Below are positions 1 through 64,000 of a stretch of 64,000 nucleotides of DNA, in pieces. A model generated the notes under the pieces. It searched no databases, was not told the origin of the DNA, and saw only the letters and a list, made by a program, of their open reading frames with translations. The DNA comes from Spirochaetota bacterium. GTDB lineage: Bacteria; Spirochaetota; UBA4802; JAFGDQ01. Where the stretch lies: positions 75,214 through 139,213 of the forward strand of contig JAFGDQ010000019.1 in the NCBI GenBank assembly GCA_016932015.1, given 5' to 3'. The translations under genes were made by a program, and so were the position numbers. Each line of letters opens with the position of its first letter. Position 1 is the first letter of the stretch.

Positions 1-16
1 TATATGAAATTAAGCA

Positions 17-811
17 TTAGTTAAATGCATAGCTTACGCCGAAATCTGACCAGAAGTAATTAACCTTTCCGGTTTCAGTTTCAAAATCGTCACTCATTGC
101 TCTTCCGTAGTAAAATCCGCCGCTGAATGAAACTTTTTCATAATCTTTCGCGATTCCAAGAGAAAGAACGAAATCACTCAGACCTTTCTGATCCCAGTAA
201 GGGGAATTTAAGTAGCCTAATGAAGCTCCGGCTGAGAATGTGAAACCGTCTTCAGTTGATATAAGATCGTGACCTATTGAAAATTTTACATAGTAATCTT
301 CTGAAGTTGGATTTTCTGATGCCGGATCATCAAGATAATAGTCGTAATATACATCAAGAGTCGGGCTCAGTATTGTATCGTATGAAAGAGACAGGCTGCT
401 TTCTATAAAGGAGCAATCGTCTGCTTCTGAGTCTACTTCATCATAAAAAGGATATCCAATATACATAACGCCGAAACCTGCTGAAAGCGGGCCTACTGTA
501 AGTCCGTATGAAGCTCCCAGGTCAATTTCTGTAAGGCTTTTTGCGCCGTCTTTTACATCAGAATTTTCGCCGCTGATCATTATAGCATCAACACCTGCTG
601 CAAGACTGAAAGATAAATCTCCAACATCTACGCCAACTCCGGGCCAGAAAACGCCGTCGCCTGCGTCAATAACCGCGCCTCTCCAGAAATATGAACTGCT
701 GTAAGAAGCTGAACCTGAAACAGAAACCTCGGCTGCATTTGCTTTTTTTCCCATAAAGGTCATCGCCGATATTACCAGTAATAAACATGCTAAATACGAT
801 AGTTTTCTCAT
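17..811 (-). CDS. TorF-like putative outer-membrane porin
   Basis: 264 aa. A signal peptide covers about residues 1-26 (Arg-Lys start, hydrophobic run, ANA-A cleavage site). The mature part is alternating, aromatic and glycine-rich, as expected for a beta-barrel, and begins with SASYSSSYFWRG, close to the S-x-Y-x-x-RG opening of the TorF/TIGR02001 porin family; the C-terminus is YAFN. A good ribosome site (taggag) lies ahead of the ATG. It lies downstream of glnK on the same strand but a strong hairpin separates them, so it is probably its own unit. The substrate is unknown. Family assignment rests on the N-terminal motif, length and composition. Confidence 0.6.
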   Translation of the reverse strand: MRKLSYLACLLLVISAMTFMGKKANAAEVSVSGSASYSSSYFWRGAVIDAGDGVFWPGVGVDVGDLSFSLAAGVDAIMISGENSDVKDGAKSLTEIDLGASYGLTVGPLSAGFGVMYIGYPFYDEVDSEADDCSFIESSLSLSYDTILSPTLDVYYDYYLDDPASENPTSEDYYVKFSIGHDLISTEDGFTFSAGASLGYLNSPYWDQKGLSDFVLSLGIAKDYEKVSFSGGFYYGRAMSDDFETETGKVNYFWSDFGVSYAFN

Positions 812-893
812 TTTTATATCTCCTAATTTTGATTTGGTCTCTTTTCTCCGCTTAATCAGCCGCAGGAGATGACCTTAAATTATTTCAGCTTTT

Positions 894-927
894 GCCCGGC
901 CTGAAATTTTGATGTTTCAGGCCGGGC
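894..927 (-). terminator. Perfect 13-bp hairpin between glnK and the porin gene
   Basis: The arms are GCCCGGCCTGAAA (894-906) and TTTCAGGCCGGGC (915-927), with an 8-base loop. It sits just after the glnK stop and before the porin leader, so it probably ends the amt-glnK transcript. The T-rich tail is on the plus-strand side and the minus-strand exit is A-rich, so it may be a barrier or processing hairpin rather than a textbook intrinsic terminator. A second TTTCAG at about 884-889 could pair with the left arm as an alternative fold. Confidence 0.55.
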
Positions 928-959
928 TTTACACTTTTATTCGTTTGTATTGTTATTCG

Positions 960-1301
960 TTAACCAATTGCCTCTGAGCCTTCTTCTTCGGTGCGGATTC
1001 TTATACATTGTTCAAGATTTGTTATGAATATCTTTCCGTCACCTATGTTGCCTGTTTTAGCACCTTTGATTATTGCTCCTACTGCTTTTTTAACAAATTC
1101 GTCGTTAACAGCAATCTCAATGCGGACTTTCGGAAGAAGGTTTACTTCCATTTCAACGCCTCTGTAAGTCTCGTGATATCCGCCCTGCTGTCCGCAACCC
1201 AGGGAGTTGGTTACTGACATTTTTGCGACTGCCTCTTTTGCCAACTCCTGCTTTACATCATTAAGTCTTTCCGGTTGAATATATGCAATTATTAGTTTCA
1301 T
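960..1301 (-). CDS. glnK: P-II family nitrogen regulator (GlnK/GlnB)
   Basis: 113 aa, the normal P-II length, aligning without gaps to the family. It reads ATP/ADP and 2-oxoglutarate and normally docks on the ammonium channel. Seen: T-loop residues 35-54 with Gln39 kept, Y46-R-G, the LLPKVRIEI strand, and TGxIGDGKIF (83-92). Odd: the uridylylation site equivalent to E. coli Tyr51 is Met51, so control by GlnD is not expected. It lies 14 bp downstream of amt with a strong ribosome site (aaggaggagg), so the two are co-transcribed. Linkage to amt supports the name glnK. Confidence 0.93.
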
Positions 1302-1315
1302 GGGTTACCTCCTCC

Positions 1316-2647
1316 TTACTGTGTCCTGAATATCTGGAATCCGGAATATGATTCCATACCGTGTTCGTCAATATCCAGACCTTTCAGTTCTTCTTCACGG
1401 CTGACTCTGAGTCCAACAGCTGTTTTCACGATGAAGAAAATTATTCCCATAGTAACTACAACCCAGGCCAGAACTGCGAGTACACCAATAAGCTGGATCC
1501 CGAGCAGACCTAATCCGCCGCCGAAGAAGAGTCCGTTTACTCCTTCGCCTGCATATTTTGCTTCAGCGAAAAGACCTACAAGCAGTGTTCCAAGAGCTCC
1601 GCACACACCGTGAACTGAAATAGCACCTACAGGGTCGTCAATCCTGAATACAAAGTCGAACAGTTCAACAGAAAGTACTACTACAAGACCTGCGATTGCG
1701 CCGATGAATATTGAACTTAAAGGCGATACTGATGCGCAGCCTGCTGTTATTGCAACAAGACCTGCTAATGCACCGTTCAAACTCATACTTACATCAGGTT
1801 TGCCGCTCTTGATCCAGATTGTAACCATAGCTACTATTGCACCTGCTGCTGCGGCAAGGTTGGTATTAACAGCGATGAAACCGATGCTCAGATTGTCACC
1901 TGCGGTTGTACTACCAGGGTTGAATCCGAACCATCCGAACCAGAGGATGAATACACCAAGAGCTGCAAGAGGAATGTTGTGTCCAGGAATAGCTTTCGGT
2001 TTTCCATCAGCACCGTATTTACCTATTCTCGGTCCAAGGAAAATAGCTCCCATCATTGCTGCCCATCCGCCTACTGAGTGAACTACAGTTGAACCTGCAA
2101 AGTCGATAAAACCGAGGCTGCCTAACCATCCTCCGCCCCAGATCCAGTGTCCGGATATCGGATATACTATAGCTGTAATTGCAATACTGTAAAATAAATA
2201 GGCTTTAAATTTTGTTCTTTCAGCCATAGCACCGGATACGATTGTTGCGGCAGTTGCTGCGAATACAGCCTGGAACAGCCAGAAAGCATATTCCCATAAG
2301 CCTGCACTGTCAGCAGTACCTGCATGTGAAAGCATAAATTTGGAACCTCCGATGAATCCGCCTATTGAGTCACCGAACATGAATCCGAATCCGATTATGA
2401 AAAAAACGATAGATCCGATTGAGAAATCCATAAGGTTTTTCATAAGGATGTTGCCTGCGTTCTTTGCTCTGGTGAAACCAACCTCAACCATCGCAAAACC
2501 TGCCTGCATGAAAAATACAAGAAATGCCGCCACCAGTGTCCATACAACATTGATAGGCTGTATGGCATCAGCAGCTCCCTCTTCCGCATATAAAGCTGCG
2601 CTTGTTATAAACAGGAAGAAGCCGATTAATTTAGTAATTCTTATCAT
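1316..2647 (-). CDS. amt: Ammonium transporter (Amt/MEP family)
   Basis: 443 aa polytopic inner-membrane ammonium channel. An N-terminal signal-like helix (1-21) is followed by eleven hydrophobic segments. The pore histidine pair is visible in VVHSVGG and ISVHGVCGALGT. The family segments GHWIWGGGWLGSLGFIDFAGSTVVH and FGWFGFNPGS are intact. It is first gene of amt-glnK. A sigma-54 promoter lies about 40 bp upstream, which implies nitrogen- or enhancer-dependent expression. The ribosome site aaggagg precedes the ATG. Confidence 0.96.
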   Translation of the reverse strand: MIRITKLIGFFLFITSAALYAEEGAADAIQPINVVWTLVAAFLVFFMQAGFAMVEVGFTRAKNAGNILMKNLMDFSIGSIVFFIIGFGFMFGDSIGGFIGGSKFMLSHAGTADSAGLWEYAFWLFQAVFAATAATIVSGAMAERTKFKAYLFYSIAITAIVYPISGHWIWGGGWLGSLGFIDFAGSTVVHSVGGWAAMMGAIFLGPRIGKYGADGKPKAIPGHNIPLAALGVFILWFGWFGFNPGSTTAGDNLSIGFIAVNTNLAAAAGAIVAMVTIWIKSGKPDVSMSLNGALAGLVAITAGCASVSPLSSIFIGAIAGLVVVLSVELFDFVFRIDDPVGAISVHGVCGALGTLLVGLFAEAKYAGEGVNGLFFGGGLGLLGIQLIGVLAVLAWVVVTMGIIFFIVKTAVGLRVSREEELKGLDIDEHGMESYSGFQIFRTQ

Positions 2648-2686
2648 ATAAACCTCCTTAAAAGTTGATAACTTGACTATATATTA

Positions 2687-2702
2687 AGCAATTAGCGTGC
2701 CA
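2687..2702 (-). promoter_or_regulatory. Sigma-54 (RpoN) promoter of amt-glnK
   Basis: Read on the minus strand the site is TGGCACG-N4-TTGCT, a full match to the -24/-12 consensus TGGCACG-N4-TTGCW. The expected start is near 2676, giving a leader of roughly 28 bases to the amt ATG. An activator site should lie upstream (above 2703), but I could not recognise a convincing NtrC-type palindrome. Confidence 0.85.
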
Positions 2703-3117
2703 ACAATTGGCGGTTTGCAAAAAAGGCGGTTTTGTTAACATGACCGTAACATTGAACCGGGTTGTGTGAAAATAAATTTGGAAAAAGGCTGGTGCGGTTA
2801 AGTTAATGCATTTAATGCGTCTTCATAAGGCCGGGGAAAATATTAAGCCTATACCAACTTTGAGACAAAAATGTATCGGGATGGCAAATGCGGTACAATT
2901 ATGTTATATCGCTGTTTATAAAAGGAGACTTTAATACAAAAATGTACCTGTTTTCTGTGAGGGTCTGTAAAATTCGGGTTATGGCATCTCCTGTGGCCTG
3001 TTTTTAAGTGGCTTGCAGTGCATGATGAAAATTTAAATCATACTTAAAATATGCACAATCAGGAGTTGGATGTATTTTTTTCTTATTTAAAAATAATCAT
3101 TTGTAATTAATATTAAT
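2703..3117. other. Intergenic region upstream of amt and of the XPB-like gene
   Basis: 415 bases without a convincing gene. It should hold the enhancer sites for the sigma-54 promoter at its left edge. A 21-codon open frame starts at 2942 (MYLFSVRVCKIRVMASPVAC...), with an aaggag about 14 bases ahead. The spacing is poor and I do not call it. The right end leads into a sigma-70 promoter at 3118. Confidence 0.4.
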
Positions 3118-3145
3118 TTGACATTTTGTAAATATAAGGCATAAT
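3118..3145 (+). promoter_or_regulatory. Predicted sigma-70 promoter for the XPB-like helicase
   Basis: TTGACA (3118-3123), a 16-base spacer and CATAAT (3140-3145): perfect -35 and five of six bases in the -10. The start would be near 3152, leaving a 67-base AT-rich leader before the ATG at 3219. Confidence 0.6.
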
Positions 3146-3218
3146 CCGCAGTTTACGTTGTCTTATAACAACATTTTTAAGCTTCGTATCTGAAAATATT
3201 AATAATACAGACGGAAAA

Positions 3219-4901
3219 ATGTCAAAACCTCTTATTATACAAAGCGATAATACAATTCTTCTTGAAGTGGATAATCCTGATTTTGAAGATGCCAGGGATT
3301 CTATTTCTCCTTTTGCTGAACTTGAAAAGAGCCCGGAGCATATTCACACATATCGCATATCTCCTCTGTCATTATGGAATGCTGCTGCTTCAGGACTTGA
3401 AGTTAAGACGATTATAGATGTTCTTGCCGGTTACACGCGTTATGACATTCCGGATAGCGTTATAACAACAATAAAAGAACAGATGAAAAGGTACGGGCTT
3501 TTAAAGCTTGTGCTTGAGAATAATGAATTACGCCTTGTCTCCGCTGATCCTTTTGTAATTAGTGAACTGCTCCATGATAAAAAAATGGAACTTTTTATTC
3601 TGAACAGGATTGATGACAGCTCTCTTAATGTTAATCCTGATTATCGCGGACACATAAAGCAGGCTCTCATTAAAAAGGGATTTCCGGTAGAAGATCTTGC
3701 GGGATATGAAGACGGTGATCCGTGTGATATTAAACTTCGTGATATATCTCTTACGGGCAACATTGAATTTTCAGTCAGAGATTATCAGAAAAGTGCTATT
3801 AATGCATTTTATCGCGGGGGCGGCAAAGAAGGCGGCAGCGGAGTGATAGTGCTTCCATGCGGTGCGGGAAAGACTATTGTCGGTATCGGTATAATGAGCG
3901 TTATTGAAACGCAGACATTAATACTTGTAACAAATACGGTTGCTCTTAGACAGTGGAAGGATGAACTGCTGGATAAGACATATCTTGATCCGGATGATAT
4001 AGGTGAGTTTTCCGGCGCCAAGAAAGAGATTAAACCGGTTACAATTGCCACATATAATATTCTTACTTACAGGAAAGATAAGAAAGATAATTTTCTGCAT
4101 TTCGGGCTGTTCAAATCGCGCAACTGGGGTCTAATTGTTTATGATGAAGTTCATCTGCTTCCTGCTCCTGTTTTCAGAATGACATCGGAAATTCAGTCAA
4201 AGAGAAGACTGGGGCTTACAGCAACCCTTATAAGGGAGGACGGCCTTGAAACTGACGTATTCAGTCTGATCGGACCCAAGAAATACGATATTCCCTGGAA
4301 GATACTTGAAAAATGCAACTGGATAGCCAGTGCCATGTGTACGGAAATAAGAATAGAACTGGATCAGGAGACGCGCTTTCAGTATTCGATTGCCAGGGAG
4401 CGTGAAAAATTCAGGATGGCGTCCGAGAACAGCAGAAAGTTAGAAATAGTGCAAAAGATAATGGAACATCATAAGGACGACAGAATACTAATAATCGGGC
4501 AGTATCTGGATCAGCTGAAAGCTTTGAATGATGTTTTTAAATACGCAATTATAACAGGCAGCACTCCTGTATCAATAAGGGAAGACCTGTACGAAAAGTT
4601 TAGAAAAGGTGAAATTACAAGACTTGTCGTATCCAGGGTCGCCAATTTTTCCGTAGACCTTCCTGATGCAAATGTAGCTATTCAGATTTCAGGAACGTTC
4701 GGATCCCGACAGGAAGAGGCTCAGAGACTGGGGAGAATTCTAAGGCCGAAAACAGGAGATAACAAGGCGTTCTTTTATACTGTTGTTACCTCAAACAGTG
4801 TTGAAGAAAAATTCGCACATAACAGGCATCTTTTTCTCGCAGAAGAGGGCTACGAATACACTATTCTCAATGAAGAAATGTTTAACGAAAGATTTTTATA
4901 A
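3219..4901 (+). CDS. XPB/Rad25-type superfamily 2 DNA helicase
   Basis: 560 aa. Residues 1-180 are an N-terminal helicase-associated region like that in XPB proteins. The SF2 core follows: Q-like segment RDYQKSAI (187-194), Walker A PCGAGKT (213-219), DEVH box (309-312), TAT (334-336), then the XPB hallmark R-E-D (339-341), and motif VI QRLGRILRPK near 500. XPB proteins are 3'-5' translocases that open DNA in repair or transcription. Bacterial members are scattered and their role is poorly known. Archaeal XPB is often next to the Bax1 nuclease; no nuclease gene is adjacent here. The ribosome site is weak. Confidence 0.88.
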   Translation: MSKPLIIQSDNTILLEVDNPDFEDARDSISPFAELEKSPEHIHTYRISPLSLWNAAASGLEVKTIIDVLAGYTRYDIPDSVITTIKEQMKRYGLLKLVLENNELRLVSADPFVISELLHDKKMELFILNRIDDSSLNVNPDYRGHIKQALIKKGFPVEDLAGYEDGDPCDIKLRDISLTGNIEFSVRDYQKSAINAFYRGGGKEGGSGVIVLPCGAGKTIVGIGIMSVIETQTLILVTNTVALRQWKDELLDKTYLDPDDIGEFSGAKKEIKPVTIATYNILTYRKDKKDNFLHFGLFKSRNWGLIVYDEVHLLPAPVFRMTSEIQSKRRLGLTATLIREDGLETDVFSLIGPKKYDIPWKILEKCNWIASAMCTEIRIELDQETRFQYSIAREREKFRMASENSRKLEIVQKIMEHHKDDRILIIGQYLDQLKALNDVFKYAIITGSTPVSIREDLYEKFRKGEITRLVVSRVANFSVDLPDANVAIQISGTFGSRQEEAQRLGRILRPKTGDNKAFFYTVVTSNSVEEKFAHNRHLFLAEEGYEYTILNEEMFNERFL

Positions 4902-4976
4902 CCGCTATAGTATTTTTATTTATGCCAGTAGCATTTTTATTCCGGGTTTGTGTTAAGAATATATTGGAGATATGTA

Positions 4977-6110
4977 ATGAAAATACTAAGAAAGGATTTT
5001 ATTAAATTAAGCGGAAGCTGTTTCACGGCTGCTGTGTCTTTATCCGTGTTTTCCTCCATAGGCTGCTCCGGTATTCGGAGAAATGATATCAAAGAAAGTG
5101 GAGCAGATAAAAGATTAAAAAAACAACTCGGAGAGGACAGGTATACTATTCTTTATCTCGCATCTCTTGCTCCCAGTCCTCATAATACGCAGCCATGGTA
5201 CGTAAAGATTATAAATCAGGATAAATGGATTGTATGCGCTGATCAGGCAAGGTGTATGAAGGCAACTGACCCGGATAATCACAGGCTGATTCTTTCAATC
5301 GGAGCTTTTGCGGAGAATCTCAGATTAGCTGCCGGTGCTCTGGGGTATCACGCGAGAATAACCGTTGTATCAAGGACTTTTTTTGTAGAGGATGTTCTTC
5401 AAATAGATATAAACAGGTCTGATCCTGATGACTATCCTGTTAAAAGAATTGTATCAAGGAAGACTCTTAAAAACGCTTTTATTAATAAAAATGTCAGCAA
5501 TGAACACATAAGTGTTCTTTCAGAATCTCTCAAAGGTCATTTTTTTTATTTTCCACGTGATATAGACCATAGTGACTGTATAAGAAAAGATGCTGTTGCC
5601 GCTTTTCAGGAATGGCTGGATTCAGATGAAGCACAAAGAGAACATGTGCACTGGCTCAGAATAGCAGGCAGTGAAGCAGAAGAAAAGAGGGACGGCATTA
5701 CTACTGAAGGCATGGAAATAAAGGGAATTACGGGATGGTTTATCCGCACTTTTTTTTCGAATGAGGACTTTGCAGGTTCATTTTTAAAAAAGGAAAGTAT
5801 GAAGTTTACCGAAAAAATTTCTTCAGAGGGCGGTGGCTATGTAATAATTACCGGATACGGAAAAACAGTCGAGGCAATGATTGATGTTGGGCGGCGTTTT
5901 GAACGCATGCTTCTAAGGGCAGGAGAGATCGGAGTCGGGATTCAGCCCATGACGCAGATTCTGGAAATGCAGTCAGGCCGTGATTCAATCCGTTCCAATC
6001 ATAAACCGTCGATTGACCCTCAACTGGTTCTGCGGATTGGTTATGTCGAAAAATATTCTGATCCGGTTACTTTGAGACGGCCTCCGGCTGATTTTGTGAA
6101 ATTTATCTGA
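4977..6110 (+). CDS. Acg/nitroreductase-like FMN oxidoreductase, predicted lipoprotein
   Basis: 377 aa from ATG 4977, chosen over 4950 because a ggag lies about 9 bases ahead and the peptide then begins MKILRKDFIKLSG. The N-terminus resembles a Tat-type RK-DFIK-L signal followed by a lipobox (SSIGCSG). The body contains YLASLAPSPHNTQPWYVKI, the FMN-contact segment of the Acg (Rv3131-like) nitroreductase relatives, and a C-terminal GVGIQPMTQ. Members bind or sequester flavin and usually reduce poorly. Likely exported and membrane-anchored. 48-75 bp downstream of the helicase gene, possibly co-transcribed. Substrate unknown. Confidence 0.7.
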   Translation: MKILRKDFIKLSGSCFTAAVSLSVFSSIGCSGIRRNDIKESGADKRLKKQLGEDRYTILYLASLAPSPHNTQPWYVKIINQDKWIVCADQARCMKATDPDNHRLILSIGAFAENLRLAAGALGYHARITVVSRTFFVEDVLQIDINRSDPDDYPVKRIVSRKTLKNAFINKNVSNEHISVLSESLKGHFFYFPRDIDHSDCIRKDAVAAFQEWLDSDEAQREHVHWLRIAGSEAEEKRDGITTEGMEIKGITGWFIRTFFSNEDFAGSFLKKESMKFTEKISSEGGGYVIITGYGKTVEAMIDVGRRFERMLLRAGEIGVGIQPMTQILEMQSGRDSIRSNHKPSIDPQLVLRIGYVEKYSDPVTLRRPPADFVKFI

Positions 6111-6165
6111 ACCGGGAATTCATTTTTTTATATCGAATTTAATTGTTATTATAAGTAATAATTTA

Positions 6166-9150
6166 TTATTTTTTATTTTGCGGCTCCATGGAACAGTAGC
6201 GGTTAAGCAGAACAGCCAGATCCTGTTTCATGAAGGGTTTCGAAAGCTTGTCATTGAATCCGTATTTTTCAGGGTTGGACATAACCGGATCATCGGAATA
6301 TCCGCTCATTGCAAAGGAGATCAGTTTCTGATCAGCCTTTTTCAATTTTTGTAAGGTCTCTTCTCCGCCGCTTCCTCCTGCAACTGTCAGGTCAAGAAAA
6401 ACAAAATCAAATGGGTTGTTTTCTTTAAGAGCCTTGTTGTAAATATCCAGAGCTTCATTTCCGTTTGAGGCAAGTGATGTGTTATAGCCCATTTTTTTCA
6501 GCATCCGGGATGTTATGTGCCTTATTCCCGGTTCGTCATCCATAATGAGTATATTTCCGTTTCCTTTGTGTTCCTGCACCTCACTTTTTTGGTGCACATC
6601 ATATTTGGATGCGGCTGCAGGGATAAATATGCTGAAAGTGGTACCCCTGCCGGGTACGGATTCCACGAAAATGTCGCCGTCATGTTTCTTTATTATTGAG
6701 TATACAGTGGCAAGGCCAAGGCCGTTTCCTTTCTGCTTAGTAGTAAAAAAAGGGTCAAAAATCCTGGGTATGATATGTTCAGGTATTCCGGTGCCTGAGT
6801 CAGTTATTGATATTTTTATATATTTTCCGCTTTTTAATGAAGGATGCTCGTCAAGTTTAACCTTAGTGTTGACCGCTTCAATTGAAAGTGTGCCTCCTGA
6901 AGGCATGGCCTGCTTGGCATTAATAACAAGATTGTCAATTAGCTGTCCCATCTGACTTTCATCATATTCACACAGCCACAGATCTTTTTGAATGTTGAAA
7001 TGTGTTTTTATGTTTGAACCGCTTAATGCAAAATTCGCGGTGTTTTTCAGAAATACGGATATTGAGGATGTCTTTCGTACCGGAGTTCCTCCCTTTGAAA
7101 AAGTCAACAGCTGTTTAGTAAGATTTTTAGTACGATTGAATCCGGTTACAGCTTTTTGGAGATAATCAATAACTTCATTCTCTGTTGAAGTTGCTAATGC
7201 CAGGTTTAAATATCCGAATAAAATGCTGAGCAGATTGTTGAAATCATGAGCAATACCGCCTGCGAGTACTCCTAAAGAATCAAGTTTCTGAGATCTGCTG
7301 ATGTATTCCTCTGTAAGCTTCTGTTCACTTAAATCAACATTTACGCTTAGTATTACATCCGTTTCTCTCCATTTTATCCGTCTTGCATTTGTACGCATTG
7401 GAATTACTGTTCCGTTTTTTTTCCGCATATCGATTTCAAAAGATGCCTCACCTTCTTTAATCAGTTTCTGTCTGCGTAATGGAGCGGAGTTGATTCCTGC
7501 CGGGCCTAACAGGTCATGAAGCGTGATATTCCTAAATTCATTTTTATTGTACCCGTATGTTTTATAGGTATTCTCATTTGCATAAAGAATATTTCCTTCA
7601 TTATCGTGAATGAAAATGCTGACAGGCGCAGAATCGGAGATTTTACTTAAAAGATATATTTGTTCCTCATTCTGTTTCCGTTCTGTCATATCCAGTACAG
7701 TAAAGGTAGCAGCTGAATTTAAATCCGGTGCAATATGAGCATTGGTTAGTATTACATTTATAATGGATCTGTCTTTCTTTTGCCAGTGAGCTTCAGCTGT
7801 TTGGGTTATCCCGTTCTGAGTATTATTGAATATTTTTTTTCTTACGGAGTCATATTCTTTTTCATCGCAGAAGAATTTTTTAATATTCTTTCCAATTAAC
7901 TCTTCACGAGTGTATCCTGTTAAAAGGCACAGCTGCTGATTTACATCTTTTAATATGTTTTTTTCATATACGCCGATACCAATAGAGGCATCATGGAAAA
8001 TGCCCTGAAGTTTTTCCGTGCTTTTCTTAAGATTTTCCTCATTTTCTTTTCTTTTGGTAATATCACTAACAAACGTAAGTAATCCCTCTTTGTCCTGAAA
8101 AGTAATCGGTACAGACGCAGCTTCCACTATTATAGAAGTCCCGTCCAGCTTAAGATAAATCTCCTCAGAAAGTTTATTGTTTTTTATTTTTTTGGTGCTA
8201 AGAGATTGAAGGTCATGAAATGATGGATGTATTCTGTCAACCACCTTTGTTCCGAGCAGTTCTTCAGTATTTTTTGCTCCGAATAGTTCAACAGCTATAT
8301 CGTTTAAATAAGAAAATTTTCCTTTTGTCTGAATAAAAAGAGCAGCCGGAATATTTTCCAGGAGCATTCGAAAATGCTCTTCACTTTTATGTAATGCCAG
8401 TTCAGTATTTATCCTTTCTGTTATGTCAATTACTGTTGAAAATAAAAAGATTTTTGATTCAATTTCGACAGGCCCGGAAAACACTTCCACTTCCCTAATA
8501 CTCTTATTGGCAAGTATATGTTTAGAGCGAAAATATCTGTGTTTGTGATTTTTTGTATTCTGTATTTCTCCGGATATTTCATCCCTTGAAAGAGTATTAA
8601 TTCCGCTGATAGTTTTTTGCTTTAATTCTTCAATGGACCAGCCGTAAAAAGAGCTCGCTGCTTCATTAGCATCAACAATATTGCCGTTATCCGGGTCAAG
8701 AAGAAACATGACAATATGGCTTTTGTTAAATATGTTCCAGAAGCCCGAAGTTACGGGTTCCTGCTCTTCAGGAGAATAATTTTTTGTTTTTATTTCATTA
8801 AATACTGCTATGAAAAAGGAAGAAGTGCTGCCATCAATTTTAACAGGCATAACGGATATTTTAATATTTTTATTATCCTTAACAGGGGAAATTGTTTTTT
8901 TTCTTGTAGAGAAGTCCGGTAAATAACAATATTCAGTTGTTATTTCACTGCCTTTTAAAAGAGAATTTTTCTGTTTGTCTGAAATGCTGAAAAAATCAAA
9001 AAAATTAAAAGACGGTCCCGCTTTTTTCATTACGGGCATCAATTTAAGGCAGGCTTTATTTGCGTCGGTAAGTTTGCCCTCATGATCAATTATGGCCGCT
9101 GCTTCCCGGAAGCATTTAAATGCAGCTTCATATAATAATGCGGTTTTCAT
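6166..9150 (-). CDS. Multi-PAS hybrid sensor histidine kinase with C-terminal receiver
   Basis: 994 aa, no membrane segment, so cytoplasmic. Domain order: a divergent PAS (about 10-120), PAS (140-250), PAS (258-370), PAS (378-495), PAS (500-622), histidine phosphoacceptor GGIAHDFNNLL with His635, ATPase domain (N box DNLVINAKQAM, G boxes DSGTGIP and GNGLGLATV) and a receiver (865-985) with phospho-acceptor Asp920 in FLDLTVAGG and Lys in LSKPF. The HDFNN type of H box is typical of kinases with PAS arrays and an attached receiver. Ligands are not predictable. It is convergent with the Acg-like gene and divergent from the next gene. No clear ribosome site. Confidence 0.92.
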   Translation of the reverse strand: MKTALLYEAAFKCFREAAAIIDHEGKLTDANKACLKLMPVMKKAGPSFNFFDFFSISDKQKNSLLKGSEITTEYCYLPDFSTRKKTISPVKDNKNIKISVMPVKIDGSTSSFFIAVFNEIKTKNYSPEEQEPVTSGFWNIFNKSHIVMFLLDPDNGNIVDANEAASSFYGWSIEELKQKTISGINTLSRDEISGEIQNTKNHKHRYFRSKHILANKSIREVEVFSGPVEIESKIFLFSTVIDITERINTELALHKSEEHFRMLLENIPAALFIQTKGKFSYLNDIAVELFGAKNTEELLGTKVVDRIHPSFHDLQSLSTKKIKNNKLSEEIYLKLDGTSIIVEAASVPITFQDKEGLLTFVSDITKRKENEENLKKSTEKLQGIFHDASIGIGVYEKNILKDVNQQLCLLTGYTREELIGKNIKKFFCDEKEYDSVRKKIFNNTQNGITQTAEAHWQKKDRSIINVILTNAHIAPDLNSAATFTVLDMTERKQNEEQIYLLSKISDSAPVSIFIHDNEGNILYANENTYKTYGYNKNEFRNITLHDLLGPAGINSAPLRRQKLIKEGEASFEIDMRKKNGTVIPMRTNARRIKWRETDVILSVNVDLSEQKLTEEYISRSQKLDSLGVLAGGIAHDFNNLLSILFGYLNLALATSTENEVIDYLQKAVTGFNRTKNLTKQLLTFSKGGTPVRKTSSISVFLKNTANFALSGSNIKTHFNIQKDLWLCEYDESQMGQLIDNLVINAKQAMPSGGTLSIEAVNTKVKLDEHPSLKSGKYIKISITDSGTGIPEHIIPRIFDPFFTTKQKGNGLGLATVYSIIKKHDGDIFVESVPGRGTTFSIFIPAAASKYDVHQKSEVQEHKGNGNILIMDDEPGIRHITSRMLKKMGYNTSLASNGNEALDIYNKALKENNPFDFVFLDLTVAGGSGGEETLQKLKKADQKLISFAMSGYSDDPVMSNPEKYGFNDKLSKPFMKQDLAVLLNRYCSMEPQNKK

Positions 9151-9406
9151 TTTGACGTTTTACATACAGATTGTTTTTTTAGAAATATAAATTTATAAAA
9201 AGAGAATGTTCAAATGTGAAATTGTTTGATTTAAATATCTTACATGGGATTTAGCAACTAATTTTTTATTCGGGAAACTCAGGATACTATATAGAAATTT
9301 TATTAGAATCTGTTTAGTCCTCAGGTAAGTGTTTGATTTTCAAGGGCATTGTATCTTTAAAGCTATGATCATTATTTATACATAAGTGTACACAGGAGAA
9401 AAAATA

Positions 9407-11431
9407 ATGCGGATATTTGGAAGGTGCCTTGCTGCTTTAGTTGTTATTATATTTAATACCTATGTCTATTCATCAGATTTCCGGATGATAATCCTGACAT
9501 CCGACAGAGGGCTGATGGTATCCGAAGACAATGGCAATTCCTGGAATGAATTAAATCGCGGGCTTCCTGAGCTACTTTTTCCTGATAAAATATATACTGG
9601 CAGTTCGGGAAGATTGTATCTAACAACGAAACAATCGGGCGTTTTTGAATTTGATAAAAATAACAACAGCTGGAAAGAAATAAATTGTATGGAATTTCTT
9701 GAACCTTTGCTTCTTTCGGAAGAAAAAAAATACAGGGGGATTTCCGCATTCTCGGTATGTAATGACCGGAACAGCTCTCTGCTGCTTGCTACAAAGCACT
9801 CTGTTTTCTTTAGACAGGCAGACACAGAATGGAAGGAATTAAGCAATTGTTCAGGCGAGAATTATTATACAGCGATCGCAGGAAATTCCGGGAGAAGTTT
9901 TTTTGCCGGTACGTCGTATAAAGGGCTTTTTAGAATAAAGGGAGCTTCTGCCATAAATCTTATAAAAGGAATTCCGGGGGAGTCATATTCAAAGAGCCGA
10001 AAATTTTATGAAGAAGTGTCGGCAATTGAATTTGATAGAAAAAAACAGGGAGCGCTTTATGCCGGATTTAATTTCGGCGGCGGAGTGTTTATCTCAAATA
10101 ATAACGGTGATTCATGGAAGTCTCTTGCTATGCCTTTACCGAAAGAAAGTCTTTATGATATTTATGACCTGAAATTTCATAATAATTCTCTCTTTGTTTC
10201 CGCAGGTCCGGGTATATTCAGAATGGATGCAGACAGAAAATGGTATTCAGTTTTTTTTGATGAAATTAGGGAACTGGCTTCGGAAAAGACTAACCTTGCT
10301 GTTATGATTATTGACAGATCAGGTCATTACCCGCCTTTGTTTTACCGTCTGAATGCAGGTGAGAATCAGCATAATAAAACCGGGTTAACAGCAAGAGGCA
10401 GAAAAGCAATATATGCCGGCGCATATTCATTAAAGAAAAAGCTTAATTCCTATATCGGTTATATTAAAGCATGCGGTTTTAATTCTATTGTTATAGATAT
10501 GAAAGATGACATGGGTAATATCTGTTACTTATCAAAAAATAAAACAGCTAATGAAATAAAGGCTGTTAAGGATTATGTAAATGCAGTTAATGTGCTGAAA
10601 GCACTGGAAAAAGAAAATATTTATTTAATAGCCAGAATTGTTGTTTTTAAGGATAAACGGTTATATCAGGCTTATAATAACAAGTATGCCATATGGGATA
10701 AAAAGAACAGTAAACCATGGAAGGGCAATCCGGGAGAATTCTGGACAGATCCTTATTCTGAATTTGTACAGGATTATAATATTGAAATAGCTTATGAACT
10801 TCAGGAGTTGGGTTTTGATGAAATACAGTTTGACTATATTCGTTTTCCGTCTGACGGAAATTTACAGAGATGTCAGTACAGATTCAGCAGAAACGGCAGG
10901 ATTTATAAATCTGAAGTGCTTTCAGCTTTTCTTAAAAAAGCAAAAGGCAGGTTGAGAATTCCTGTTTCCCTGGATATATACGGATTTAATGCATGGTTCC
11001 GTTTTGGAAATATCATCGGCCAGGATGTTGAGAAATTCGCGGAAACAGCTGATGTGATATGCCCGATGATATATCCCTCTCATTACGGAAAACTTTTTTT
11101 CAGTGATTATCCTGCAGCGGAAAGACCATACCGTATAGTACTGGAAAATACAAAGAGAGCTCAAAAAATTATCGGAGGACAGGCTGTCATACGTCCTTAC
11201 ATACAGGGATTTAATTTATTGTCACCTACATGGGGGCCGGATTATATCAGGGATCAGATAAAAGCTGTTCATGAAGGCGGCAGTGACGGTTACACTTTCT
11301 GGAACGCAAGCGGCAGGTATGACACGGTAAAGAAAGCATTCTCCGGAAAAAATATTGACAGAAAAATTAAATCTGCAATTGATAAAAAAGAAAAAAGGAT
11401 TGACTCCGGAAAACAGCATCACGGTGAATAA
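9407..11431 (+). CDS. Secreted beta-propeller plus DUF4015 glycoside-hydrolase-like protein
   Basis: 674 aa from ATG 9407, preceded by aggag; an upstream GTG at 9386 would put the ribosome site inside the gene. Signal peptide about 1-24. Residues 25-330 carry BNR/YCF48-like propeller repeats (TSDRGLMVSEDNGNSWNELN; GGVFISNNNGDSWKSL). Residues 345-650 match the DUF4015/PF13200 TIM-barrel: AIYAGAYSL, FNSIVIDMKDDMG, ENIYLIARIVVFKD, FDEIQFDYIRFPSDG, ICPMIYPSHYGK, DGYTFWNASGRY. The aspartates and glutamates in the MKDD and DEIQFDYIRFP strands are the probable catalytic set. Substrate unknown; a cell-envelope or extracellular polysaccharide is likely. Confidence 0.82.
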   Translation: MRIFGRCLAALVVIIFNTYVYSSDFRMIILTSDRGLMVSEDNGNSWNELNRGLPELLFPDKIYTGSSGRLYLTTKQSGVFEFDKNNNSWKEINCMEFLEPLLLSEEKKYRGISAFSVCNDRNSSLLLATKHSVFFRQADTEWKELSNCSGENYYTAIAGNSGRSFFAGTSYKGLFRIKGASAINLIKGIPGESYSKSRKFYEEVSAIEFDRKKQGALYAGFNFGGGVFISNNNGDSWKSLAMPLPKESLYDIYDLKFHNNSLFVSAGPGIFRMDADRKWYSVFFDEIRELASEKTNLAVMIIDRSGHYPPLFYRLNAGENQHNKTGLTARGRKAIYAGAYSLKKKLNSYIGYIKACGFNSIVIDMKDDMGNICYLSKNKTANEIKAVKDYVNAVNVLKALEKENIYLIARIVVFKDKRLYQAYNNKYAIWDKKNSKPWKGNPGEFWTDPYSEFVQDYNIEIAYELQELGFDEIQFDYIRFPSDGNLQRCQYRFSRNGRIYKSEVLSAFLKKAKGRLRIPVSLDIYGFNAWFRFGNIIGQDVEKFAETADVICPMIYPSHYGKLFFSDYPAAERPYRIVLENTKRAQKIIGGQAVIRPYIQGFNLLSPTWGPDYIRDQIKAVHEGGSDGYTFWNASGRYDTVKKAFSGKNIDRKIKSAIDKKEKRIDSGKQHHGE

Positions 11432-11476
11432 TAAAGAAATATCACAAAGCATGTTATGAATTAAGAATTTCAGTTT

Positions 11477-12706
11477 TTAATCTATATCCGGATATCTGTG
11501 TCTGATTGATTTAAAAAGATCAAGAGAATCGAAGAACACATCAACAAGGTCAGGGTCAAATTTTATACCTGAGAGTTTCCTTATTTCTTTCAATACATCA
11601 TTTTCATCCCATTCGTTTTTATAAACTCTTTTTGACGACAATGCGTCAAATACATCCGCAAGAGCAACGACTCTGCCGTAAATCGGAATTTCCTCTCCCT
11701 TTAGCGGGACAGGTTTACCTGAAGAATCTTTTTCGAGAGGCTCGCCTGTCAACGGGTCGATTTTTCCCGGATATCCTGTACCGTCCCAGTTTTCATGATG
11801 CGTAAGTGCCACAACCGCAGCAATTTCATCAAAGTTTGACTGTTTGTCTCCCAGCAGTTTTGCTCCATAAATTGTGTGGGTTTTCATTATTTCATATTCA
11901 TCTTCTGTCAGCCTTGCTGGCTTTTTCAGTATCAGGTCCGATATTGCCACTTTGCCAACATCATGAAGCATTGCAGCCATTCTCAGTGCGTCTCTGTTTC
12001 TGTCCATTTCCTCTTTGGGAAGCCTGTTATGTATTGCCCATCTCTCATACAGTTCAACTGCATAGGAGGCAACACGGTTGACATGAGGGCCTGTCTCTTT
12101 CGGGTCTCTCAGCTCAGCCATATTGATCATTCTGAGAAGGAGAGCACGTGTCATCTGAGTTCTCTGTAGTACGATACTCGCTGTGTTTGCAAAGTGCTGA
12201 ATAAAGGGCTCGTCAGCCGATGAAAAAGGAATTATTACACCGTTATCATTTTTTGCATTGATAATCTGAAGTACCCCGATAATTTGACCCAGATTATTTT
12301 TCATCGGTACAGTAAGGACAGATTTCGTCAGATAATCCATTTCACTATCATAGCTGGAATCAAAATGATAGGGCGCGTTTTTTTCTATCGCATATACATC
12401 AGGAATATTTAAAACTTCTCCTGTGCTGGCGACATAGCCGGCAATCGATTTAGTGCTGATCTTAACTTTAAGAGAGACATATGGTAATTTCTGCCACTTT
12501 GGCAGCAATTTCCGTTTGGTGTCATTTTGGGAGTTGCTGAAAACAAGGAAATCGCCGTTGCAGATATAGATGGAACCGGCATCGGCATTTACTGAATTTC
12601 TTGCTTCAAGAAGTATCCGTTCAAGAAGGATGTCCATATCCTGAATGCTGTTTAATTCGGTGCTTAATCTTATAATTTCATTTAAGCGATCTGTTTCTGA
12701 ATGCAT
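11477..12706 (-). CDS. GAF plus HD-GYP cyclic-di-GMP phosphodiesterase
   Basis: 409 aa, cytoplasmic. A GAF domain (about 15-185) precedes an HD-GYP domain (200-400) with LLHDVGKVAISD carrying the HD pair, KTHTIYGAKLL, and HHENWDGTGYPGKI carrying HHE and GYP. HD-GYP enzymes hydrolyse c-di-GMP, and all metal-ligand motifs are present, so activity is expected. The GAF domain probably gates it with a small ligand. Ribosome site caggt. Monocistronic and convergent with the DUF4015 gene. Confidence 0.92.
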   Translation of the reverse strand: MHSETDRLNEIIRLSTELNSIQDMDILLERILLEARNSVNADAGSIYICNGDFLVFSNSQNDTKRKLLPKWQKLPYVSLKVKISTKSIAGYVASTGEVLNIPDVYAIEKNAPYHFDSSYDSEMDYLTKSVLTVPMKNNLGQIIGVLQIINAKNDNGVIIPFSSADEPFIQHFANTASIVLQRTQMTRALLLRMINMAELRDPKETGPHVNRVASYAVELYERWAIHNRLPKEEMDRNRDALRMAAMLHDVGKVAISDLILKKPARLTEDEYEIMKTHTIYGAKLLGDKQSNFDEIAAVVALTHHENWDGTGYPGKIDPLTGEPLEKDSSGKPVPLKGEEIPIYGRVVALADVFDALSSKRVYKNEWDENDVLKEIRKLSGIKFDPDLVDVFFDSLDLFKSIRHRYPDID

Positions 12707-13272
12707 TTTATTACCTGATCCGATCTATCTTTTAATTATGCATTATTTTTATGCCGAAGAAAAGATAAAATTACCGTATTTTATAATTTTTTAGCTATTT
12801 CTATTACAATTGTCGGTTTTATCAGATTATCACATTAAATTAAATCGCCATAAATTTATTTCTGACTGATTTCCTGATTCATTCAGCCTTGAAGTACCGG
12901 TTTTTTTGTGTTCAGCAATATATTCTAAAAATATTAAATGAATATTAATATTGAGCATATTTTATATTTTGTACTTGCATATTTTATATTTATTTATTTA
13001 GTATGTGTGTGGTTTTATTATTTTATTCATTATTTTATTTTTTGTTGTTTTTTTGTTTAAACATTGAGTAAGCAGACAGTCCGGTATTTAAATATCGGTA
13101 TTTTGCAATGCTTGTTATTTTCCGGAAAATAATAATCCGGTTCAGCCTTTATCTTTATTAAGGAAATTCATTTAAATTTCGATAATCTTTCTGAAGACAT
13201 TTTAGATTTTGTATTTAAGGATGTCTCAGGATTTATAAATTTATGAATTAATTATTTCTATCAGTAATTAAA
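12707..13272. other. AT-rich intergenic region
   Basis: 566 bases, very T-rich around 12960-13060. It holds the promoter for the GAF/HD-GYP gene on the minus strand, but no single promoter stands out from the AT background. No gene remnant, repeat or strong hairpin seen. Confidence 0.4.
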
Positions 13273-13419
13273 ATGAGCAGAGAATTACAGGAAAGAGCGG
13301 ATATAATAACCAAAGAGCTTAAAGAAGCTTTAATACCACTTCAAAATGAAATAAAAAAAATGAGAAGTTCCGACAACTCCGGTCATTACATAGATACCAG
13401 AAAACCGGGTCTCCTGTAA
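13273..13419 (+). CDS. Possible 48-aa small helical protein
   Basis: ATG to TAA, 48 codons: MSRELQERADIITKELKEAL then IPLQNEIKKMRSS and a C-terminal HYIDTRKPGLL. The first 32 residues form a strongly amphipathic, charged helix or coiled coil, and the composition looks coding rather than random AT. Against it: no ribosome site, and it lies in an otherwise empty region about 100 bp before the TetR gene. No family recognised; it could be a regulator or partner of the downstream genes. Confidence 0.4.
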   Translation: MSRELQERADIITKELKEALIPLQNEIKKMRSSDNSGHYIDTRKPGLL

Positions 13420-13516
13420 TTTTTGATAAGAGAATTATAATCCGTTGTGAAAATAAAATTGAATACATGTTGCGGATAATTTATTTCCCTGATAATAAAA
13501 ATTCTGAGGTAACGGG

Positions 13517-14125
13517 ATGTTAACTAAAGGACACAGACGTAAACAGCAGATTGTAGATACAGCAAAGGATATGTTTATCAAATATGGTTTTCAGAGCACT
13601 CATATCGGGAAGGTCTGTGAAGAACTGAATATTGCCAGGGGTACTGTTTATCAGTATTTCGGCAATAAACGTGAGATTTTATTTGCTATACTTGAGTCTC
13701 TTGAAGAATCCATAGAAGACATTCTTGATCCTGATGATTTAAACGATTACCTGAAAACAAATCCGTTACCTAAAACCCTGATTCATTATATTAATCAAAG
13801 AATAGCATCTGCAATTGCTGAAATTATAAGTGAGCCTATTACTTTAAAACTGATATTTAAAGAGATTATAGGTATTGATGAAAGTGTTATTTCAAGAATA
13901 GATTCATTTATTGATTATGTAGTAAAAGCAATTATGCATGATATTGATGAAATAATAAAAACCGGCCTTTGCAGAAAAGAAATTAATTTAGAAGATACGG
14001 CCAGATTGATTATGGGCGGTATACTGTTCATGGTGAATAATAATAATTCAAAAAATAAAGCTAAAATAGAAAAAAAGGATCTTGAATTAATTATTGATAA
14101 TTATATTCAGGGTTTATTAAAATAA
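13517..14125 (+). CDS. TetR/AcrR-family transcriptional regulator
   Basis: 202 aa. N-terminal helix-turn-helix (about 8-55): IVDTAKDMFIKYGFQSTHIGKVCEELNIARGTVYQYFGNKREILFAI, the standard TetR signature. The remaining helical region is the ligand-binding domain. Ribosome site gagg precedes the ATG. It is 15 bp ahead of the HEAT-repeat gene and so likely controls its own two-gene unit. Ligand unknown; no efflux pump is linked. Confidence 0.92.
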   Translation: MLTKGHRRKQQIVDTAKDMFIKYGFQSTHIGKVCEELNIARGTVYQYFGNKREILFAILESLEESIEDILDPDDLNDYLKTNPLPKTLIHYINQRIASAIAEIISEPITLKLIFKEIIGIDESVISRIDSFIDYVVKAIMHDIDEIIKTGLCRKEINLEDTARLIMGGILFMVNNNNSKNKAKIEKKDLELIIDNYIQGLLK

Positions 14126-14140
14126 GATTTCATTATCATT

Positions 14141-15457
14141 ATGCCTTCCTTATTTAAGTTTAGTTTATTAGTAATTTTTTTTCTCCTGCATATGTTTAAT
14201 CCCTGTTTTGCGGAAAGCTACGGGGAAAAAGAACTTGTCAGGGATTTGTTCAGTGATGATCAAAAAATTCTGAATAATGCTTTAGAATATATTTCTGTAA
14301 AAAAACCGCAGGGAATACTCCGTGATATATCCTCTGAAATACTGACCAGTAAGGATTCAAATAAGAAGACCGCTGTTCTTGGCATTTTTAAATATTACGA
14401 TTACAGGGCAACAATACCATATTGTATAAAAATACTGAAAGACAGTAATTCTTTTATTGTAAAAAATGAAATAATAAAATATCTTTCTGATTCCGGCAGC
14501 AGAGAAGTTGTTCCTCTGATTATAAATGAGCTGTCCAGCCCATTTTCCACTTTAAGAGAGAGCGCGATTATCGCTTTAAAAAAAATCGGTGATGACAGAA
14601 TGTTTCCTTATATTCTGAATATGATGGAGGATGAGAATCCGGTATTCAGGGTATATGCGCTTGAAGCTATTTATCATGTTTATGACCTCAGATTTTACAG
14701 CCATCTGATCGAAATGTTTAAGGATAAAAATAAATCAATAAGGTATTATGTATTGAGATGCATTGAAAGGCATGACCTTCAGGAAGCCCTTAGATATGTA
14801 AGAAATACGGCAGGTGATGATGAAAGCTGGGAAGTGAGAGTAAGAGCTATACAGGTTCTTGAAAGTATGTATGATAAAAATTCCATGCATATATTACTGG
14901 CCTGCCTTAAAGATACTCATCGCGAAATAAGATATTATTCCATTAAAGCTCTGAAGAGTCTTTCTTTTAAAGCAAGTGCCAGACCTGTATCTTACGGCCT
15001 GTACGATGAATCGGAAGATGATATTAAGATGCTTATGATTGATGCTCTTATCAGCCTGAAAGATGCAGGCGGATATAAGGGTTTAAAAAAAATAATTTCT
15101 GAAGATAAAAATTACAGGATCAGGGTTTTTTCTGCGTACTCTCTGGGTATAATAAGAAAGAATTATTCCGAATTAATACTACTGGAATCAATAGGCGATG
15201 GAACAAAAGAAGTAAGGGCTGAGATTTGTAATTCACTCGGATATTATAAAAAGAAAGACGTAATAACCCGGCTTCTTGAAGTGATCGGAAACGACCAGGA
15301 AAGATATGTAAGGTCAGCCGCATTATACTCTGTTCTTAAAATCGGCGGGAAGTTCGCCATCTCTTCTTTATTTGATATTTACTCAATTGAAAAAGATCCT
15401 GTTTTTAAAGAGCAGGTCCGTTTTGTTTTAAAAAAGCTTATAAAAGAATATACTTGA
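14141..15457 (+). CDS. Exported HEAT-repeat protein
   Basis: 438 aa. A signal peptide (about 1-24, ending CFAES) is followed by helical HEAT/PBS-lyase-type repeats to the end, for example REVVPLIINELSSPFSTLRESAIIALKKIGDDRM and EIRYYSIKALKSLSFKA, at least ten units of about 30-35 residues. No catalytic motif. HEAT arrays are protein-binding scaffolds, and this one would act in the periplasm. Co-transcribed with the TetR gene by spacing. Function not predictable. Confidence 0.75.
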   Translation: MPSLFKFSLLVIFFLLHMFNPCFAESYGEKELVRDLFSDDQKILNNALEYISVKKPQGILRDISSEILTSKDSNKKTAVLGIFKYYDYRATIPYCIKILKDSNSFIVKNEIIKYLSDSGSREVVPLIINELSSPFSTLRESAIIALKKIGDDRMFPYILNMMEDENPVFRVYALEAIYHVYDLRFYSHLIEMFKDKNKSIRYYVLRCIERHDLQEALRYVRNTAGDDESWEVRVRAIQVLESMYDKNSMHILLACLKDTHREIRYYSIKALKSLSFKASARPVSYGLYDESEDDIKMLMIDALISLKDAGGYKGLKKIISEDKNYRIRVFSAYSLGIIRKNYSELILLESIGDGTKEVRAEICNSLGYYKKKDVITRLLEVIGNDQERYVRSAALYSVLKIGGKFAISSLFDIYSIEKDPVFKEQVRFVLKKLIKEYT

Positions 15458-15550
15458 TATTTTTTTAGCAGTAATTATTAAGTAGAAACATAAAATGCTG
15501 TCAGATGATTACTGTTAGCTTATTTAAAACAGATCTTATTGAGGACTTGT

Positions 15551-17197
15551 ATGAAAATTGCCCTGGCTCAGATAAATCCGGTTATTGGAGATATTGAAGG
15601 GAACAAAGGCAGGATTATTTCAGCCATTACTGATGCAAAAAAACGCGGCGCTGATCTTGTAATATTTCCTGAAATGGCTGCAATCGGTTATCCTCCCATG
15701 GATCTTCTTATTAACAACAAGCTTATAAAAGATAACCTTGCAATGATCGATGAACTTGCCGCAGAGTGTACTGATATCGCTGTAATTTGCGGCTATGTTG
15801 ACTATAATAACGAAAATTTTTCCATGCTGTATGACGCGGCTGCTTTCCTGAATAAAGGGAAAGTTGTTTCCAGACATTATAAAACACTTCTGCCTACATA
15901 TGACGTGTTCGATGAAATGCGGTATTTTTCTCCTGCAAAAAATAATGAACCTGTTGTTTTCATGGGAAGACGTATCGGTATCACAATATGTGAGGATATC
16001 TGGAGCAATGAATACGATATTGACAATTCAGTTGTAGTTGGAAGAAAATATGATACGGATCCTGTTGAAATTCTTGCGAAACAGGGTATAGACCTGCTGA
16101 TAAATATTGCGGCTTCTCCCTATGTTAAACGTAAAAACAGAATCAAATGGGACATGATTTCGAGAATTGCAAAAAAATATTCCCTGCCTGTTGTTTATGT
16201 TAATCAGGTAGGGGGAAATGATAGTCTTATTTTTGACGGCAACAGTTTTTTTGTAAACAGCAGCGGCGGGTTTGTGGCAATGGCAGACGGATTTAAAGAG
16301 GATATTATAGTAGTAGATGACGAGAAGCAGAATAAGACGGTCATTCCGCATGAAAATGGAATTGAGGATGTAAGAAAAGCGCTGGTTCTTGGATTAAAGG
16401 ATTATTTCAGCAAATGCGGATTTTCCAGTGCTGTTGTAGGCCTGAGCGGCGGAATTGACTCCGCTTTAACAGCAGTACTTGCTGTTCAGGCGCTTGGGCC
16501 TGATAAGGTAATGGGTTTTACCATGCCTTCGGAATATTCATCCTCCGGCAGTGTCAGTGATTCAAAAAAACTTGCTGAAAATCTCGGCATAAGATTAGAG
16601 AAGATCCCTATTAAAGAGACATTCAGCAATTATAAAACGGTTCTGGCCGGCCTTTTTCATGGACTGAATGAAGATGTTACAGAGGAAAACCTGCAGGCCA
16701 GAATAAGAGGCAATATACTGATGTCGGCGAGCAATAAGTTCGGCAGCCTTCTCCTGACTACCGGAAACAAGTCAGAGCTTGCAATGGGGTATTGTACTCT
16801 TTACGGAGACATGGCCGGAGGACTTGCCGTTATTTCGGATTTGCCGAAAACTATGGTCTATGAACTTGCCAGGCATATAAACAGGGGAAAAAAGGTTATT
16901 CCCGTTGAAACAATTGAGAAGCCTCCTTCAGCGGAACTGAGGCCCGACCAGAAGGATGAAGACAGTCTGCCTCCTTATGATATTCTGGACAGTATTCTTG
17001 AAATGTATATTGAGAAACATATGTCCGCAGAGGAAATTATAAAAGCCGGGTATGACGGCGGCACAGTCAGAAGTATTTTAAAGACAGTTAACAGGAATGA
17101 ATATAAAAGAAGACAGGCTCCTCCAGGGCTTAAGGTTACGAGTAAGGCATTCGGAACAGGCAGGAGGATTCCGATCGCTCAGAAGTTTATACCATAA
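15551..17197 (+). CDS. nadE: Glutamine-dependent NAD+ synthetase
   Basis: 548 aa from ATG 15551, chosen because gagga lies 6 bases ahead and the protein then starts MKIALAQINP; a TTG at 15539 is less likely. Residues 1-250 are a nitrilase-type glutaminase with Glu41, Lys111 and Cys147 as the catalytic triad. The C-terminal half is the synthetase with the PP-loop VGLSGGIDSALTAVLA near 295 and SELAMGYCTLYGDMAGG. It makes NAD+ from deamido-NAD+, ATP and glutamine. Length and motifs are complete. Confidence 0.95.
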   Translation: MKIALAQINPVIGDIEGNKGRIISAITDAKKRGADLVIFPEMAAIGYPPMDLLINNKLIKDNLAMIDELAAECTDIAVICGYVDYNNENFSMLYDAAAFLNKGKVVSRHYKTLLPTYDVFDEMRYFSPAKNNEPVVFMGRRIGITICEDIWSNEYDIDNSVVVGRKYDTDPVEILAKQGIDLLINIAASPYVKRKNRIKWDMISRIAKKYSLPVVYVNQVGGNDSLIFDGNSFFVNSSGGFVAMADGFKEDIIVVDDEKQNKTVIPHENGIEDVRKALVLGLKDYFSKCGFSSAVVGLSGGIDSALTAVLAVQALGPDKVMGFTMPSEYSSSGSVSDSKKLAENLGIRLEKIPIKETFSNYKTVLAGLFHGLNEDVTEENLQARIRGNILMSASNKFGSLLLTTGNKSELAMGYCTLYGDMAGGLAVISDLPKTMVYELARHINRGKKVIPVETIEKPPSAELRPDQKDEDSLPPYDILDSILEMYIEKHMSAEEIIKAGYDGGTVRSILKTVNRNEYKRRQAPPGLKVTSKAFGTGRRIPIAQKFIP

Positions 17198-17412
17198 ATT
17201 CCGGGAGCTTGAATTTTTAACTACGGTTATCACAGGATGTGAAAAGCTTGTTTTAAATTACTGTTTCTTTAAAATTATAAGCTATCATTCTGCCGGAAAT
17301 GACCGCTTAATTCCGGAAAACAAATCAGAAAAAATAATTGAATACATATTTAACTGCCGGCGAATTAAATTCCGAATAGAAGTAAAGCCTTCGTTCTGAA
17401 AAATAAACAATA

Positions 17413-18168
17413 ATGAAAGACAAGATACAAATTATTAATCTCAAAAAATCCTTTGCCGAGAAAGTAATACTTTCGGGAGTCGCCTTTACTGTAAAGGAGG
17501 GTGAAATTTTTTCAATAATCGGTAAAAGCGGAACAGGAAAATCCGTTATTCTGAAGCATCTGATCGGGCTGCTGAAACCTGACAGCGGTGAAATAATCGT
17601 GGATAACATACAGTATACGGGAGCTGATGAAAAAACGAGAATTGAAATTGAATCAAAATACGGTGTCCTTTTTCAGGGAGCCGCACTGTTTGACTCAATG
17701 AACGTTTTTGATAATGTGGCATTCGGGCTCAGGAGAATTAAAACTCCGGAAGCTGAAATAAAGATAGTCGTTCACGATATGCTGGAAAGAGTGGGGCTTC
17801 GTGATGTAGATGATAAATTTCCGCATGAACTGTCCGGAGGAATGCAGAAAAGAGTAGGGCTTGCCAGGAGCATTGCAATGAAGCCTGAAATTATGCTTTA
17901 TGATGAGCCTACAACAGGAGTTGACCCTATAGTAGGAAGCGCTGTCAACGATCTGATCGTAAGAATGCGTGACAGTTTCGGAATTACATCCATTATGGTT
18001 ACACATGACATGAAATCCGCTAAAAAAATATCGGATAAAATTTCAATGCTCTATGAAGGCAGAATTATAGTATCAGGTACGCCGGATGAAATTAAAAATT
18101 CCGATAATCCCTATTTAAAACAGTTTCTTGAAGGCAGGTCGGACGGCCCGGTTAAGGCTGTCGAATAA
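17413..18168 (+). CDS. MlaF-type ABC transporter ATPase
   Basis: 251 aa. Walker A GKSGTGKS, Q-loop FQGAALFDSMNVFDNVAFGLR, signature LSGGMQKRVGLARS, Walker B IMLYDEPTTGVDP, switch VTHDM. The Q-loop and signature match MlaF, the ATPase of the lipid-transport (Mce) systems. Its usual partners, an MlaE permease and an MlaD/MCE protein, are not adjacent: upstream is nadE, downstream an amidase. It probably serves a permease encoded elsewhere. No clear ribosome site before the ATG. Confidence 0.85.
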   Translation: MKDKIQIINLKKSFAEKVILSGVAFTVKEGEIFSIIGKSGTGKSVILKHLIGLLKPDSGEIIVDNIQYTGADEKTRIEIESKYGVLFQGAALFDSMNVFDNVAFGLRRIKTPEAEIKIVVHDMLERVGLRDVDDKFPHELSGGMQKRVGLARSIAMKPEIMLYDEPTTGVDPIVGSAVNDLIVRMRDSFGITSIMVTHDMKSAKKISDKISMLYEGRIIVSGTPDEIKNSDNPYLKQFLEGRSDGPVKAVE

Positions 18169-18208
18169 AATTAAACTTTATTGACTAATCGGAATAAGGA
18201 AAGCTGCA

Positions 18209-19582
18209 ATGTTAAAAAATAAAGTCATTATTTTACTTTTATTAATTTTCAGCATTACAGGCTGCGGAGCCGGATTTTGGCCTTTCGATTCCTTGAAATA
18301 CAGCGGTAATGTTAATCCTGGTCAATACGAATGGCTTAAAGGCAGAAAAATTTTCCTGGACCCGGGACACGGAGGAAAAGGGGACTCTGATCTATTCAGA
18401 ACAGGCCCTGGCGGTATTACGGAGGAGGAGATAAATTTAAAGGTTGCTCTTATTCTGTATGACATGCTGAAAAAGACGGGAGCTGACGTACGCATAAGCA
18501 GGAAAAGGGATGTTGATATCTCCAATCAGGATAGAGTTGATATGGTTAATGAATTTAATCCCGACCTTTTTATAAGTATTCATCATAACGGAACCGCGAG
18601 AAGAGCGGACGATGTAAATTATCCCCTTATTTTTATATGGGGAAACAGGCAGGTTAGGCCGTTAAGCTATTCATTTGCAGAAATGCTGCTTGAGGAGTTT
18701 CAGAACCTGATAGAGGTAAAGGGCCATATAATATCTGATTTTTCAGTATACAGGGAGACAGGTACAAGAGTGTTAAGGGAGACAAGGTATACGTGTCCGG
18801 GCGTTATCGGGGAATTCGGTTTTTTCTCAGACAGCAAACATGCGCTAAGGCTGCGTGACCTGCATTATAATACGGCTGAAGCAGAGGCCTATTTCTACGC
18901 GATAGCGGAGTTTTTTGAAAGAGGGCTGCCTTATGCAGAGGTTTTGATCTCTTCGACTATTGCTAATGAAACATTTCTTTATAATATGATAACTGATGAA
19001 AAACCGGTTATTGCAATAAAAGCATACAGCGGCATGGAGGGAGTCGGTATAGACAGAAAATCCCTGAATGTTACAATGGACGGATTTAATGTAAATTACA
19101 AAGCAGCTTCCGATGATCTTTTTATTATTGATTACGGGAAGAAAATATATCCTGGCGGTCATAATCTAAGGTTTTCTTTTAAAAACAGCCGAGGACAAAG
19201 CAGCATGATATATATTACAGGGTTTACTCTGGAAATAAAAAAAGGCGATTATGACAGACTTGTATCTGAAGGAATAAGATATTTAAATTCATGGAGAAGC
19301 CGGAAGGAAGGATTAAAAATGCTGCTTTCCGCTTATTCAATGAGCACAACAGAGCCGGATGCGGGCAGGTTGTTGTGGAATATAGCAAGAGGGTTCAAAC
19401 TGATCGGGGATACAGTGAATTCTGAATACTATTATGCCAAATTATTTTACTTTTATCCTCAGAGCCGTTTTTCTAAAAAGCTGAGCTGTAAATACAAAGG
19501 ATACCGCTTTCCTGTTGAGTATAACGGAAAATATACAGGCATAAAATCTGAGCCTTTATTATTAGACTGCAGTGTGAAATAG
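18209..19582 (+). CDS. N-acetylmuramoyl-L-alanine amidase, lipoprotein
   Basis: 457 aa. Lipobox SITGC places lipid on Cys19. Amidase_3 catalytic domain (about 45-240): zinc ligands in FLDPGHGG, EEEINLKVA, FISIHHN, with the catalytic Glu in GVIGEFGFF. The C-terminal 210 residues contain a beta-rich part and then a helical repeat-like tail (YLNSWRSRKEGLKMLLSAY). It cleaves the lactyl-Ala bond of peptidoglycan in the periplasm, probably in cell separation or remodelling. Ribosome site aagga; 40 bp after mlaF. Confidence 0.9.
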   Translation: MLKNKVIILLLLIFSITGCGAGFWPFDSLKYSGNVNPGQYEWLKGRKIFLDPGHGGKGDSDLFRTGPGGITEEEINLKVALILYDMLKKTGADVRISRKRDVDISNQDRVDMVNEFNPDLFISIHHNGTARRADDVNYPLIFIWGNRQVRPLSYSFAEMLLEEFQNLIEVKGHIISDFSVYRETGTRVLRETRYTCPGVIGEFGFFSDSKHALRLRDLHYNTAEAEAYFYAIAEFFERGLPYAEVLISSTIANETFLYNMITDEKPVIAIKAYSGMEGVGIDRKSLNVTMDGFNVNYKAASDDLFIIDYGKKIYPGGHNLRFSFKNSRGQSSMIYITGFTLEIKKGDYDRLVSEGIRYLNSWRSRKEGLKMLLSAYSMSTTEPDAGRLLWNIARGFKLIGDTVNSEYYYAKLFYFYPQSRFSKKLSCKYKGYRFPVEYNGKYTGIKSEPLLLDCSVK

Positions 19583-19596
19583 CTATTAAAGATTGT

Positions 19597-19624
19597 TTGA
19601 CAAGCATATGTTTTTATGAATAAT
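19597..19624 (+). promoter_or_regulatory. Predicted sigma-70 promoter for lipoprotein-dapL
   Basis: TTGACA (19597-19602), 16-base spacer, AATAAT (19619-19624). It starts 15 bases after the amidase stop and would give a short leader to the ATG at 19649. Confidence 0.55.
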
Positions 19625-19648
19625 AAATAATATCTCAGGAGGAACAGA

Positions 19649-20128
19649 ATGTTCAAGAAAATACTGGTTTTATTTATCATGATATCCCTCAGTTCCTGCG
19701 GGACAGTCGGTTTTGTGAAAAATATTTTAAAAGAAAGGCTGAGCGTACAGGATACGGTTGCTTATAAAGCAGAAATGGATCAGTCAGAAAATCCGGCGCT
19801 AATTTTTTCTAAAACAAAGGAGCTGCAGAATAAACGAATAAGAATAAAAGACATTATTGTGAATGATATTGTTCCTTCAAGTAATGTTGATTATAAATTC
19901 TGTGTTATTGTTACTGTTCCCACAAATAAGGGAAATATTGACTGTTATATTTACGCAGGTGCGGGTGATATTTTTCCAAAAGAGGATATAAATACAATAT
20001 CCAGGCTGAAGAAAGGTGTTTCTGTTATAACAGTGGAAGGAGATTTCAGTAAGTTTTTTACATTGCTTGACGAAACTTACACAAAAATAGAAATTGTCAA
20101 TGCAGATATTAATATTAAAGGAGATTAA
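19649..20128 (+). CDS. Small lipoprotein of unknown function
   Basis: 159 aa. Signal peptide with lipobox SLSSC, lipidation at Cys17. The rest is a single alpha/beta domain (LQNKRIRIKDIIVNDIVPSS; KFCVIVTVPTNKGNIDCYIYAG; KGVSVITVEGDFSKFF) resembling an OB-like fold; no family recognised. Strong ribosome site aggagga. The stop is 5 bp before the dapL start, so they are co-transcribed. Confidence 0.7.
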   Translation: MFKKILVLFIMISLSSCGTVGFVKNILKERLSVQDTVAYKAEMDQSENPALIFSKTKELQNKRIRIKDIIVNDIVPSSNVDYKFCVIVTVPTNKGNIDCYIYAGAGDIFPKEDINTISRLKKGVSVITVEGDFSKFFTLLDETYTKIEIVNADINIKGD

Positions 20129-20133
20129 GAGTA

Positions 20134-21372
20134 TTGCAAATGGAATCGTATATTCAAAATTTATTTGCGGACAGGCTGGGCGGGAAAAATTTCGGAAAAG
20201 AAGACAAAATATACAAGTTTGAGAAAATAAAGAGAGCAAAACGGGAAGCCGTAAAAAATAATCCCGGAATGAAACTAATAGATCTCGGAGTAGGTGAACC
20301 GGATGAAACAGCGTTTGATATTGTAATTGAAACCCTGCGTGAAGAAGCAGGTAAGCCTGAAAACAGAGGATATTCCGACAATGGAATTATTGAATTCAAG
20401 GAAGCCGCTTCACGGTATCTGGAAAGGGTGTTCGGAGTAAAGGGCATTGATCCTGAAACGGAAATAAATCATTCGATCGGTTCCAAACCGGCTCTTGCCA
20501 TGATACCTGCGGCGTTTATTAATCCCGGTGATGTTACTTTGATGACAGTTCCCGGATACCCTGTGCTCGGTACTCATACATCATGGTATTCCGGCGAAGT
20601 ATATAATCTGCAACTGAAAAAAGAAAACAATTTTCTTCCTGATCTGAAATCAATACCTGAGGATATTCTGAAAAGGGCAAAGATTCTTCTTCTGAATTAT
20701 CCTAACAACCCGACAGGTGCGAATGCCAGTGTGTCTTTTTATAAAGAGGTAATTGATTTTGCCAAAAAGAATAATATAATTGTTATTCAGGATGCAGCCT
20801 ATTCCGCCCTGACTTACAATGAAAAGCCGCTTTCTTTTTTAAGTGTTCCCGGTGCAAAGGACGTTGGTATTGAAATTTATTCCCTGTCAAAGGCGTATAA
20901 CATGACAGGATGGAGGATGGCATTTGTTGCAGGAAACAGCCTGATTGTTAAAGCATTCGCAACAGTGAAGGATAATTATGATTCCGGACAGTTCATTGCC
21001 ATACAGAAGGCCGGAATTGCGGCACTTGATAATCCGGAAATAACTGAAAAGATTAAGGCAAAGTATGAAAGAAGACTTAAAGCTTTAGTTGAAATTCTTT
21101 CTGAAATCGGATTTAAGGCTGAGATGCCGGGCGGGTCATTTTATCTTTATATCGAGATACCCAAAGGGGTAAAAGGCGGGCAGAGGTTTAACAGTGCTGA
21201 AGAATTTGCTCAATACCTGATACTGGAAAAACTTATCTCTTCAGTTCCATGGGATGATGTCGGAAACTTCCTGAGATTTTCCGCAACTTTTGAATCCGAT
21301 GGTGAGGAAGGCGAGAAGGTTATTCTACAGGAGATCAGGAAAAGGCTTAGCGATACTGAATTTGAATTCTGA
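20134..21372 (+). CDS. dapL: LL-diaminopimelate aminotransferase
   Basis: 412 aa, PLP fold type I. It transfers an amino group from glutamate to tetrahydrodipicolinate, giving LL-DAP in one step for lysine and peptidoglycan. Seen: LFADRLGGKNFGKEDKIYKFEKIKRAKR at the N-terminus, typical of DapL; GVGEPDE; NYPNNPTG; DAAYSAL; PLP lysine in SLSKAYNMTGWR (Lys253). The TTG at 20134 is preferred: aggag lies 10 bases upstream, whereas ATG 20140 would be 16 away. DapL occurs in spirochaetes, chlamydiae and some other groups. Confidence 0.92.
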   Translation: MQMESYIQNLFADRLGGKNFGKEDKIYKFEKIKRAKREAVKNNPGMKLIDLGVGEPDETAFDIVIETLREEAGKPENRGYSDNGIIEFKEAASRYLERVFGVKGIDPETEINHSIGSKPALAMIPAAFINPGDVTLMTVPGYPVLGTHTSWYSGEVYNLQLKKENNFLPDLKSIPEDILKRAKILLLNYPNNPTGANASVSFYKEVIDFAKKNNIIVIQDAAYSALTYNEKPLSFLSVPGAKDVGIEIYSLSKAYNMTGWRMAFVAGNSLIVKAFATVKDNYDSGQFIAIQKAGIAALDNPEITEKIKAKYERRLKALVEILSEIGFKAEMPGGSFYLYIEIPKGVKGGQRFNSAEEFAQYLILEKLISSVPWDDVGNFLRFSATFESDGEEGEKVILQEIRKRLSDTEFEF

Positions 21373-21387
21373 TCGTCATTTTTTTTA

Positions 21388-21426
21388 AAGGTCTGATTTC
21401 ATATCTTTGCAGTGAAATCAGACCTT
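21388..21426 (+). terminator. 14-bp hairpin after dapL
   Basis: AAGGTCTGATTTCA (21388-21401) pairs perfectly with TGAAATCAGACCTT (21413-21426) around an 11-base loop. It begins 15 bases after the dapL stop. No U-tract follows, so termination strength is uncertain. It covers the first possible start (GTG 21412) of the next gene, which argues for a later start there. Confidence 0.55.
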
Positions 21427-21489
21427 GTTACATTGAAGATTCCCGGAGTTTTATGCCGGGAAAAATATATTCTAAAAAAGTATTCATTT

Positions 21490-23793
21490 ATGAAATCTGC
21501 CGGAAAGATTACTCTCCTGATTGCAGTTTTTTTATTCGCGGTAGTACTTACCGGAATATTTCTTCTTAATAGAGAAGCTGTCTCCTATGAAGGTACGATC
21601 CACGCCGCAGTAGATTCAAGAGTAATAATTCAAAGAGCCAATAACGGAATTCCCCTTATTCGGGCATCAACCCTTAATGATGCTTATTTTTCCGTCGGTT
21701 ATCTGCACTGTCAGGACAGACAGCCATTGATTGAATATTTCAGGGCACTGGCAACAGGCAGATTGTCCGAACTTTCAGGCACAGATGGAATATTCATGGA
21801 CAGACTTTCTCTAATAATAGGATTTGAAAGAAAAGCCGCTGATATTATTTCTGAACTGGAAGCTCCTTATTATGATTATATTGCTTCATATGTTAAGGGT
21901 ATAAATACTTTCCGGGAAATAAACGGAACAGATTCATTATCCCGTTCATTGCTAAGAGACTGGACTGTCTCTGATGTTGTATCTATTCTGCTTTTGTTCG
22001 ACTGGTCGGATTCTTTTCAGAATAATAAGGAGCTTATTTTCCCTGTTCATAGCAGCGCTGATCCTGCTCTTAAAACTATTATTCCGCGGGATCTCTGGTT
22101 TCAATTCAAACCTGATGAAAAAGCGTCTGTGAATCTGCTTATAAAGATTAAAGAGGAAATCAGAAAGCACGTAGGCCTGTATCAGTCCGGTTTTGCTTTT
22201 TATCTGGATGATAAGGATCTGAAAGACGGTAAGGCTGTATCAGGATTCACGATTGACAGCGGACTCGATATTTTCCCGAAATGGTATCCTATTCGGCTTA
22301 TAATTGAAAATTGTAAAATTGACTGCATTTCAGCATCCGGACTTCCGTTTTTACTGTATGGAAGAAATAAACAGATTTCCTTTTCCGGTTTTAATTTACG
22401 AATGGATGTACAGAACTTCCGAGTTGAAAAAGTGAGAAAATTTAATGATATTGAAAAGTATTACAGAAACGGGAAATGGTATAATTTCAAGACTGTTGGC
22501 AGGAAAATCTATTCCAGCTATGCTGAAGATATTGATGAGTACATGGATATAACTGTAAGGTCTACTGATAACGGACCTTTAATCAGTGATATAGCGGATA
22601 ATGGGAATAATAATATTCTGTGTATTTCAATAAACTCGGTTTTCCCTGACAGGAGCTATATAAAATCACTTTTTGACCTGCCTTTTGCTGCATCCCTTTC
22701 CGATGCGTATAATGCGGTTCGTTCTGTTGCATCTGTACCGAAGATTTATCTTTTCGGATCAATGGATGATGCTTTATGCGCATATTCCGGGAAAGTGCCG
22801 CGCTATATTGAAAAGGAAATATTTAACAGTTATAATGCCCCGATCCTGAAAGATACAGACGATATATCAGGGTACAGTAAGTGTTATAAAAATAGGAATA
22901 TTATCATCGGAAATAATATATATTCAGGCCTGCCTTTGTTAATCAGCCAAAAGGGTATAAATATTGAGGATACCAGGTGTTTCAGATTAAGAGAGCTCAT
23001 TGAAAAGAAAGCCCCGCTTACTCCTCAGGATATTGCTTCCATTTTGAAAGATACGCACTCCGTAACAGCAGAGAAATTCATCCCGGTGTTCTCTCCTGTT
23101 CTTGAACAGTTTCCTATACCTTCTGCGAAATTGTGCAGTATTTATTTTGAAGAATGGGATCATAAGATGAATCCTGAATCTGTAGCTGCGACGATATTTG
23201 AACTGCTGTTAAACAACTTGATTACAGAGACAATCTCGGATGAAACGGGCAATGACTTTATTCGCACCGATAATTATTTTATGCTGGCTGAAAAATTTTA
23301 TGATTTAATGTCATCCGGCAATTCCTCTCTTTTTGATGATAAGGGAACAAAAAGAACTGAAGAAACAAGGGATATGATTTTTGACTCCGCATTTATTAAA
23401 ACATTAAGAACTTTAAATAAACAATTCGGGCCTGTAATGGAAAACTGGAGATGGGGCAGAATTCACAGGAAAAAGAGTGTAATTCCCCTGATAAGTGATA
23501 CAGTATTTAAAAATAAATATAAAGGGAGAGATGAAACAGAATTTCCAGGAGGCAATAATACTGTCCTGATGGGATCCGCGGATGCTGCAGGATTTTTAAA
23601 ACCGGTTAATGTATCAGTTATGTCCGGCATTTTTTATCTTGATTTAAATCTGTATTTTTTACGAAATTCAATATCCCAGTCCGCAGTTCCTTCTTCTGAA
23701 TTTTTCTCCAAGACAACTGCAGCAGGCGATTTTCTCAATATTGATATGTCTGATATTCTTTATACCTGTACAATCCTGCCGGGCCGGTATTAG
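21490..23793 (+). CDS. Divergent penicillin-acylase-family (S45) protein
   Basis: 767 aa from ATG 21490, chosen because the next residues form the membrane anchor KITLLIAVFLFAVVLTGIFLL and earlier starts lie in or near the dapL hairpin. No ribosome site is visible. The S45 A-chain signature is clear: NNGIPLIRASTLNDAYFSVGYLHCQDR..EYFRALATGRLSEL. The B-chain part keeps LYGRNKQISFSG (compare GRN..IAWG) and a late EFPGGNNTV. The autoprocessing site normally reads GSNAW; here it is QSGFAF, with a serine at 22186-22188. So it may process atypically or be inactive. Members cleave amides or acyl-homoserine lactones. Confidence 0.72.
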   Translation: MKSAGKITLLIAVFLFAVVLTGIFLLNREAVSYEGTIHAAVDSRVIIQRANNGIPLIRASTLNDAYFSVGYLHCQDRQPLIEYFRALATGRLSELSGTDGIFMDRLSLIIGFERKAADIISELEAPYYDYIASYVKGINTFREINGTDSLSRSLLRDWTVSDVVSILLLFDWSDSFQNNKELIFPVHSSADPALKTIIPRDLWFQFKPDEKASVNLLIKIKEEIRKHVGLYQSGFAFYLDDKDLKDGKAVSGFTIDSGLDIFPKWYPIRLIIENCKIDCISASGLPFLLYGRNKQISFSGFNLRMDVQNFRVEKVRKFNDIEKYYRNGKWYNFKTVGRKIYSSYAEDIDEYMDITVRSTDNGPLISDIADNGNNNILCISINSVFPDRSYIKSLFDLPFAASLSDAYNAVRSVASVPKIYLFGSMDDALCAYSGKVPRYIEKEIFNSYNAPILKDTDDISGYSKCYKNRNIIIGNNIYSGLPLLISQKGINIEDTRCFRLRELIEKKAPLTPQDIASILKDTHSVTAEKFIPVFSPVLEQFPIPSAKLCSIYFEEWDHKMNPESVAATIFELLLNNLITETISDETGNDFIRTDNYFMLAEKFYDLMSSGNSSLFDDKGTKRTEETRDMIFDSAFIKTLRTLNKQFGPVMENWRWGRIHRKKSVIPLISDTVFKNKYKGRDETEFPGGNNTVLMGSADAAGFLKPVNVSVMSGIFYLDLNLYFLRNSISQSAVPSSEFFSKTTAAGDFLNIDMSDILYTCTILPGRY

Positions 23794-23801
23794 GAAAACA
23801 C

Positions 23802-24701
23802 TTATATATTTAAAATCAGATTATAAAATTCTTCAAGGCCGTTAAGGACTTTCTGATGCACTTCTGCAGGATTAACTTTATTATCAAACTCCGCATTTTT
23901 TAGCATTTTTTCCGCGGCCTGTTCAGCATCATTAGAGTTAAGCTTGCCGGATTCTCCTAAATTGATCAGGTTAAATTTATTTTTTATAAGATCCGTAAGA
24001 TCCGAATGATAGTCTGAAGGATTTATTGTTATTAATCCGCATCCGGAAATGAGTCCTTCATAAAGTGTTATTCCGAAATGGGAAACAAGTATTTTTGAGG
24101 AAAGCAGTACGTCCGCGTAAGAATTGCTCATGGGAATTTTTTTTTCATTTGTCCGGAGATATGATTTTTTTCCGCACAGCATCGCAAAGTTTGATTTTTC
24201 CGGCAGTATTGATATCAGAAAATCTATATATTCTTCTTCTGCCGAGTTGCCGGGATAAACAGAAAAATCAATATTTTTATTTATAATTCTTTTTTTCAAA
24301 TTTTCCAGAGACTTAAGAAAATTAAAACCGTAGATGTAACTATTAAATTTCAGGCTTTTTTCATGGGGTTTTAAGTTCGGCAGAATATCAATGATATAAT
24401 CGGCTTTTTCCGCACCTGGTCCGTTATCGTCAATACAAACTATTTTTCCTGTCTTTTTTAATTGAATAATTTCATCTGTTTCGGAATCGCGCATGTCCCG
24501 GATTATTATCTCAGGAGAGAAATCAATTGTATTCTTTAAATATGGCTTTAGTTCATCCGGGAATGTGTCCGGAACATCATCTGATACAATATAGGCTTTT
24601 AGTTTTTTATTTGCGTTAAGATACCAGGCGAGTGAACACATTCGCTGAATATGCCCCATGCCGAGACTGGTGTTGTAGCATGTTTTTAACGCAATAATCA
24701 T
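23802..24701 (-). CDS. PseG-like nucleotide-sugar hydrolase / glycosyltransferase
   Basis: 299 aa, GT-B-like. The N-terminus SLGMGHIQRMCSLAWYL carries His17 at the position of the PseG catalytic base, and VCIDDNGPG, YADVLLSSKILVSHFGITLYEGLISGCGLITI match the second half of PseG. PseG removes UDP from the altrose intermediate of pseudaminic acid. Its start overlaps the spsF stop by 4 bp (translational coupling). It is last of the minus-strand operon and is convergent with the acylase gene, 8 bp apart. The exact sugar is uncertain. Confidence 0.72.
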   Translation of the reverse strand: MIIALKTCYNTSLGMGHIQRMCSLAWYLNANKKLKAYIVSDDVPDTFPDELKPYLKNTIDFSPEIIIRDMRDSETDEIIQLKKTGKIVCIDDNGPGAEKADYIIDILPNLKPHEKSLKFNSYIYGFNFLKSLENLKKRIINKNIDFSVYPGNSAEEEYIDFLISILPEKSNFAMLCGKKSYLRTNEKKIPMSNSYADVLLSSKILVSHFGITLYEGLISGCGLITINPSDYHSDLTDLIKNKFNLINLGESGKLNSNDAEQAAEKMLKNAEFDNKVNPAEVHQKVLNGLEEFYNLILNI

Positions 24702-25471
24702 TGAGAGGATGAAGTGGCAAGACGCTGTTTTATTTCACTGTTGATCTTTAAGATTTCCGGGTGTTCATTAACATAGTCAAGGACGTCTGATAGGGGGAAA
24801 TGGGATTCTGTAAACAGATTGTCATATATTATTTTTGCCAGATCGTAATCTTCCTGTGTGTCCACTGTTAGCCTTAACTTTTCAGGTACTTTTTTTAACG
24901 ATACAGGCGGCCTTTGAATTGAAAAAAGTTCCGGATGTTCTTTTATGAAAGGAGTAACATGTTCAAAATGATAGGGTTCGGAACTCATGTTATATGCTTC
25001 ATCAAGGGCTTGTTTCTTAATAACTTCAACAGCTGTTCCTAAAGGAAGATTGGCAAGAGCACATAAATCGAAATTTGACTCAAGAGCAATATCTACTATC
25101 ATCGAAGCATAATCAACATCAGTAAAAGGATTGTCTCCTGTGATTCTGACGATATAATCTCCGGCAAATTCCTCTGAAGCCAGGTAATACCTTTCAAGAA
25201 CATTTGTTTCCGATCCGGAATATGTTTCAATTCCCAGTGATGATGCGAGATCAATCAGTGGACGGTTCTCATTAAGGGAACCTGTTGCCAGAACAACCTT
25301 GTCAACATGCTCGATTAATTTTGATCTTTCAATTACATGTGCTAAAATAGGTTTGCCTGCAAGCTCGAGCATAGCTTTGCCGGGCAGTCTTTTGGACTGC
25401 ATTCTTGACTGTATAATTGCAGTAACGGCAGGTTTAATCTTTCGGCCGTTTACTTTACCGTTAAGAGTCAT
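24698..25471 (-). CDS. spsF: SpsF-type cytidylyltransferase
   Basis: 257 aa. Nucleotide-binding signature AIIQSRMQSKRLPGKAMLELAGKPILAHVIER (17-48) and the catalytic-site motif DYIVRITGDNPFTD. These enzymes activate a sugar acid as CMP derivative for surface polysaccharide or flagellin glycans. Ribosome site gagga. It overlaps the PseG-like gene by 4 bp and lies 23 bp after the spiro-SPASM gene, whose N-terminal domain is a degenerate relative of this protein. Confidence 0.85.
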   Translation of the reverse strand: MTLNGKVNGRKIKPAVTAIIQSRMQSKRLPGKAMLELAGKPILAHVIERSKLIEHVDKVVLATGSLNENRPLIDLASSLGIETYSGSETNVLERYYLASEEFAGDYIVRITGDNPFTDVDYASMIVDIALESNFDLCALANLPLGTAVEVIKKQALDEAYNMSSEPYHFEHVTPFIKEHPELFSIQRPPVSLKKVPEKLRLTVDTQEDYDLAKIIYDNLFTESHFPLSDVLDYVNEHPEILKINSEIKQRLATSSSQ

Positions 25472-25494
25472 ATTTCCTCATAGTTTATATTTTT

Positions 25495-26970
25495 TTAGAG
25501 ATTGAAAGTATACCACTCATTGCATGACTGGCAGTCAGGACTGGTTTCGTAGGATTGCCTGTAGTCGTTTAAAAATTTGTCTTTAGACCCGGTAAACAGT
25601 TCTTCAATGGATTCATTGTTAAGGTTTCCTCTGGCATAGTCTCCATTTACGTCCTGTTTGCAGAAAGTGACTGTGCCGTCAGAAAGTACATTCAGATCAC
25701 GCTGAAGATGCCAGCAGGGAGTCCTTTCCAGAGGTGTAAGATCCGAATAATTTCTGTCCTGAATTTTCCCCAGATAAGTATTCTGTTTCTGAAGAATTAT
25801 CGGGATTTTATACTTTTCCCAGAAATCATAGAATCTGTCCAGAAAAGCTTCTGTTTCATTAATTTTCATAATCTGAATATATATATTATTATCTGTTGTA
25901 ATGTTTTCTTTTATTGAAATTATATTTTTAAACACAATATCAAAATAGTCTTTATTGTGGATTGCCGAATATGTTTCACTGTCCAGCCCGTTAATATTAA
26001 ATACTATCCTGATACGTTCATCATTATTGTTAACAATATAATTCTTAAAATTCGTATCGGCAAGTATTCCGTTCGTTTCTATAACGATGTTCTGAACCTT
26101 ATCATTCCTTGCCAGTTCCAGAAATTCATAGAAATTTTTATGCATCAAAGGTTCGCCGGAACCGCCGAAACAGACAGAATACGGAAGCTTAAAAGTTTCC
26201 ATATCCTTCAGAATCTTCTTAAAAAGATCAATCCCCATATCCGGACGTTTCCGCTGCAGGGTGTTTCTGTAGCAGAAGAGACAATCAAGCATGCAGCTCC
26301 CGGTAAGCTCGATTTCCAGATAAGATGGGCATAAGTAAAGAACCCCTGGATTTTTGTCAATTATTTCTTTCACTTCTGAATATCGCGGAATTCTGCCTGC
26401 AATGTCGACAATGTTTTCCATTATACGAATTTCCCTTGGATTTCCGGATCTGAATGCAAGTCTTTTATTCCTGATGTCAGGAGCCTTGTAGAATAACTCG
26501 ACATCAAATTTATTGATATTGGATCTTATGACCTGGGCAAGAGGCAGAGTTTTTTCTGCCTGTTCTGGAATTGCGTTTATAAGCTCTTTTGAAATAATTT
26601 CGCAGGAGAAACCCTGGGGAAGGTTTTCAGAATATGTAAATTCCGCAAGATATTTAGTATGTACGTCGATCATCTCTGAAATTATTTTAATATCTATGAA
26701 TGGAGAATCGCAGAGTATTTTAACAATATGATCTGCTGTGGATTTTGCAAAAATTTCTTTCCAGAAAGAGACATCATCTTTGTCCTTCCTGAAGTATATT
26801 TCTGAATCTGTATTCCCGGAGAAATCCTCAGGTGCGGAATATTTTATATCAGAAAAAATACCTCCGGACTGCAGTCTTTCTTTAAGTTCACGGGGAAGGT
26901 ATTTTCCTGAAAAATTAAGGTTAGAATCTTTTATATCATTATCAATATATAATAATGCAATTATATTCAA
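25495..26970 (-). CDS. Spiro-SPASM radical SAM protein with degenerate SpsF-like N-domain
   Basis: 491 aa from a TTG start supported by ggagg 5 bases ahead. Residues 75-165 align with SpsF (DHIVKILCDSPFIDIKIISEMID against DYIVRITGDNPFTDVDYASMIVD) but lack the SRMxSxRLPGK nucleotide signature. Radical SAM core: CMLDCLFC with Cys226, 230, 233, then CFGGSGEPLM. C-terminal SPASM region: TPCWHL, VTFCKQD, CQSCNEW, for an auxiliary iron-sulfur cluster. SPASM enzymes modify peptides, proteins or sugars by radical chemistry. I know this architecture as the spiro-SPASM family of spirochaetes. Substrate unknown. Confidence 0.85.
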   Translation of the reverse strand: MNIIALLYIDNDIKDSNLNFSGKYLPRELKERLQSGGIFSDIKYSAPEDFSGNTDSEIYFRKDKDDVSFWKEIFAKSTADHIVKILCDSPFIDIKIISEMIDVHTKYLAEFTYSENLPQGFSCEIISKELINAIPEQAEKTLPLAQVIRSNINKFDVELFYKAPDIRNKRLAFRSGNPREIRIMENIVDIAGRIPRYSEVKEIIDKNPGVLYLCPSYLEIELTGSCMLDCLFCYRNTLQRKRPDMGIDLFKKILKDMETFKLPYSVCFGGSGEPLMHKNFYEFLELARNDKVQNIVIETNGILADTNFKNYIVNNNDERIRIVFNINGLDSETYSAIHNKDYFDIVFKNIISIKENITTDNNIYIQIMKINETEAFLDRFYDFWEKYKIPIILQKQNTYLGKIQDRNYSDLTPLERTPCWHLQRDLNVLSDGTVTFCKQDVNGDYARGNLNNESIEELFTGSKDKFLNDYRQSYETSPDCQSCNEWYTFNL

Positions 26971-26986
26971 AATTCCTCCCGAAGCC

Positions 26987-27964
26987 TTATGTTCTTGATT
27001 TATCTGTTATATAATCTTCCATATATATTTTTATATCTGATTCCAGCCTTTTTCGGGAAGCCCACGTTTTAAATTGTTCTGCCATCTTTTTCTGGTATAA
27101 AAGGTTAAAAATATCGTTTTTAACTGCTTCAAAAGTGCTTCTTCTTTTGCCGTTGTATTTTATAATATGATAGCCTGAACCGGATTTGACTATTGCTTTT
27201 TTCTTATTATCAATCACAAATTCTTTATAAATATTATTTGCGAAAAGTATATCCTGTTTTGCAAGATCTGATAATGAAATCCAGCCGAGGCTTCCTCCGT
27301 TATTTCTGGTAGCATTATCATCTGAATACTGTTTTGCTGCACTTTCAAAAGACTGTTTCGAAGTTTTGGTAAAAAGATCTTTGGCCGTATTATTAGCTCT
27401 TTTATTCTCGGCAAATGAATCGTTTTTCATTTTAACGAGTATATGCTGAAGGTTCACTTCATATCCAAGTTCTTTTTTGTTCTTGTCGTACCATTCCTTT
27501 GCTTCTTTTGTGTTTGGAGGGGATATTCCTATTGCAATCGACATCACCTGTTCAAGGACAAGGGATTTTCTGAGTTCCTCTCTGTATTCTTCAAAAGGAA
27601 TTTTTTCATTTTTTTCAATCTGCTTTATAAAGTCATCCATTGAGCGTGTATTAGTCCTGGCCATAATTTGTTTTATCTGGTTATCAATTTTTTCAGGGCT
27701 GACTATTATGGATTCTTTTTTTGCAGTCTGATCAACTATCGCGTCGTCAATAAATTTATCAAGGAGTCTGCTTTTTTCTCCGGGTATTTTTTTTGCAGGT
27801 ATTTTTTTTTGGGATAACAGCCTTTCAAATTTTTGTTCAAGTTCGCTTTTTATTATCGGGGTTTCATTTACGGTGGCAATAATCCTGTCATATTCTTCCC
27901 ATGAAAAAACAGGACTGCACAGGATGAATACGGCTATTGTTGTAAGTATTATATTTAGTCTCAT
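26987..27964 (-). CDS. SurA/PpiC-type periplasmic peptidyl-prolyl isomerase
   Basis: 325 aa. Signal peptide 1-21 (SPVFSW), SurA-like N-domain (IIATVNETPIIKSELEQKFERLL), and one parvulin domain (about 172-272: LQHILVKMK, ARNNGGSLGWISLSDL, GSGYHIIKY). It chaperones or isomerises outer-membrane proteins in the periplasm. SurA of E. coli has two parvulin domains; here there is one. Ribosome site aagga. 16 bp before the spiro-SPASM gene, 53 bp after cimA. Confidence 0.88.
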   Translation of the reverse strand: MRLNIILTTIAVFILCSPVFSWEEYDRIIATVNETPIIKSELEQKFERLLSQKKIPAKKIPGEKSRLLDKFIDDAIVDQTAKKESIIVSPEKIDNQIKQIMARTNTRSMDDFIKQIEKNEKIPFEEYREELRKSLVLEQVMSIAIGISPPNTKEAKEWYDKNKKELGYEVNLQHILVKMKNDSFAENKRANNTAKDLFTKTSKQSFESAAKQYSDDNATRNNGGSLGWISLSDLAKQDILFANNIYKEFVIDNKKKAIVKSGSGYHIIKYNGKRRSTFEAVKNDIFNLLYQKKMAEQFKTWASRKRLESDIKIYMEDYITDKSRT

Positions 27965-28017
27965 TTGGTATTTCCTTAAAGATAAAATCTTTTTAATAAG
28001 TATATTGCGGCGCTGAA

Positions 28018-29586
28018 TTATTTTTTATAAAGCAGATATTCTATTCCATCAACAAGCGCCTGCCATGAAGCTTCGATAATATTTTCCGATACCCCGACAG
28101 TTCCCCAGTGAGAGTTCTTGTCTTTCTGCTCGATTATAACTCTGACAGCTGCAGCTGTGCCGGCTTTTTCGTCAAGAACCCTGACTTTATAGTCGGTTAA
28201 ATGCAGTTCGCTGATTTTGGGATAGAATTTTTCAAGCGCCTTTCTGAGCGCGTTGTCAAGCGCTTCAATCGGTCCGTCTCCGTTTGACGCTGTATGTTCC
28301 TCTTTACCGTCAACTTCCACTTTAATAGTGGCTTCGCAGATTATGGGAGCGTCCTCTTTTTTTTCTGTTATTACTCTGAAGCCTTTTAATTTAAAAAACG
28401 GAATATATTCACCTGTTGCTTTCCTTATTAGCAGTTCGAATGATCCCTCTGCGGATTCGAACTGGAATCCCTGATCCTCCAGGTGTTTCACTTTCTTTAA
28501 CAGGTCTTTTGAGAAATTGATATTATTATCAATATCAATTCCAAGTTCTTTTGCTTTAAATTCAATATTGCTTTTTCCTGAAAGTTCGGAAATAAGTATC
28601 ATTCTCTTATTTCCTACTGATTCCGGGTCCACATGTTCATATGTCCTTGTGTCCCTTGCTATGGCTGAAACATGCAGGCCTGCCTTTGTGGAAAAGGAGC
28701 TGCTTCCGACATACGGAGCCCTCTCATTATGAGCAAGGTTGGCAGTTTCGCTTACGATCCTGCTTACTTCTGTAAGATGCACAAGAGCTTCAGACGATCT
28801 GCATTCATATCCCATTTTTAAAGCAAGGTTCGGGATAACTGTTGTCAGGTCCGTATTGCCGCAGCGTTCACCGTATCCGTTTATCGTTCCCTGCACGGAT
28901 TCTGCTCCTGCCATAACAGCAGCAATTGAGTTGGCCACTGCAACTCCCGAGTCATTGTGGCAATGTATTCCTATCGGTATATTCAGTTCCTTTGCAACCT
29001 TTTCTACGATTTCTTCAATTTCATATGGAAGGCAGCCGCCGTTAGTGTCACAGAGTACAGCCATATCAGCTCCGGCTTCCCTGGCTTTCATCATGGTCTC
29101 CAGAGAGTATTCCGGATTAGCCTTGAAACCGTCAAAGAAGTGTTCGCCGTCAATAAAGACTGTGCATCCCTTATCTTTCAGGAATGCTATTGTTCCGTAA
29201 ATTAGATCAAGATTTTTTCTAAGTCCGATTTTTAAGGCTTTTTCAACCTGAAATTCAGATGCTTTTGCAACGATGGTAACTACATCCGCTTTTGAATTGG
29301 TCAGTGCCTGAAGCATTTCATCTTTTTCATATGATTCTGATTTTGCATGCTTTGTTGATCCGAAAGCGGCAATTTTTGAATGCTTCAGGTTCAGTTTTTT
29401 TACTTCGTCAAAGAAAAAGTCATCTTTGGGATTTGATCCGGGATGGCCTCCTTCTATGAAATCGACTTTGAGCCTGTCAAGTTCTTCAGTAATACGAAGT
29501 TTGTCATGTATGGAAAAAGAGATGCCGACAGTTTGTGCCCCGTCTCTTAAAGTTGTGTCATAAATAGATATTAGTTTTCCCTTCAA
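28018..29586 (-). CDS. cimA: (R)-citramalate synthase
   Basis: 522 aa from TTG 29586 with gaagga ahead. HMGL-like TIM barrel (5-275): YDTTLRDGAQ, SKIAAFGSTKHA (typical CimA), IGIHCHNDSGVAVANS, GYGERCGN. The C-terminal LeuA regulatory domain (about 370-520) includes NGDGPIEALDNALRKAL. It condenses pyruvate and acetyl-CoA to citramalate, the threonine-independent isoleucine route known in Leptospira. The C-domain suggests isoleucine feedback control. First gene of the minus-strand run. Confidence 0.93.
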   Translation of the reverse strand: MKGKLISIYDTTLRDGAQTVGISFSIHDKLRITEELDRLKVDFIEGGHPGSNPKDDFFFDEVKKLNLKHSKIAAFGSTKHAKSESYEKDEMLQALTNSKADVVTIVAKASEFQVEKALKIGLRKNLDLIYGTIAFLKDKGCTVFIDGEHFFDGFKANPEYSLETMMKAREAGADMAVLCDTNGGCLPYEIEEIVEKVAKELNIPIGIHCHNDSGVAVANSIAAVMAGAESVQGTINGYGERCGNTDLTTVIPNLALKMGYECRSSEALVHLTEVSRIVSETANLAHNERAPYVGSSSFSTKAGLHVSAIARDTRTYEHVDPESVGNKRMILISELSGKSNIEFKAKELGIDIDNNINFSKDLLKKVKHLEDQGFQFESAEGSFELLIRKATGEYIPFFKLKGFRVITEKKEDAPIICEATIKVEVDGKEEHTASNGDGPIEALDNALRKALEKFYPKISELHLTDYKVRVLDEKAGTAAAVRVIIEQKDKNSHWGTVGVSENIIEASWQALVDGIEYLLYKK

Positions 29587-29865
29587 TTTTTTCCTTCAAA
29601 AATTTTGTAAATATAGTACTGTATTTAATAACTGATAAAAAATCAGCATACAGCTAATAAATTATTTGTCAAACTACATATATGATATTAATTGGTTCCA
29701 TAAGATATAATTTTTAAATGCAGTAAACTAATTTTTTCGAAAATTTTATAATATTTAATTTTTGCAAAAGATAAATGATAGTATTTTTTTTAACATGATT
29801 TTTGATTATTGCTTTTTATAGAGATACTGCTGTTTTTCATTGTTATATAAAATATTAATTAAATA
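29587..29865. other. AT-rich divergent region between cimA and the small membrane protein
   Basis: About 280 bases with no gene, repeat or strong hairpin. It must carry the cimA promoter on the minus strand, which I cannot single out from the AT background. The right edge leads into a clear plus-strand promoter. Confidence 0.4.
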
Positions 29866-29894
29866 TTGACAATATTATTGTTTTTGTCGATAAT
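29866..29894 (+). promoter_or_regulatory. Predicted sigma-70 promoter of the small membrane protein
   Basis: TTGACA (29866-29871), 17-base spacer, GATAAT (29889-29894). The start would be near 29901, with a leader of about 35 bases. The best-formed vegetative promoter in the window. Confidence 0.65.
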
Positions 29895-29935
29895 GTTAGT
29901 AAGGCTGTATATATCATACTTTTTTGAGGCGCCTT

Positions 29936-30226
29936 ATGGATAGTATAAAATTTATAATAATTCTTTTCTTTGTTATATCTTTTCTATTTTCAGTTGCATC
30001 CATAATATTTATTGCCTTACTTCAGAAAAATAACAAGAGAATTACAGAAAGAAGCGGAGTTGACAGAAGAGCCGTTCAAAGAAGAGCCGAAGAAAGAAGA
30101 AAATCCGGCCGTGAATGTTCGGGCAGAAGGAACAGTGACAGGCGCGGAGTAGACAGACGCGTAAGGGAAGGTTCTATTTTTGACAGGGAAAATTTTTTAG
30201 GTACTTTAAGCCCTTCACTTTCCTGA
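29936..30226 (+). CDS. Small membrane protein with arginine-rich tail
   Basis: 96 aa from ATG 29936 (an upstream in-frame start at 29924 adds MRRL). One N-terminal membrane helix (about 5-28, IIILFFVISFLFSVASIIFIALL) is followed by a highly basic tail with spaced RR pairs: VDRRAVQRRAEERRKSGREC, SGRRNSDRRGVDRRV. The DRR/ERR spacing of 4-8 residues suggests a nucleic-acid or acidic-partner binding helix held at the inner membrane. No family recognised. It stands alone behind a strong promoter. Confidence 0.65.
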   Translation: MDSIKFIIILFFVISFLFSVASIIFIALLQKNNKRITERSGVDRRAVQRRAEERRKSGRECSGRRNSDRRGVDRRVREGSIFDRENFLGTLSPSLS

Positions 30227-30251
30227 TAATCTTATCTGTATTTATTGCTTT

Positions 30252-31490
30252 TTAAAAAAGAACCCCTGCAAAGTTATCGATTTCTTTCAATATTTTCTCC
30301 AGCATATTTACATTGTTATAATCCAGTTGATTATTATCTTTTTTAAGTTTTAAATTATTCAAATTTTTAAACAGGCAATTTATAGCACTGCCGAACCCGA
30401 GATCATCATTCATTTTCTCTTCAAAATCTTTTTTTATAAAATTTATCTCTTCCGTTATTCCGGGTGCGGATTTTTTTGACGAATTTTTTACACTCAGGAT
30501 TTTTCTTACCAGGCTTCTGATGGAGTCCAGGTAGTCAGATGTTTCATTAAATTTTTTATCAGTAAGGTTTAATTTTTTCCTGTAATGCGTATAAAGCAGA
30601 AAAAATCTCAGGTGATAAGGCTTGTGTCTGTTTCTGAGCATATCTTCAGGATAAAGAATATTGCCTCTGCTTTTTGACATTGATTTGCCGTTCGCAATTA
30701 AATGTTCGCCGTGTAAATAGTATTTCGCGTATTCTTTCCCTGAAATCGACTCAATAATTGCAATATTATAGTCATGATGCCTGAAAATATTGTCTATTCC
30801 GCCGCAGTTAATATCAATACTGTAACCGAGATGCTCGGTGATAATTGCCGGATCCTGAATATTCCATGAAGGCCTGCCTTTTCCGATTTCCGTATCCCAG
30901 ACAGTTATATCACCTTCTTTGTATCCGTGCCATAAAATGAAATCCCCCCTGTTCCATCGCCTGCCGTTATATGTATCCTTTTTAAAACGAACTTTTGTTT
31001 TCGGCCACTTGCTCATGTCAAGTTTAAAAAGTTTGCCGAACCCATTGAACTTGAGAGGGTCAAAAAATATATCGCCATTATATTTGTACGCATGTCCGCT
31101 TTGAAGAAGTTTTTTAATAAGAAGTACTGTCTGTTTTTTACCGGTTGAGGAACGGGGTACAGGATTCGGCAGCTCAATTCCGAGCAGTTTTGCTTCCGAG
31201 AAAAATCTTTTTGCTATATCATCTGTTAAGGCATCAACCTTTTCACCTTTTGTTTTTGCTTCTGTTATTGTCTTGTCCTCTATATCAGTCATGATTGTTG
31301 TGTATTTGACTTTATATTTAAGATGCTTTAAATATTTTATCAAAAGGTCTTCATAAAGAAATGTTCTGTAATTTCCGATGTGGGGCCTTCTGTAAATAGA
31401 CGGGCCGCAGGAAAAGACGATAGCTTTTCCTGGTTGAATAGGTTTGAAAATTTCCTTTGAACGGGACATTGTATTATATAGTTTAAACAT
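30252..31490 (-). CDS. Cysteinyl-tRNA synthetase paralogue with altered zinc site
   Basis: 412 aa. Class I synthetase fold of the CysRS family: CGPSIYRRPHIGN (28-40), NCGGIDNIFRHHD (228-240), GKSMSKSRGN (268-277), and a DALR-like helical end (MNDDLGFGSAINCLF). Of the four zinc ligands in E. coli CysRS, Cys28 and His238 are kept, but Cys209 becomes Asp213 (WNIQDPAI for WHIECSAM) and Glu238 becomes Asn242. The first K of KMSKS is Ser270. It stops after the DALR region, about 50 residues short of CysRS and as long as MshC. It may ligate a different amino acid or a non-tRNA acceptor. Confidence 0.8.
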   Translation of the reverse strand: MFKLYNTMSRSKEIFKPIQPGKAIVFSCGPSIYRRPHIGNYRTFLYEDLLIKYLKHLKYKVKYTTIMTDIEDKTITEAKTKGEKVDALTDDIAKRFFSEAKLLGIELPNPVPRSSTGKKQTVLLIKKLLQSGHAYKYNGDIFFDPLKFNGFGKLFKLDMSKWPKTKVRFKKDTYNGRRWNRGDFILWHGYKEGDITVWDTEIGKGRPSWNIQDPAIITEHLGYSIDINCGGIDNIFRHHDYNIAIIESISGKEYAKYYLHGEHLIANGKSMSKSRGNILYPEDMLRNRHKPYHLRFFLLYTHYRKKLNLTDKKFNETSDYLDSIRSLVRKILSVKNSSKKSAPGITEEINFIKKDFEEKMNDDLGFGSAINCLFKNLNNLKLKKDNNQLDYNNVNMLEKILKEIDNFAGVLF

Positions 31491-31572
31491 TTGCTCTTTC
31501 CGTATTATATTGTGAATATTTTCTGGTAATATATACAGGTGGGATAATATAAAATCCTGGAATGGATGTTAA

Positions 31573-32247
31573 TTATGCCATCATCTGATTTGCCTTATTT
31601 ATTAAATCCTTCATAAGAGTTATTGTCTTCTTATAATCTTCTGTGTTAAAAATACCGGATCCTGAAACAAAAACATTAGCTCCTGCTTTGGCGATTTTTT
31701 CAATGTTATCGGTATTTATTCCGCCGTCTACATTGAGTTCAATATCAAAATTGTTTTTATCTATCAGAATCCTGAGAAGTTCGATTTTCTGTATGGTATT
31801 TTCAATAAATTTCTGACCACCGAAGCCGGGGTTTACGCTCATAATAAGTACCATATCAACAAATTCAAGTATGTAGTCAAGCGAGCTTAACGAAGTGGAC
31901 GGATTTAATGAAACACCTGCCTTTACTCCCTTTTCCTTTATGTATGTAATTGTACGGTTAAGGTGCGGGCATGTTTCAGCATGAACTGTCAGAATATCAC
32001 TTCCTGCTTCTATAAAATCATCCAGATATCTGTCAGGGTCGCTTATCATCAGGTGAACATCAAGCGGAAGTTTTGTAACTTTCTTTGCCGCTTTTACAAT
32101 TAATGGACCTATCGTTATATTTGGGACAAAGTGCCCGTCCATTACGTCAATATGTATGTAATCAGCTCCTGCTTCTTCGATTGCCTTGATTTCTTCACCA
32201 AGCCTGCTGAAATCTGCTGAAAGAATTGAAGGGGAGATTTTTCCCAT
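31573..32247 (-). CDS. rpe: Ribulose-phosphate 3-epimerase
   Basis: 224 aa, full length. TIM barrel with all signatures: ISPSILSADFSRLGEEI at the N-terminus, IHIDVMDGHFVPNITIG, LPLDVHLMI, VLIMSVNPGFGGQKFI, LNVDGGINTDNI, FVSGSGIF. Interconverts ribulose-5-phosphate and xylulose-5-phosphate in the pentose phosphate pathway. Ribosome site ggaaa. About 80 bp ahead of the CysRS paralogue. Confidence 0.96.
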   Translation of the reverse strand: MGKISPSILSADFSRLGEEIKAIEEAGADYIHIDVMDGHFVPNITIGPLIVKAAKKVTKLPLDVHLMISDPDRYLDDFIEAGSDILTVHAETCPHLNRTITYIKEKGVKAGVSLNPSTSLSSLDYILEFVDMVLIMSVNPGFGGQKFIENTIQKIELLRILIDKNNFDIELNVDGGINTDNIEKIAKAGANVFVSGSGIFNTEDYKKTITLMKDLINKANQMMA

Positions 32248-32439
32248 GATTTATTTCCTTTTTCTTATATAATAATGTGAGTCCGAATTCTTACTATGTA
32301 ATTTTTGTATAATTTAACACAGTGAATAGGTTGAAAATCGATGTCAAATAATTATTTATAACAAATATATTTAAATTTGCGCTTTATTCAGGACAAAATG
32401 AATTTTTTAAAGATCTATATTTGTTGTAATCTTTTTTTA

Positions 32440-32850
32440 TCACGTTTTGTGAAATAAGTTATTATAGTAACTTGCAAGTATCAGGTATATATTAATAAGA
32501 ATTCCGCAAATTTCAATTAAAGGCAGCAGGATTATTGTCGAAAGAAGAGCGCCTGCAATTGAGCAGAAGTGGTCCATTGAGTCAACTACAGAGGCAGAGG
32601 CATACTAATTATCTGAGCCCGTTTTAAACAGAACAGGAAAAACCCCGCCTGTCGGAAAAGAAAAAACAAAAATCAGAAGCCGGTAAAACGTTTCAATTTC
32701 AAAAATCGTATTAGCCAAAATGAATAATAAGGCAATCATAACAGATGAAAAAATTTATTGTAATCTGAAATTGAAATTGTATTTTTAGCGAAGAAATAAC
32801 TTCCGGCTAAGACACAATTAGAATATTTCCTGATTATTGATTTACAGAAT
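32440..32850 (-). pseudogene. Decayed polytopic membrane-protein gene (spermidine-synthase-like membrane domain)
   Basis: Translating the minus strand in this 640-base gap gives a broken membrane protein. A first piece (about 32850-32740) reads KYSNCVLAGSYFFAKNTISI. After a frame change comes MIALLFILANTIFEIETFYR and FPTGGVFPVLFKTGSDN, a TAG at 32605-32607, then in the same frame YASASVVDSMDHFCSIAGAL and LSTIILLPLIEICGIL to a stop at 32440. FPxG...YAxDxxGxxxGALLxxxxLLP is the pattern of the membrane half of fused spermidine-synthase-like proteins. The 5' part is missing. Regions 32248-32439 and 32851-32889 hold nothing I recognise. Confidence 0.55.
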
Positions 32851-32889
32851 TATAATAAGAAAAACAATAATTTTTCGGTTATATGGTTT

Positions 32890-35196
32890 TTAATCGGGTT
32901 TATTATACGGAAGAAGTATTCTAAAACTTTTTCCGTCTGCAGAAGTAACCGGCCCTTCTAAAATGCACTGCATTCTGTCTGTAGCGGCTTTTACTGTCGC
33001 AAGGCCAAGCCCGAACCGGCTTCTTGTGGAAAAGAAAGGATGATATATCTTTTCAAAATTTTCAGATGGTATTTTCTCACCTGTATCAAAGAAATTAAAC
33101 GCGATATATTCTTTCATGTTTTCTTTGATTTTTGTAATGTCAGTTTCGAGTAAAGGCTTTCTTGAAGCTAAAAATTTTATAAAATCGCTTCTGTTCTCTT
33201 CAGTAAATGAATTGTAGTCTTCAATAATATTATTTAGCGAATATTCATGCACTACATCATTTGTAATTATTACATAATTATAAACAGAAAGAATAATCTT
33301 CCCTTCATGTTCTATTGATTCCAAACTGTTTGATAAAATTTCCATTATAGTTTTTTCTAATAGATCGTTATCAATCATCAATTCAAGATCCGCAGGGATA
33401 AACGTTTCTTCAGTATACTGAATATTTTTGTCTGATGTGTTCCCGGATATATTTATAAAAGAGGAAATGAATTTCATTAAATCGGAAATGCAAAGCGACC
33501 CGGATTTAACTTCATATTTTTCGTCGAAAAGGAATGCGAGTTTCTGAAGGAGAATATGAATGTCGTTAATCTGGGGATTGATATCGTTGATATCGGGATC
33601 GTTAACCTGTGACAGCTTCTGACGCACATTATTATATTCATTAAGAATATACTGTGTAACGGAATTTAAGCCGTTTATCATATCCGGATTTATTCCTCTT
33701 TTCTGAAGATCGCTAATAGTTATTGAATCCTTTAACGCGGTCGCGATATAAGTAGATAATGTTTCGATAATATGCTCGTCAATTTCCTCAAAAGTCCCGT
33801 CTTTTTTATTCAGCACCTGAATGACGCCTATAAAATTTTTTTCAAGATCAAGCAGAGGTGCGCTTAATATTGTTTTTGTTTCATAACCTGTCTGCCTGTC
33901 TACCGTCTTGCTGAAATTGGGATTGTTGTACGCATCCTTAACATTAACTATTTTTTTTAATTTAAAAACTTCTCCGACTATTCCCTGGTCTTCCGGCATC
34001 CTGAATTCCTGCTTTTCCTCGCTGAATGCCGGGCCTGAACGAAGTTCTTTTTTTTCTTTATCGTGAAGAAATACTGTTGTTCTGTCCGCGTTCAGGGCTT
34101 TAGCTGACAGCTTCCTTATGTTTTCAAAAAGCTGGACTATATTTTTTTCGTGGATAATTTCCTTTGTAATTTCTATGACATTTTCAATTGACCGAAGCCG
34201 GTTTAACGTATCCTGTATTGAGCTGCTAATAATTTTTCGCTGTTCAGAGATTTCATCAAGAAAAGCAGATTCACTTCCCTCGTATATTTTTTTCAGATTT
34301 TTATTTTTAAAAAATATAAACAACAGGGCTATGGAAAGTTCATAAAAAAACAGTAATACTGATTTCAGAAGGATATTATTCTCTGTAATCAGCTGATCCG
34401 GAAAAGCGATTACTGCTGAAACAGGTATAAGGATTGAAAGCAGCAGAAAAACCGGAAGTATTTTTAAATATTTTAAAACAGCCCATTTAATGTTGAGGGT
34501 GAGGAATTTTGAGTTCAGAATCGTATTCTTTTTAATAAAAATATCTTTTATAAAAATATTATTTTTCATTATTTGTTCTGTTTTACTGTCTGAAATATTC
34601 TCTAAATCTGCAGCTATTTCCTTGTCATATAAAAAATAAGAGGATTCTTTTTTTCTGAACGGAACATCAACATCGCCGAAAATTTCTTCAAGATTAAAGG
34701 GGTATGATTTTACTGTTACATGGGCAAGTGGCAAATTCCATTTTTTCGGAAGCTGTGAAAGCATTCCTTTGATATATTCAGTAAAAAAATAATTAGGATT
34801 TCCGGCTTTATTTTCGGAGCGAATTGATAATGCAAGGGAGGTCTTTCCTGTTTTCTTTATTTCAAATTTCAGGTACGGAAACAGTTCTTTTAATATTTCA
34901 CCTGATCTGGTTATTGTTCCGGAAAGTCGGAATCTGATTCCAGGAATTGTCATGTTCCTGAAAAGTTTTGTCTGTGTATAATATCTTCCGGCATTGTAGC
35001 AGAAAAGCTGGTCGCCGGACATTTTCTGAAAATAGTAAAGAATCCGATTGAACTTTTCACATGCTACATTTGCGGAAGATATCTGCTCCTTTTTAATGGA
35101 AAAGATATGAAAAAAATAGTCGGCTAATGTCAGGTCATTATAATAATATTCAATGAAATTATAGAGCTCATTCAGTATGTCCGTATTGATATACAT
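32890..35196 (-). CDS. Membrane-bound GAF/HATPase signalling protein
   Basis: 768 aa. Residues 1-215 form an unrecognised N-terminal domain (FNRILYYFQKMSGDQLFCYNAGRYYTQTK), two membrane helices lie at about 245-305, then a coiled coil, a GAF domain (about 345-495: ADRTTVFLHDKEKKELRSGPAF) and a histidine-kinase-type ATPase domain with N box EILSNSLESI, G1 FFDTGEKIP, and HPFFSTRSRFGLGLATV. I see no His in a normal H box, so it may use an atypical phosphoacceptor or act without autophosphorylation. Lies 29 bp after glmS. Confidence 0.75.
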   Translation of the reverse strand: MYINTDILNELYNFIEYYYNDLTLADYFFHIFSIKKEQISSANVACEKFNRILYYFQKMSGDQLFCYNAGRYYTQTKLFRNMTIPGIRFRLSGTITRSGEILKELFPYLKFEIKKTGKTSLALSIRSENKAGNPNYFFTEYIKGMLSQLPKKWNLPLAHVTVKSYPFNLEEIFGDVDVPFRKKESSYFLYDKEIAADLENISDSKTEQIMKNNIFIKDIFIKKNTILNSKFLTLNIKWAVLKYLKILPVFLLLSILIPVSAVIAFPDQLITENNILLKSVLLFFYELSIALLFIFFKNKNLKKIYEGSESAFLDEISEQRKIISSSIQDTLNRLRSIENVIEITKEIIHEKNIVQLFENIRKLSAKALNADRTTVFLHDKEKKELRSGPAFSEEKQEFRMPEDQGIVGEVFKLKKIVNVKDAYNNPNFSKTVDRQTGYETKTILSAPLLDLEKNFIGVIQVLNKKDGTFEEIDEHIIETLSTYIATALKDSITISDLQKRGINPDMINGLNSVTQYILNEYNNVRQKLSQVNDPDINDINPQINDIHILLQKLAFLFDEKYEVKSGSLCISDLMKFISSFINISGNTSDKNIQYTEETFIPADLELMIDNDLLEKTIMEILSNSLESIEHEGKIILSVYNYVIITNDVVHEYSLNNIIEDYNSFTEENRSDFIKFLASRKPLLETDITKIKENMKEYIAFNFFDTGEKIPSENFEKIYHPFFSTRSRFGLGLATVKAATDRMQCILEGPVTSADGKSFRILLPYNKPD

Positions 35197-35211
35197 TTTA
35201 AATAAAATGTA
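35192..35211 (-). promoter_or_regulatory. Palindrome overlapping the GAF/HATPase start codon
   Basis: TACATTTTA-AA-TAAAATGTA: two perfect 9-base arms around an AA centre, with the ATG of the gene inside one arm. It could be an operator, or a hairpin that hides the start codon; the ribosome site upstream is weak. Confidence 0.35.
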
Positions 35212-35225
35212 ATCCCATTTTCTAT

Positions 35226-37055
35226 TTACTCAACAGTAACACTTTTTGCCAGATTCCTGGGCTGGTCAACATCGCAGCCTCTCAATACTGCAATATGATA
35301 TGCAAGCATTTGTAGCGGAATTACTGTTACGAGCGGTGCAAACATTTTTCTGACTCCGGGAACATAGATGACATGATCAGCATAGTTTTGAATGTCTTCA
35401 TCTCCTTCAAAAGCGACCGCAATAATCTTCCCGTTACGGGCTTTTATTTCCTCCATATTGTTAATAACTTTGGAATATACTTCATCTTTTGGAGCGATTA
35501 TGACTACGGGCATGTTTTCGTCAATTAGTGCAATGGGGCCGTGTTTCATTTCAGCTGCAGGATAACCTTCTGCATGTACATAGGATATTTCTTTCAGTTT
35601 AAGAGCGCCTTCCAGGGCAACCGGATACTGCACGCCTCTTCCCAGGTAAAGAAAATTTTTGCTGTCTTTATACTGTTTCGCGATCTCTTTGATTTCATTG
35701 TCTTTGGCAAGTATTTTTGTTACTATTTCAGGGATTTCTTTAAAATGTTTGATATATAGTTTAATTTCTTCTGCTGTATTTTGTCTTTTTCTTGCAAGAA
35801 GCAGAGTAAGCAATATAAGCACTGAAACCTGTGAAGTGAATGCTTTTGTGGATGCTACACCGATTTCAGGACCGGCATGTATGTATACACCGCCGTCGGT
35901 TTCACGGGCTATTGTACTGCCTACAACATTGGTTATTCCGAGTACTTTAATTCCAAGAGTTTTAGCTTCCTGTAGTCCGGCCAGAGTATCCGCTGTTTCT
36001 CCGGACTGGCTGATTACAATAGCAAGATCTCCTTTTTTTAATATAGGTTTTCTGTATCTGAATTCGGAAGCGTATTCTACTTCAACCGGAATCCTGGCAA
36101 ACTCCTCGATCAGGTACTCTCCGATAATACCTGCATGAAAAGAGGTTCCGCAGGCAATAAATATAATGCGTTCTATTTCATTCAATTCCTTGTCGCTCAG
36201 GTTCAGCCCGTCCAGCCTGATAGATCCGGTATCCGCAAGCATTCTTCCCCTGAAGGCGTTGGTTATTGTTTCAGGCTGTTCAAAGATTTCCTTAAGCATG
36301 AAATGATCGAATCCCTGTTTCTCTATGGACTCGATATCCCAGTTGATATCTTCTATTCGTTTGTCAATTGCCTTTTTGTCAAGTCCATAGGTTTTAAAGG
36401 AATCCTTCTCTAATTCGATTACTTCATTATCCTCTACATATATTACCTTCTGGGTATGCTCAACAATTGCGCTTGCATCGGAAGCTATGACCATTTCGGA
36501 TTCGCCGATTCCGAGAATTAAGGGGCTGCCTTTTTTTGCTGCAATGATTTTATGAGGTTCTTTTTTTGAAACAACAAGTATCCCGTATGTGCCTTCTAAT
36601 TTTGATAAAGCTTTTAATACAGAATCAAGTAATGAGTATTTCTGGTAATAATATTCAATTAAATGAACGATTACTTCGGTGTCGGTATCGCTTTTCAGAT
36701 TATGGCCGTATTTGATCAGCATCTTTTTTATAACAGCATAATTTTCAATGATCCCGTTGTGTACAACAGCGATTTCATTCCGGCAGTCACAGTGCGGATG
36801 CGCGTTAATATCCGAAGGTATGCCGTGAGTAGCCCATCTTGTATGACCTATGCCTGTTGTATATTTAGCAAGTTTATTATGGTCAAGTCCGGAAGATAGT
36901 TCTGCAATTTTTCCGATCTGCTTTTTAACATAAAGATCGCTGTTAACAAGTGCGATTCCGACTGAATCATATCCCCTGTATTCAAGCCTCTTTAATCCGG
37001 TTATAAGAATATCCGAAGCATTCTTTTCACCGACATATCCAATTATTCCACACAT
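35226..37055 (-). CDS. glmS: Glutamine-fructose-6-phosphate aminotransferase
   Basis: 609 aa from ATG 37055, the standard glmS length. This start puts the nucleophile Cys right after Met (MCGIIGYVG) and has aaggag upstream. Glutaminase domain 1-220 (GHTRWATHG, HNGIIENY, DTEV), then two SIS domains (CGTSFHAG, SQSGETADTL, STKAFTSQ, GRGVQYPVALEGALKLKEISY) and the C-terminal LAKSVTVE. It commits carbon to UDP-GlcNAc for peptidoglycan and surface sugars. I see no glmS ribozyme in the 75-base leader. Confidence 0.97.
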   Translation of the reverse strand: MCGIIGYVGEKNASDILITGLKRLEYRGYDSVGIALVNSDLYVKKQIGKIAELSSGLDHNKLAKYTTGIGHTRWATHGIPSDINAHPHCDCRNEIAVVHNGIIENYAVIKKMLIKYGHNLKSDTDTEVIVHLIEYYYQKYSLLDSVLKALSKLEGTYGILVVSKKEPHKIIAAKKGSPLILGIGESEMVIASDASAIVEHTQKVIYVEDNEVIELEKDSFKTYGLDKKAIDKRIEDINWDIESIEKQGFDHFMLKEIFEQPETITNAFRGRMLADTGSIRLDGLNLSDKELNEIERIIFIACGTSFHAGIIGEYLIEEFARIPVEVEYASEFRYRKPILKKGDLAIVISQSGETADTLAGLQEAKTLGIKVLGITNVVGSTIARETDGGVYIHAGPEIGVASTKAFTSQVSVLILLTLLLARKRQNTAEEIKLYIKHFKEIPEIVTKILAKDNEIKEIAKQYKDSKNFLYLGRGVQYPVALEGALKLKEISYVHAEGYPAAEMKHGPIALIDENMPVVIIAPKDEVYSKVINNMEEIKARNGKIIAVAFEGDEDIQNYADHVIYVPGVRKMFAPLVTVIPLQMLAYHIAVLRGCDVDQPRNLAKSVTVE

Positions 37056-37130
37056 TAATAGGTCTCCTTTCCGGTAATACTTGTTTAGTAATATTTTTTC
37101 TTCATATATTTTCAGCCGGAATGATTTCAA

Positions 37131-37946
37131 TCACTTTTCTGTTATATAGTTGTCATCAATCCATTTTCCTTCCTTAATTGTTCCGTTACTGTAATAAAAA
37201 GTTCCAAAGCCATGCATTTTATTATCTTTCCATTGGCCTGTATATTTGTCTCCGTTTGACCAGAAAAAAGTACCTTTGCCGCTGCGCTTATTTTTATGCC
37301 AGTTTCCCGAGTATTTATTCCCGTCTGCCCATATCATTTCACCGTATCCGTGTCTGTTATAGTTCTGTAAAGAGCCGTAATATTTATCCCCGTTTGGCCA
37401 GATTATTGTTCCATGATCAGTATTGTTGCCGTTTATCCATTCACCGGTATATTTTATACCGTTGCTCCAGGTGTATTCACCTTTGCCGTGCATTCTATTG
37501 TCCTTCCAAAGCCCTGAGTATTCGTCCCCATTGGACCATACGAAAACACCTTTACCGTTTTTATTGTTATTTATCCATTCCCCGCTGTATCTGTTGCCGT
37601 TCGGCCATATATATTCACCCTGGCCGCACATTTTGTCATTTTCCCACTGCCCTGTATATTTTTCACCTTCTTTCCATGTGAATGTACCATGACCGTGCCT
37701 TTTTCCTTCTTTAAATTCGCCTTCATATCTGCCGAACGGAGTTTCATAAATACCGAATGAATTATTGCAGTTGCCGCTTATACAGGTTCCCCATTCATTC
37801 TGATGCTTGTTCTCAGCTGCCGATAGAAGTGTTACGGGGCAGAAGTTGTAAAAAAATTTTGTATAAAAATTATTATTCTGATGCCTCAATATGATATTCG
37901 CGGGAAGAAAAAGCAGGAGTATCAGTATTTGTAAATTACGGGGCAT
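37131..37946 (-). CDS. Exported MORN-repeat protein
   Basis: 271 aa. N-terminal signal sequence or anchor (LQILILLLFLPANII), then eight contiguous 23-residue MORN repeats (about 71-255) of the type KYTGQWKDNKMHGFGTF followed by YYSNG, plus a partial ninth. Between them the start carries CISGNCNNSF. MORN repeats bind lipids or proteins. The DNA shows the same 69-base period. No ribosome site seen. It lies 75 bp ahead of glmS on the same strand. Confidence 0.85.
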   Translation of the reverse strand: MPRNLQILILLLFLPANIILRHQNNNFYTKFFYNFCPVTLLSAAENKHQNEWGTCISGNCNNSFGIYETPFGRYEGEFKEGKRHGHGTFTWKEGEKYTGQWENDKMCGQGEYIWPNGNRYSGEWINNNKNGKGVFVWSNGDEYSGLWKDNRMHGKGEYTWSNGIKYTGEWINGNNTDHGTIIWPNGDKYYGSLQNYNRHGYGEMIWADGNKYSGNWHKNKRSGKGTFFWSNGDKYTGQWKDNKMHGFGTFYYSNGTIKEGKWIDDNYITEK

Positions 37947-38164
37947 TGAAATTATATTATTACTCAGTAAAAATTTATTATTATAAAATTTTAAATAATA
38001 AAAGGGGAAATGTCAATGAAAATAAAAATGCTCTAAAATTTTAAAGTTAAATAAATGAAAATAATTCCTGATGGAGAGATTAAATGTTTTTAAGTGAAAA
38101 TATTTTTTCTTTGATTTTTTCGGCAACAGATGTTAAGATTATTTATGTTGAAACCGCTTGTGTA

Positions 38165-38178
38165 GTAAAATGTTTTAC
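38165..38178 (+). promoter_or_regulatory. Possible operator upstream of the chemosensory operon
   Basis: GTAAAA-TG-TTTTAC, two 6-base arms, 45 bases before the first ATG of the operon. The rest of 37947-38222 is AT-rich with no certain promoter. Weak evidence in an AT-rich context. Confidence 0.25.
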
Positions 38179-38222
38179 ACGGGTGCAGATAAAAAAATTA
38201 TTTAATTTATACAGGAAAATTT

Positions 38223-39305
38223 ATGGAAGCTGCAGCTGAAAGTAAAGGAACAATCCGAAAGAGCTTTACCAGTTATCTGAATTTCAGTGTAGGAAAACAA
38301 TTATACGCTGTGGAAATATCGGGTGTGCGGGAGGTTCTTGAGTATCGTCAGATATTTCATTTGACCCGTATTCCAATGATTAATGATGCGATTATCGGTG
38401 TGATCAATATCAGGGGTGAGATTATTCCTATAATTGATTTATCAATGAGACTGAATAATGAAAAAATGATTCTTAATCCGAATTCGGGAATAATAATAGT
38501 TGAGCTGGATGATAATGGTCAACGGGTTATTGTGGGTATAACAGCTGACAGGGTTATGGGTGTGTCCAGGATTTCAGATGATGATATAGTAAGCAAACCG
38601 GGATTTGGTAGCAAAATCAGGAACGATTTCATTGAAAATTTCGCAATGATAGGTGATGGTCATGTCATTCTGTTAAGAATTAACTCTCTGCTGGATTTTG
38701 ATGAGCTTTCCGAACTGTCGGGATTTAGCATTAAAGATTTAATGTCAATAAAAGCAGCTCAGGAGGATGAATTCTCTTTAAGCGGCAGAATGTATGAGGA
38801 GGAGACCCATAATAAGACTGATGAGATACATTATGTTACTCTTTTAATTGAAGATGAACTGTACGGCTTGCAGATGTCCCGCGTTAAAGAGATTATCAGG
38901 ATAACTGATATGAGAGCTGTCCCTAATTCGAAACCGTTTATGAAGGGTGTGATCAATATCAGAGGCAGAATAGTCCCGGTTATTGACATGAGAGAAAGAT
39001 GCGGTCTTGAACCGAAGGAATATCAGAGAAGAACTTCAATACTGATAGTTGATGTTAATGATGTCTATATAGGTCTTATTGTAGATATTGTTAATAAAGT
39101 TGTAAAAATTCCGGCAGACAGCTTTCAGTATCCTCCACATTACAGTTCAAAAATAGATACTGATTTTTTGGACGGAATTTCACAGATTAATGATAAAATA
39201 ATAATAAATCTGAACATAGATAAAATTTTATCACCTGAAGAATATGACTATATTGCTAAAACTAATTTCAGTGAGAATATTAAGAAAGAAAAATCAGATA
39301 AATAA
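38223..39305 (+). CDS. Tandem CheW-CheW coupling protein
   Basis: 360 aa with two CheW domains: residues 13-165 (FSVGKQLYAVEISGVREVLEY, GVINIRGEIIPIIDL, VGITADRVMGV) and 205-350 (VTLLIEDELYGLQMSRVKEIIR, GVINIRGRIVPVIDMR, IGLIVDIVNKVVKI). CheW links receptors to CheA in arrays. A fused pair could bridge two kinases or receptors, or replace the single CheW. First gene of the CheW-CheW/cheY/STAS/cheA/helical-protein operon. Confidence 0.92.
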   Translation: MEAAAESKGTIRKSFTSYLNFSVGKQLYAVEISGVREVLEYRQIFHLTRIPMINDAIIGVINIRGEIIPIIDLSMRLNNEKMILNPNSGIIIVELDDNGQRVIVGITADRVMGVSRISDDDIVSKPGFGSKIRNDFIENFAMIGDGHVILLRINSLLDFDELSELSGFSIKDLMSIKAAQEDEFSLSGRMYEEETHNKTDEIHYVTLLIEDELYGLQMSRVKEIIRITDMRAVPNSKPFMKGVINIRGRIVPVIDMRERCGLEPKEYQRRTSILIVDVNDVYIGLIVDIVNKVVKIPADSFQYPPHYSSKIDTDFLDGISQINDKIIINLNIDKILSPEEYDYIAKTNFSENIKKEKSDK

Positions 39306-39330
39306 AATTAAAATAATCAGGAGTCTCAAA

Positions 39331-39705
39331 ATGAGTAAAACAATTATGATTGTCGACGATACAGAGGCAATCCGCATGTCTGTCGGATTCACGCTTCAGG
39401 AAGAAGGTTATAATGTTGTTGAAGCGAAAAACGGACAGGAAGCACTGGAAAAGTTGAAGAATAATAATGTAGATCTTATTCTGTGTGATGTTAATATGCC
39501 TGTGATGAACGGGATTGAGTTTTTAAGATCGATTAAAACAGATAATGATTTCGCAGATTTCAGGTTTACCCCTATCATAATGCTTACTACTGAAGCCGGT
39601 GAAAAAATGAAAGCTGAAGGCAAGGAACTGGGTGCCAAAGCATGGATAGTTAAACCTTTCAAACCCGATCAGCTGATTAAATCGGTAAAGATGTTACTGG
39701 TTTAA
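39331..39705 (+). CDS. cheY: CheY-type single-domain response regulator
   Basis: 124 aa from ATG 39331, preceded by cagga. Acidic pair D9-D10, phospho-acceptor Asp53 in LILCDVNMPVMNG, Thr in MLTTEA, Lys in WIVKPFKP. Closest in form to the CheY proteins of CheA operons. It should take phosphate from the CheA encoded two genes downstream. Whether it binds the flagellar motor or another target cannot be told from sequence. Confidence 0.93.
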   Translation: MSKTIMIVDDTEAIRMSVGFTLQEEGYNVVEAKNGQEALEKLKNNNVDLILCDVNMPVMNGIEFLRSIKTDNDFADFRFTPIIMLTTEAGEKMKAEGKELGAKAWIVKPFKPDQLIKSVKMLLV

Positions 39706-39738
39706 TTTTTACAATCACTTTTTTCGGGAGAAATCCAT

Positions 39739-40026
39739 ATGAAAATTACAGAGAAGAAAAAGGATAACAGCAAAGTTCTGATTGAAGTTGAAGGCGAAAT
39801 GACAATATATTCTGCAAGAGATCTTCTTACTGGTATGTATAAATATCTTGATAAGATTAAGAATACGGAAGTCGATCTTTCAAAAGTTACAAAAATTGAT
39901 ACTTCCGGATTTCAGCTGCTGTCAATGGCAAAAAAGGAGGTAGAAAGTAAGGAGAAGACTTTTAAAATAATTAATCCGTCAAATGATGTAAAAAAAATTT
40001 TTAAACTGTATGGAGAGGCTTTTTAG
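39739..40026 (+). CDS. STAS-domain protein (anti-anti-sigma-like)
   Basis: 95 aa, a single STAS domain: VEGEMTIYSARDLLTGMYKYL, TEVDLSKVTKIDTSGFQLLSMAKKE. The DTSG (54-57) is at the site where SpoIIAA/RsbV-type proteins carry the phosphorylatable serine, so Ser56 or Thr55 may be modified. Ribosome site cgggaga. Between cheY and cheA, so its signal partner is probably part of the chemosensory complex. A matching SpoIIE-type phosphatase is encoded 8 kb downstream. Confidence 0.9.
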   Translation: MKITEKKKDNSKVLIEVEGEMTIYSARDLLTGMYKYLDKIKNTEVDLSKVTKIDTSGFQLLSMAKKEVESKEKTFKIINPSNDVKKIFKLYGEAF

Positions 40027-40074
40027 TCTGTCCGGATTATTTTAAATAACAGGAAATAAAACTGAGGCAGTTAA

Positions 40075-42258
40075 ATGGCAGAAAAATATGACTTTAATGA
40101 AGCAATAAACGTTTTTTTTATTGAAAGCAGGGAAATGCTTGAGGATATGGAAAACGCTTTGCTGGATCTTGAAAAGGATATTTCTGATTCAGAAAGCGTA
40201 TCTGCCATTTTCAGAGCGGTTCATACTATTAAGGGATCAGCCGGGATGTTCGGCTTTAATGATGTTGGAGATTTTGCCCATATTCTTGAAAACCTCCTGG
40301 ATAAAATAAGAAGCAGCGAAATCGAGACAACACCCGATATGGTTAACCTTCTGCTGGAATGTAATGACCATATTATCAAGCTCCTGGATTATTTTGATGC
40401 CAATAGAGAAGAGGAAATAAATCCTGAATTAAATTCCGTATCACAATCACTTCTGAATAAACTTAATTCATATCTCCCGGCCGGTGCCGGAGAAAGAAAG
40501 AAAGAACAGGCAAAAAATGCTTCCGACCTTGATTCCGGCGATATGCAGGTAATAAATGAATGCTGGCATATCTCTCTGCGTTTCCGGAAAAGCATATTTA
40601 AAAACGGTATGGACCCGCAGTCCTTTATCAGCTATTTAAGCCAGATGGGGAAAATCGTGAAAATAAAGGCTGTAACTGACGCTATTCCGCCTGCGAAAGA
40701 AATGAATGCAGAAGAGTGTTATCTCGGATTTGAGATAAGCTTCATGGCTTATACAACCAAAGAAAAAATTGAGGAGGTATTTGAGTTTATACAGGATGAC
40801 TGCATTATTAGAATATTGCCTCCCAAAAGCGATCTGAATGAATATGTGGCCCTTATTGATAATCTGCCCGAAGAAACAATGTATATAGGAGAGATCTTAA
40901 CAGAAGTCGGGTCTCTGACCAAAAAGGAATTATCAGAAGCGCTGAAGCTTCAGGAAGGATTGAAGAAAGATAGCAAAAAACGTATCGGTGAAATTGTAGT
41001 AGATGAACATATGGTTCATAAGCCGATTATTGAGGCTGCGGTCAACAAACAGTCAAATATAAAGAAAACCGAAGACAAGATCAAAAAGACAATGAGGGTG
41101 GATACCTCAAAGCTTGATAAATTGATCAATCTTGTCGGCGAGCTTGTAATTTCCGCATCAAATATGGAACGTCTTATCCATGAATCCGGAAATTCCGGGA
41201 TGGCCAACGCATTTTTGCAGATGTCAAGGCTGATTGACAGCATAAGGGAAAGTTCAATGAATGTCAGAATGGTCGAGATCGGGGAATCGTTTAAACGTTT
41301 TGAAAGAGTAGTAAGGGACATCAGCCGGGAAAAGGGAAAGCAGGTGGATTTGGTTTTTCATGGAGGGGAAACAGAATTGGATAAAACGATTATAGAAAAA
41401 GTAACAGACCCTCTCATGCATCTTGTACGTAACGCAGCGGATCACGGTATCGAGCTTCCCGAGATACGCGCTGCAAAGGGCAAACCTGAAAAAGGTATAG
41501 TAAAATTAAACGCTTATAACGAAGCGGGTAACATAGTAATTGAAATAAATGACGATGGAGCGGGCCTTGACAGGCAGAAGATTATTAATAAGGCTGTTGA
41601 AAGGGGGCTCATTAAAGAAGAAGATCTGGAATCAGTAAGTAACGAAACAATTGATGAGCTGATTTTTTCATCCGGATTCTCAACTGCCGATACTGTAACC
41701 GGGATATCCGGGCGCGGTGTGGGAATGGATGTTGTCAGGAAAAATATTGAATCTCTTAGAGGTTCTATTATCATTAACAGTGAGGAGGGCAAAGGTACGA
41801 CGATACGGATAATCCTTCCCCTTACACTGGCAATTATAGACGGATTTCTTGTAAAGGCCGGAGGACTGTTCTGCGTGCTGCCATTAAATTCCGTAGTTGA
41901 ATGCAGCGAATTCGATAATGATGAAGATGTCAGACTCAGTGAAACAGGAAATTATATATATTTAAGAGATGAGATAATTCCATATGTAAAAATGAAGGAT
42001 TTCTTCGAGTCAAATAATGAGACTGATTCAATGGGCAAAATTGTGGTAGTCCGGTATGCGGACAGGAAAATGGCTTTTCTTGTAGATGAAGCATTTGGGG
42101 AATTTCAAACTGTAATAAAACCACTCGGAAGGATATTTAATAAAATAGAATGGATAAGCGGCGCTACGATTATGGCCGGCGGAGAGATCGGACTTATTCT
42201 TGATGTTTCAAAATTACTGGGATATTTAAAGATTGTTGAAACAAGGAATATCTCCTGA
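40075..42258 (+). CDS. cheA: Chemotaxis-type histidine kinase CheA
   Basis: 727 aa. HPt domain with His50 in AVHTIKGSAG. The middle region differs from P2: a domain at about 158-262 (CWHISLRFRKSIFKNGMDPQ.. FEFIQDDCIIRILPP), then a segment (about 280-335) with two GEIxxExxxxxxxxxxxALxxQ-like units. Dimerisation TMRVDTSKLDKLINLVGELVI, ATPase (LMHLVRNAADHGIE, GAGLDRQKI, SGRGVGMDVV) and a C-terminal CheW-like domain. All catalytic boxes intact. Autophosphorylates and feeds CheY and perhaps the STAS route. Confidence 0.95.
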   Translation: MAEKYDFNEAINVFFIESREMLEDMENALLDLEKDISDSESVSAIFRAVHTIKGSAGMFGFNDVGDFAHILENLLDKIRSSEIETTPDMVNLLLECNDHIIKLLDYFDANREEEINPELNSVSQSLLNKLNSYLPAGAGERKKEQAKNASDLDSGDMQVINECWHISLRFRKSIFKNGMDPQSFISYLSQMGKIVKIKAVTDAIPPAKEMNAEECYLGFEISFMAYTTKEKIEEVFEFIQDDCIIRILPPKSDLNEYVALIDNLPEETMYIGEILTEVGSLTKKELSEALKLQEGLKKDSKKRIGEIVVDEHMVHKPIIEAAVNKQSNIKKTEDKIKKTMRVDTSKLDKLINLVGELVISASNMERLIHESGNSGMANAFLQMSRLIDSIRESSMNVRMVEIGESFKRFERVVRDISREKGKQVDLVFHGGETELDKTIIEKVTDPLMHLVRNAADHGIELPEIRAAKGKPEKGIVKLNAYNEAGNIVIEINDDGAGLDRQKIINKAVERGLIKEEDLESVSNETIDELIFSSGFSTADTVTGISGRGVGMDVVRKNIESLRGSIIINSEEGKGTTIRIILPLTLAIIDGFLVKAGGLFCVLPLNSVVECSEFDNDEDVRLSETGNYIYLRDEIIPYVKMKDFFESNNETDSMGKIVVVRYADRKMAFLVDEAFGEFQTVIKPLGRIFNKIEWISGATIMAGGEIGLILDVSKLLGYLKIVETRNIS

Positions 42259-42305
42259 ATATCAGCTAAATTGAGCAAATAATTTTTTAAATACGAGGTA
42301 AACTA

Positions 42306-43478
42306 ATGGATCAAAAAATAGTCGAAATATTGAGCAGCACTGCTGACGAGTTCGGCAAGATAGCGAAAAAAGTAAATGAATCTTCGAAGAAAAGAAAGAA
42401 TTATTCAGAGGAAGCAATAAATTATCTGAATCTGTGCCTTGAAGTTGAAGAAGTCCTTAATGAAGATCTTGAGTCCATTACAGCATCTGACAAAGAATTG
42501 AGGAATCAGGATACTATCGTATTTAATACATGTAAAATATTAAAACGGAATCTTGATAATCAGAAATCAATAGTAACTGAGTTAAGGCATAAAGATGAAT
42601 TAAAGAAGGAAATGCTGGATCAGTTGCTGCAGTTCATAAAAGAGTTTAACGATACTCTTGAAGAAGCTTTATCCAATGTAACCAGAATTATAGAAAAAGA
42701 TAATGCTATTGTGTTGATGGACAATATAATAACAAAGCGTAAGCAGTTTCAGCATGAATCGCTGTTAAAGTTGAAAGATTTAACCAGCACAAGTCTCAGC
42801 GATGCAGAAAAAGCTATAGAAGGCTCATCTTCTAATCTGGGAAGAGGCCTTGATATGGTTAAGAAATTTAAGAATGTGGAAAAATTTGTGTCTGAAAAAA
42901 ATATTCAGGAACTTAATAACCTTGTTGATGAATCCGGGAAGGGATGGAATATAGCTGTAAATGTTAACAAGAGTTCGTCTTCACAATTCGAATTTGCGGA
43001 AAAGGTAAAAAAATTTACAAATGATCTTTATGAAGATTCAGTTGCTATCAAAAATCTGGTAATTCAAAAACATCATGAGTTTGAAGAAAATCTGCAGGTA
43101 ATAACAGTACTGACTGTAATCCTTTCAATCAAGTTTAAGAAATACCTTAATATTGAGGATATAATCAAAGAGATTGATCTAACAGAAAGGAATGAACGCA
43201 TATTGAATCTACTCGCGTATATAGGAGCGGCATGCCAGGATATAAGGGAAGTTACTGAATTAAACTATGATATGACTGACGCAAGTAATTTAAATAATGT
43301 GATCGAAGATAAATTTGTCAGATCCACACAAAAAGAAATTGAATATTTTGAAAGCATTCAGAAAGAAGTTGAATTGATGACTGAAGCTACAAGGTATCCT
43401 GTCGAAGGTTCGGGGAAAAATATTACAAACGGACAGATTCTGGAGGAAAAGCTTAAGGAATTGATCGGACAGCTCTGA
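42306..43478 (+). CDS. Long helical cytoplasmic protein of the chemosensory operon
   Basis: 390 aa, almost wholly alpha-helical, rich in Glu/Lys/Asn, no membrane segment and no signal peptide. Stretches such as EEVLNEDLESITASDKELRNQ and KFVSEKNIQELNNLVDESGK suggest bundled coiled coils; LTVILSIKFKKYLNIEDIIKEIDLTERNERIL is the most hydrophobic part. The receptor hairpin tip (the conserved E-A-A-R-A-G-E region) is absent, so it is not a recognisable receptor. Last in the operon, 47 bp after cheA. It may stand in for a receptor, a coupling factor or an output protein. No family recognised. Confidence 0.75.
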   Translation: MDQKIVEILSSTADEFGKIAKKVNESSKKRKNYSEEAINYLNLCLEVEEVLNEDLESITASDKELRNQDTIVFNTCKILKRNLDNQKSIVTELRHKDELKKEMLDQLLQFIKEFNDTLEEALSNVTRIIEKDNAIVLMDNIITKRKQFQHESLLKLKDLTSTSLSDAEKAIEGSSSNLGRGLDMVKKFKNVEKFVSEKNIQELNNLVDESGKGWNIAVNVNKSSSSQFEFAEKVKKFTNDLYEDSVAIKNLVIQKHHEFEENLQVITVLTVILSIKFKKYLNIEDIIKEIDLTERNERILNLLAYIGAACQDIREVTELNYDMTDASNLNNVIEDKFVRSTQKEIEYFESIQKEVELMTEATRYPVEGSGKNITNGQILEEKLKELIGQL

Positions 43479-43858
43479 TAATCCTCTTTTTAATGTATCT
43501 GGACATTAATTACAGATAAATTATTTGATCTAATATTTAATTTTCTGAACTCTCAAATTTTTCTGAAAAAATATGTTTATGATTAAATTATTTGATAATA
43601 TTTTTATAAACTTATTTTATCCTTTCCCTCATAAATTAAACTCCGTATTTATTATGCGTAATTTTCCGATATTATAGTTGATTAATAATATAACAGAATA
43701 ATTATCTTTCTTCCGTGAATCAAAAGACAGTATGTGACGGATACATGGAATAAATATGTTTGATTTAAATTATTATTTGATATATTTTAAATATGTGCAA
43801 ATTATCCCGTTAAAATGTTTCATAAAAAATAACGAATTGTTTTTTCAAGGTAAACAAA
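43479..43858. other. AT-rich intergenic region before the cyclase
   Basis: 380 bases, no open frame of note, no strong hairpin after the helical-protein gene. It probably contains the promoter for the cyclase, so the cyclase may be separate from the chemosensory operon. Confidence 0.4.
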
Positions 43859-45814
43859 ATGGCTACTTTAGTTAAGGGTGAGGGTCCTGTAGATATCAGA
43901 AGGATTCGTTTCGGATTAAGAGTTAAATTTTTATTGTTGTTATCACTGATCGTAATCCTCGTTATTTCTGTCCTTTCAACAATAATGTATTTCAATCAGC
44001 GGAATCTGCTGATTCAGGAAAAAAATACAAAAGCAAATGTACTGACTCATTTACTCAGCGGCCCGGCGGAATTTTATCTGGATAAAACTGTACAGACCAG
44101 CGATGAAGAATCTGCCGTCAAGTATCAGACAATAAGCAGGGAGGCGGAGAGTTTTAAAAACTTTAATGATGATATTGAGAAGATTGTCCTCAGTGATCAG
44201 AACGGCAAAATTCGTTTCAGTACTTCCAGAGGAGACTACAGAAGAAAAAAGGCGCTTCCTTATATAAAAAAATCCCTTGAGCAGAACGAGGAAAAACCGG
44301 AACCTTATGATTTTCAGATTAAAATCAGGGCGCGCTCCGGTGATTCTGACGGGGATAATGAAGATGAAATATCATTTTTTGAGGAATACATAACTAAAAT
44401 CAGGAGCCTTTTCCCGGATGATTCTGAAAACAATAAAACTGAAATAATAAAGTTACGTGCAATAACATATCCGATATTTCTTCATAAAGGGAATGTTGTG
44501 GATATTCTGAATGATTTTAATAAATACTATATCAAATATCATACTTCCGGTTTGAGCGCAAAAAAGAAGATTTACAGCCAGTTATGGAAAAAATACAGCG
44601 ATTCCCTTGATAAATCATTCAGCAAAAAAAAATTATCCCGAAGACAGTCAGGTGGAATTAGTAAAAGAGGAGATATTGATTTTCTTTTTCATTCTCTTTT
44701 CGGGGAAATTATGAAGTTAAGAGATATCAGGGTCAGCAAAAATGACAGATGGCTTTTCAGGGAGGCATGGCTTGTCTCTCAGAAAAAGAAAATTGACGAG
44801 GCTTATGCCAGGGGACAGTCTGAAAAGGCAAAGGAAATAAATGATGTAATGATTACCAGAATGCAGCTTATTTCCAAAAAGGTTGAGGAAGTCAGGCGGC
44901 TTGGAGCTCTTGCGATAATTTTTAACGTCAATAAAATTGAAGCCCAGCTTGACAAAACTATCTACAGTGTAATGATACTTGCTGTTGTAATGGTACTTGT
45001 TTGTCTTATTGCATTTCGTATCATCCTGAACCTGATGATTAAAAATCTAGAGAAACTTGAAAGATGGGCTGTATCCGTCAGTTCAGGAAATCTGGATACC
45101 AAGATAGTAATAAACACTAATGATGAAATAGGCAGGCTGGGGGATATTTTTAACAATATGATAGACCAGATTGCTGTAAAATATAATCTGGAAAAGTTTT
45201 TATCAAGTTCAGCCATAAGTATGCTCGGGAAAAAATCTGATTCCGGAGCTGATTTGAAATTAGGCCATACGGAAAGAAGAGATCTTGTATTTCTTTTTTC
45301 GGATGTAAGGGGCTTTACTTCCTTTTCTGAAAAGAATGACCCGAGTATTGTTATGGAGGTGTTGAATTTTTATCTTGAACTTCAGTCAAATATTATTATC
45401 TCCAATAAAGGAGATATTGATAATTTTATAGGCGATGAAATAATGGCTCATTTCAGGGGAGAAAATAAAGTGGAGAGGGCAATCGATTCTGCTGTTAAAA
45501 TTATGAATGTCGTTGCTAAAGAGAATGTAAACAGAATGAAGGAAAAACTTCCGATCTTTGAAGTGGGTATCGGAATAAATAAAGGAGATGTTGTTATTGG
45601 AACTATCGGAACCACAATGCGTATGGTATTTACATGTATCGGGGATGCTGTGAATTTATCAGCCAGGTTGTGTTCCAGTGCAGGTCCCGGGGAAATCCTG
45701 ATTTCAAAAGAAACAATTGAAGAATCCTCCAGGATATACAATACTATAAACACCGCCCCCATAGCTGTAAAAGGGAAGGAGAAACCTGTTCGTATCGTGA
45801 AAATAAAAATATAG
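43859..45814 (+). CDS. HAMP-linked class III adenylate/guanylate cyclase
   Basis: 651 aa. Membrane helix 1 (about 22-42), a large periplasmic region with a long charged insert, helix 2 (about 368-392), HAMP, a linker coil, and a class III catalytic domain (475-651). Metal Asp residues in FSDVRGF and FIGDEIM; transition-state Asn and Arg in DAVNLSARL; Thr in FTCIGD is the class IIIb purine contact. The adenine-selecting Lys of the IDKFIGD motif is Asn522 here, so the product cannot be assumed to be cAMP. Confidence 0.88.
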   Translation: MATLVKGEGPVDIRRIRFGLRVKFLLLLSLIVILVISVLSTIMYFNQRNLLIQEKNTKANVLTHLLSGPAEFYLDKTVQTSDEESAVKYQTISREAESFKNFNDDIEKIVLSDQNGKIRFSTSRGDYRRKKALPYIKKSLEQNEEKPEPYDFQIKIRARSGDSDGDNEDEISFFEEYITKIRSLFPDDSENNKTEIIKLRAITYPIFLHKGNVVDILNDFNKYYIKYHTSGLSAKKKIYSQLWKKYSDSLDKSFSKKKLSRRQSGGISKRGDIDFLFHSLFGEIMKLRDIRVSKNDRWLFREAWLVSQKKKIDEAYARGQSEKAKEINDVMITRMQLISKKVEEVRRLGALAIIFNVNKIEAQLDKTIYSVMILAVVMVLVCLIAFRIILNLMIKNLEKLERWAVSVSSGNLDTKIVINTNDEIGRLGDIFNNMIDQIAVKYNLEKFLSSSAISMLGKKSDSGADLKLGHTERRDLVFLFSDVRGFTSFSEKNDPSIVMEVLNFYLELQSNIIISNKGDIDNFIGDEIMAHFRGENKVERAIDSAVKIMNVVAKENVNRMKEKLPIFEVGIGINKGDVVIGTIGTTMRMVFTCIGDAVNLSARLCSSAGPGEILISKETIEESSRIYNTINTAPIAVKGKEKPVRIVKIKI

Positions 45815-45826
45815 TGAATCAGTACA

Positions 45827-45840
45827 GTATCAATTGATAC
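45827..45840. promoter_or_regulatory. 14-bp perfect palindrome upstream of the flavoprotein gene
   Basis: GTATCAATTGATAC, no spacer, 13 bases after the cyclase stop and 30 bases before the next ATG. The form and position suit a dimeric repressor site controlling the flavoprotein gene. Confidence 0.35.
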
Positions 45841-45870
45841 AATAAATAATGAGAAAGGAGATACTTTAAA

Positions 45871-46437
45871 ATGTTAATAGCCTGTATATCCGGAAGTCCC
45901 AGAGAAAACGGAAATTCGGTAAAAATAATTAATAAAGTCGCTTCCTATTTTCAGGAGAAAGGCGCCCGGACTGAAATAATAAAGCTGAGCGAAATAAACA
46001 TCGCTCCGTGTATTCATTGCGATTTCTGCAAAACAAATGATTACTGTAATCAGGATGAAAAAGCCAATGAGGTTAACGGCATACTTGAACAGGCTGATGC
46101 GATTATAGTCGCCACTCCCGTATATTTCGGCGGAATTACCGGACAGCTTAAATGCCTTCTGGATAAGACGCTGCCTGTAAGAAGAAACGGATTCCGGCTG
46201 AAAGGAAAAGTGGGTGCAGCAATTGCAACCGGAGGAACAAGAAACGGCGGTCAGGAACTTGCGATAAAAGATATTCATGCATGGATGTTGATTCAGGGAA
46301 TGGTAATCGTGGGTGATAACAGTCATTTTGGCGGTATAGTGCATAATCCTCTTGAAAAGGATGATGCCGGTGATATGACAATTGAGGGAACAATTCAGGC
46401 AGTCTCAGACCTTCTTGCCAGAATGGTTAAATTATAA
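45871..46437 (+). CDS. Flavodoxin-like NAD(P)H-dependent oxidoreductase with Cys cluster
   Basis: 188 aa. FMN-binding start ISGSPRENGNSVKI and VATPVYFGGITGQLKCLLDKT match the iron-sulfur flavoprotein / FMN reductase family. A Cys motif CIHCDFCKTNDYC (Cys47, 50, 53, 59) could hold a 4Fe-4S cluster, as in archaeal and anaerobe ISF proteins, which pass electrons and detoxify oxygen species. Excellent ribosome site gaaaggag. Likely a redox defence or electron-transfer role. Confidence 0.88.
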   Translation: MLIACISGSPRENGNSVKIINKVASYFQEKGARTEIIKLSEINIAPCIHCDFCKTNDYCNQDEKANEVNGILEQADAIIVATPVYFGGITGQLKCLLDKTLPVRRNGFRLKGKVGAAIATGGTRNGGQELAIKDIHAWMLIQGMVIVGDNSHFGGIVHNPLEKDDAGDMTIEGTIQAVSDLLARMVKL

Positions 46438-46493
46438 AATAATGCTGTAACAGTTTTTCCGCAGTTGAAGATTTAATCTCTTTTGGTTCAATT

Positions 46494-46558
46494 CCCCGCG
46501 GCTTGCGGCGGAGCGTTATGTTTTTATATTTTTTGATACCCCGCTGCTTGCGGCCGGG
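46494..46558. repeat. Two GC-rich palindromic repeat copies
   Basis: Copy 1: CCCCGCGGCTTGCGGCGG (46494-46511). Copy 2: CCCCGCTGCTTGCGGCCGGG (46539-46558). Both are CCGC-NGCTT-GCGG hairpins, 27 bases of AT sequence apart, in a region otherwise about one-third GC. They look like diverged copies of a CCCCGCNGCTTGCNGCGGGG-type element, perhaps a REP-like repeat. No U-tract follows, so they are poor terminators. Confidence 0.6.
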
Positions 46559-46612
46559 TTGTTCATTTATGTTAGATAAAATTAATTCAGTTTATCTCCC
46601 GGAGATTATCAG

Positions 46613-47668
46613 GTGGTTTATGTAGTTAAATTATTTCTAATATCAATTTTTTTACTTGGATGGACGTTAAATTCCTACAGTAAATCCGAAATGTCAGGTA
46701 AAAAAGTTCTGTTCGGGCCTTTTATCGGAGGAAGTACAACCAATGGATATTATGAAGACGAGTTAGGCAGCGGTTATAATTTCGGTATTTTTATTAATTA
46801 TTCTTTATTTAATAATTCCCGCCTGTTGTTCGAAGGGAATTTCTCCTATACTGAACTTTCCCTGGAAAAAAGCACAGCATCTGAATTTTCGGTTTATTCC
46901 CTTGGTGCAGGTCCTGTTTTATTCATTCCATTTTCTTATGTACAGCCGTATTTCGGCCTGTTCGCGAATATTAATTATTTAAAACTGACTACGGTTTTAA
47001 CAAAAGAAAAAGAGAAAACATTAAAAGCAGGTGCATCTGTAAAGGCGGGCCTGAATATTCCTTTTTATGAAAAAATTTCAGCGAACTTAGGTGTTAAATA
47101 TTCAGTAAATGAATTGTCAGGCGAATTGTATCAGGAAACAGCAGTTTATGCCGGTGTTACATATTCCGTAAACTTTTTTACTGTAGAAAGAGTTCAGAGT
47201 ATAACCAGGCAGATTGAAATTGATGAATATTATGAAAAAGGATTTGACTATTTTAAGAAGGGTGACGGGCTGAAAGCAAAAGACTATTTTAATCTGGTTA
47301 TGGAATATGATAAGTCTTATAAAGATGTGGAACATTATATGGGGATAATCAGAGCCAGTGAGGAAAATTACAACAAAGCATTAAAATTTATTGCCGGGGA
47401 AAATTTTTTTGAAGCTCTTCCACTGCTTGTTGATACGGAAAAATATCTGTTAAAGGCATCATTAAGACTCATGGAAGTTCGGAAACAAATAGCTGCTGAA
47501 GAAAAAAAACTTGAAACTCTTGGAATTCAGGCATATGACCGGGAGGATTATGAACAATGTATATTCTACATGAAGAAGGTACAGCTGATCAATCCGGAAA
47601 ATGAGTCTGTAAAAATATATCTTCCCAGAGCTATACAGAGATATAATGCGTTAAAAAAATTTGAATAA
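46613..47668 (+). CDS. Outer-membrane barrel plus TPR-like protein
   Basis: 351 aa from GTG 46613, fixed by ggag 8 bases ahead. Signal peptide about 1-23. Residues 30-190 alternate as a small beta-barrel (GPFIGGSTTNGYYEDELGSG; SVYSLGAGPVLFIPFSYVQPYFGL). From 200 to the end there are helical repeats like TPR (YYEKGFDYFKKGDGLKAKDYFNLVMEYDKSYKD; YEQCIFYMKKVQLINPENESVKIYL). The combination suggests a surface-anchored scaffold with the repeats in the periplasm. No named family. Confidence 0.65.
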   Translation: MVYVVKLFLISIFLLGWTLNSYSKSEMSGKKVLFGPFIGGSTTNGYYEDELGSGYNFGIFINYSLFNNSRLLFEGNFSYTELSLEKSTASEFSVYSLGAGPVLFIPFSYVQPYFGLFANINYLKLTTVLTKEKEKTLKAGASVKAGLNIPFYEKISANLGVKYSVNELSGELYQETAVYAGVTYSVNFFTVERVQSITRQIEIDEYYEKGFDYFKKGDGLKAKDYFNLVMEYDKSYKDVEHYMGIIRASEENYNKALKFIAGENFFEALPLLVDTEKYLLKASLRLMEVRKQIAAEEKKLETLGIQAYDREDYEQCIFYMKKVQLINPENESVKIYLPRAIQRYNALKKFE

Positions 47669-47778
47669 TTTTTTTATTTCTTTTTTATAATAAGGCAATT
47701 AATATTGTGTTTATTCCGGAGCTGTGCTATTGTGTTTAAAAAAGGTTACTTTGCTGTTGAGGCCGTAAGTTATAATTA

Positions 47779-50562
47779 ATGAAAATTAAATATAAATTAA
47801 TAATAATTTTTATAATAATTATTATTGCTGCAACATTACCTCTTTCCCTTTATATTCTTGAGACCGAAAGCAGGGAAAAGATTTCCATGCAGAAAGACCA
47901 GGGTTTTATTAACAGCCGTATACTCTCCGGAGCTGTCCTGAATATTGTTCTTATGAACGGCGGAAGTATTAAAGCGTCAAGGGTTGATTCTTATGAGATG
48001 ATTTCCGTCTTAAAACCGCTGACTGAAGCAGGCCTGATTTACGCGGATGCAATTTTGTTTTCATCAAAAAAAAAATATAACGGATTGATTCTTGCTCATA
48101 TTTCATCTGACAGCTTTGGTAAGAAAACAAATAATTCATGGAAACTGCCGGATGATGATATTAAACGTCTTTCTGCCCAGGCAAATATAACCGAATATTT
48201 TATGCCTGAGTTAAATGAAACCGTATTCGAAATAATATCAACTTCATCGATACCTGGGAAAAATACCTATTGCATGGGCCGTCTTATTTTTTCAAAAGCA
48301 GCAGTACTGGCTCCACTTGATAAAATAAGAAATCTGATTTTACTTGCAGCAGTTGCAACCATTATTGTAACCATAATTATAAGCCTTATACTGGGGCGTA
48401 CTATCTCCGCGCCTATTGAATCATTGATAAAGGAAGTTGAAATAATCGGCAGCGGAGATCTTGACTACAGGATTGAAATTCGCGGCATAAAAGAAATAAA
48501 TAAACTGGCTAATACGTTTAATCATCTCGCACAGGTTCTTAAACTGGAAATAGATCATCTCAGAAACAAGAATGTTGAACTGATCCGGATAAACTCCCTT
48601 AAAGATGATTTCCTTGCCAATGTAACGCATGAATTACGAACCCCGCTTTACGGAATGATCGGACTCGCCGAGTCTTTGATGGCGGGAGTAGCCGGGGAAC
48701 TGGAACAGAGGGCCAGGCATAATCTTTCATTAATGATTAACAGCGGAAAAAGGCTTTCAAGCCTTGTAAGTGATATTCTTGATTATTCACAGCTGAAGCA
48801 TGAAGATATAGCTCTAAAATTTGCTTCTGTAAATCTACACTCTATAGTAAGGTTGATCATCTCAATTACTTCCTCTCTTCTTGAGAATAAACCCATAGAG
48901 ATCAGAACCTCAATTGAACCGGAATCTTATTACGTCCTTTCAGACGAAAACAGGCTTCAGCAGATTCTTATAAATATAATAGGGAACGCGATTAAGTTTA
49001 CCGAATCCGGTACAATAGATATTGGCGCAGAGGAATCGGACAAAAATCCGGATGAAATTATAGTCTCAGTGAAGGATACAGGAATCGGCATCAGGGAGGA
49101 GGATCAGGGAAGAATTTTCGAACTGTTTGAGCAGGCGGAAGGATCAATTACAAAGTACAAAACCGGAACCGGAATAGGCCTTTCAATTACCAAACAACTG
49201 ATCGAACTTCATGGAGGATCTATCTGGGTGGATTCCGAACCCGGAAAAGGTTCCTGTTTTTATTTTACTTTAAAGAAAAGTAATAAAAGTCAGGTAATAC
49301 TGGATGCAGGCCCGAATAAGAAAATTCCGGAGACTGTACAAAAGGAAATAGCCTATGTTTTTGATGAAAGGATTATACCTGAATTTACCGATCCTGAAAA
49401 CAAATTAGCGTACAGCAAGATAATGATTGTGGACGATGAACCAGTGAATGCCCAGATTCTGATTAATTATCTCTATCTGGAAGGGTATATTCTAATTCCT
49501 GTTGCAAGCGGTCAGGATGCGCTTGGACGCATTGAAAGTGGCGATGTACCTGATTTATTAATACTGGATGTTATGCTTCCAATCATGTCAGGATATGATG
49601 TATGCCGCAAGGTCAGAGAGAAGTATACAGCAGGCGAACTTCCGATACTGATTCTTACCGCAAAAAGCAGTCCTGCGGACCTGATTATCGGTTTTGAAGC
49701 AGGAACCAATGACTATCTTACAAAACCTGTAAGCAAGGCGGAACTGCTGGCAAGGGTAAATGGCCTGCTGCAGCTGAAAAAATCAGTCAAGGATCAGACA
49801 ACTCTTAATCTTATAAGACAGGAAATTAATATCGCGCAACGGATACAGACCAATCTGCTCAGAAATAAGATGCCGGATATAAATGAACTTTCTCTTGCCA
49901 TCAGGTATTATCCCATGTACGAAATCGGAGGAGATTTTTACGAGATAGTTTCAATTGATGAGAGCAGAGTTGGCGTGTTCCTTGCGGATGTATCGGGGCA
50001 CGGGATCCCTGCCGCCTTTATATCGGCAATGCTGAAAGTTATTTGTACGGCAAACGTAACGAGTGCTGAAGATCCGGCGAAGTTCCTGGAAAAAATAAAT
50101 GAGTCAATTTACAGCCTTATTGAAGACCAGTTTATTACTGCCTGTTATTCTGTTATTGATATAAAGAGGAAAAAAATAATACATTCCAATGCAGGCCACT
50201 GGCCTATGATCATATGCAGGCGTGGTGATGAGCTGATTATTAAAAAGGGAGTAGATATGCCTTTCGGGTGTATTCCTGATGAAAATTATACTAATATTGA
50301 GTTTGATTTATATGACGGGGACAGGCTTGTATTTTATACTGACGGGATTATTGAAATAAGGAATGCAGATAAAAAAATGTTCGGCTCTGAAAATCTGTAC
50401 AGGGTGATTAAGGAGAATGCCGGAAATGGAATTGAATTGTTTGCAGACAATGTTATAGATTCGATAATGAAGTGGTACAACACAAATGAGACAATTTTTG
50501 CAGATGATGTTACTTTACTTGTTCTTGATGTCAATGGGCTTGGTACAGACGTTGCCGGCTAA
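47779..50562 (+). CDS. Hybrid histidine kinase with receiver and SpoIIE-type phosphatase
   Basis: 927 aa. Two membrane helices (about 7-25 and 183-207) around a periplasmic sensor, HAMP (207-260), HisKA with His284 in NVTHELRTPLYG, ATPase (NIIGNAIKFTES, DTGIGI, TGTGIGLSI), receiver (about 545-660) with Asp597 in LLILDVMLPIMSG, then a PP2C/SpoIIE phosphatase (690-925: YEIGGDFYE, LADVSGHGIPAAF, FYTDGIIE, DDVTLL). Output is probably Ser/Thr dephosphorylation of a STAS protein controlled by receiver phosphorylation. No ribosome site seen at the ATG. Confidence 0.93.
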   Translation: MKIKYKLIIIFIIIIIAATLPLSLYILETESREKISMQKDQGFINSRILSGAVLNIVLMNGGSIKASRVDSYEMISVLKPLTEAGLIYADAILFSSKKKYNGLILAHISSDSFGKKTNNSWKLPDDDIKRLSAQANITEYFMPELNETVFEIISTSSIPGKNTYCMGRLIFSKAAVLAPLDKIRNLILLAAVATIIVTIIISLILGRTISAPIESLIKEVEIIGSGDLDYRIEIRGIKEINKLANTFNHLAQVLKLEIDHLRNKNVELIRINSLKDDFLANVTHELRTPLYGMIGLAESLMAGVAGELEQRARHNLSLMINSGKRLSSLVSDILDYSQLKHEDIALKFASVNLHSIVRLIISITSSLLENKPIEIRTSIEPESYYVLSDENRLQQILINIIGNAIKFTESGTIDIGAEESDKNPDEIIVSVKDTGIGIREEDQGRIFELFEQAEGSITKYKTGTGIGLSITKQLIELHGGSIWVDSEPGKGSCFYFTLKKSNKSQVILDAGPNKKIPETVQKEIAYVFDERIIPEFTDPENKLAYSKIMIVDDEPVNAQILINYLYLEGYILIPVASGQDALGRIESGDVPDLLILDVMLPIMSGYDVCRKVREKYTAGELPILILTAKSSPADLIIGFEAGTNDYLTKPVSKAELLARVNGLLQLKKSVKDQTTLNLIRQEINIAQRIQTNLLRNKMPDINELSLAIRYYPMYEIGGDFYEIVSIDESRVGVFLADVSGHGIPAAFISAMLKVICTANVTSAEDPAKFLEKINESIYSLIEDQFITACYSVIDIKRKKIIHSNAGHWPMIICRRGDELIIKKGVDMPFGCIPDENYTNIEFDLYDGDRLVFYTDGIIEIRNADKKMFGSENLYRVIKENAGNGIELFADNVIDSIMKWYNTNETIFADDVTLLVLDVNGLGTDVAG

Positions 50563-50625
50563 ATTCCACATTCCGCGGAATACGGCAGCATCTTCAGTTT
50601 TTTAATTACTTTTTGCATAAGGTAA

Positions 50626-51531
<906 letters not shown>

Positions 51532-51608
51532 TCAATAATAGCGACCGGAAAAATCCGGAAAGAATTAAGCGTTATTGTATTTACTGCAATACAGCAGTCA
51601 AATATTTA

Positions 51609-52994
51609 TTAATTCTCATCAAGATATATATGTTTATCCCTGGGAATTTTTAAGTCAGGATTAAGGTCACCAGGATCAACTGCCAGCAGAGGTGATATCT
51701 CAATAATTTCGGCTGTTGCCGGCAATGATATGCCTTTATCCGTAAGCCATTTACGATGAAGGTCGCTCATCAGCTTTTTTGCTGAAAAAGGGGAATCAAC
51801 GCCTTCAGCGTTTTTAACCGGAGCAAATTCCTCTTTTCGTACAGTTTCAAGGATCGTATTTTTTTCGGTAAATGAAAGCGCGTCAAAAATAAATTTTTCG
51901 AATTTCAGGCCTTCTGTTTCCTGAATTGAATTGCTCTTTAGTGCTTTTATTTTTTTATGCGCTGTATGATAAGGCAGGGAAATACTTCCGCCGGACGTGA
52001 TTGCCTCAATGTATTCTGTCTTTAACAGATGAACCGCGATATTTCCCATTCCAAAAAGAAGATTCCCGTTATCGTCCACCGCTTTTTTCCTGTCATCGGA
52101 CATGTCGGAATATTCTATTATACCTGTCCTGCTGTTTTCAAATTCGACAAAAACCCCAACCTTCTCGTCAGGCCCTGTTTTCATAACTGCTTTACTTGAT
52201 ACGTCAGATTCATTCTGAATATGAAATCCGATAAACACAGGATCAATTATATTAACAAGCGGATTGTCTACCTGAAAATATGATATGGTTTCAATCCCGC
52301 GCTTTTTTAATTCCCTCAGGAGTCCGGATGCCGAAAGCGCTGTTAATGTTCCCCCATGTCCGTCGGGATTCATAAAAAGTTTGCATTTCGTTACAAGGAC
52401 AAGTTTTCCATTGCTGTCAAGGGACGGGATCATTGCCTGAGTGAAAAAATGAATATCATTTTTTCTAATACCAAAATTATTGTTTTCAGAAAAATAATTA
52501 ACCGTGTCTTTATGATTTGACTTTGAAGTCATTATAAGCCATGGGATTGTAACATTGTATTTTTTTGAGCTCTTCAGTATTTTTTCAGCGTGGATCTGAA
52601 AGAGTGATTTACCGCTGACAGGCCCTACAGGGTACATGCCTTTCGGCCCGTCAAATCCAAGACGCGTGCCCTGTCCTCCTGCAACAAGAAGTGCCGCGGT
52701 TTTTCCTTTTTTAATATATTCCCTGCCAAGTTCGCGTGCGTCGGACACTTTTTTTATTTCAGATTCTGATGAAGGCAGAGCAATATGGTGACACGGACTG
52801 TAGTCAGGTGATTCTGTCTCATTTGAACTTTGTTCATAGAGCTGATTCATCAGAGAAAAATCAACATCCGCCAGTTCATTAAGCAGATTTTCTTTTTCAT
52901 TATTATTCAGTTCCCTCCAGTATTCAAAAACATGCTCCTGGTTATTTTTATAAACATTATTAATAACATCTTCATAGCCGTTATAGCTGATCAT
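51609..52994 (-). CDS. UDPGP-family nucleotidyltransferase (UTP-sugar pyrophosphorylase)
   Basis: 461 aa from ATG 52994 (MISYNGYEDV; gggga lies upstream), rather than TTG 53009. The catalytic signature LLVAGGQGTRLGFDGPKGMYPVG (about 109-131), PSLDSNGKLVL, MNPDGHGGTLTAL, and SYFQVDNPLVNIIDP match eukaryotic-type UDP-N-acetylglucosamine/glucose pyrophosphorylases. Probably makes UDP-GlcNAc or a related UDP-sugar; with glmS in the window it fits surface-sugar supply. Known in spirochaetes and planctomycetes. 117 bp ahead of argB. Confidence 0.85.
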   Translation of the reverse strand: MISYNGYEDVINNVYKNNQEHVFEYWRELNNNEKENLLNELADVDFSLMNQLYEQSSNETESPDYSPCHHIALPSSESEIKKVSDARELGREYIKKGKTAALLVAGGQGTRLGFDGPKGMYPVGPVSGKSLFQIHAEKILKSSKKYNVTIPWLIMTSKSNHKDTVNYFSENNNFGIRKNDIHFFTQAMIPSLDSNGKLVLVTKCKLFMNPDGHGGTLTALSASGLLRELKKRGIETISYFQVDNPLVNIIDPVFIGFHIQNESDVSSKAVMKTGPDEKVGVFVEFENSRTGIIEYSDMSDDRKKAVDDNGNLLFGMGNIAVHLLKTEYIEAITSGGSISLPYHTAHKKIKALKSNSIQETEGLKFEKFIFDALSFTEKNTILETVRKEEFAPVKNAEGVDSPFSAKKLMSDLHRKWLTDKGISLPATAEIIEISPLLAVDPGDLNPDLKIPRDKHIYLDEN

Positions 52995-53009
52995 TATATA
53001 CGTCCCCAA

Positions 53010-53556
53010 CAGTTAAAATTTATAAAAGGCAGATTCCAGTAATACTTAATTTGCCGTTGCAGTATTAAAAAAAAGGAAAGAATATTACACATTTCTGATA
53101 AACCGGAATGTGTTTTTTGTTAACTCTTTATAATAATTTTTTCTTTATCCGTTTTCAAGGAATTTTTTTCTGTCTCCTGTGAAATAAACTGAAATATCGA
53201 ATTTGTTGTTTCAATTTTCAATCAAGGTTATAAACGTTTTATAATCAATAACCCTGGCAAATGCAGATTAAACTTATGGCAGGAGAAAAATTCATTGTTG
53301 CAAAACATTAGTTGAATAATTACGATTTGTTAATATATAATGTCAGTTTAAATAAAGAAAAGCTTTGTAAATAATGTAATATTTGATAAAAAAATCTAAA
53401 ACGTTGCAGCTGATTCGTACGATTATTAATCGTACAGTTATTATTTACTAAATCTTTACTTATCAGCAATTTTATATTAAATTATTTTGATAGATAATAT
53501 AATTATCACATTTATTAAAAAAATACATAAATCATGCGGTATCAAAAGGAAGGATA
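53010..53556. other. Intergenic region between the UDPGP gene and the MBL hydrolase
   Basis: 547 bases, AT-rich. At 53087-53113 a 9-bp stem (ACACATTTC / GGAATGTGT with one G-U pair) followed by five Ts looks like a plus-strand terminator, although no plus-strand gene lies just upstream. At 53417-53435 GTACGATT-ATT-AATCGTAC is an operator-like inverted repeat 122 bases before the hydrolase ATG. No gene remnant recognised. Confidence 0.4.
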
Positions 53557-54510
53557 ATGAAAATTAAGCTATGGGGAGTAAGAGGGTCGCTGCCCTCTCC
53601 AACAGATAACAGGGAATACAGGAATAAAGTCCGTAATATTTTACAGAGAGCTGTTAAAGCCGGGCTTAATAAAACCTCTGAAATAAATAATTTTATAAAC
53701 AGTCTTCCTGAAAATTTACAGTATTATTGCGGCGGGAACACTACATGTGCGGTTGTGACTTCAAAAAGCGGGAATCATTATATCCTTGACTGCGGTTCAG
53801 GAATAAGGCCTTTGGGCGATGATTTACTTAACGGGCCATGCGGGAAGGGAAAAGGAAATCTGAAAATATTTATTACGCACGTACACTGGGATCATATTCA
53901 AGGGCTTCCGTTTTTTAAGCCAATGTATATCCCGGGCAATGTTGTGGAATTTATTTCACCTTATGAGGCACTTGAAAAAAATCTTAAAGATCAGATGGAG
54001 TTTCCATTTTTCCCTGCACCTTTTCATGGAACAGCATCGGATAAAAAGTTTACTTTAATTGAAGAGGGCCGGGAGATTGAACTCGAAGAGGGCCTCTATG
54101 TGGACTGTTATCACCTTAAACATCCCGGCGGAAGTTATGCTTACAGATTCAGAAAGGAAGGAAAAACATTAATATTTGCTACTGACGCGGAGTTTACAGG
54201 TGAAACTCTTGAAAAAAACGGACCTGAGACCGATTTTTTTATGAATGCGGACCTGTTAATAATTGATTCCCAGTACACTCTTGATGAGCATTTCAGTAAA
54301 TTCGAATGGGGGCATACAAGCTATACCATGGCAGTTAACTGCGGCATCAGATGGGGAGTAAAACACCTTGTGTTAACGCATCATGATCCGGGAAACGATG
54401 AAAACAGGCTGAAGGAAATTTATGATGATGCGGTCAGGCATAGAAATCACATGAAAGAAAGCAAACCTGTTATTAATATGGCAAGAGAAGGTATGACTTT
54501 CGAGCTATAA
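53557..54510 (+). CDS. MBL-fold metallo-hydrolase
   Basis: 317 aa. Opens with MKIKLWGVRGSLPSP and has YYCGGNTTCAVV, LDCGSGIRPLGDDL, metal motif THVHWDHIQGLPFF (HxHxDH), a later His in HPGG, FATDAEF and LTHHDPG. This LWGVRGS type belongs to the metallo-beta-lactamase group that includes cyclic-nucleotide phosphodiesterases and PhnP-like enzymes. A cyclic-nucleotide role is attractive given the cyclase at 44-46 kb but is not shown. Ribosome site aagga. 17 bp ahead of the glycerate kinase gene. Confidence 0.85.
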   Translation: MKIKLWGVRGSLPSPTDNREYRNKVRNILQRAVKAGLNKTSEINNFINSLPENLQYYCGGNTTCAVVTSKSGNHYILDCGSGIRPLGDDLLNGPCGKGKGNLKIFITHVHWDHIQGLPFFKPMYIPGNVVEFISPYEALEKNLKDQMEFPFFPAPFHGTASDKKFTLIEEGREIELEEGLYVDCYHLKHPGGSYAYRFRKEGKTLIFATDAEFTGETLEKNGPETDFFMNADLLIIDSQYTLDEHFSKFEWGHTSYTMAVNCGIRWGVKHLVLTHHDPGNDENRLKEIYDDAVRHRNHMKESKPVINMAREGMTFEL

Positions 54511-54527
54511 TCTCCGGGGATAAAGAC

Positions 54528-55865
54528 ATGAGTGATCTGAGAAAGGATCTGGAAGCAATTTACAGCAGAGCAATTTCATCAGTCAGCCCGGTATCTGCTG
54601 TCAGGAATTATCTAAGACTGGAAAACGGCAGGTTATTAGCAGGTAATAGTATTGATTCGGCAAAGGAATTCGATCTCATAAAATATAATAAAATAATAGT
54701 AGTCGGCGCAGGAAAAGCAACTGCCGGCATGGCTAAAGCGGTTGAAGAAATACTTGGCCCGTGGATCAGTGAAGGGCTTATTATTGTTAAATACGGATAT
54801 ACTGAAGAGCTGGATTTTATTAAAACACTGGAAGCTTCCCACCCCGTACCTGATGAAAACGGGATTGAAGGTGCAAGGAAGATACGGGAACTGCTTCTGT
54901 CCGCGGATGAAAACGATCTTGTAATATCCCTCATTTCTGGCGGAGGGTCGTCATTGATGCCACTGCCTCCTGAAAATATTCCCCTTGAAGATAAAAAGAA
55001 GGCCACGGATCTTTTATTAAAATGCGGGGCAGGGATTCATGAAATAAACGCGGTCCGGAAACATATTTCCCTTGTTAAAGGCGGAAATCTCGCCCGGGCG
55101 GCTTACCCTGCAACAGTTATCAATCTTATGATTTCCGATGTAGTTGGAGACAATATGGATGTAATCGCTTCAGGCCCTTTTGTCCCGGACAACTCAACGT
55201 TTGAAGACGCTGGAAAAATTATAGCAAAATACAAACTTCAGAACAGCATACCTTCAGGAATTTCCGATTATATTAATCTCGGCGCAGGGGAAAAAATTGA
55301 TGATAATCCGAAACACGGTGATGTAATTTTCGGCAGGGTTGTGAATTATATTATCGCGTCAAATATGATTGCCTTAAGCTCGGCTAAAGAGGAAGGCGAG
55401 AACTCAGGCTATAATACGATTATACTGTCTTCATTATTTCAGGGGGAAACTGAAAACCTAGCGCGTATGCATTCGGAAATTGCCAAAGAAGCTGTTTTAT
55501 CCTCCAATCCGGCTTCAGCTCCGCTTTGCCTTTTAAGCGGAGGGGAAACGACTGTAAGAGTCAGGGGTAACGGCATGGGCGGACGTAATATGGAGTTCAC
55601 CATGCATGCCGCTTTGCATATAAACGGATATAAAAATATATTAATAGCAAGTGTAGGAACTGACGGAACTGACGGCCCGACTGATGCGGCCGGTGCATTT
55701 GCTGACGGCACTACAGTTCTGAGGGCTGAAAAAAAAGGTATCTCTATTACGGATTATATTGAAAATAATGATTCATATAATTTTTTTAAACAGCTGGGAG
55801 ATCTTATAATTACCGGACCTACTAATACGAATGTGATGGATATACGTATAATTCTTATCAAATAA
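54528..55865 (+). CDS. GckA-type glycerate 2-kinase (DUF4147/MOFRL)
   Basis: 445 aa. DUF4147 domain (6-240: IIVVGAGKATAGMAKAVEEILG, SHPVPDENG, ISGGGSSLMPLPPENI, GIHEINAVRKHISLVKGGNLARAA) and MOFRL domain (about 330-440: LCLLSGGETTVRVRGNGMGGRNMEF, SVGTDGTDGPTDAAGAF). Phosphorylates D-glycerate to 2-phosphoglycerate in glycerate/serine-type metabolism. Ribosome site likely gggga. Co-transcribed with the MBL hydrolase by spacing. Confidence 0.92.
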   Translation: MSDLRKDLEAIYSRAISSVSPVSAVRNYLRLENGRLLAGNSIDSAKEFDLIKYNKIIVVGAGKATAGMAKAVEEILGPWISEGLIIVKYGYTEELDFIKTLEASHPVPDENGIEGARKIRELLLSADENDLVISLISGGGSSLMPLPPENIPLEDKKKATDLLLKCGAGIHEINAVRKHISLVKGGNLARAAYPATVINLMISDVVGDNMDVIASGPFVPDNSTFEDAGKIIAKYKLQNSIPSGISDYINLGAGEKIDDNPKHGDVIFGRVVNYIIASNMIALSSAKEEGENSGYNTIILSSLFQGETENLARMHSEIAKEAVLSSNPASAPLCLLSGGETTVRVRGNGMGGRNMEFTMHAALHINGYKNILIASVGTDGTDGPTDAAGAFADGTTVLRAEKKGISITDYIENNDSYNFFKQLGDLIITGPTNTNVMDIRIILIK

Positions 55866-56168
55866 ACGGCGTAAACAAAATAGTGAATGTTGTTCAGAAT
55901 AAAGGGGAATTTGTTTAATATATGAATTTTTATTTGATTTATTTGAATAAGGCCGGAATTTTATTAAAAATTTGTTATGAATTTTTATATTTTTCAGGAT
56001 ACGGGATCATAATATTTACAGGTAAGTGATATATATTTTATAAAAAAATAAAAAAAATGTTGCATATATACAAACTATCATTTATAGTTTAAACATTAAT
56101 ATAAAAAAAAGAAACGAAAGCAGCTTAATATTATTTGTATAAAATTTCAATTATCAAGGAGTAATTTC
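55866..56168. other. AT-rich intergenic region
   Basis: 303 bases between the glycerate kinase and the secreted helical protein. No open frame, repeat or clear hairpin; it must carry the promoter of the downstream gene, with no box distinct enough to call. Confidence 0.4.
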
Positions 56169-56960
56169 ATGAAACTCAAAAAAACAAGGATGGTTATTCT
56201 GGCTTGCTTCTTACTATCATTTTTAGTTACCTCTGTCGCATTTTCCCAGGAAAAACCTGCAAGTGATACTTCAAAAACGGAAACAAAAAGAAAACATCCC
56301 AGGGAAGACTATGCGCCTGATCAGAGACCTGAAGAAAATTATCTTGCCCGTTTCAAGGCTATCGAAGTTTCGGAAGACCTTATGCAGAGAAACCTGGAAA
56401 ATATTTATATCCTGAATGTTATTGTGTCCAATTTTAAGGAAAACGGCTGGCAGGGAGAGTATGATAAAATATATGCAGAATATAAAAAAGCAGTAAGTAA
56501 ATATTACAGAAGACAGGTAATTTACTCAAGACTCGAACTTGAAAGAAACAAAAAAAATATTTCCGAATTATTTAAAAAGATCGTTGTTGTATATCAGGAT
56601 CAGGCACAGAGTATGCTTGAAAAATGTGCAGATAAGATTCTGGATTTTTCTCTTGATGAAAAAAATAAATATGATCCAAACAGAAGCAAGGTTCTTTTTC
56701 AGAATATGATGAGGCTTTGGATTGCATATGGACAGATAGATGATGCTGACAGAGCATACATTGACAATGTTTATAAAACATCTGTTTATCATTTAAGAAT
56801 AGCAAAATCATACGCAATATCCATTCTTGAACAGCTTGATCCGGAAAATAAAGCAGATGAGTATAAAGTGCATAAAGCTGATAATCTGAACCGAATTTTG
56901 ACATCTACAACTGCAAAATCAGAAAGTCCAAAATCAGAGAGCGGGCCTTCATCAAATTAA
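56169..56960 (+). CDS. Secreted helical protein of unknown function
   Basis: 263 aa. Signal peptide about 1-26 (VTSVAFSQE), then a basic/acidic low-complexity linker (PASDTSKTETKRKHPREDY), a helical body (residues 65-235) and a Ser/Pro-rich tail. The body has periodic charged helices (YDKIYAEYKKAVSKYYRRQVIYSRLELERNKKN). No enzyme motif. Probably periplasmic. Ribosome site aagga. Single-gene unit closed by a strong hairpin. Confidence 0.7.
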   Translation: MKLKKTRMVILACFLLSFLVTSVAFSQEKPASDTSKTETKRKHPREDYAPDQRPEENYLARFKAIEVSEDLMQRNLENIYILNVIVSNFKENGWQGEYDKIYAEYKKAVSKYYRRQVIYSRLELERNKKNISELFKKIVVVYQDQAQSMLEKCADKILDFSLDEKNKYDPNRSKVLFQNMMRLWIAYGQIDDADRAYIDNVYKTSVYHLRIAKSYAISILEQLDPENKADEYKVHKADNLNRILTSTTAKSESPKSESGPSSN

Positions 56961-57016
56961 TTTCGCTAATTATTTATTCAGTTAACACTTTAGCTTCATA
57001 AATATGTTATTTTTAT

Positions 57017-57050
57017 AAATGAAAAGGGGGGGTATCCCCCCTTTTCATTT
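57017..57050 (+). terminator. Strong 15-bp intrinsic-terminator-like hairpin
   Basis: Bases 57017-57031 pair with 57036-57050 around GTAT: an AAATGAAAA base, then six G-C pairs, then TTTTCATTT. The stem is symmetric and could end transcription from either direction; the four Ts follow the GC core. It begins about 56 bases after the stop of the secreted helical protein. The first start codon of the next gene (57019) would be inside this stem. Confidence 0.75.
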
Positions 57051-57078
57051 AGCCGTATTAATTTCTGTTCTGCAAAAA

Positions 57079-58455
57079 ATGCTAAATTTTAAACAAACCA
57101 TTTCAGTGCTGTTCATTATTTTATTTTTACTGTCATTTATTAAAGAAATTAATGAAATCAGGTACTCTTCGAATGAAATTCCCGTATACAGAGTAGTAAT
57201 TGATCCCGGTCACGGAGGTCTTTCTCTGCTGCCAAGGAGCAGACACGGCGACAGATACGATTCAATTTCAGAGAAATATCTTTCGAATTATTATGCCGGG
57301 GCAAAATACAGAGGAATTGAAGAAAGAATATTCGTATACAGTATTGCAGAAAAAGTTACCGATATTCTTAATCTTACGTTAACGGAAAAAAATTTTAACA
57401 GCTTCAAAACCGTACTTAAAAAATTCAGTACTGATGAACCTGACAGGATTATTATAAAGACTTTTTTAAGCCGCGGTAAATCAATCGAGAAAAGCTGCAG
57501 CAGGGACTGTGAAGACCCGAATGCGGAGTTCAGGCTTTATGATTATGTTGATAAATACCGGAAAAGGAAAGAAGGAAGGATTTCATTTATAAATAAGCTG
57601 AATCCTCACCTGCTTGTTTCATTGCACTGTGATCTCCAGGCTCCCGTATATTACAGGGGAATGAATCCTGTAATTGTGGCACCTTATTCTTTGATGGCCA
57701 GGGGGCTTGATTATCTTAAGGGCAGTGAAAAGGGGCGGGATTTTTTCTTTAAAAGCCTTTATCGCGACTGGTTTCCTGAATCAGTCAGACGAACAGGTTT
57801 TAAATGGTTTTTAAAGGATACTTCAGTATATTTTTCCGGCTACCCTGTTGGCAATAACTTAAAAATTCAAAAAAATAGATTTTCGGGTTACAGATATAAT
57901 ATGGTGAACTGGAGATATAAAGACCCGGAAAAATGGGAGATTACTGCTGTGAAGCATCCGCAAAATACCAGATATTCGGATGATATAAGAAGATTTAATC
58001 CCGAAGGTGATTTCTGGGATCGTGAAAAGTCAGTATATGAATCATACAGAAGAGACGGCGGTATTGAGGGTTTTGGCGGAGATAATTTATATGCATGTTC
58101 TGAAATTATACGTTATATTTTATTTTCTCTTTATCTGTCCGGAGATGATCATAAAAAGCAGAAGCCTGGAAAACCGTATATTTCCGTCTGGTCTCTGCCG
58201 ATACTAGTAAATGCCGTAACGGCTTATATTGAACTGGGCTATTTAAAAAATAAAAGAGACCGCTATCTGTTTATAAAAAAGCAGGATGAAATAGCAGAAG
58301 GTATTGCAGCCGGTATTTATTCCCTGTTTTCAGGCTTAAAACCTGTTGAAAAAAATTTTCAATATCTTCCAAAAGGCAAAAAGCTTGATCTTGATAAATA
58401 TGATTTAAATGACGGGAAATCATACTTTAATATTGTCTCTTCAATACCTGAATAA
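57079..58455 (+). CDS. N-acetylmuramoyl-L-alanine amidase (second copy)
   Basis: 458 aa from ATG 57079; a start at 57019 would lie in the hairpin stem. Anchor or signal helix MLNFKQTISVLFIILFLL. Amidase_3-like ligands: VIDPGHGG, GIEERIFVYSIAEKV, LVSLHCDLQ, and the catalytic Glu in AYIELGYLKN. Long inserts between the zinc ligands (about 60-140 and 200-330) set it apart from the lipoprotein amidase at 18-19 kb. Cell-wall hydrolase of the periplasm. Substrate details unknown. No ribosome site seen. Confidence 0.82.
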   Translation: MLNFKQTISVLFIILFLLSFIKEINEIRYSSNEIPVYRVVIDPGHGGLSLLPRSRHGDRYDSISEKYLSNYYAGAKYRGIEERIFVYSIAEKVTDILNLTLTEKNFNSFKTVLKKFSTDEPDRIIIKTFLSRGKSIEKSCSRDCEDPNAEFRLYDYVDKYRKRKEGRISFINKLNPHLLVSLHCDLQAPVYYRGMNPVIVAPYSLMARGLDYLKGSEKGRDFFFKSLYRDWFPESVRRTGFKWFLKDTSVYFSGYPVGNNLKIQKNRFSGYRYNMVNWRYKDPEKWEITAVKHPQNTRYSDDIRRFNPEGDFWDREKSVYESYRRDGGIEGFGGDNLYACSEIIRYILFSLYLSGDDHKKQKPGKPYISVWSLPILVNAVTAYIELGYLKNKRDRYLFIKKQDEIAEGIAAGIYSLFSGLKPVEKNFQYLPKGKKLDLDKYDLNDGKSYFNIVSSIPE

Positions 58456-58526
58456 TAGAACATTAAACAATAAGTGTTTCAAAATAAAAACATGCCCTGT
58501 TTTTTCGGGATTTTATCAGGATTATT

Positions 58527-59822
58527 ATGAAAAGTGTTATTGTTAAATTATTTATAACCGGTTTGATTTTTTTTGATATTGCAAATGCTGCTGAATTTGA
58601 AATTAACAGAAGTTTTACCGGCGCAGTTGAAAAGACAAAAGCTGCTGTTGTAAATATTATAAGCTATACCAATGAAGGGAAAAATTCTGAAAGGAAACTG
58701 GTTAAATCCGGATTCGGATCCGGGACTATTATTTCAGAAAAAGGCTATATCGTAACAAATTACCATGTTCTCAGAAAAGGGAGCTATTATCATATTGTAT
58801 TATATAATGGAAAAGAGTGTGAACCATTATCGTTTTCAGATGATCGGTATTATCTTTTCGACGATAAAACCGATATAGCAATTATGTTAATAGATCAAAA
58901 GGATATTTCAAATATAAATCCGATTATTTTTGCTGATTCCAATGATTTAATGGAGGGGGAATGGGTAATTGCAATAGGAAACCCGTACGGACTCATGCAG
59001 TCAATTACATGCGGTATTGTTTCTTCAAAGGGCAGAAGTGATATCGGTTTCGCCGATATTGAGGATTTTATTCAGACTGATGTATCCATTAATCCGGGTA
59101 ATTCAGGAGGCCCTCTTATAAATCTTAACGGACGGCTTGTCGGAATTAACACTGCTATCAGGACCAGATCAGGGGGCTTCCAGGGAATAAGCTTTTCCAT
59201 TCCTTCAAATATTGTAAGACAGGTAGCACAGGAACTTGTAAATTACCGCAGAGTACGGCGAGGCTGGCTTGGCTTTATAGCAAAGGAACAGTCTATGTCC
59301 GGAAGCGGAGGCAGGAAAATTCTTGAAATAGTTACTGTAATAAATAAATCACCGGCTGAAGAATGCGGCATTGAAAAAGGGGATATTATAAAAGAAATAG
59401 ATAATAAGCAAATTAATTCCCTGGGGGAACTTGTCAATGCAGTCAGCTACAAGCCGATAGGGTCTGAATTGAACATAAATATTTCCCGTGAAGGGAAGCT
59501 GCATGAATTCAGACTGATTTTAAGAGAAAAGAATGTATATAAGAAAATTCAGAAAGTATTGGAGGATATTTATTCCATCTATGGTATCGAACTTGACAGA
59601 AATTCAATAACAGGTGATGTTGTTATATCTTATATTTCACCTATGAGTGTAGGCTATCAGAGCGGATTGAAAAAAGGGGATAATATTTTTTCTTTGAACG
59701 ATTCAACAGTTTCAAGTCTCGAAGAATTTATACGATTGTTTAAAAAATACAGATTTAAAATTTCAAAAATGGAAGTATACAGAAAACCGGATTATTATAC
59801 TGTTATATTTAATAACTATTGA
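58527..59822 (+). CDS. HtrA/DegP-family periplasmic serine protease
   Basis: 431 aa. Signal peptide about 1-21. S1C protease domain with His80 (NYHVL), Asp116 (KTDIAIM) and Ser193 (INPGNSGGPL); two PDZ domains (about 245-330 and 340-430: ECGIEKGDIIKEIDNKQINS; YQSGLKKGDNIFSLNDSTVS). Degrades misfolded envelope proteins. Ribosome site is weak (agga). 71 bp after the amidase gene, perhaps in one unit with it and with the small protein that follows by 4 bp. Confidence 0.93.
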   Translation: MKSVIVKLFITGLIFFDIANAAEFEINRSFTGAVEKTKAAVVNIISYTNEGKNSERKLVKSGFGSGTIISEKGYIVTNYHVLRKGSYYHIVLYNGKECEPLSFSDDRYYLFDDKTDIAIMLIDQKDISNINPIIFADSNDLMEGEWVIAIGNPYGLMQSITCGIVSSKGRSDIGFADIEDFIQTDVSINPGNSGGPLINLNGRLVGINTAIRTRSGGFQGISFSIPSNIVRQVAQELVNYRRVRRGWLGFIAKEQSMSGSGGRKILEIVTVINKSPAEECGIEKGDIIKEIDNKQINSLGELVNAVSYKPIGSELNINISREGKLHEFRLILREKNVYKKIQKVLEDIYSIYGIELDRNSITGDVVISYISPMSVGYQSGLKKGDNIFSLNDSTVSSLEEFIRLFKKYRFKISKMEVYRKPDYYTVIFNNY

Positions 59823-59826
59823 AATA

Positions 59827-60273
59827 ATGAAGATAAGTAATATATTATTATGCATATTTGCGGCAGGGTTTTTTTCATCATTTGTATTCGCACAACCGGT
59901 CAATAAGGAAAATGTTAAGTATTTAGATAATTCTTTTTATAAAGTATTTTTAAATTCGTCAGAAATTGAGCGCGACAGCCTGCTTTCCGAATTCCAGAAT
60001 AAAATAGTTCAGGGAAGGGCATATGTGGAATCTGTTGATAAATTTGAGAGGTATCACAGACGATTTAGAATTACTGCAATAGACAAGGAGTCAAATTATT
60101 TAAATATAAGGTTGTATCTATACACTGATAATGAAGAATATTTTACACTGCTAAAAAGAGGAGATCAGTTTGATTATAAAGGGCAGTTTGTAATCCATAC
60201 TCCGCTCAGTTCCAGGAAGGATGCGTATATTTTTGACATTATTCTGGAAGAACTGGCTCTTATAATTTATTAA
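59827..60273 (+). CDS. Small exported protein of unknown function
   Basis: 148 aa. Signal peptide about 1-22 (SSFVFAQPV). The rest is a compact alpha/beta domain (VFLNSSEIERDSLLSEFQNKIVQGRAYVESVDKFERYHRRFRI; FDYKGQFVIHTPLSSRKDAYIFDIILEELALIIY); an OB-like fold is possible. It starts 4 bp after the htrA-type gene, so the two are coupled; it may be a helper or regulator. No family recognised. Confidence 0.7.
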   Translation: MKISNILLCIFAAGFFSSFVFAQPVNKENVKYLDNSFYKVFLNSSEIERDSLLSEFQNKIVQGRAYVESVDKFERYHRRFRITAIDKESNYLNIRLYLYTDNEEYFTLLKRGDQFDYKGQFVIHTPLSSRKDAYIFDIILEELALIIY

Positions 60274-60335
60274 TTTAATATGCTTTTTTTGTTGTTATTT
60301 AAAAATATTGTTGAAAAAATAAGTGTATCTTTAAC

Positions 60336-60349
60336 TAATGTTAACATTA
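60336..60349. promoter_or_regulatory. 14-bp perfect palindrome upstream of rpsF
   Basis: TAATGTTAACATTA in the 225-base region ahead of rpsF. It could be an operator, but AT-rich palindromes arise easily by chance here. Confidence 0.3.
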
Positions 60350-60405
60350 TATGATCTGATACATATTTTTTCATTCAGAATACAAGAATAGTTATAAATA
60401 TATTG

Positions 60406-60445
60406 AATACCTTTATTTCATGGATAATGGGATAAAGGTATTTTT
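60406..60445 (+). terminator. 11-bp hairpin in the rpsF leader
   Basis: AATACCTTTAT (60406-60416) and ATAAAGGTATT (60432-60442) around a 15-base loop, then TTT. It is either the terminator of the upstream htrA-type unit or part of the rpsF leader, where S6:S18 binding sites are found in many bacteria. The loop does not obviously show the known S6:S18 motif. Confidence 0.45.
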
Positions 60446-60498
60446 AACTTTGTTGTTAGTATTAATACATTTCATTCTATAAATTGAGGAATAAAAAC

Positions 60499-60786
60499 GT
60501 GACTTATGAATTAACGCTTATTTTAAGGATAACTGACAATGTTGAATCCTTAAAGGATGTAGTAAAAAATATTCTGCAAAAACACGGCGCTTCCGTAATT
60601 TCCGAAGACTCCTGGGACGTTAAAAAACTTGCCTACAATATTGATGATGAAAATGAAGGATATTATTTATTTTTATCTATTGAGTCGCCAACAGAAGCAA
60701 TTGACAGGATTATTTCGGATTTCCGGCTTAATAATGATGTTTTAAGATATTTTTTCATTAAAAATCCAAATATTAAAACAGCCTAA
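60499..60786 (+). CDS. rpsF: Small ribosomal subunit protein S6
   Basis: 95 aa from GTG 60499, set by gagga 9 bases ahead; the peptide then starts MTYELTLILRITDN, as S6 does. TTG 60484 is too early. Motifs: SEDSWDVKKLAYNIDDENEGYYLFLS and LNNDVLRYFFIK. Binds S18 and 16S rRNA. Head of rpsF-rpsR-(DUF2232)-rplI-dnaB. Confidence 0.95.
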   Translation: MTYELTLILRITDNVESLKDVVKNILQKHGASVISEDSWDVKKLAYNIDDENEGYYLFLSIESPTEAIDRIISDFRLNNDVLRYFFIKNPNIKTA

Positions 60787-60852
60787 TCGGATAGTTAAGG
60801 ATTTAATCAATAAATTCTGGTAATAATAATAAAATAATTTTTGAGGTAAAAT

Positions 60853-61338
60853 ATGCCTGAGGATATTAACAACGAGGAAGTGGTAGCTGAAAATACTTCC
60901 GACCAGGTAGCGGAAAACACTGAAAATACTCAACCTGTTACTGAAGAAAAAGAGAGTGAGGAAAAAGCAGTTGAAGAAAGAACTGTAGAAACATCTGAAA
61001 CTACTGATTCCGGAGATAGAGCAGGAGCAACTGACAATAAAAGAGAAGAGTCCGGCAGAACTCAGCAGGAAGACAGGCCAGCCAGACGCGCTCCATCACG
61101 AAATGATTCAAGAGATTCCAGAAATATCAGATACAGAAGAAAAGTATGCAGATTTTGTGTTGATAAAGATTACAAAATCAATTACAGGGATTCGGCAGTC
61201 CTTGAAAACTATATTACTGAACGCGGAAAAATTCTGCCGAGAAGAATAACCGGAACGTGCGCTAAACATCAAAGAGAGATATCAAGAGCGATAAAAAGGG
61301 CAAGAATTCTTTCAGTCCTTCCTTTTACAGTTAAATAG
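60853..61338 (+). CDS. rpsR: Small ribosomal subunit protein S18 with long N-terminal extension
   Basis: 161 aa, about twice the usual 75-90. The C-terminal 68 residues are the canonical protein ([62 protein letters not shown]). Residues 1-93 are an acidic, Ser/Thr/Glu-rich, disordered extension ending in an Arg/Asp-rich linker. A zinc pair CRFC is kept. Ribosome site gagg. Longer N-termini on S18 are also known from other spirochaetes. Confidence 0.95.
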
Positions 61339-61343
61339 AGGGT

Positions 61344-62228
61344 GTGATACTTTTATTTTCATTAATTATTGGAATAGCCATTCTTTTTGGTAGCGCGGTA
61401 GTTTTCTTTAAATGGCCTCTAAAGATTTATCATCTTGGTTTATTACTTCTTATATTATTGATAAGTAATTTTTTTTCCGGGAGTGAGAGCCTTCATTTAA
61501 TTATTTCTTTTTTAATTGTTGGTTCAACTTCCGGATTTGCAGTTAGAACAAAGAAGAAGTTTCAGGTATTTCTTTTCATATCAACACTATCAATAACATT
61601 AATTTCCGCATCAAATTATTACTATCTAAAAATTTTTCAAAACACTGATGTTTTGCAAAGCTCTAAACAAAGTTTTATTGATGTTATCAAAAAAAGTGAA
61701 ATATCAGAGTCTGAGAGGAATGAAGTTATCAGGAGACTTGATGAGACAATAAATATTGTTTCAGATGTAATGGTTTTTGTGTATTTTCTTAATGCTCTTA
61801 TACTTTCGGTTATATCGTTCAGGCCTTTAAAATTGGTTTTATTTCGTCTTTTCCGGAAAAAAATGGACTATTATGAAAATACTGAATACCTTGAGTCCTT
61901 CAGGTTGAAGGAATATTTTATTTTTGCTTTTATAGCCGGATGGATGACTGTTTTACTGATTGACAGAGAATATTATTTTATTTATACGGCAGGATTAAAT
62001 ACTGCATTAATATTATCCTGTTTTTATTTGATTCAGGCTTTTGGTATTATTAAATTTATTTTCAGGAAAAAAAATTTTCCGTTTATAATTATTCCGGTAA
62101 TCCTGCTTGTGTCTTTTTTTATTGGCATCGAGTATCTGTTTTTTCTTTTAATTGTGCTCTCCAGCATTGGGGTTCTCGATTTCTGGCTTGATTTCAGAAA
62201 ACTGGGATTGAAAGAGAAAGATATTTAA
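61344..62228 (+). CDS. DUF2232/YybS-like multi-pass membrane protein
   Basis: 294 aa, seven to eight hydrophobic segments, no signal peptide. Starts at GTG 61344, with a gagg very close. No catalytic motif; a soluble loop at about 108-135 is the only long one. Located between rpsR and rplI, the position where Firmicutes often carry a YybS/DUF2232 protein next to rplI-dnaB, which is the main reason for this name. Role unknown. Confidence 0.6.
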   Translation: MILLFSLIIGIAILFGSAVVFFKWPLKIYHLGLLLLILLISNFFSGSESLHLIISFLIVGSTSGFAVRTKKKFQVFLFISTLSITLISASNYYYLKIFQNTDVLQSSKQSFIDVIKKSEISESERNEVIRRLDETINIVSDVMVFVYFLNALILSVISFRPLKLVLFRLFRKKMDYYENTEYLESFRLKEYFIFAFIAGWMTVLLIDREYYFIYTAGLNTALILSCFYLIQAFGIIKFIFRKKNFPFIIIPVILLVSFFIGIEYLFFLLIVLSSIGVLDFWLDFRKLGLKEKDI

Positions 62229-62334
62229 TAGCTTGTCTGGTTAACACAGATAATATTTACAGGAAACTAATCCGGCAATAAAGTGATTGTAACAGAAAAT
62301 ATTCAGACTTTAAAAATATTTAATGGAGATGATT

Positions 62335-62778
62335 ATGAAGGTTATTCTTCAAAAGGATATTCAGAATTTAGGGGAAGCCGGCGATATCAAAGATGTTGCT
62401 GACGGATATGCAAGAAATTATCTGCTGCCGCGTAATCTTGTTATTGCTGCAAGCGAAGCCAGCAAAAAGATACTTCAGCATCAGACAAAAATTATCAAGA
62501 TTAAAAAGGCAAAGCGGAGAAAAACCAGTGAAAAACTGATGGATTCGTTAAATAATCTTGAAGTTAAAATAACAGCCAATGCCGGAGAGGAAGGAAAACT
62601 TTTCGGTGCTGTTACACCTATTGATATATCCAAAAAACTTGCCGAGCTCGGTTATGAAGTTGATAAGAGAAAAATACTTCAGGATGAGCCGATAAAGAAT
62701 CTCGGTGAATATAAAGTGCCGTTAAAGCTGGACGAAGGATTAACTGCCGAGATAAAGCTGTCAGTTGAAAAGGCTTGA
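62335..62778 (+). CDS. rplI: Large ribosomal subunit protein L9
   Basis: 147 aa from ATG 62335 (ggag about 7 bases ahead; the upstream in-frame ATGs at 62323 and 62329 lie at or before it). N-domain MKVILQKDIQNLGEAGDIKDVADGYARNYLLPRNLV, linker helix, C-domain NAGEEGKLFGAVTPIDISKKL and LKLDEGLTAEIKLSVE. Full length. Binds 23S rRNA domain V. 3 bp ahead of dnaB. Confidence 0.96.
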   Translation: MKVILQKDIQNLGEAGDIKDVADGYARNYLLPRNLVIAASEASKKILQHQTKIIKIKKAKRRKTSEKLMDSLNNLEVKITANAGEEGKLFGAVTPIDISKKLAELGYEVDKRKILQDEPIKNLGEYKVPLKLDEGLTAEIKLSVEKA

Positions 62779-62781
62779 TTT

Positions 62782-64000
62782 ATGGTTGTTGATAATCTGC
62801 CGCCTCAGGATCTTGAAGCAGAGGCATCCTGTCTCGCGTCTGTTCTTTTAAGCAAAGACGCCCTTGTCAGGATTTCAAGTATTCTTGACGCGGACGATTT
62901 TTATCTTGATAAGCATAAAATTATTTATGAAGCTATTCTTGAACTGGAAAAAAAAAGCACGCCTATTGATCTGCTGACTCTTAAGCAGAGACTGTCCGAT
63001 AAGCAGTTATTTGACACAATAGGCGGCGACCAGGCCCTTCTCGAATTATACCAGAGTGTTTCCACCTCAGCTAATGCTGAATTCTACGCCGGCAGAATTA
63101 AAGAGCTCAGTCTTAGAAGAAAAATAATTCATGTTTGCACGGAAGTAATTGAAAAGTGTTACGACAAGTCGAAAGATACCGAAGAACTTATTGATGAAGT
63201 TGAAAGCGATATCTTCAAGGTAACAGAGAGAAGAATAACTTCCGACTTCATGAGTATCGAGGCCGTTATGGACGATACGATGAAGAATGTTCGCGCTGTT
63301 TATGAGACAAAACTGCCGGTAACCGGAATTGCCACGGGTTTTAATGATCTTGACTATCTTTTGACCGGTCTGCATGAATCGGAGCTTATAATTCTCGCAG
63401 CTCGTCCGGCTATGGGAAAAACATCACTTGCATTGAATATGGCCAATCACATAGCGCTTAAAGAACGCGCGCCGGTACTGTTCTTTTCGCTTGAGATGCC
63501 GGCGACACAGCTTGGTATGAGACTGCTGTGTATCGAATCCATGGTAGATTCGCAGAAAGTCAGAACAGGAAGATTCAATTCAGATGAACTTGGAAAGCTC
63601 ACCGAGGTTTCAGGGGAATTTTCCAGAAGCCCTATGTATATAGATGATACTCCCAACCTTACTGTTATGCAGCTCCGTACCAAAGCAAGAAGAATGAAAC
63701 AGCAGATAGGCGGGGAACTTGGTGTTGTTATTATTGATTATCTTCAGTTGATTACAGGGTCAAGAGGCCTTGACAGACATCTGCAGGTTGCGGAAATTAC
63801 CAGATCTCTTAAGCAGATAGCAAGAGAACTTACTGTGCCCGTAATTGCTATCTCCCAGCTTTCCAGGGCCGTTGAAAACAGGACAAATCAAAGGCCTCAG
63901 TTATCCGACCTTCGCGAATCAGGCTCTATTGAGCAGGATGCGGATGTTGTTCTTTTTATCTACCGTGAAGATAAAGTTGATCCGGACACTGAGAAAAAGG
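62782..64000 (+). CDS. dnaB: Replicative DNA helicase DnaB (3' end outside window)
   Basis: 406 complete codons from ATG 62782 and still open at the window edge, so the last 40-60 residues are missing. N-terminal domain (NLPPQDLEAEASCLASVLLS, FYLDKHKIIYEAI), RecA-like ATPase with Walker A AARPAMGKTSLA (about 206-217), FFSLEMPATQLGMRLL, Walker B GVVIIDYLQLI, LKQIARELTVPVIAISQLSR, LRESGSIEQDADVVLFIYR. Unwinds DNA at the replication fork. 3 bp after rplI. Confidence 0.96.
   Translation, partial: MVVDNLPPQDLEAEASCLASVLLSKDALVRISSILDADDFYLDKHKIIYEAILELEKKSTPIDLLTLKQRLSDKQLFDTIGGDQALLELYQSVSTSANAEFYAGRIKELSLRRKIIHVCTEVIEKCYDKSKDTEELIDEVESDIFKVTERRITSDFMSIEAVMDDTMKNVRAVYETKLPVTGIATGFNDLDYLLTGLHESELIILAARPAMGKTSLALNMANHIALKERAPVLFFSLEMPATQLGMRLLCIESMVDSQKVRTGRFNSDELGKLTEVSGEFSRSPMYIDDTPNLTVMQLRTKARRMKQQIGGELGVVIIDYLQLITGSRGLDRHLQVAEITRSLKQIARELTVPVIAISQLSRAVENRTNQRPQLSDLRESGSIEQDADVVLFIYREDKVDPDTEKK

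Follow-up and report, generated by a model that had tools for sequence, protein, structure and literature searches.

Cysteinyl-tRNA synthetase (CysRS) is the textbook case of an enzyme that chooses its amino acid through a metal and without editing. The connecting domain of class I synthetases faces the acceptor end, and a truncated member of this class, the GluRS-derived GluQ-RS (YadB), modifies a tRNA nucleoside. MshC, the cysteine ligase of mycothiol biosynthesis, binds zinc through Cys43, Cys231, and His256 together with the substrate thiol, and holds the alpha-amino group of its substrate with Thr46, Thr83, and the main chain of Gly44 (PMC9736012). The CysRS* enzymes of Desulfobacterales (Mukai 2017, as reviewed in PMC7609411 and PMC9437257) charge cysteine on a linked selC* tRNA. 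In the accessible literature, a search for CysRS-like families returned only MshC and CysRS*, and neither there nor in NCBIfam was a description found of the family considered here, which is apparently undescribed and previously unnamed.

The zinc site of a CysRS-like protein

The window, a 64,000-nucleotide stretch of DNA from a Spirochaetota bacterium, encodes a CysRS-like protein of 412 residues whose ATG start codon is preceded, a few bases upstream, by a GGAAAG stretch. The protein scores 238 bits against the Pfam profile of the CysRS catalytic domain (PF01406), 300.8 bits against the NCBIfam cysS model (TIGR00435; below the cut-off of 340), and 157.6 bits against that of MshC (TIGR03447; far below the cut-off of 485.1). 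Its features are listed below, with counts that refer to 68 aligned members of the family and to 20 canonical CysRS that include the E. coli enzyme.

30252-31490, minus strand: CysRS-like paralogue, complete ORF of 412 residues (PF01406, 238 bits)
31407-31409, minus strand: Cys28, kept zinc-ligand position (68/68 in the family)
31371-31382, minus strand: HIGN (HIGH-type) motif, residues 37-40, placed by alignment
30924-30980, minus strand: family-specific connecting-domain block KDTYNGRRWNRGDFILWHG, residues 171-189, two residues longer than in canonical CysRS (family alignment)
30852-30866, minus strand: WNIQD, residues 209-213, with Asp213 in place of zinc ligand Cys209 (68/68, versus WHxEC in 20/20 canonical)
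30804-30806, minus strand: Cys229, typical of the family (G225 in E. coli; 66/68, Ala in further lineages)
30765-30782, minus strand: RHHDYN, residues 237-242, with His238 kept and Asn242 in place of Glu238 (R in 67/68, HHDY in 68/68)
30669-30683, minus strand: SMSKS (KMSKS-type) loop, residues 270-274 (M271, K273, and N277 in 68/68; S272 in 67/68)

When the protein is aligned with three CysRS structures, among them the E. coli enzyme (1li5), and with 19 canonical CysRS, the whole zinc-site block is free of gaps. Cys28 of CysRS corresponds to Cys28, Cys209 to Asp213, His234 to His238, and Glu238 to Asn242, and the WHIECSAM segment reads WNIQDPAI; realignment restores none of the replaced ligands from nearby residues. 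An earlier note on this DNA had assigned these residues in the same way, including the retained Cys28, HIGN, and paired histidines, and its reading is correct. Its statement that two of four zinc ligands are replaced holds with CysRS as the reference, whereas with respect to MshC the relevant change affects one of three, because MshC has three zinc-binding residues and reads HHEYS, with Ser where CysRS has Glu238. For the same reason, the loss of Glu238 is compatible with cysteine specificity. Judged from the alignment, the telling change is that of Cys209 to Asp together with its surrounding shell, and not the loss of Glu238.

The alpha-amino-binding residues Thr68 and Gly29, the HIGH and KMSKS motifs, Trp209, Asp233, and Arg295 are all kept in the sequence alignment, in line with the view of the note that the adenylation machinery is intact. 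An AlphaFold2 model computed on the family alignment (pLDDT 88.9, pTM 0.90) finds its best fold matches in CysRS (8qhp, TM 0.87/0.88; 1li5, TM 0.83/0.88), followed by MshC (3c8z, TM 0.78/0.81) and then MetRS. The protein has no anticodon part, as had been noted: the alignment stops where the anticodon-binding domain would start, and family members are about 393-457 residues long versus 470-481 for canonical CysRS. The likeness to MshC that was drawn on this basis extends to size only: in the tree the two do not cluster, though the long branch of MshC makes its own position unsure. The genome of the window (G000; 4.4 Mb, 91% complete) also contains a second, normal cysS (G000:C84; 476-477 residues) that has WHIEC, HHENE, and all ligands. 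The 412-residue protein is thus not the only CysRS of its genome, and its gene is the paralogue that had been suspected.

Distribution and signature of the family

Copies at 50-65% identity occur in 12 genomes, the window genome included, among 59 relatives. Two family peptides, searched against 84,980 genomes, gave 309 related stretches. The 80 that were kept derive from Spirochaetota, Desulfobacterota (Syntrophobacteraceae, Desulfobacteraceae, and Desulfobulbaceae), Bathyarchaeia, Methanoperedens, ANME-1, and ANME-2. A pattern search with the DNA signature WNxQD-N63..75-RHHDY detected copies in three groups: the Methanoperedens phylum (8 of 247 genomes), the Bathyarchaeal class (32 of 257), and Desulfobacterota (10 of 297). 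Reversed-pattern controls gave zero matches. Plasmid records contained ordinary cysS relatives only, all below 60% identity. The family is thinly scattered over oxygen-avoiding bacteria and archaea, the latter being Bathyarchaeia and Methanosarcinales/ANME-type lineages, mostly with a normal CysRS gene elsewhere in the genome.

The phylogenetic tree unites the family in one clade (support 100/100), the long stem of which measures 1.62 changes per column. Its closest relative in the tree sample is an archaeal CysRS-like protein of 421 residues (99/93), the product of the third CysRS-type gene of the uncultured archaeon LFW-280_3_1 (G398; L156/L232 289-1554), which adjoins a gene for an S19e-like ribosomal protein. 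Variants were also seen among other CysRS relatives. Two archaeal CysRS of canonical length (L151 in G393 and L152 in G398) read HNQNE and HHQNE in place of HHENE, next to the zinc ligands. In Desulfoferrobacter suflitae (G394; L164 547-2877), a 776-residue fusion joins cysteine synthase to a degenerate CysRS that has lost HIGH and KMSKS and carries Ala for Cys209 and HLENI for HHENE; it is possibly a cysteine-synthase regulator or a tRNA sensor.

Residues Cys28, Trp209, Asn210, Gln212, Asp213, His238, His239, Asp240, and Tyr241 are invariant in the 68 aligned members, as are Trp162, Pro163, Tyr174, Trp179, and Asn180 of the connecting domain, in which D172, G182, D183, F184, and W187 are likewise present in 68/68; Arg237 is found in 67. 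The canonical set has His206, Glu208, Cys209, Pro233, Glu236, Asn237, and Glu238 in all 20 sequences. The pocket signature of the family relative to CysRS (H206 to N, E208 to Q, C209 to D, P233 to R, E236 to D, N237 to Y, and T31 to S) is invariant or nearly so and common to bacteria and archaea, whose members carry the family's own signature WNxQD...RHHDY alike. Position 242 is occupied by Asn in 50 members, Thr in 8, Ile in 6, Val in 3, and Ser in 1; the conserved trait at this position is therefore the loss of Glu, and Asn242 was rejected as a universal ligand. Pairs of close members have dN/dS values of 0.05-0.20, and the family is under strong purifying selection. The 412-residue protein is a member of a real, conserved CysRS-derived family and not an isolated mutant. 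Annotation by similarity could label such genes "cysteine--tRNA ligase" and thereby distort CysRS counts, for example in archaea that use only SepRS.

Substrate, acceptor, and genomic context

The earlier note considered a substrate other than cysteine likely. The family-wide rebuilding of the pocket speaks for this view; the loss of Glu238, to which it also appealed, proves little, and Cys28, Asp213, and His238, all universal in the family, could still hold a metal, so that use of cysteine with an altered metal is conceivable. Cys229, nearly invariant and the sole new conserved cysteine close by in the sequence, was considered as a replacement zinc ligand and rejected as a universal one, since it is Ala in several lineages (Methanoperedens, L175/L183, and G1067). 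In Bathyarchaeota bin1093 (L127, G698:C1:1117912-1118010), a gene that is otherwise complete has an in-frame TGA exactly at family position 229. Selenocysteine was rejected as its meaning, since this genome yielded no tRNA-Sec over the cut-off and no other copy was seen with TGA; a sequencing error or a lone pseudogene is likelier. As ThrRS illustrates, zinc can also serve in the recognition of hydroxyl and amino groups (PMC7373986), and by this analogy a serine- or diaminopropionate-like substrate would be one option among several.

We tentatively favor, at a probability of about 0.42, an active ligase that would adenylate a small L-alpha-amino acid, cysteine being the less likely choice, and transfer it to an anionic acceptor, most likely an RNA, that is not tRNA-Cys. 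The intact ATP-binding HIGH and KMSKS motifs and alpha-amino-binding residues, combined with a side-chain pocket rebuilt in a fixed way, support a non-cysteine ligase. Following formation of the aminoacyl-adenylate, for which a polar substrate side chain may contact Asp213 or a metal bound by Cys28, Asp213, and His238, the amino acid would pass via the connecting domain to an acceptor that bears negative charge and is not tRNA-Cys read by its anticodon. This acceptor would most likely be a tRNA acceptor end or, as for GluQ-RS, a tRNA nucleoside, and less likely a phosphorylated small molecule. Because the cysteine-sensing metal site is rebuilt, the product is probably a different small amino acid on something other than cysteine tRNA. 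It is possible, if doubtful, that these proteins make up a new class I ligase family in two domains of life that places a non-cysteine amino acid onto an RNA nucleoside or tRNA end, as an undescribed RNA modification or aminoacyl-RNA.

Only the connecting domain equals that of CysRS in its degree of conservation (mean pairwise identity 0.615 within the family and 0.610 within CysRS), every other region being less conserved in the family. It carries an average net charge of +3.7, against -3.6 in a canonical set drawn mostly from Spirochaetota. In five of six genome-matched pairs the family member has a pI of 8.9-9.6 versus 5.3-6.5 for the CysRS; the sixth, from a marine Spirochaete, is acidic (pI 5.48 versus 5.68 for CysRS). 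The basic, conserved connecting domain and the high pI favor an anionic acceptor such as RNA, short of proof, and the absence of the anticodon part makes ordinary anticodon-guided charging of tRNA-Cys unlikely. An ANME-1 genome (G396) contains a family member and a full-length SepRS with no match to canonical CysRS, in an incomplete genome in which absence is no proof; an incomplete Methanoperedenaceae genome (G399) contains a family member and a SepRS cut at a contig end, again with no canonical CysRS match. The ANME-1 case suggests that the role of the family is separable from that of CysRS.

The surroundings of the gene in the window are as follows.

31573-32247: rpe, on one flank of the 412-residue gene
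Other flank: convergent ORF of 100 residues
28018-29586: citramalate-synthase-like gene, beyond the 100-residue ORF

This gene order is kept in the nearest relative only; elsewhere the neighbors change from lineage to lineage. Gene calling and clustering covered the neighborhoods of 11 Spirochaetota loci and some 80 more, and a Pfam scan took in 132 proteins adjacent to the family gene at roughly 40 dereplicated loci. No family occurred in more than 3 of these proteins, and assignment of a function from an operon was rejected on this ground. ABC-2 transporter genes adjoin the family gene in several archaea (convergent) and in one Spirochaetota genus (codirectional), DinB lies near it in some Bathyarchaeia and Desulfobacterales, and some copies give the impression of lying close to DNA-repair genes (DinB, MutY-like, ExoIII, UvrC), which make up only a few of some 130 neighbors. 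A search of positions 20000-44000 of the window found no Rfam family, the window as a whole has no tRNA gene, and the tRNAs in the flanks of relatives are rare, unrelated elongators. The gene appears to work by itself, without a fixed partner. Elsewhere in the window, a radical SAM/SPASM protein with an N-terminal extension (25495-26970, minus strand) is encoded next to a cytidylyltransferase (24698-25471), which suggests a surface-sugar pathway.

Weighing of other explanations

Cysteine might still be activated, through a three-ligand Cys/Asp/His metal, and ligated to a small molecule to yield an unknown low-molecular-weight thiol in anaerobes. Three protein ligands suffice for MshC, which has Ser at the Glu238 position and shares with the family the Tyr after HH[ED]; moreover, peroxiredoxin genes occur close to the family gene, 43 bp downstream of it in Methanoperedens and, in some Bathyarchaeia, 8-18 bp upstream, and Syntrophobacteraceae have an OsmC fusion nearby. 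These neighbor links are, however, limited to single lineages, with no recurring Pfam family, and a neutral sugar would be a strange acceptor for an enzyme whose connecting domain is basic. The universal change of Cys209 to Asp, accompanied by changes in its neighbors H206 and E208, and the separate position of MshC, a single long branch, in the tree also count against this explanation, which we consider unlikely though deserving of weight. An enzyme of the CysRS* type, charging a selC* tRNA-Cys so that UGA is read as cysteine, would account for the missing anticodon domain, the altered connecting domain, and the presence in Desulfobacterales, all of which are described for CysRS* (PMC7609411, PMC9437257). 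Against this, CysRS* must use cysteine and is encoded alongside selC*/selB*, whereas the sole RNA found at twelve Desulfobacterota loci is one elongator tRNA-Met, 1.5 kb away; no selC* tRNA lies beside the gene in the window, the genome of which has a single, ordinary tRNA-Sec sequence at two overlapping contig ends, and the family extends to archaea. The selC* link was rejected, and an enzyme of this type is very improbable. The same tRNA-Sec sequence is found at G000:C10:2-90 and G000:C116:1-83, so that contigs C10 and C116 probably join there.

The altered zinc site and the lack of recurrent partner genes would also be expected of a pseudo-synthetase, which would have given up adenylate formation for a metal-binding or regulatory role; we hold this to be improbable, given that HIGH, KMSKS, Thr68, Trp209, Asp233, and Arg295 are intact under strong purifying selection, and that the degenerate cysteine synthase fusion, unlike the family, has lost HIGH and KMSKS. 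The slightest chance falls to a back-up CysRS for ordinary tRNA-Cys: CysRS is indeed the best fold and profile match, over the full length minus the tail, but a normal cysS is present, the anticodon domain is missing, the zinc site is changed in every member, and the ANME-1 genome with a family member still keeps SepRS for Cys-tRNA.

Among known systems, the family resembles CysRS (PF01406, TIGR00435) in fold over its whole length (TM 0.83-0.88 to 8qhp and 1li5) and shares HIGH, KMSKS, Cys28, Thr68, Trp205, His234, and Asp229 in CysRS numbering. It differs by substitution of Cys209 (Asp), Glu238 (Asn, Thr, Ile, Val, or Ser), His206 (Asn), Glu208 (Gln), and Pro233 (Arg), by a two-residue insertion and new conserved Trp residues in the connecting domain, by the basic character of the protein, and by the lack of an anticodon part. 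This rebuilt metal site on a CysRS scaffold, found from Spirochaetota to Bathyarchaeia and ANME, offers a ready test of how substrate specificity changes, and the family may lead to an unknown aminoacylated product in anaerobes. MshC is similar in its length of about 412 residues, its CysRS-type catalytic core without an anticodon part, the absence of Glu at the 238 position, and the Tyr after HH[ED]; it keeps Cys43, Cys231, and His256, whereas the family has Asp213 for the second Cys, and it lies elsewhere in the tree, as a single long branch whose own place is thus unsure. CysRS* is likewise a CysRS relative of anaerobes with no anticodon domain and an altered connecting domain; by its description, and not by sequence comparison, it is set apart by its charging of cysteine and its selC*/selB* linkage, neither selC* nor selB* being found with the family gene. 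The 421-residue archaeal sister protein (L156, G398) also lacks the anticodon part and has lost Glu238 (Val), but keeps WHIEC, with Cys209, and Gly at position 225. GluQ-RS is a likeness in mode of working only, as a truncated class I synthetase without an anticodon domain that occurs alongside its parent synthetase; it derives from GluRS and not CysRS, and its substrate and target are known.
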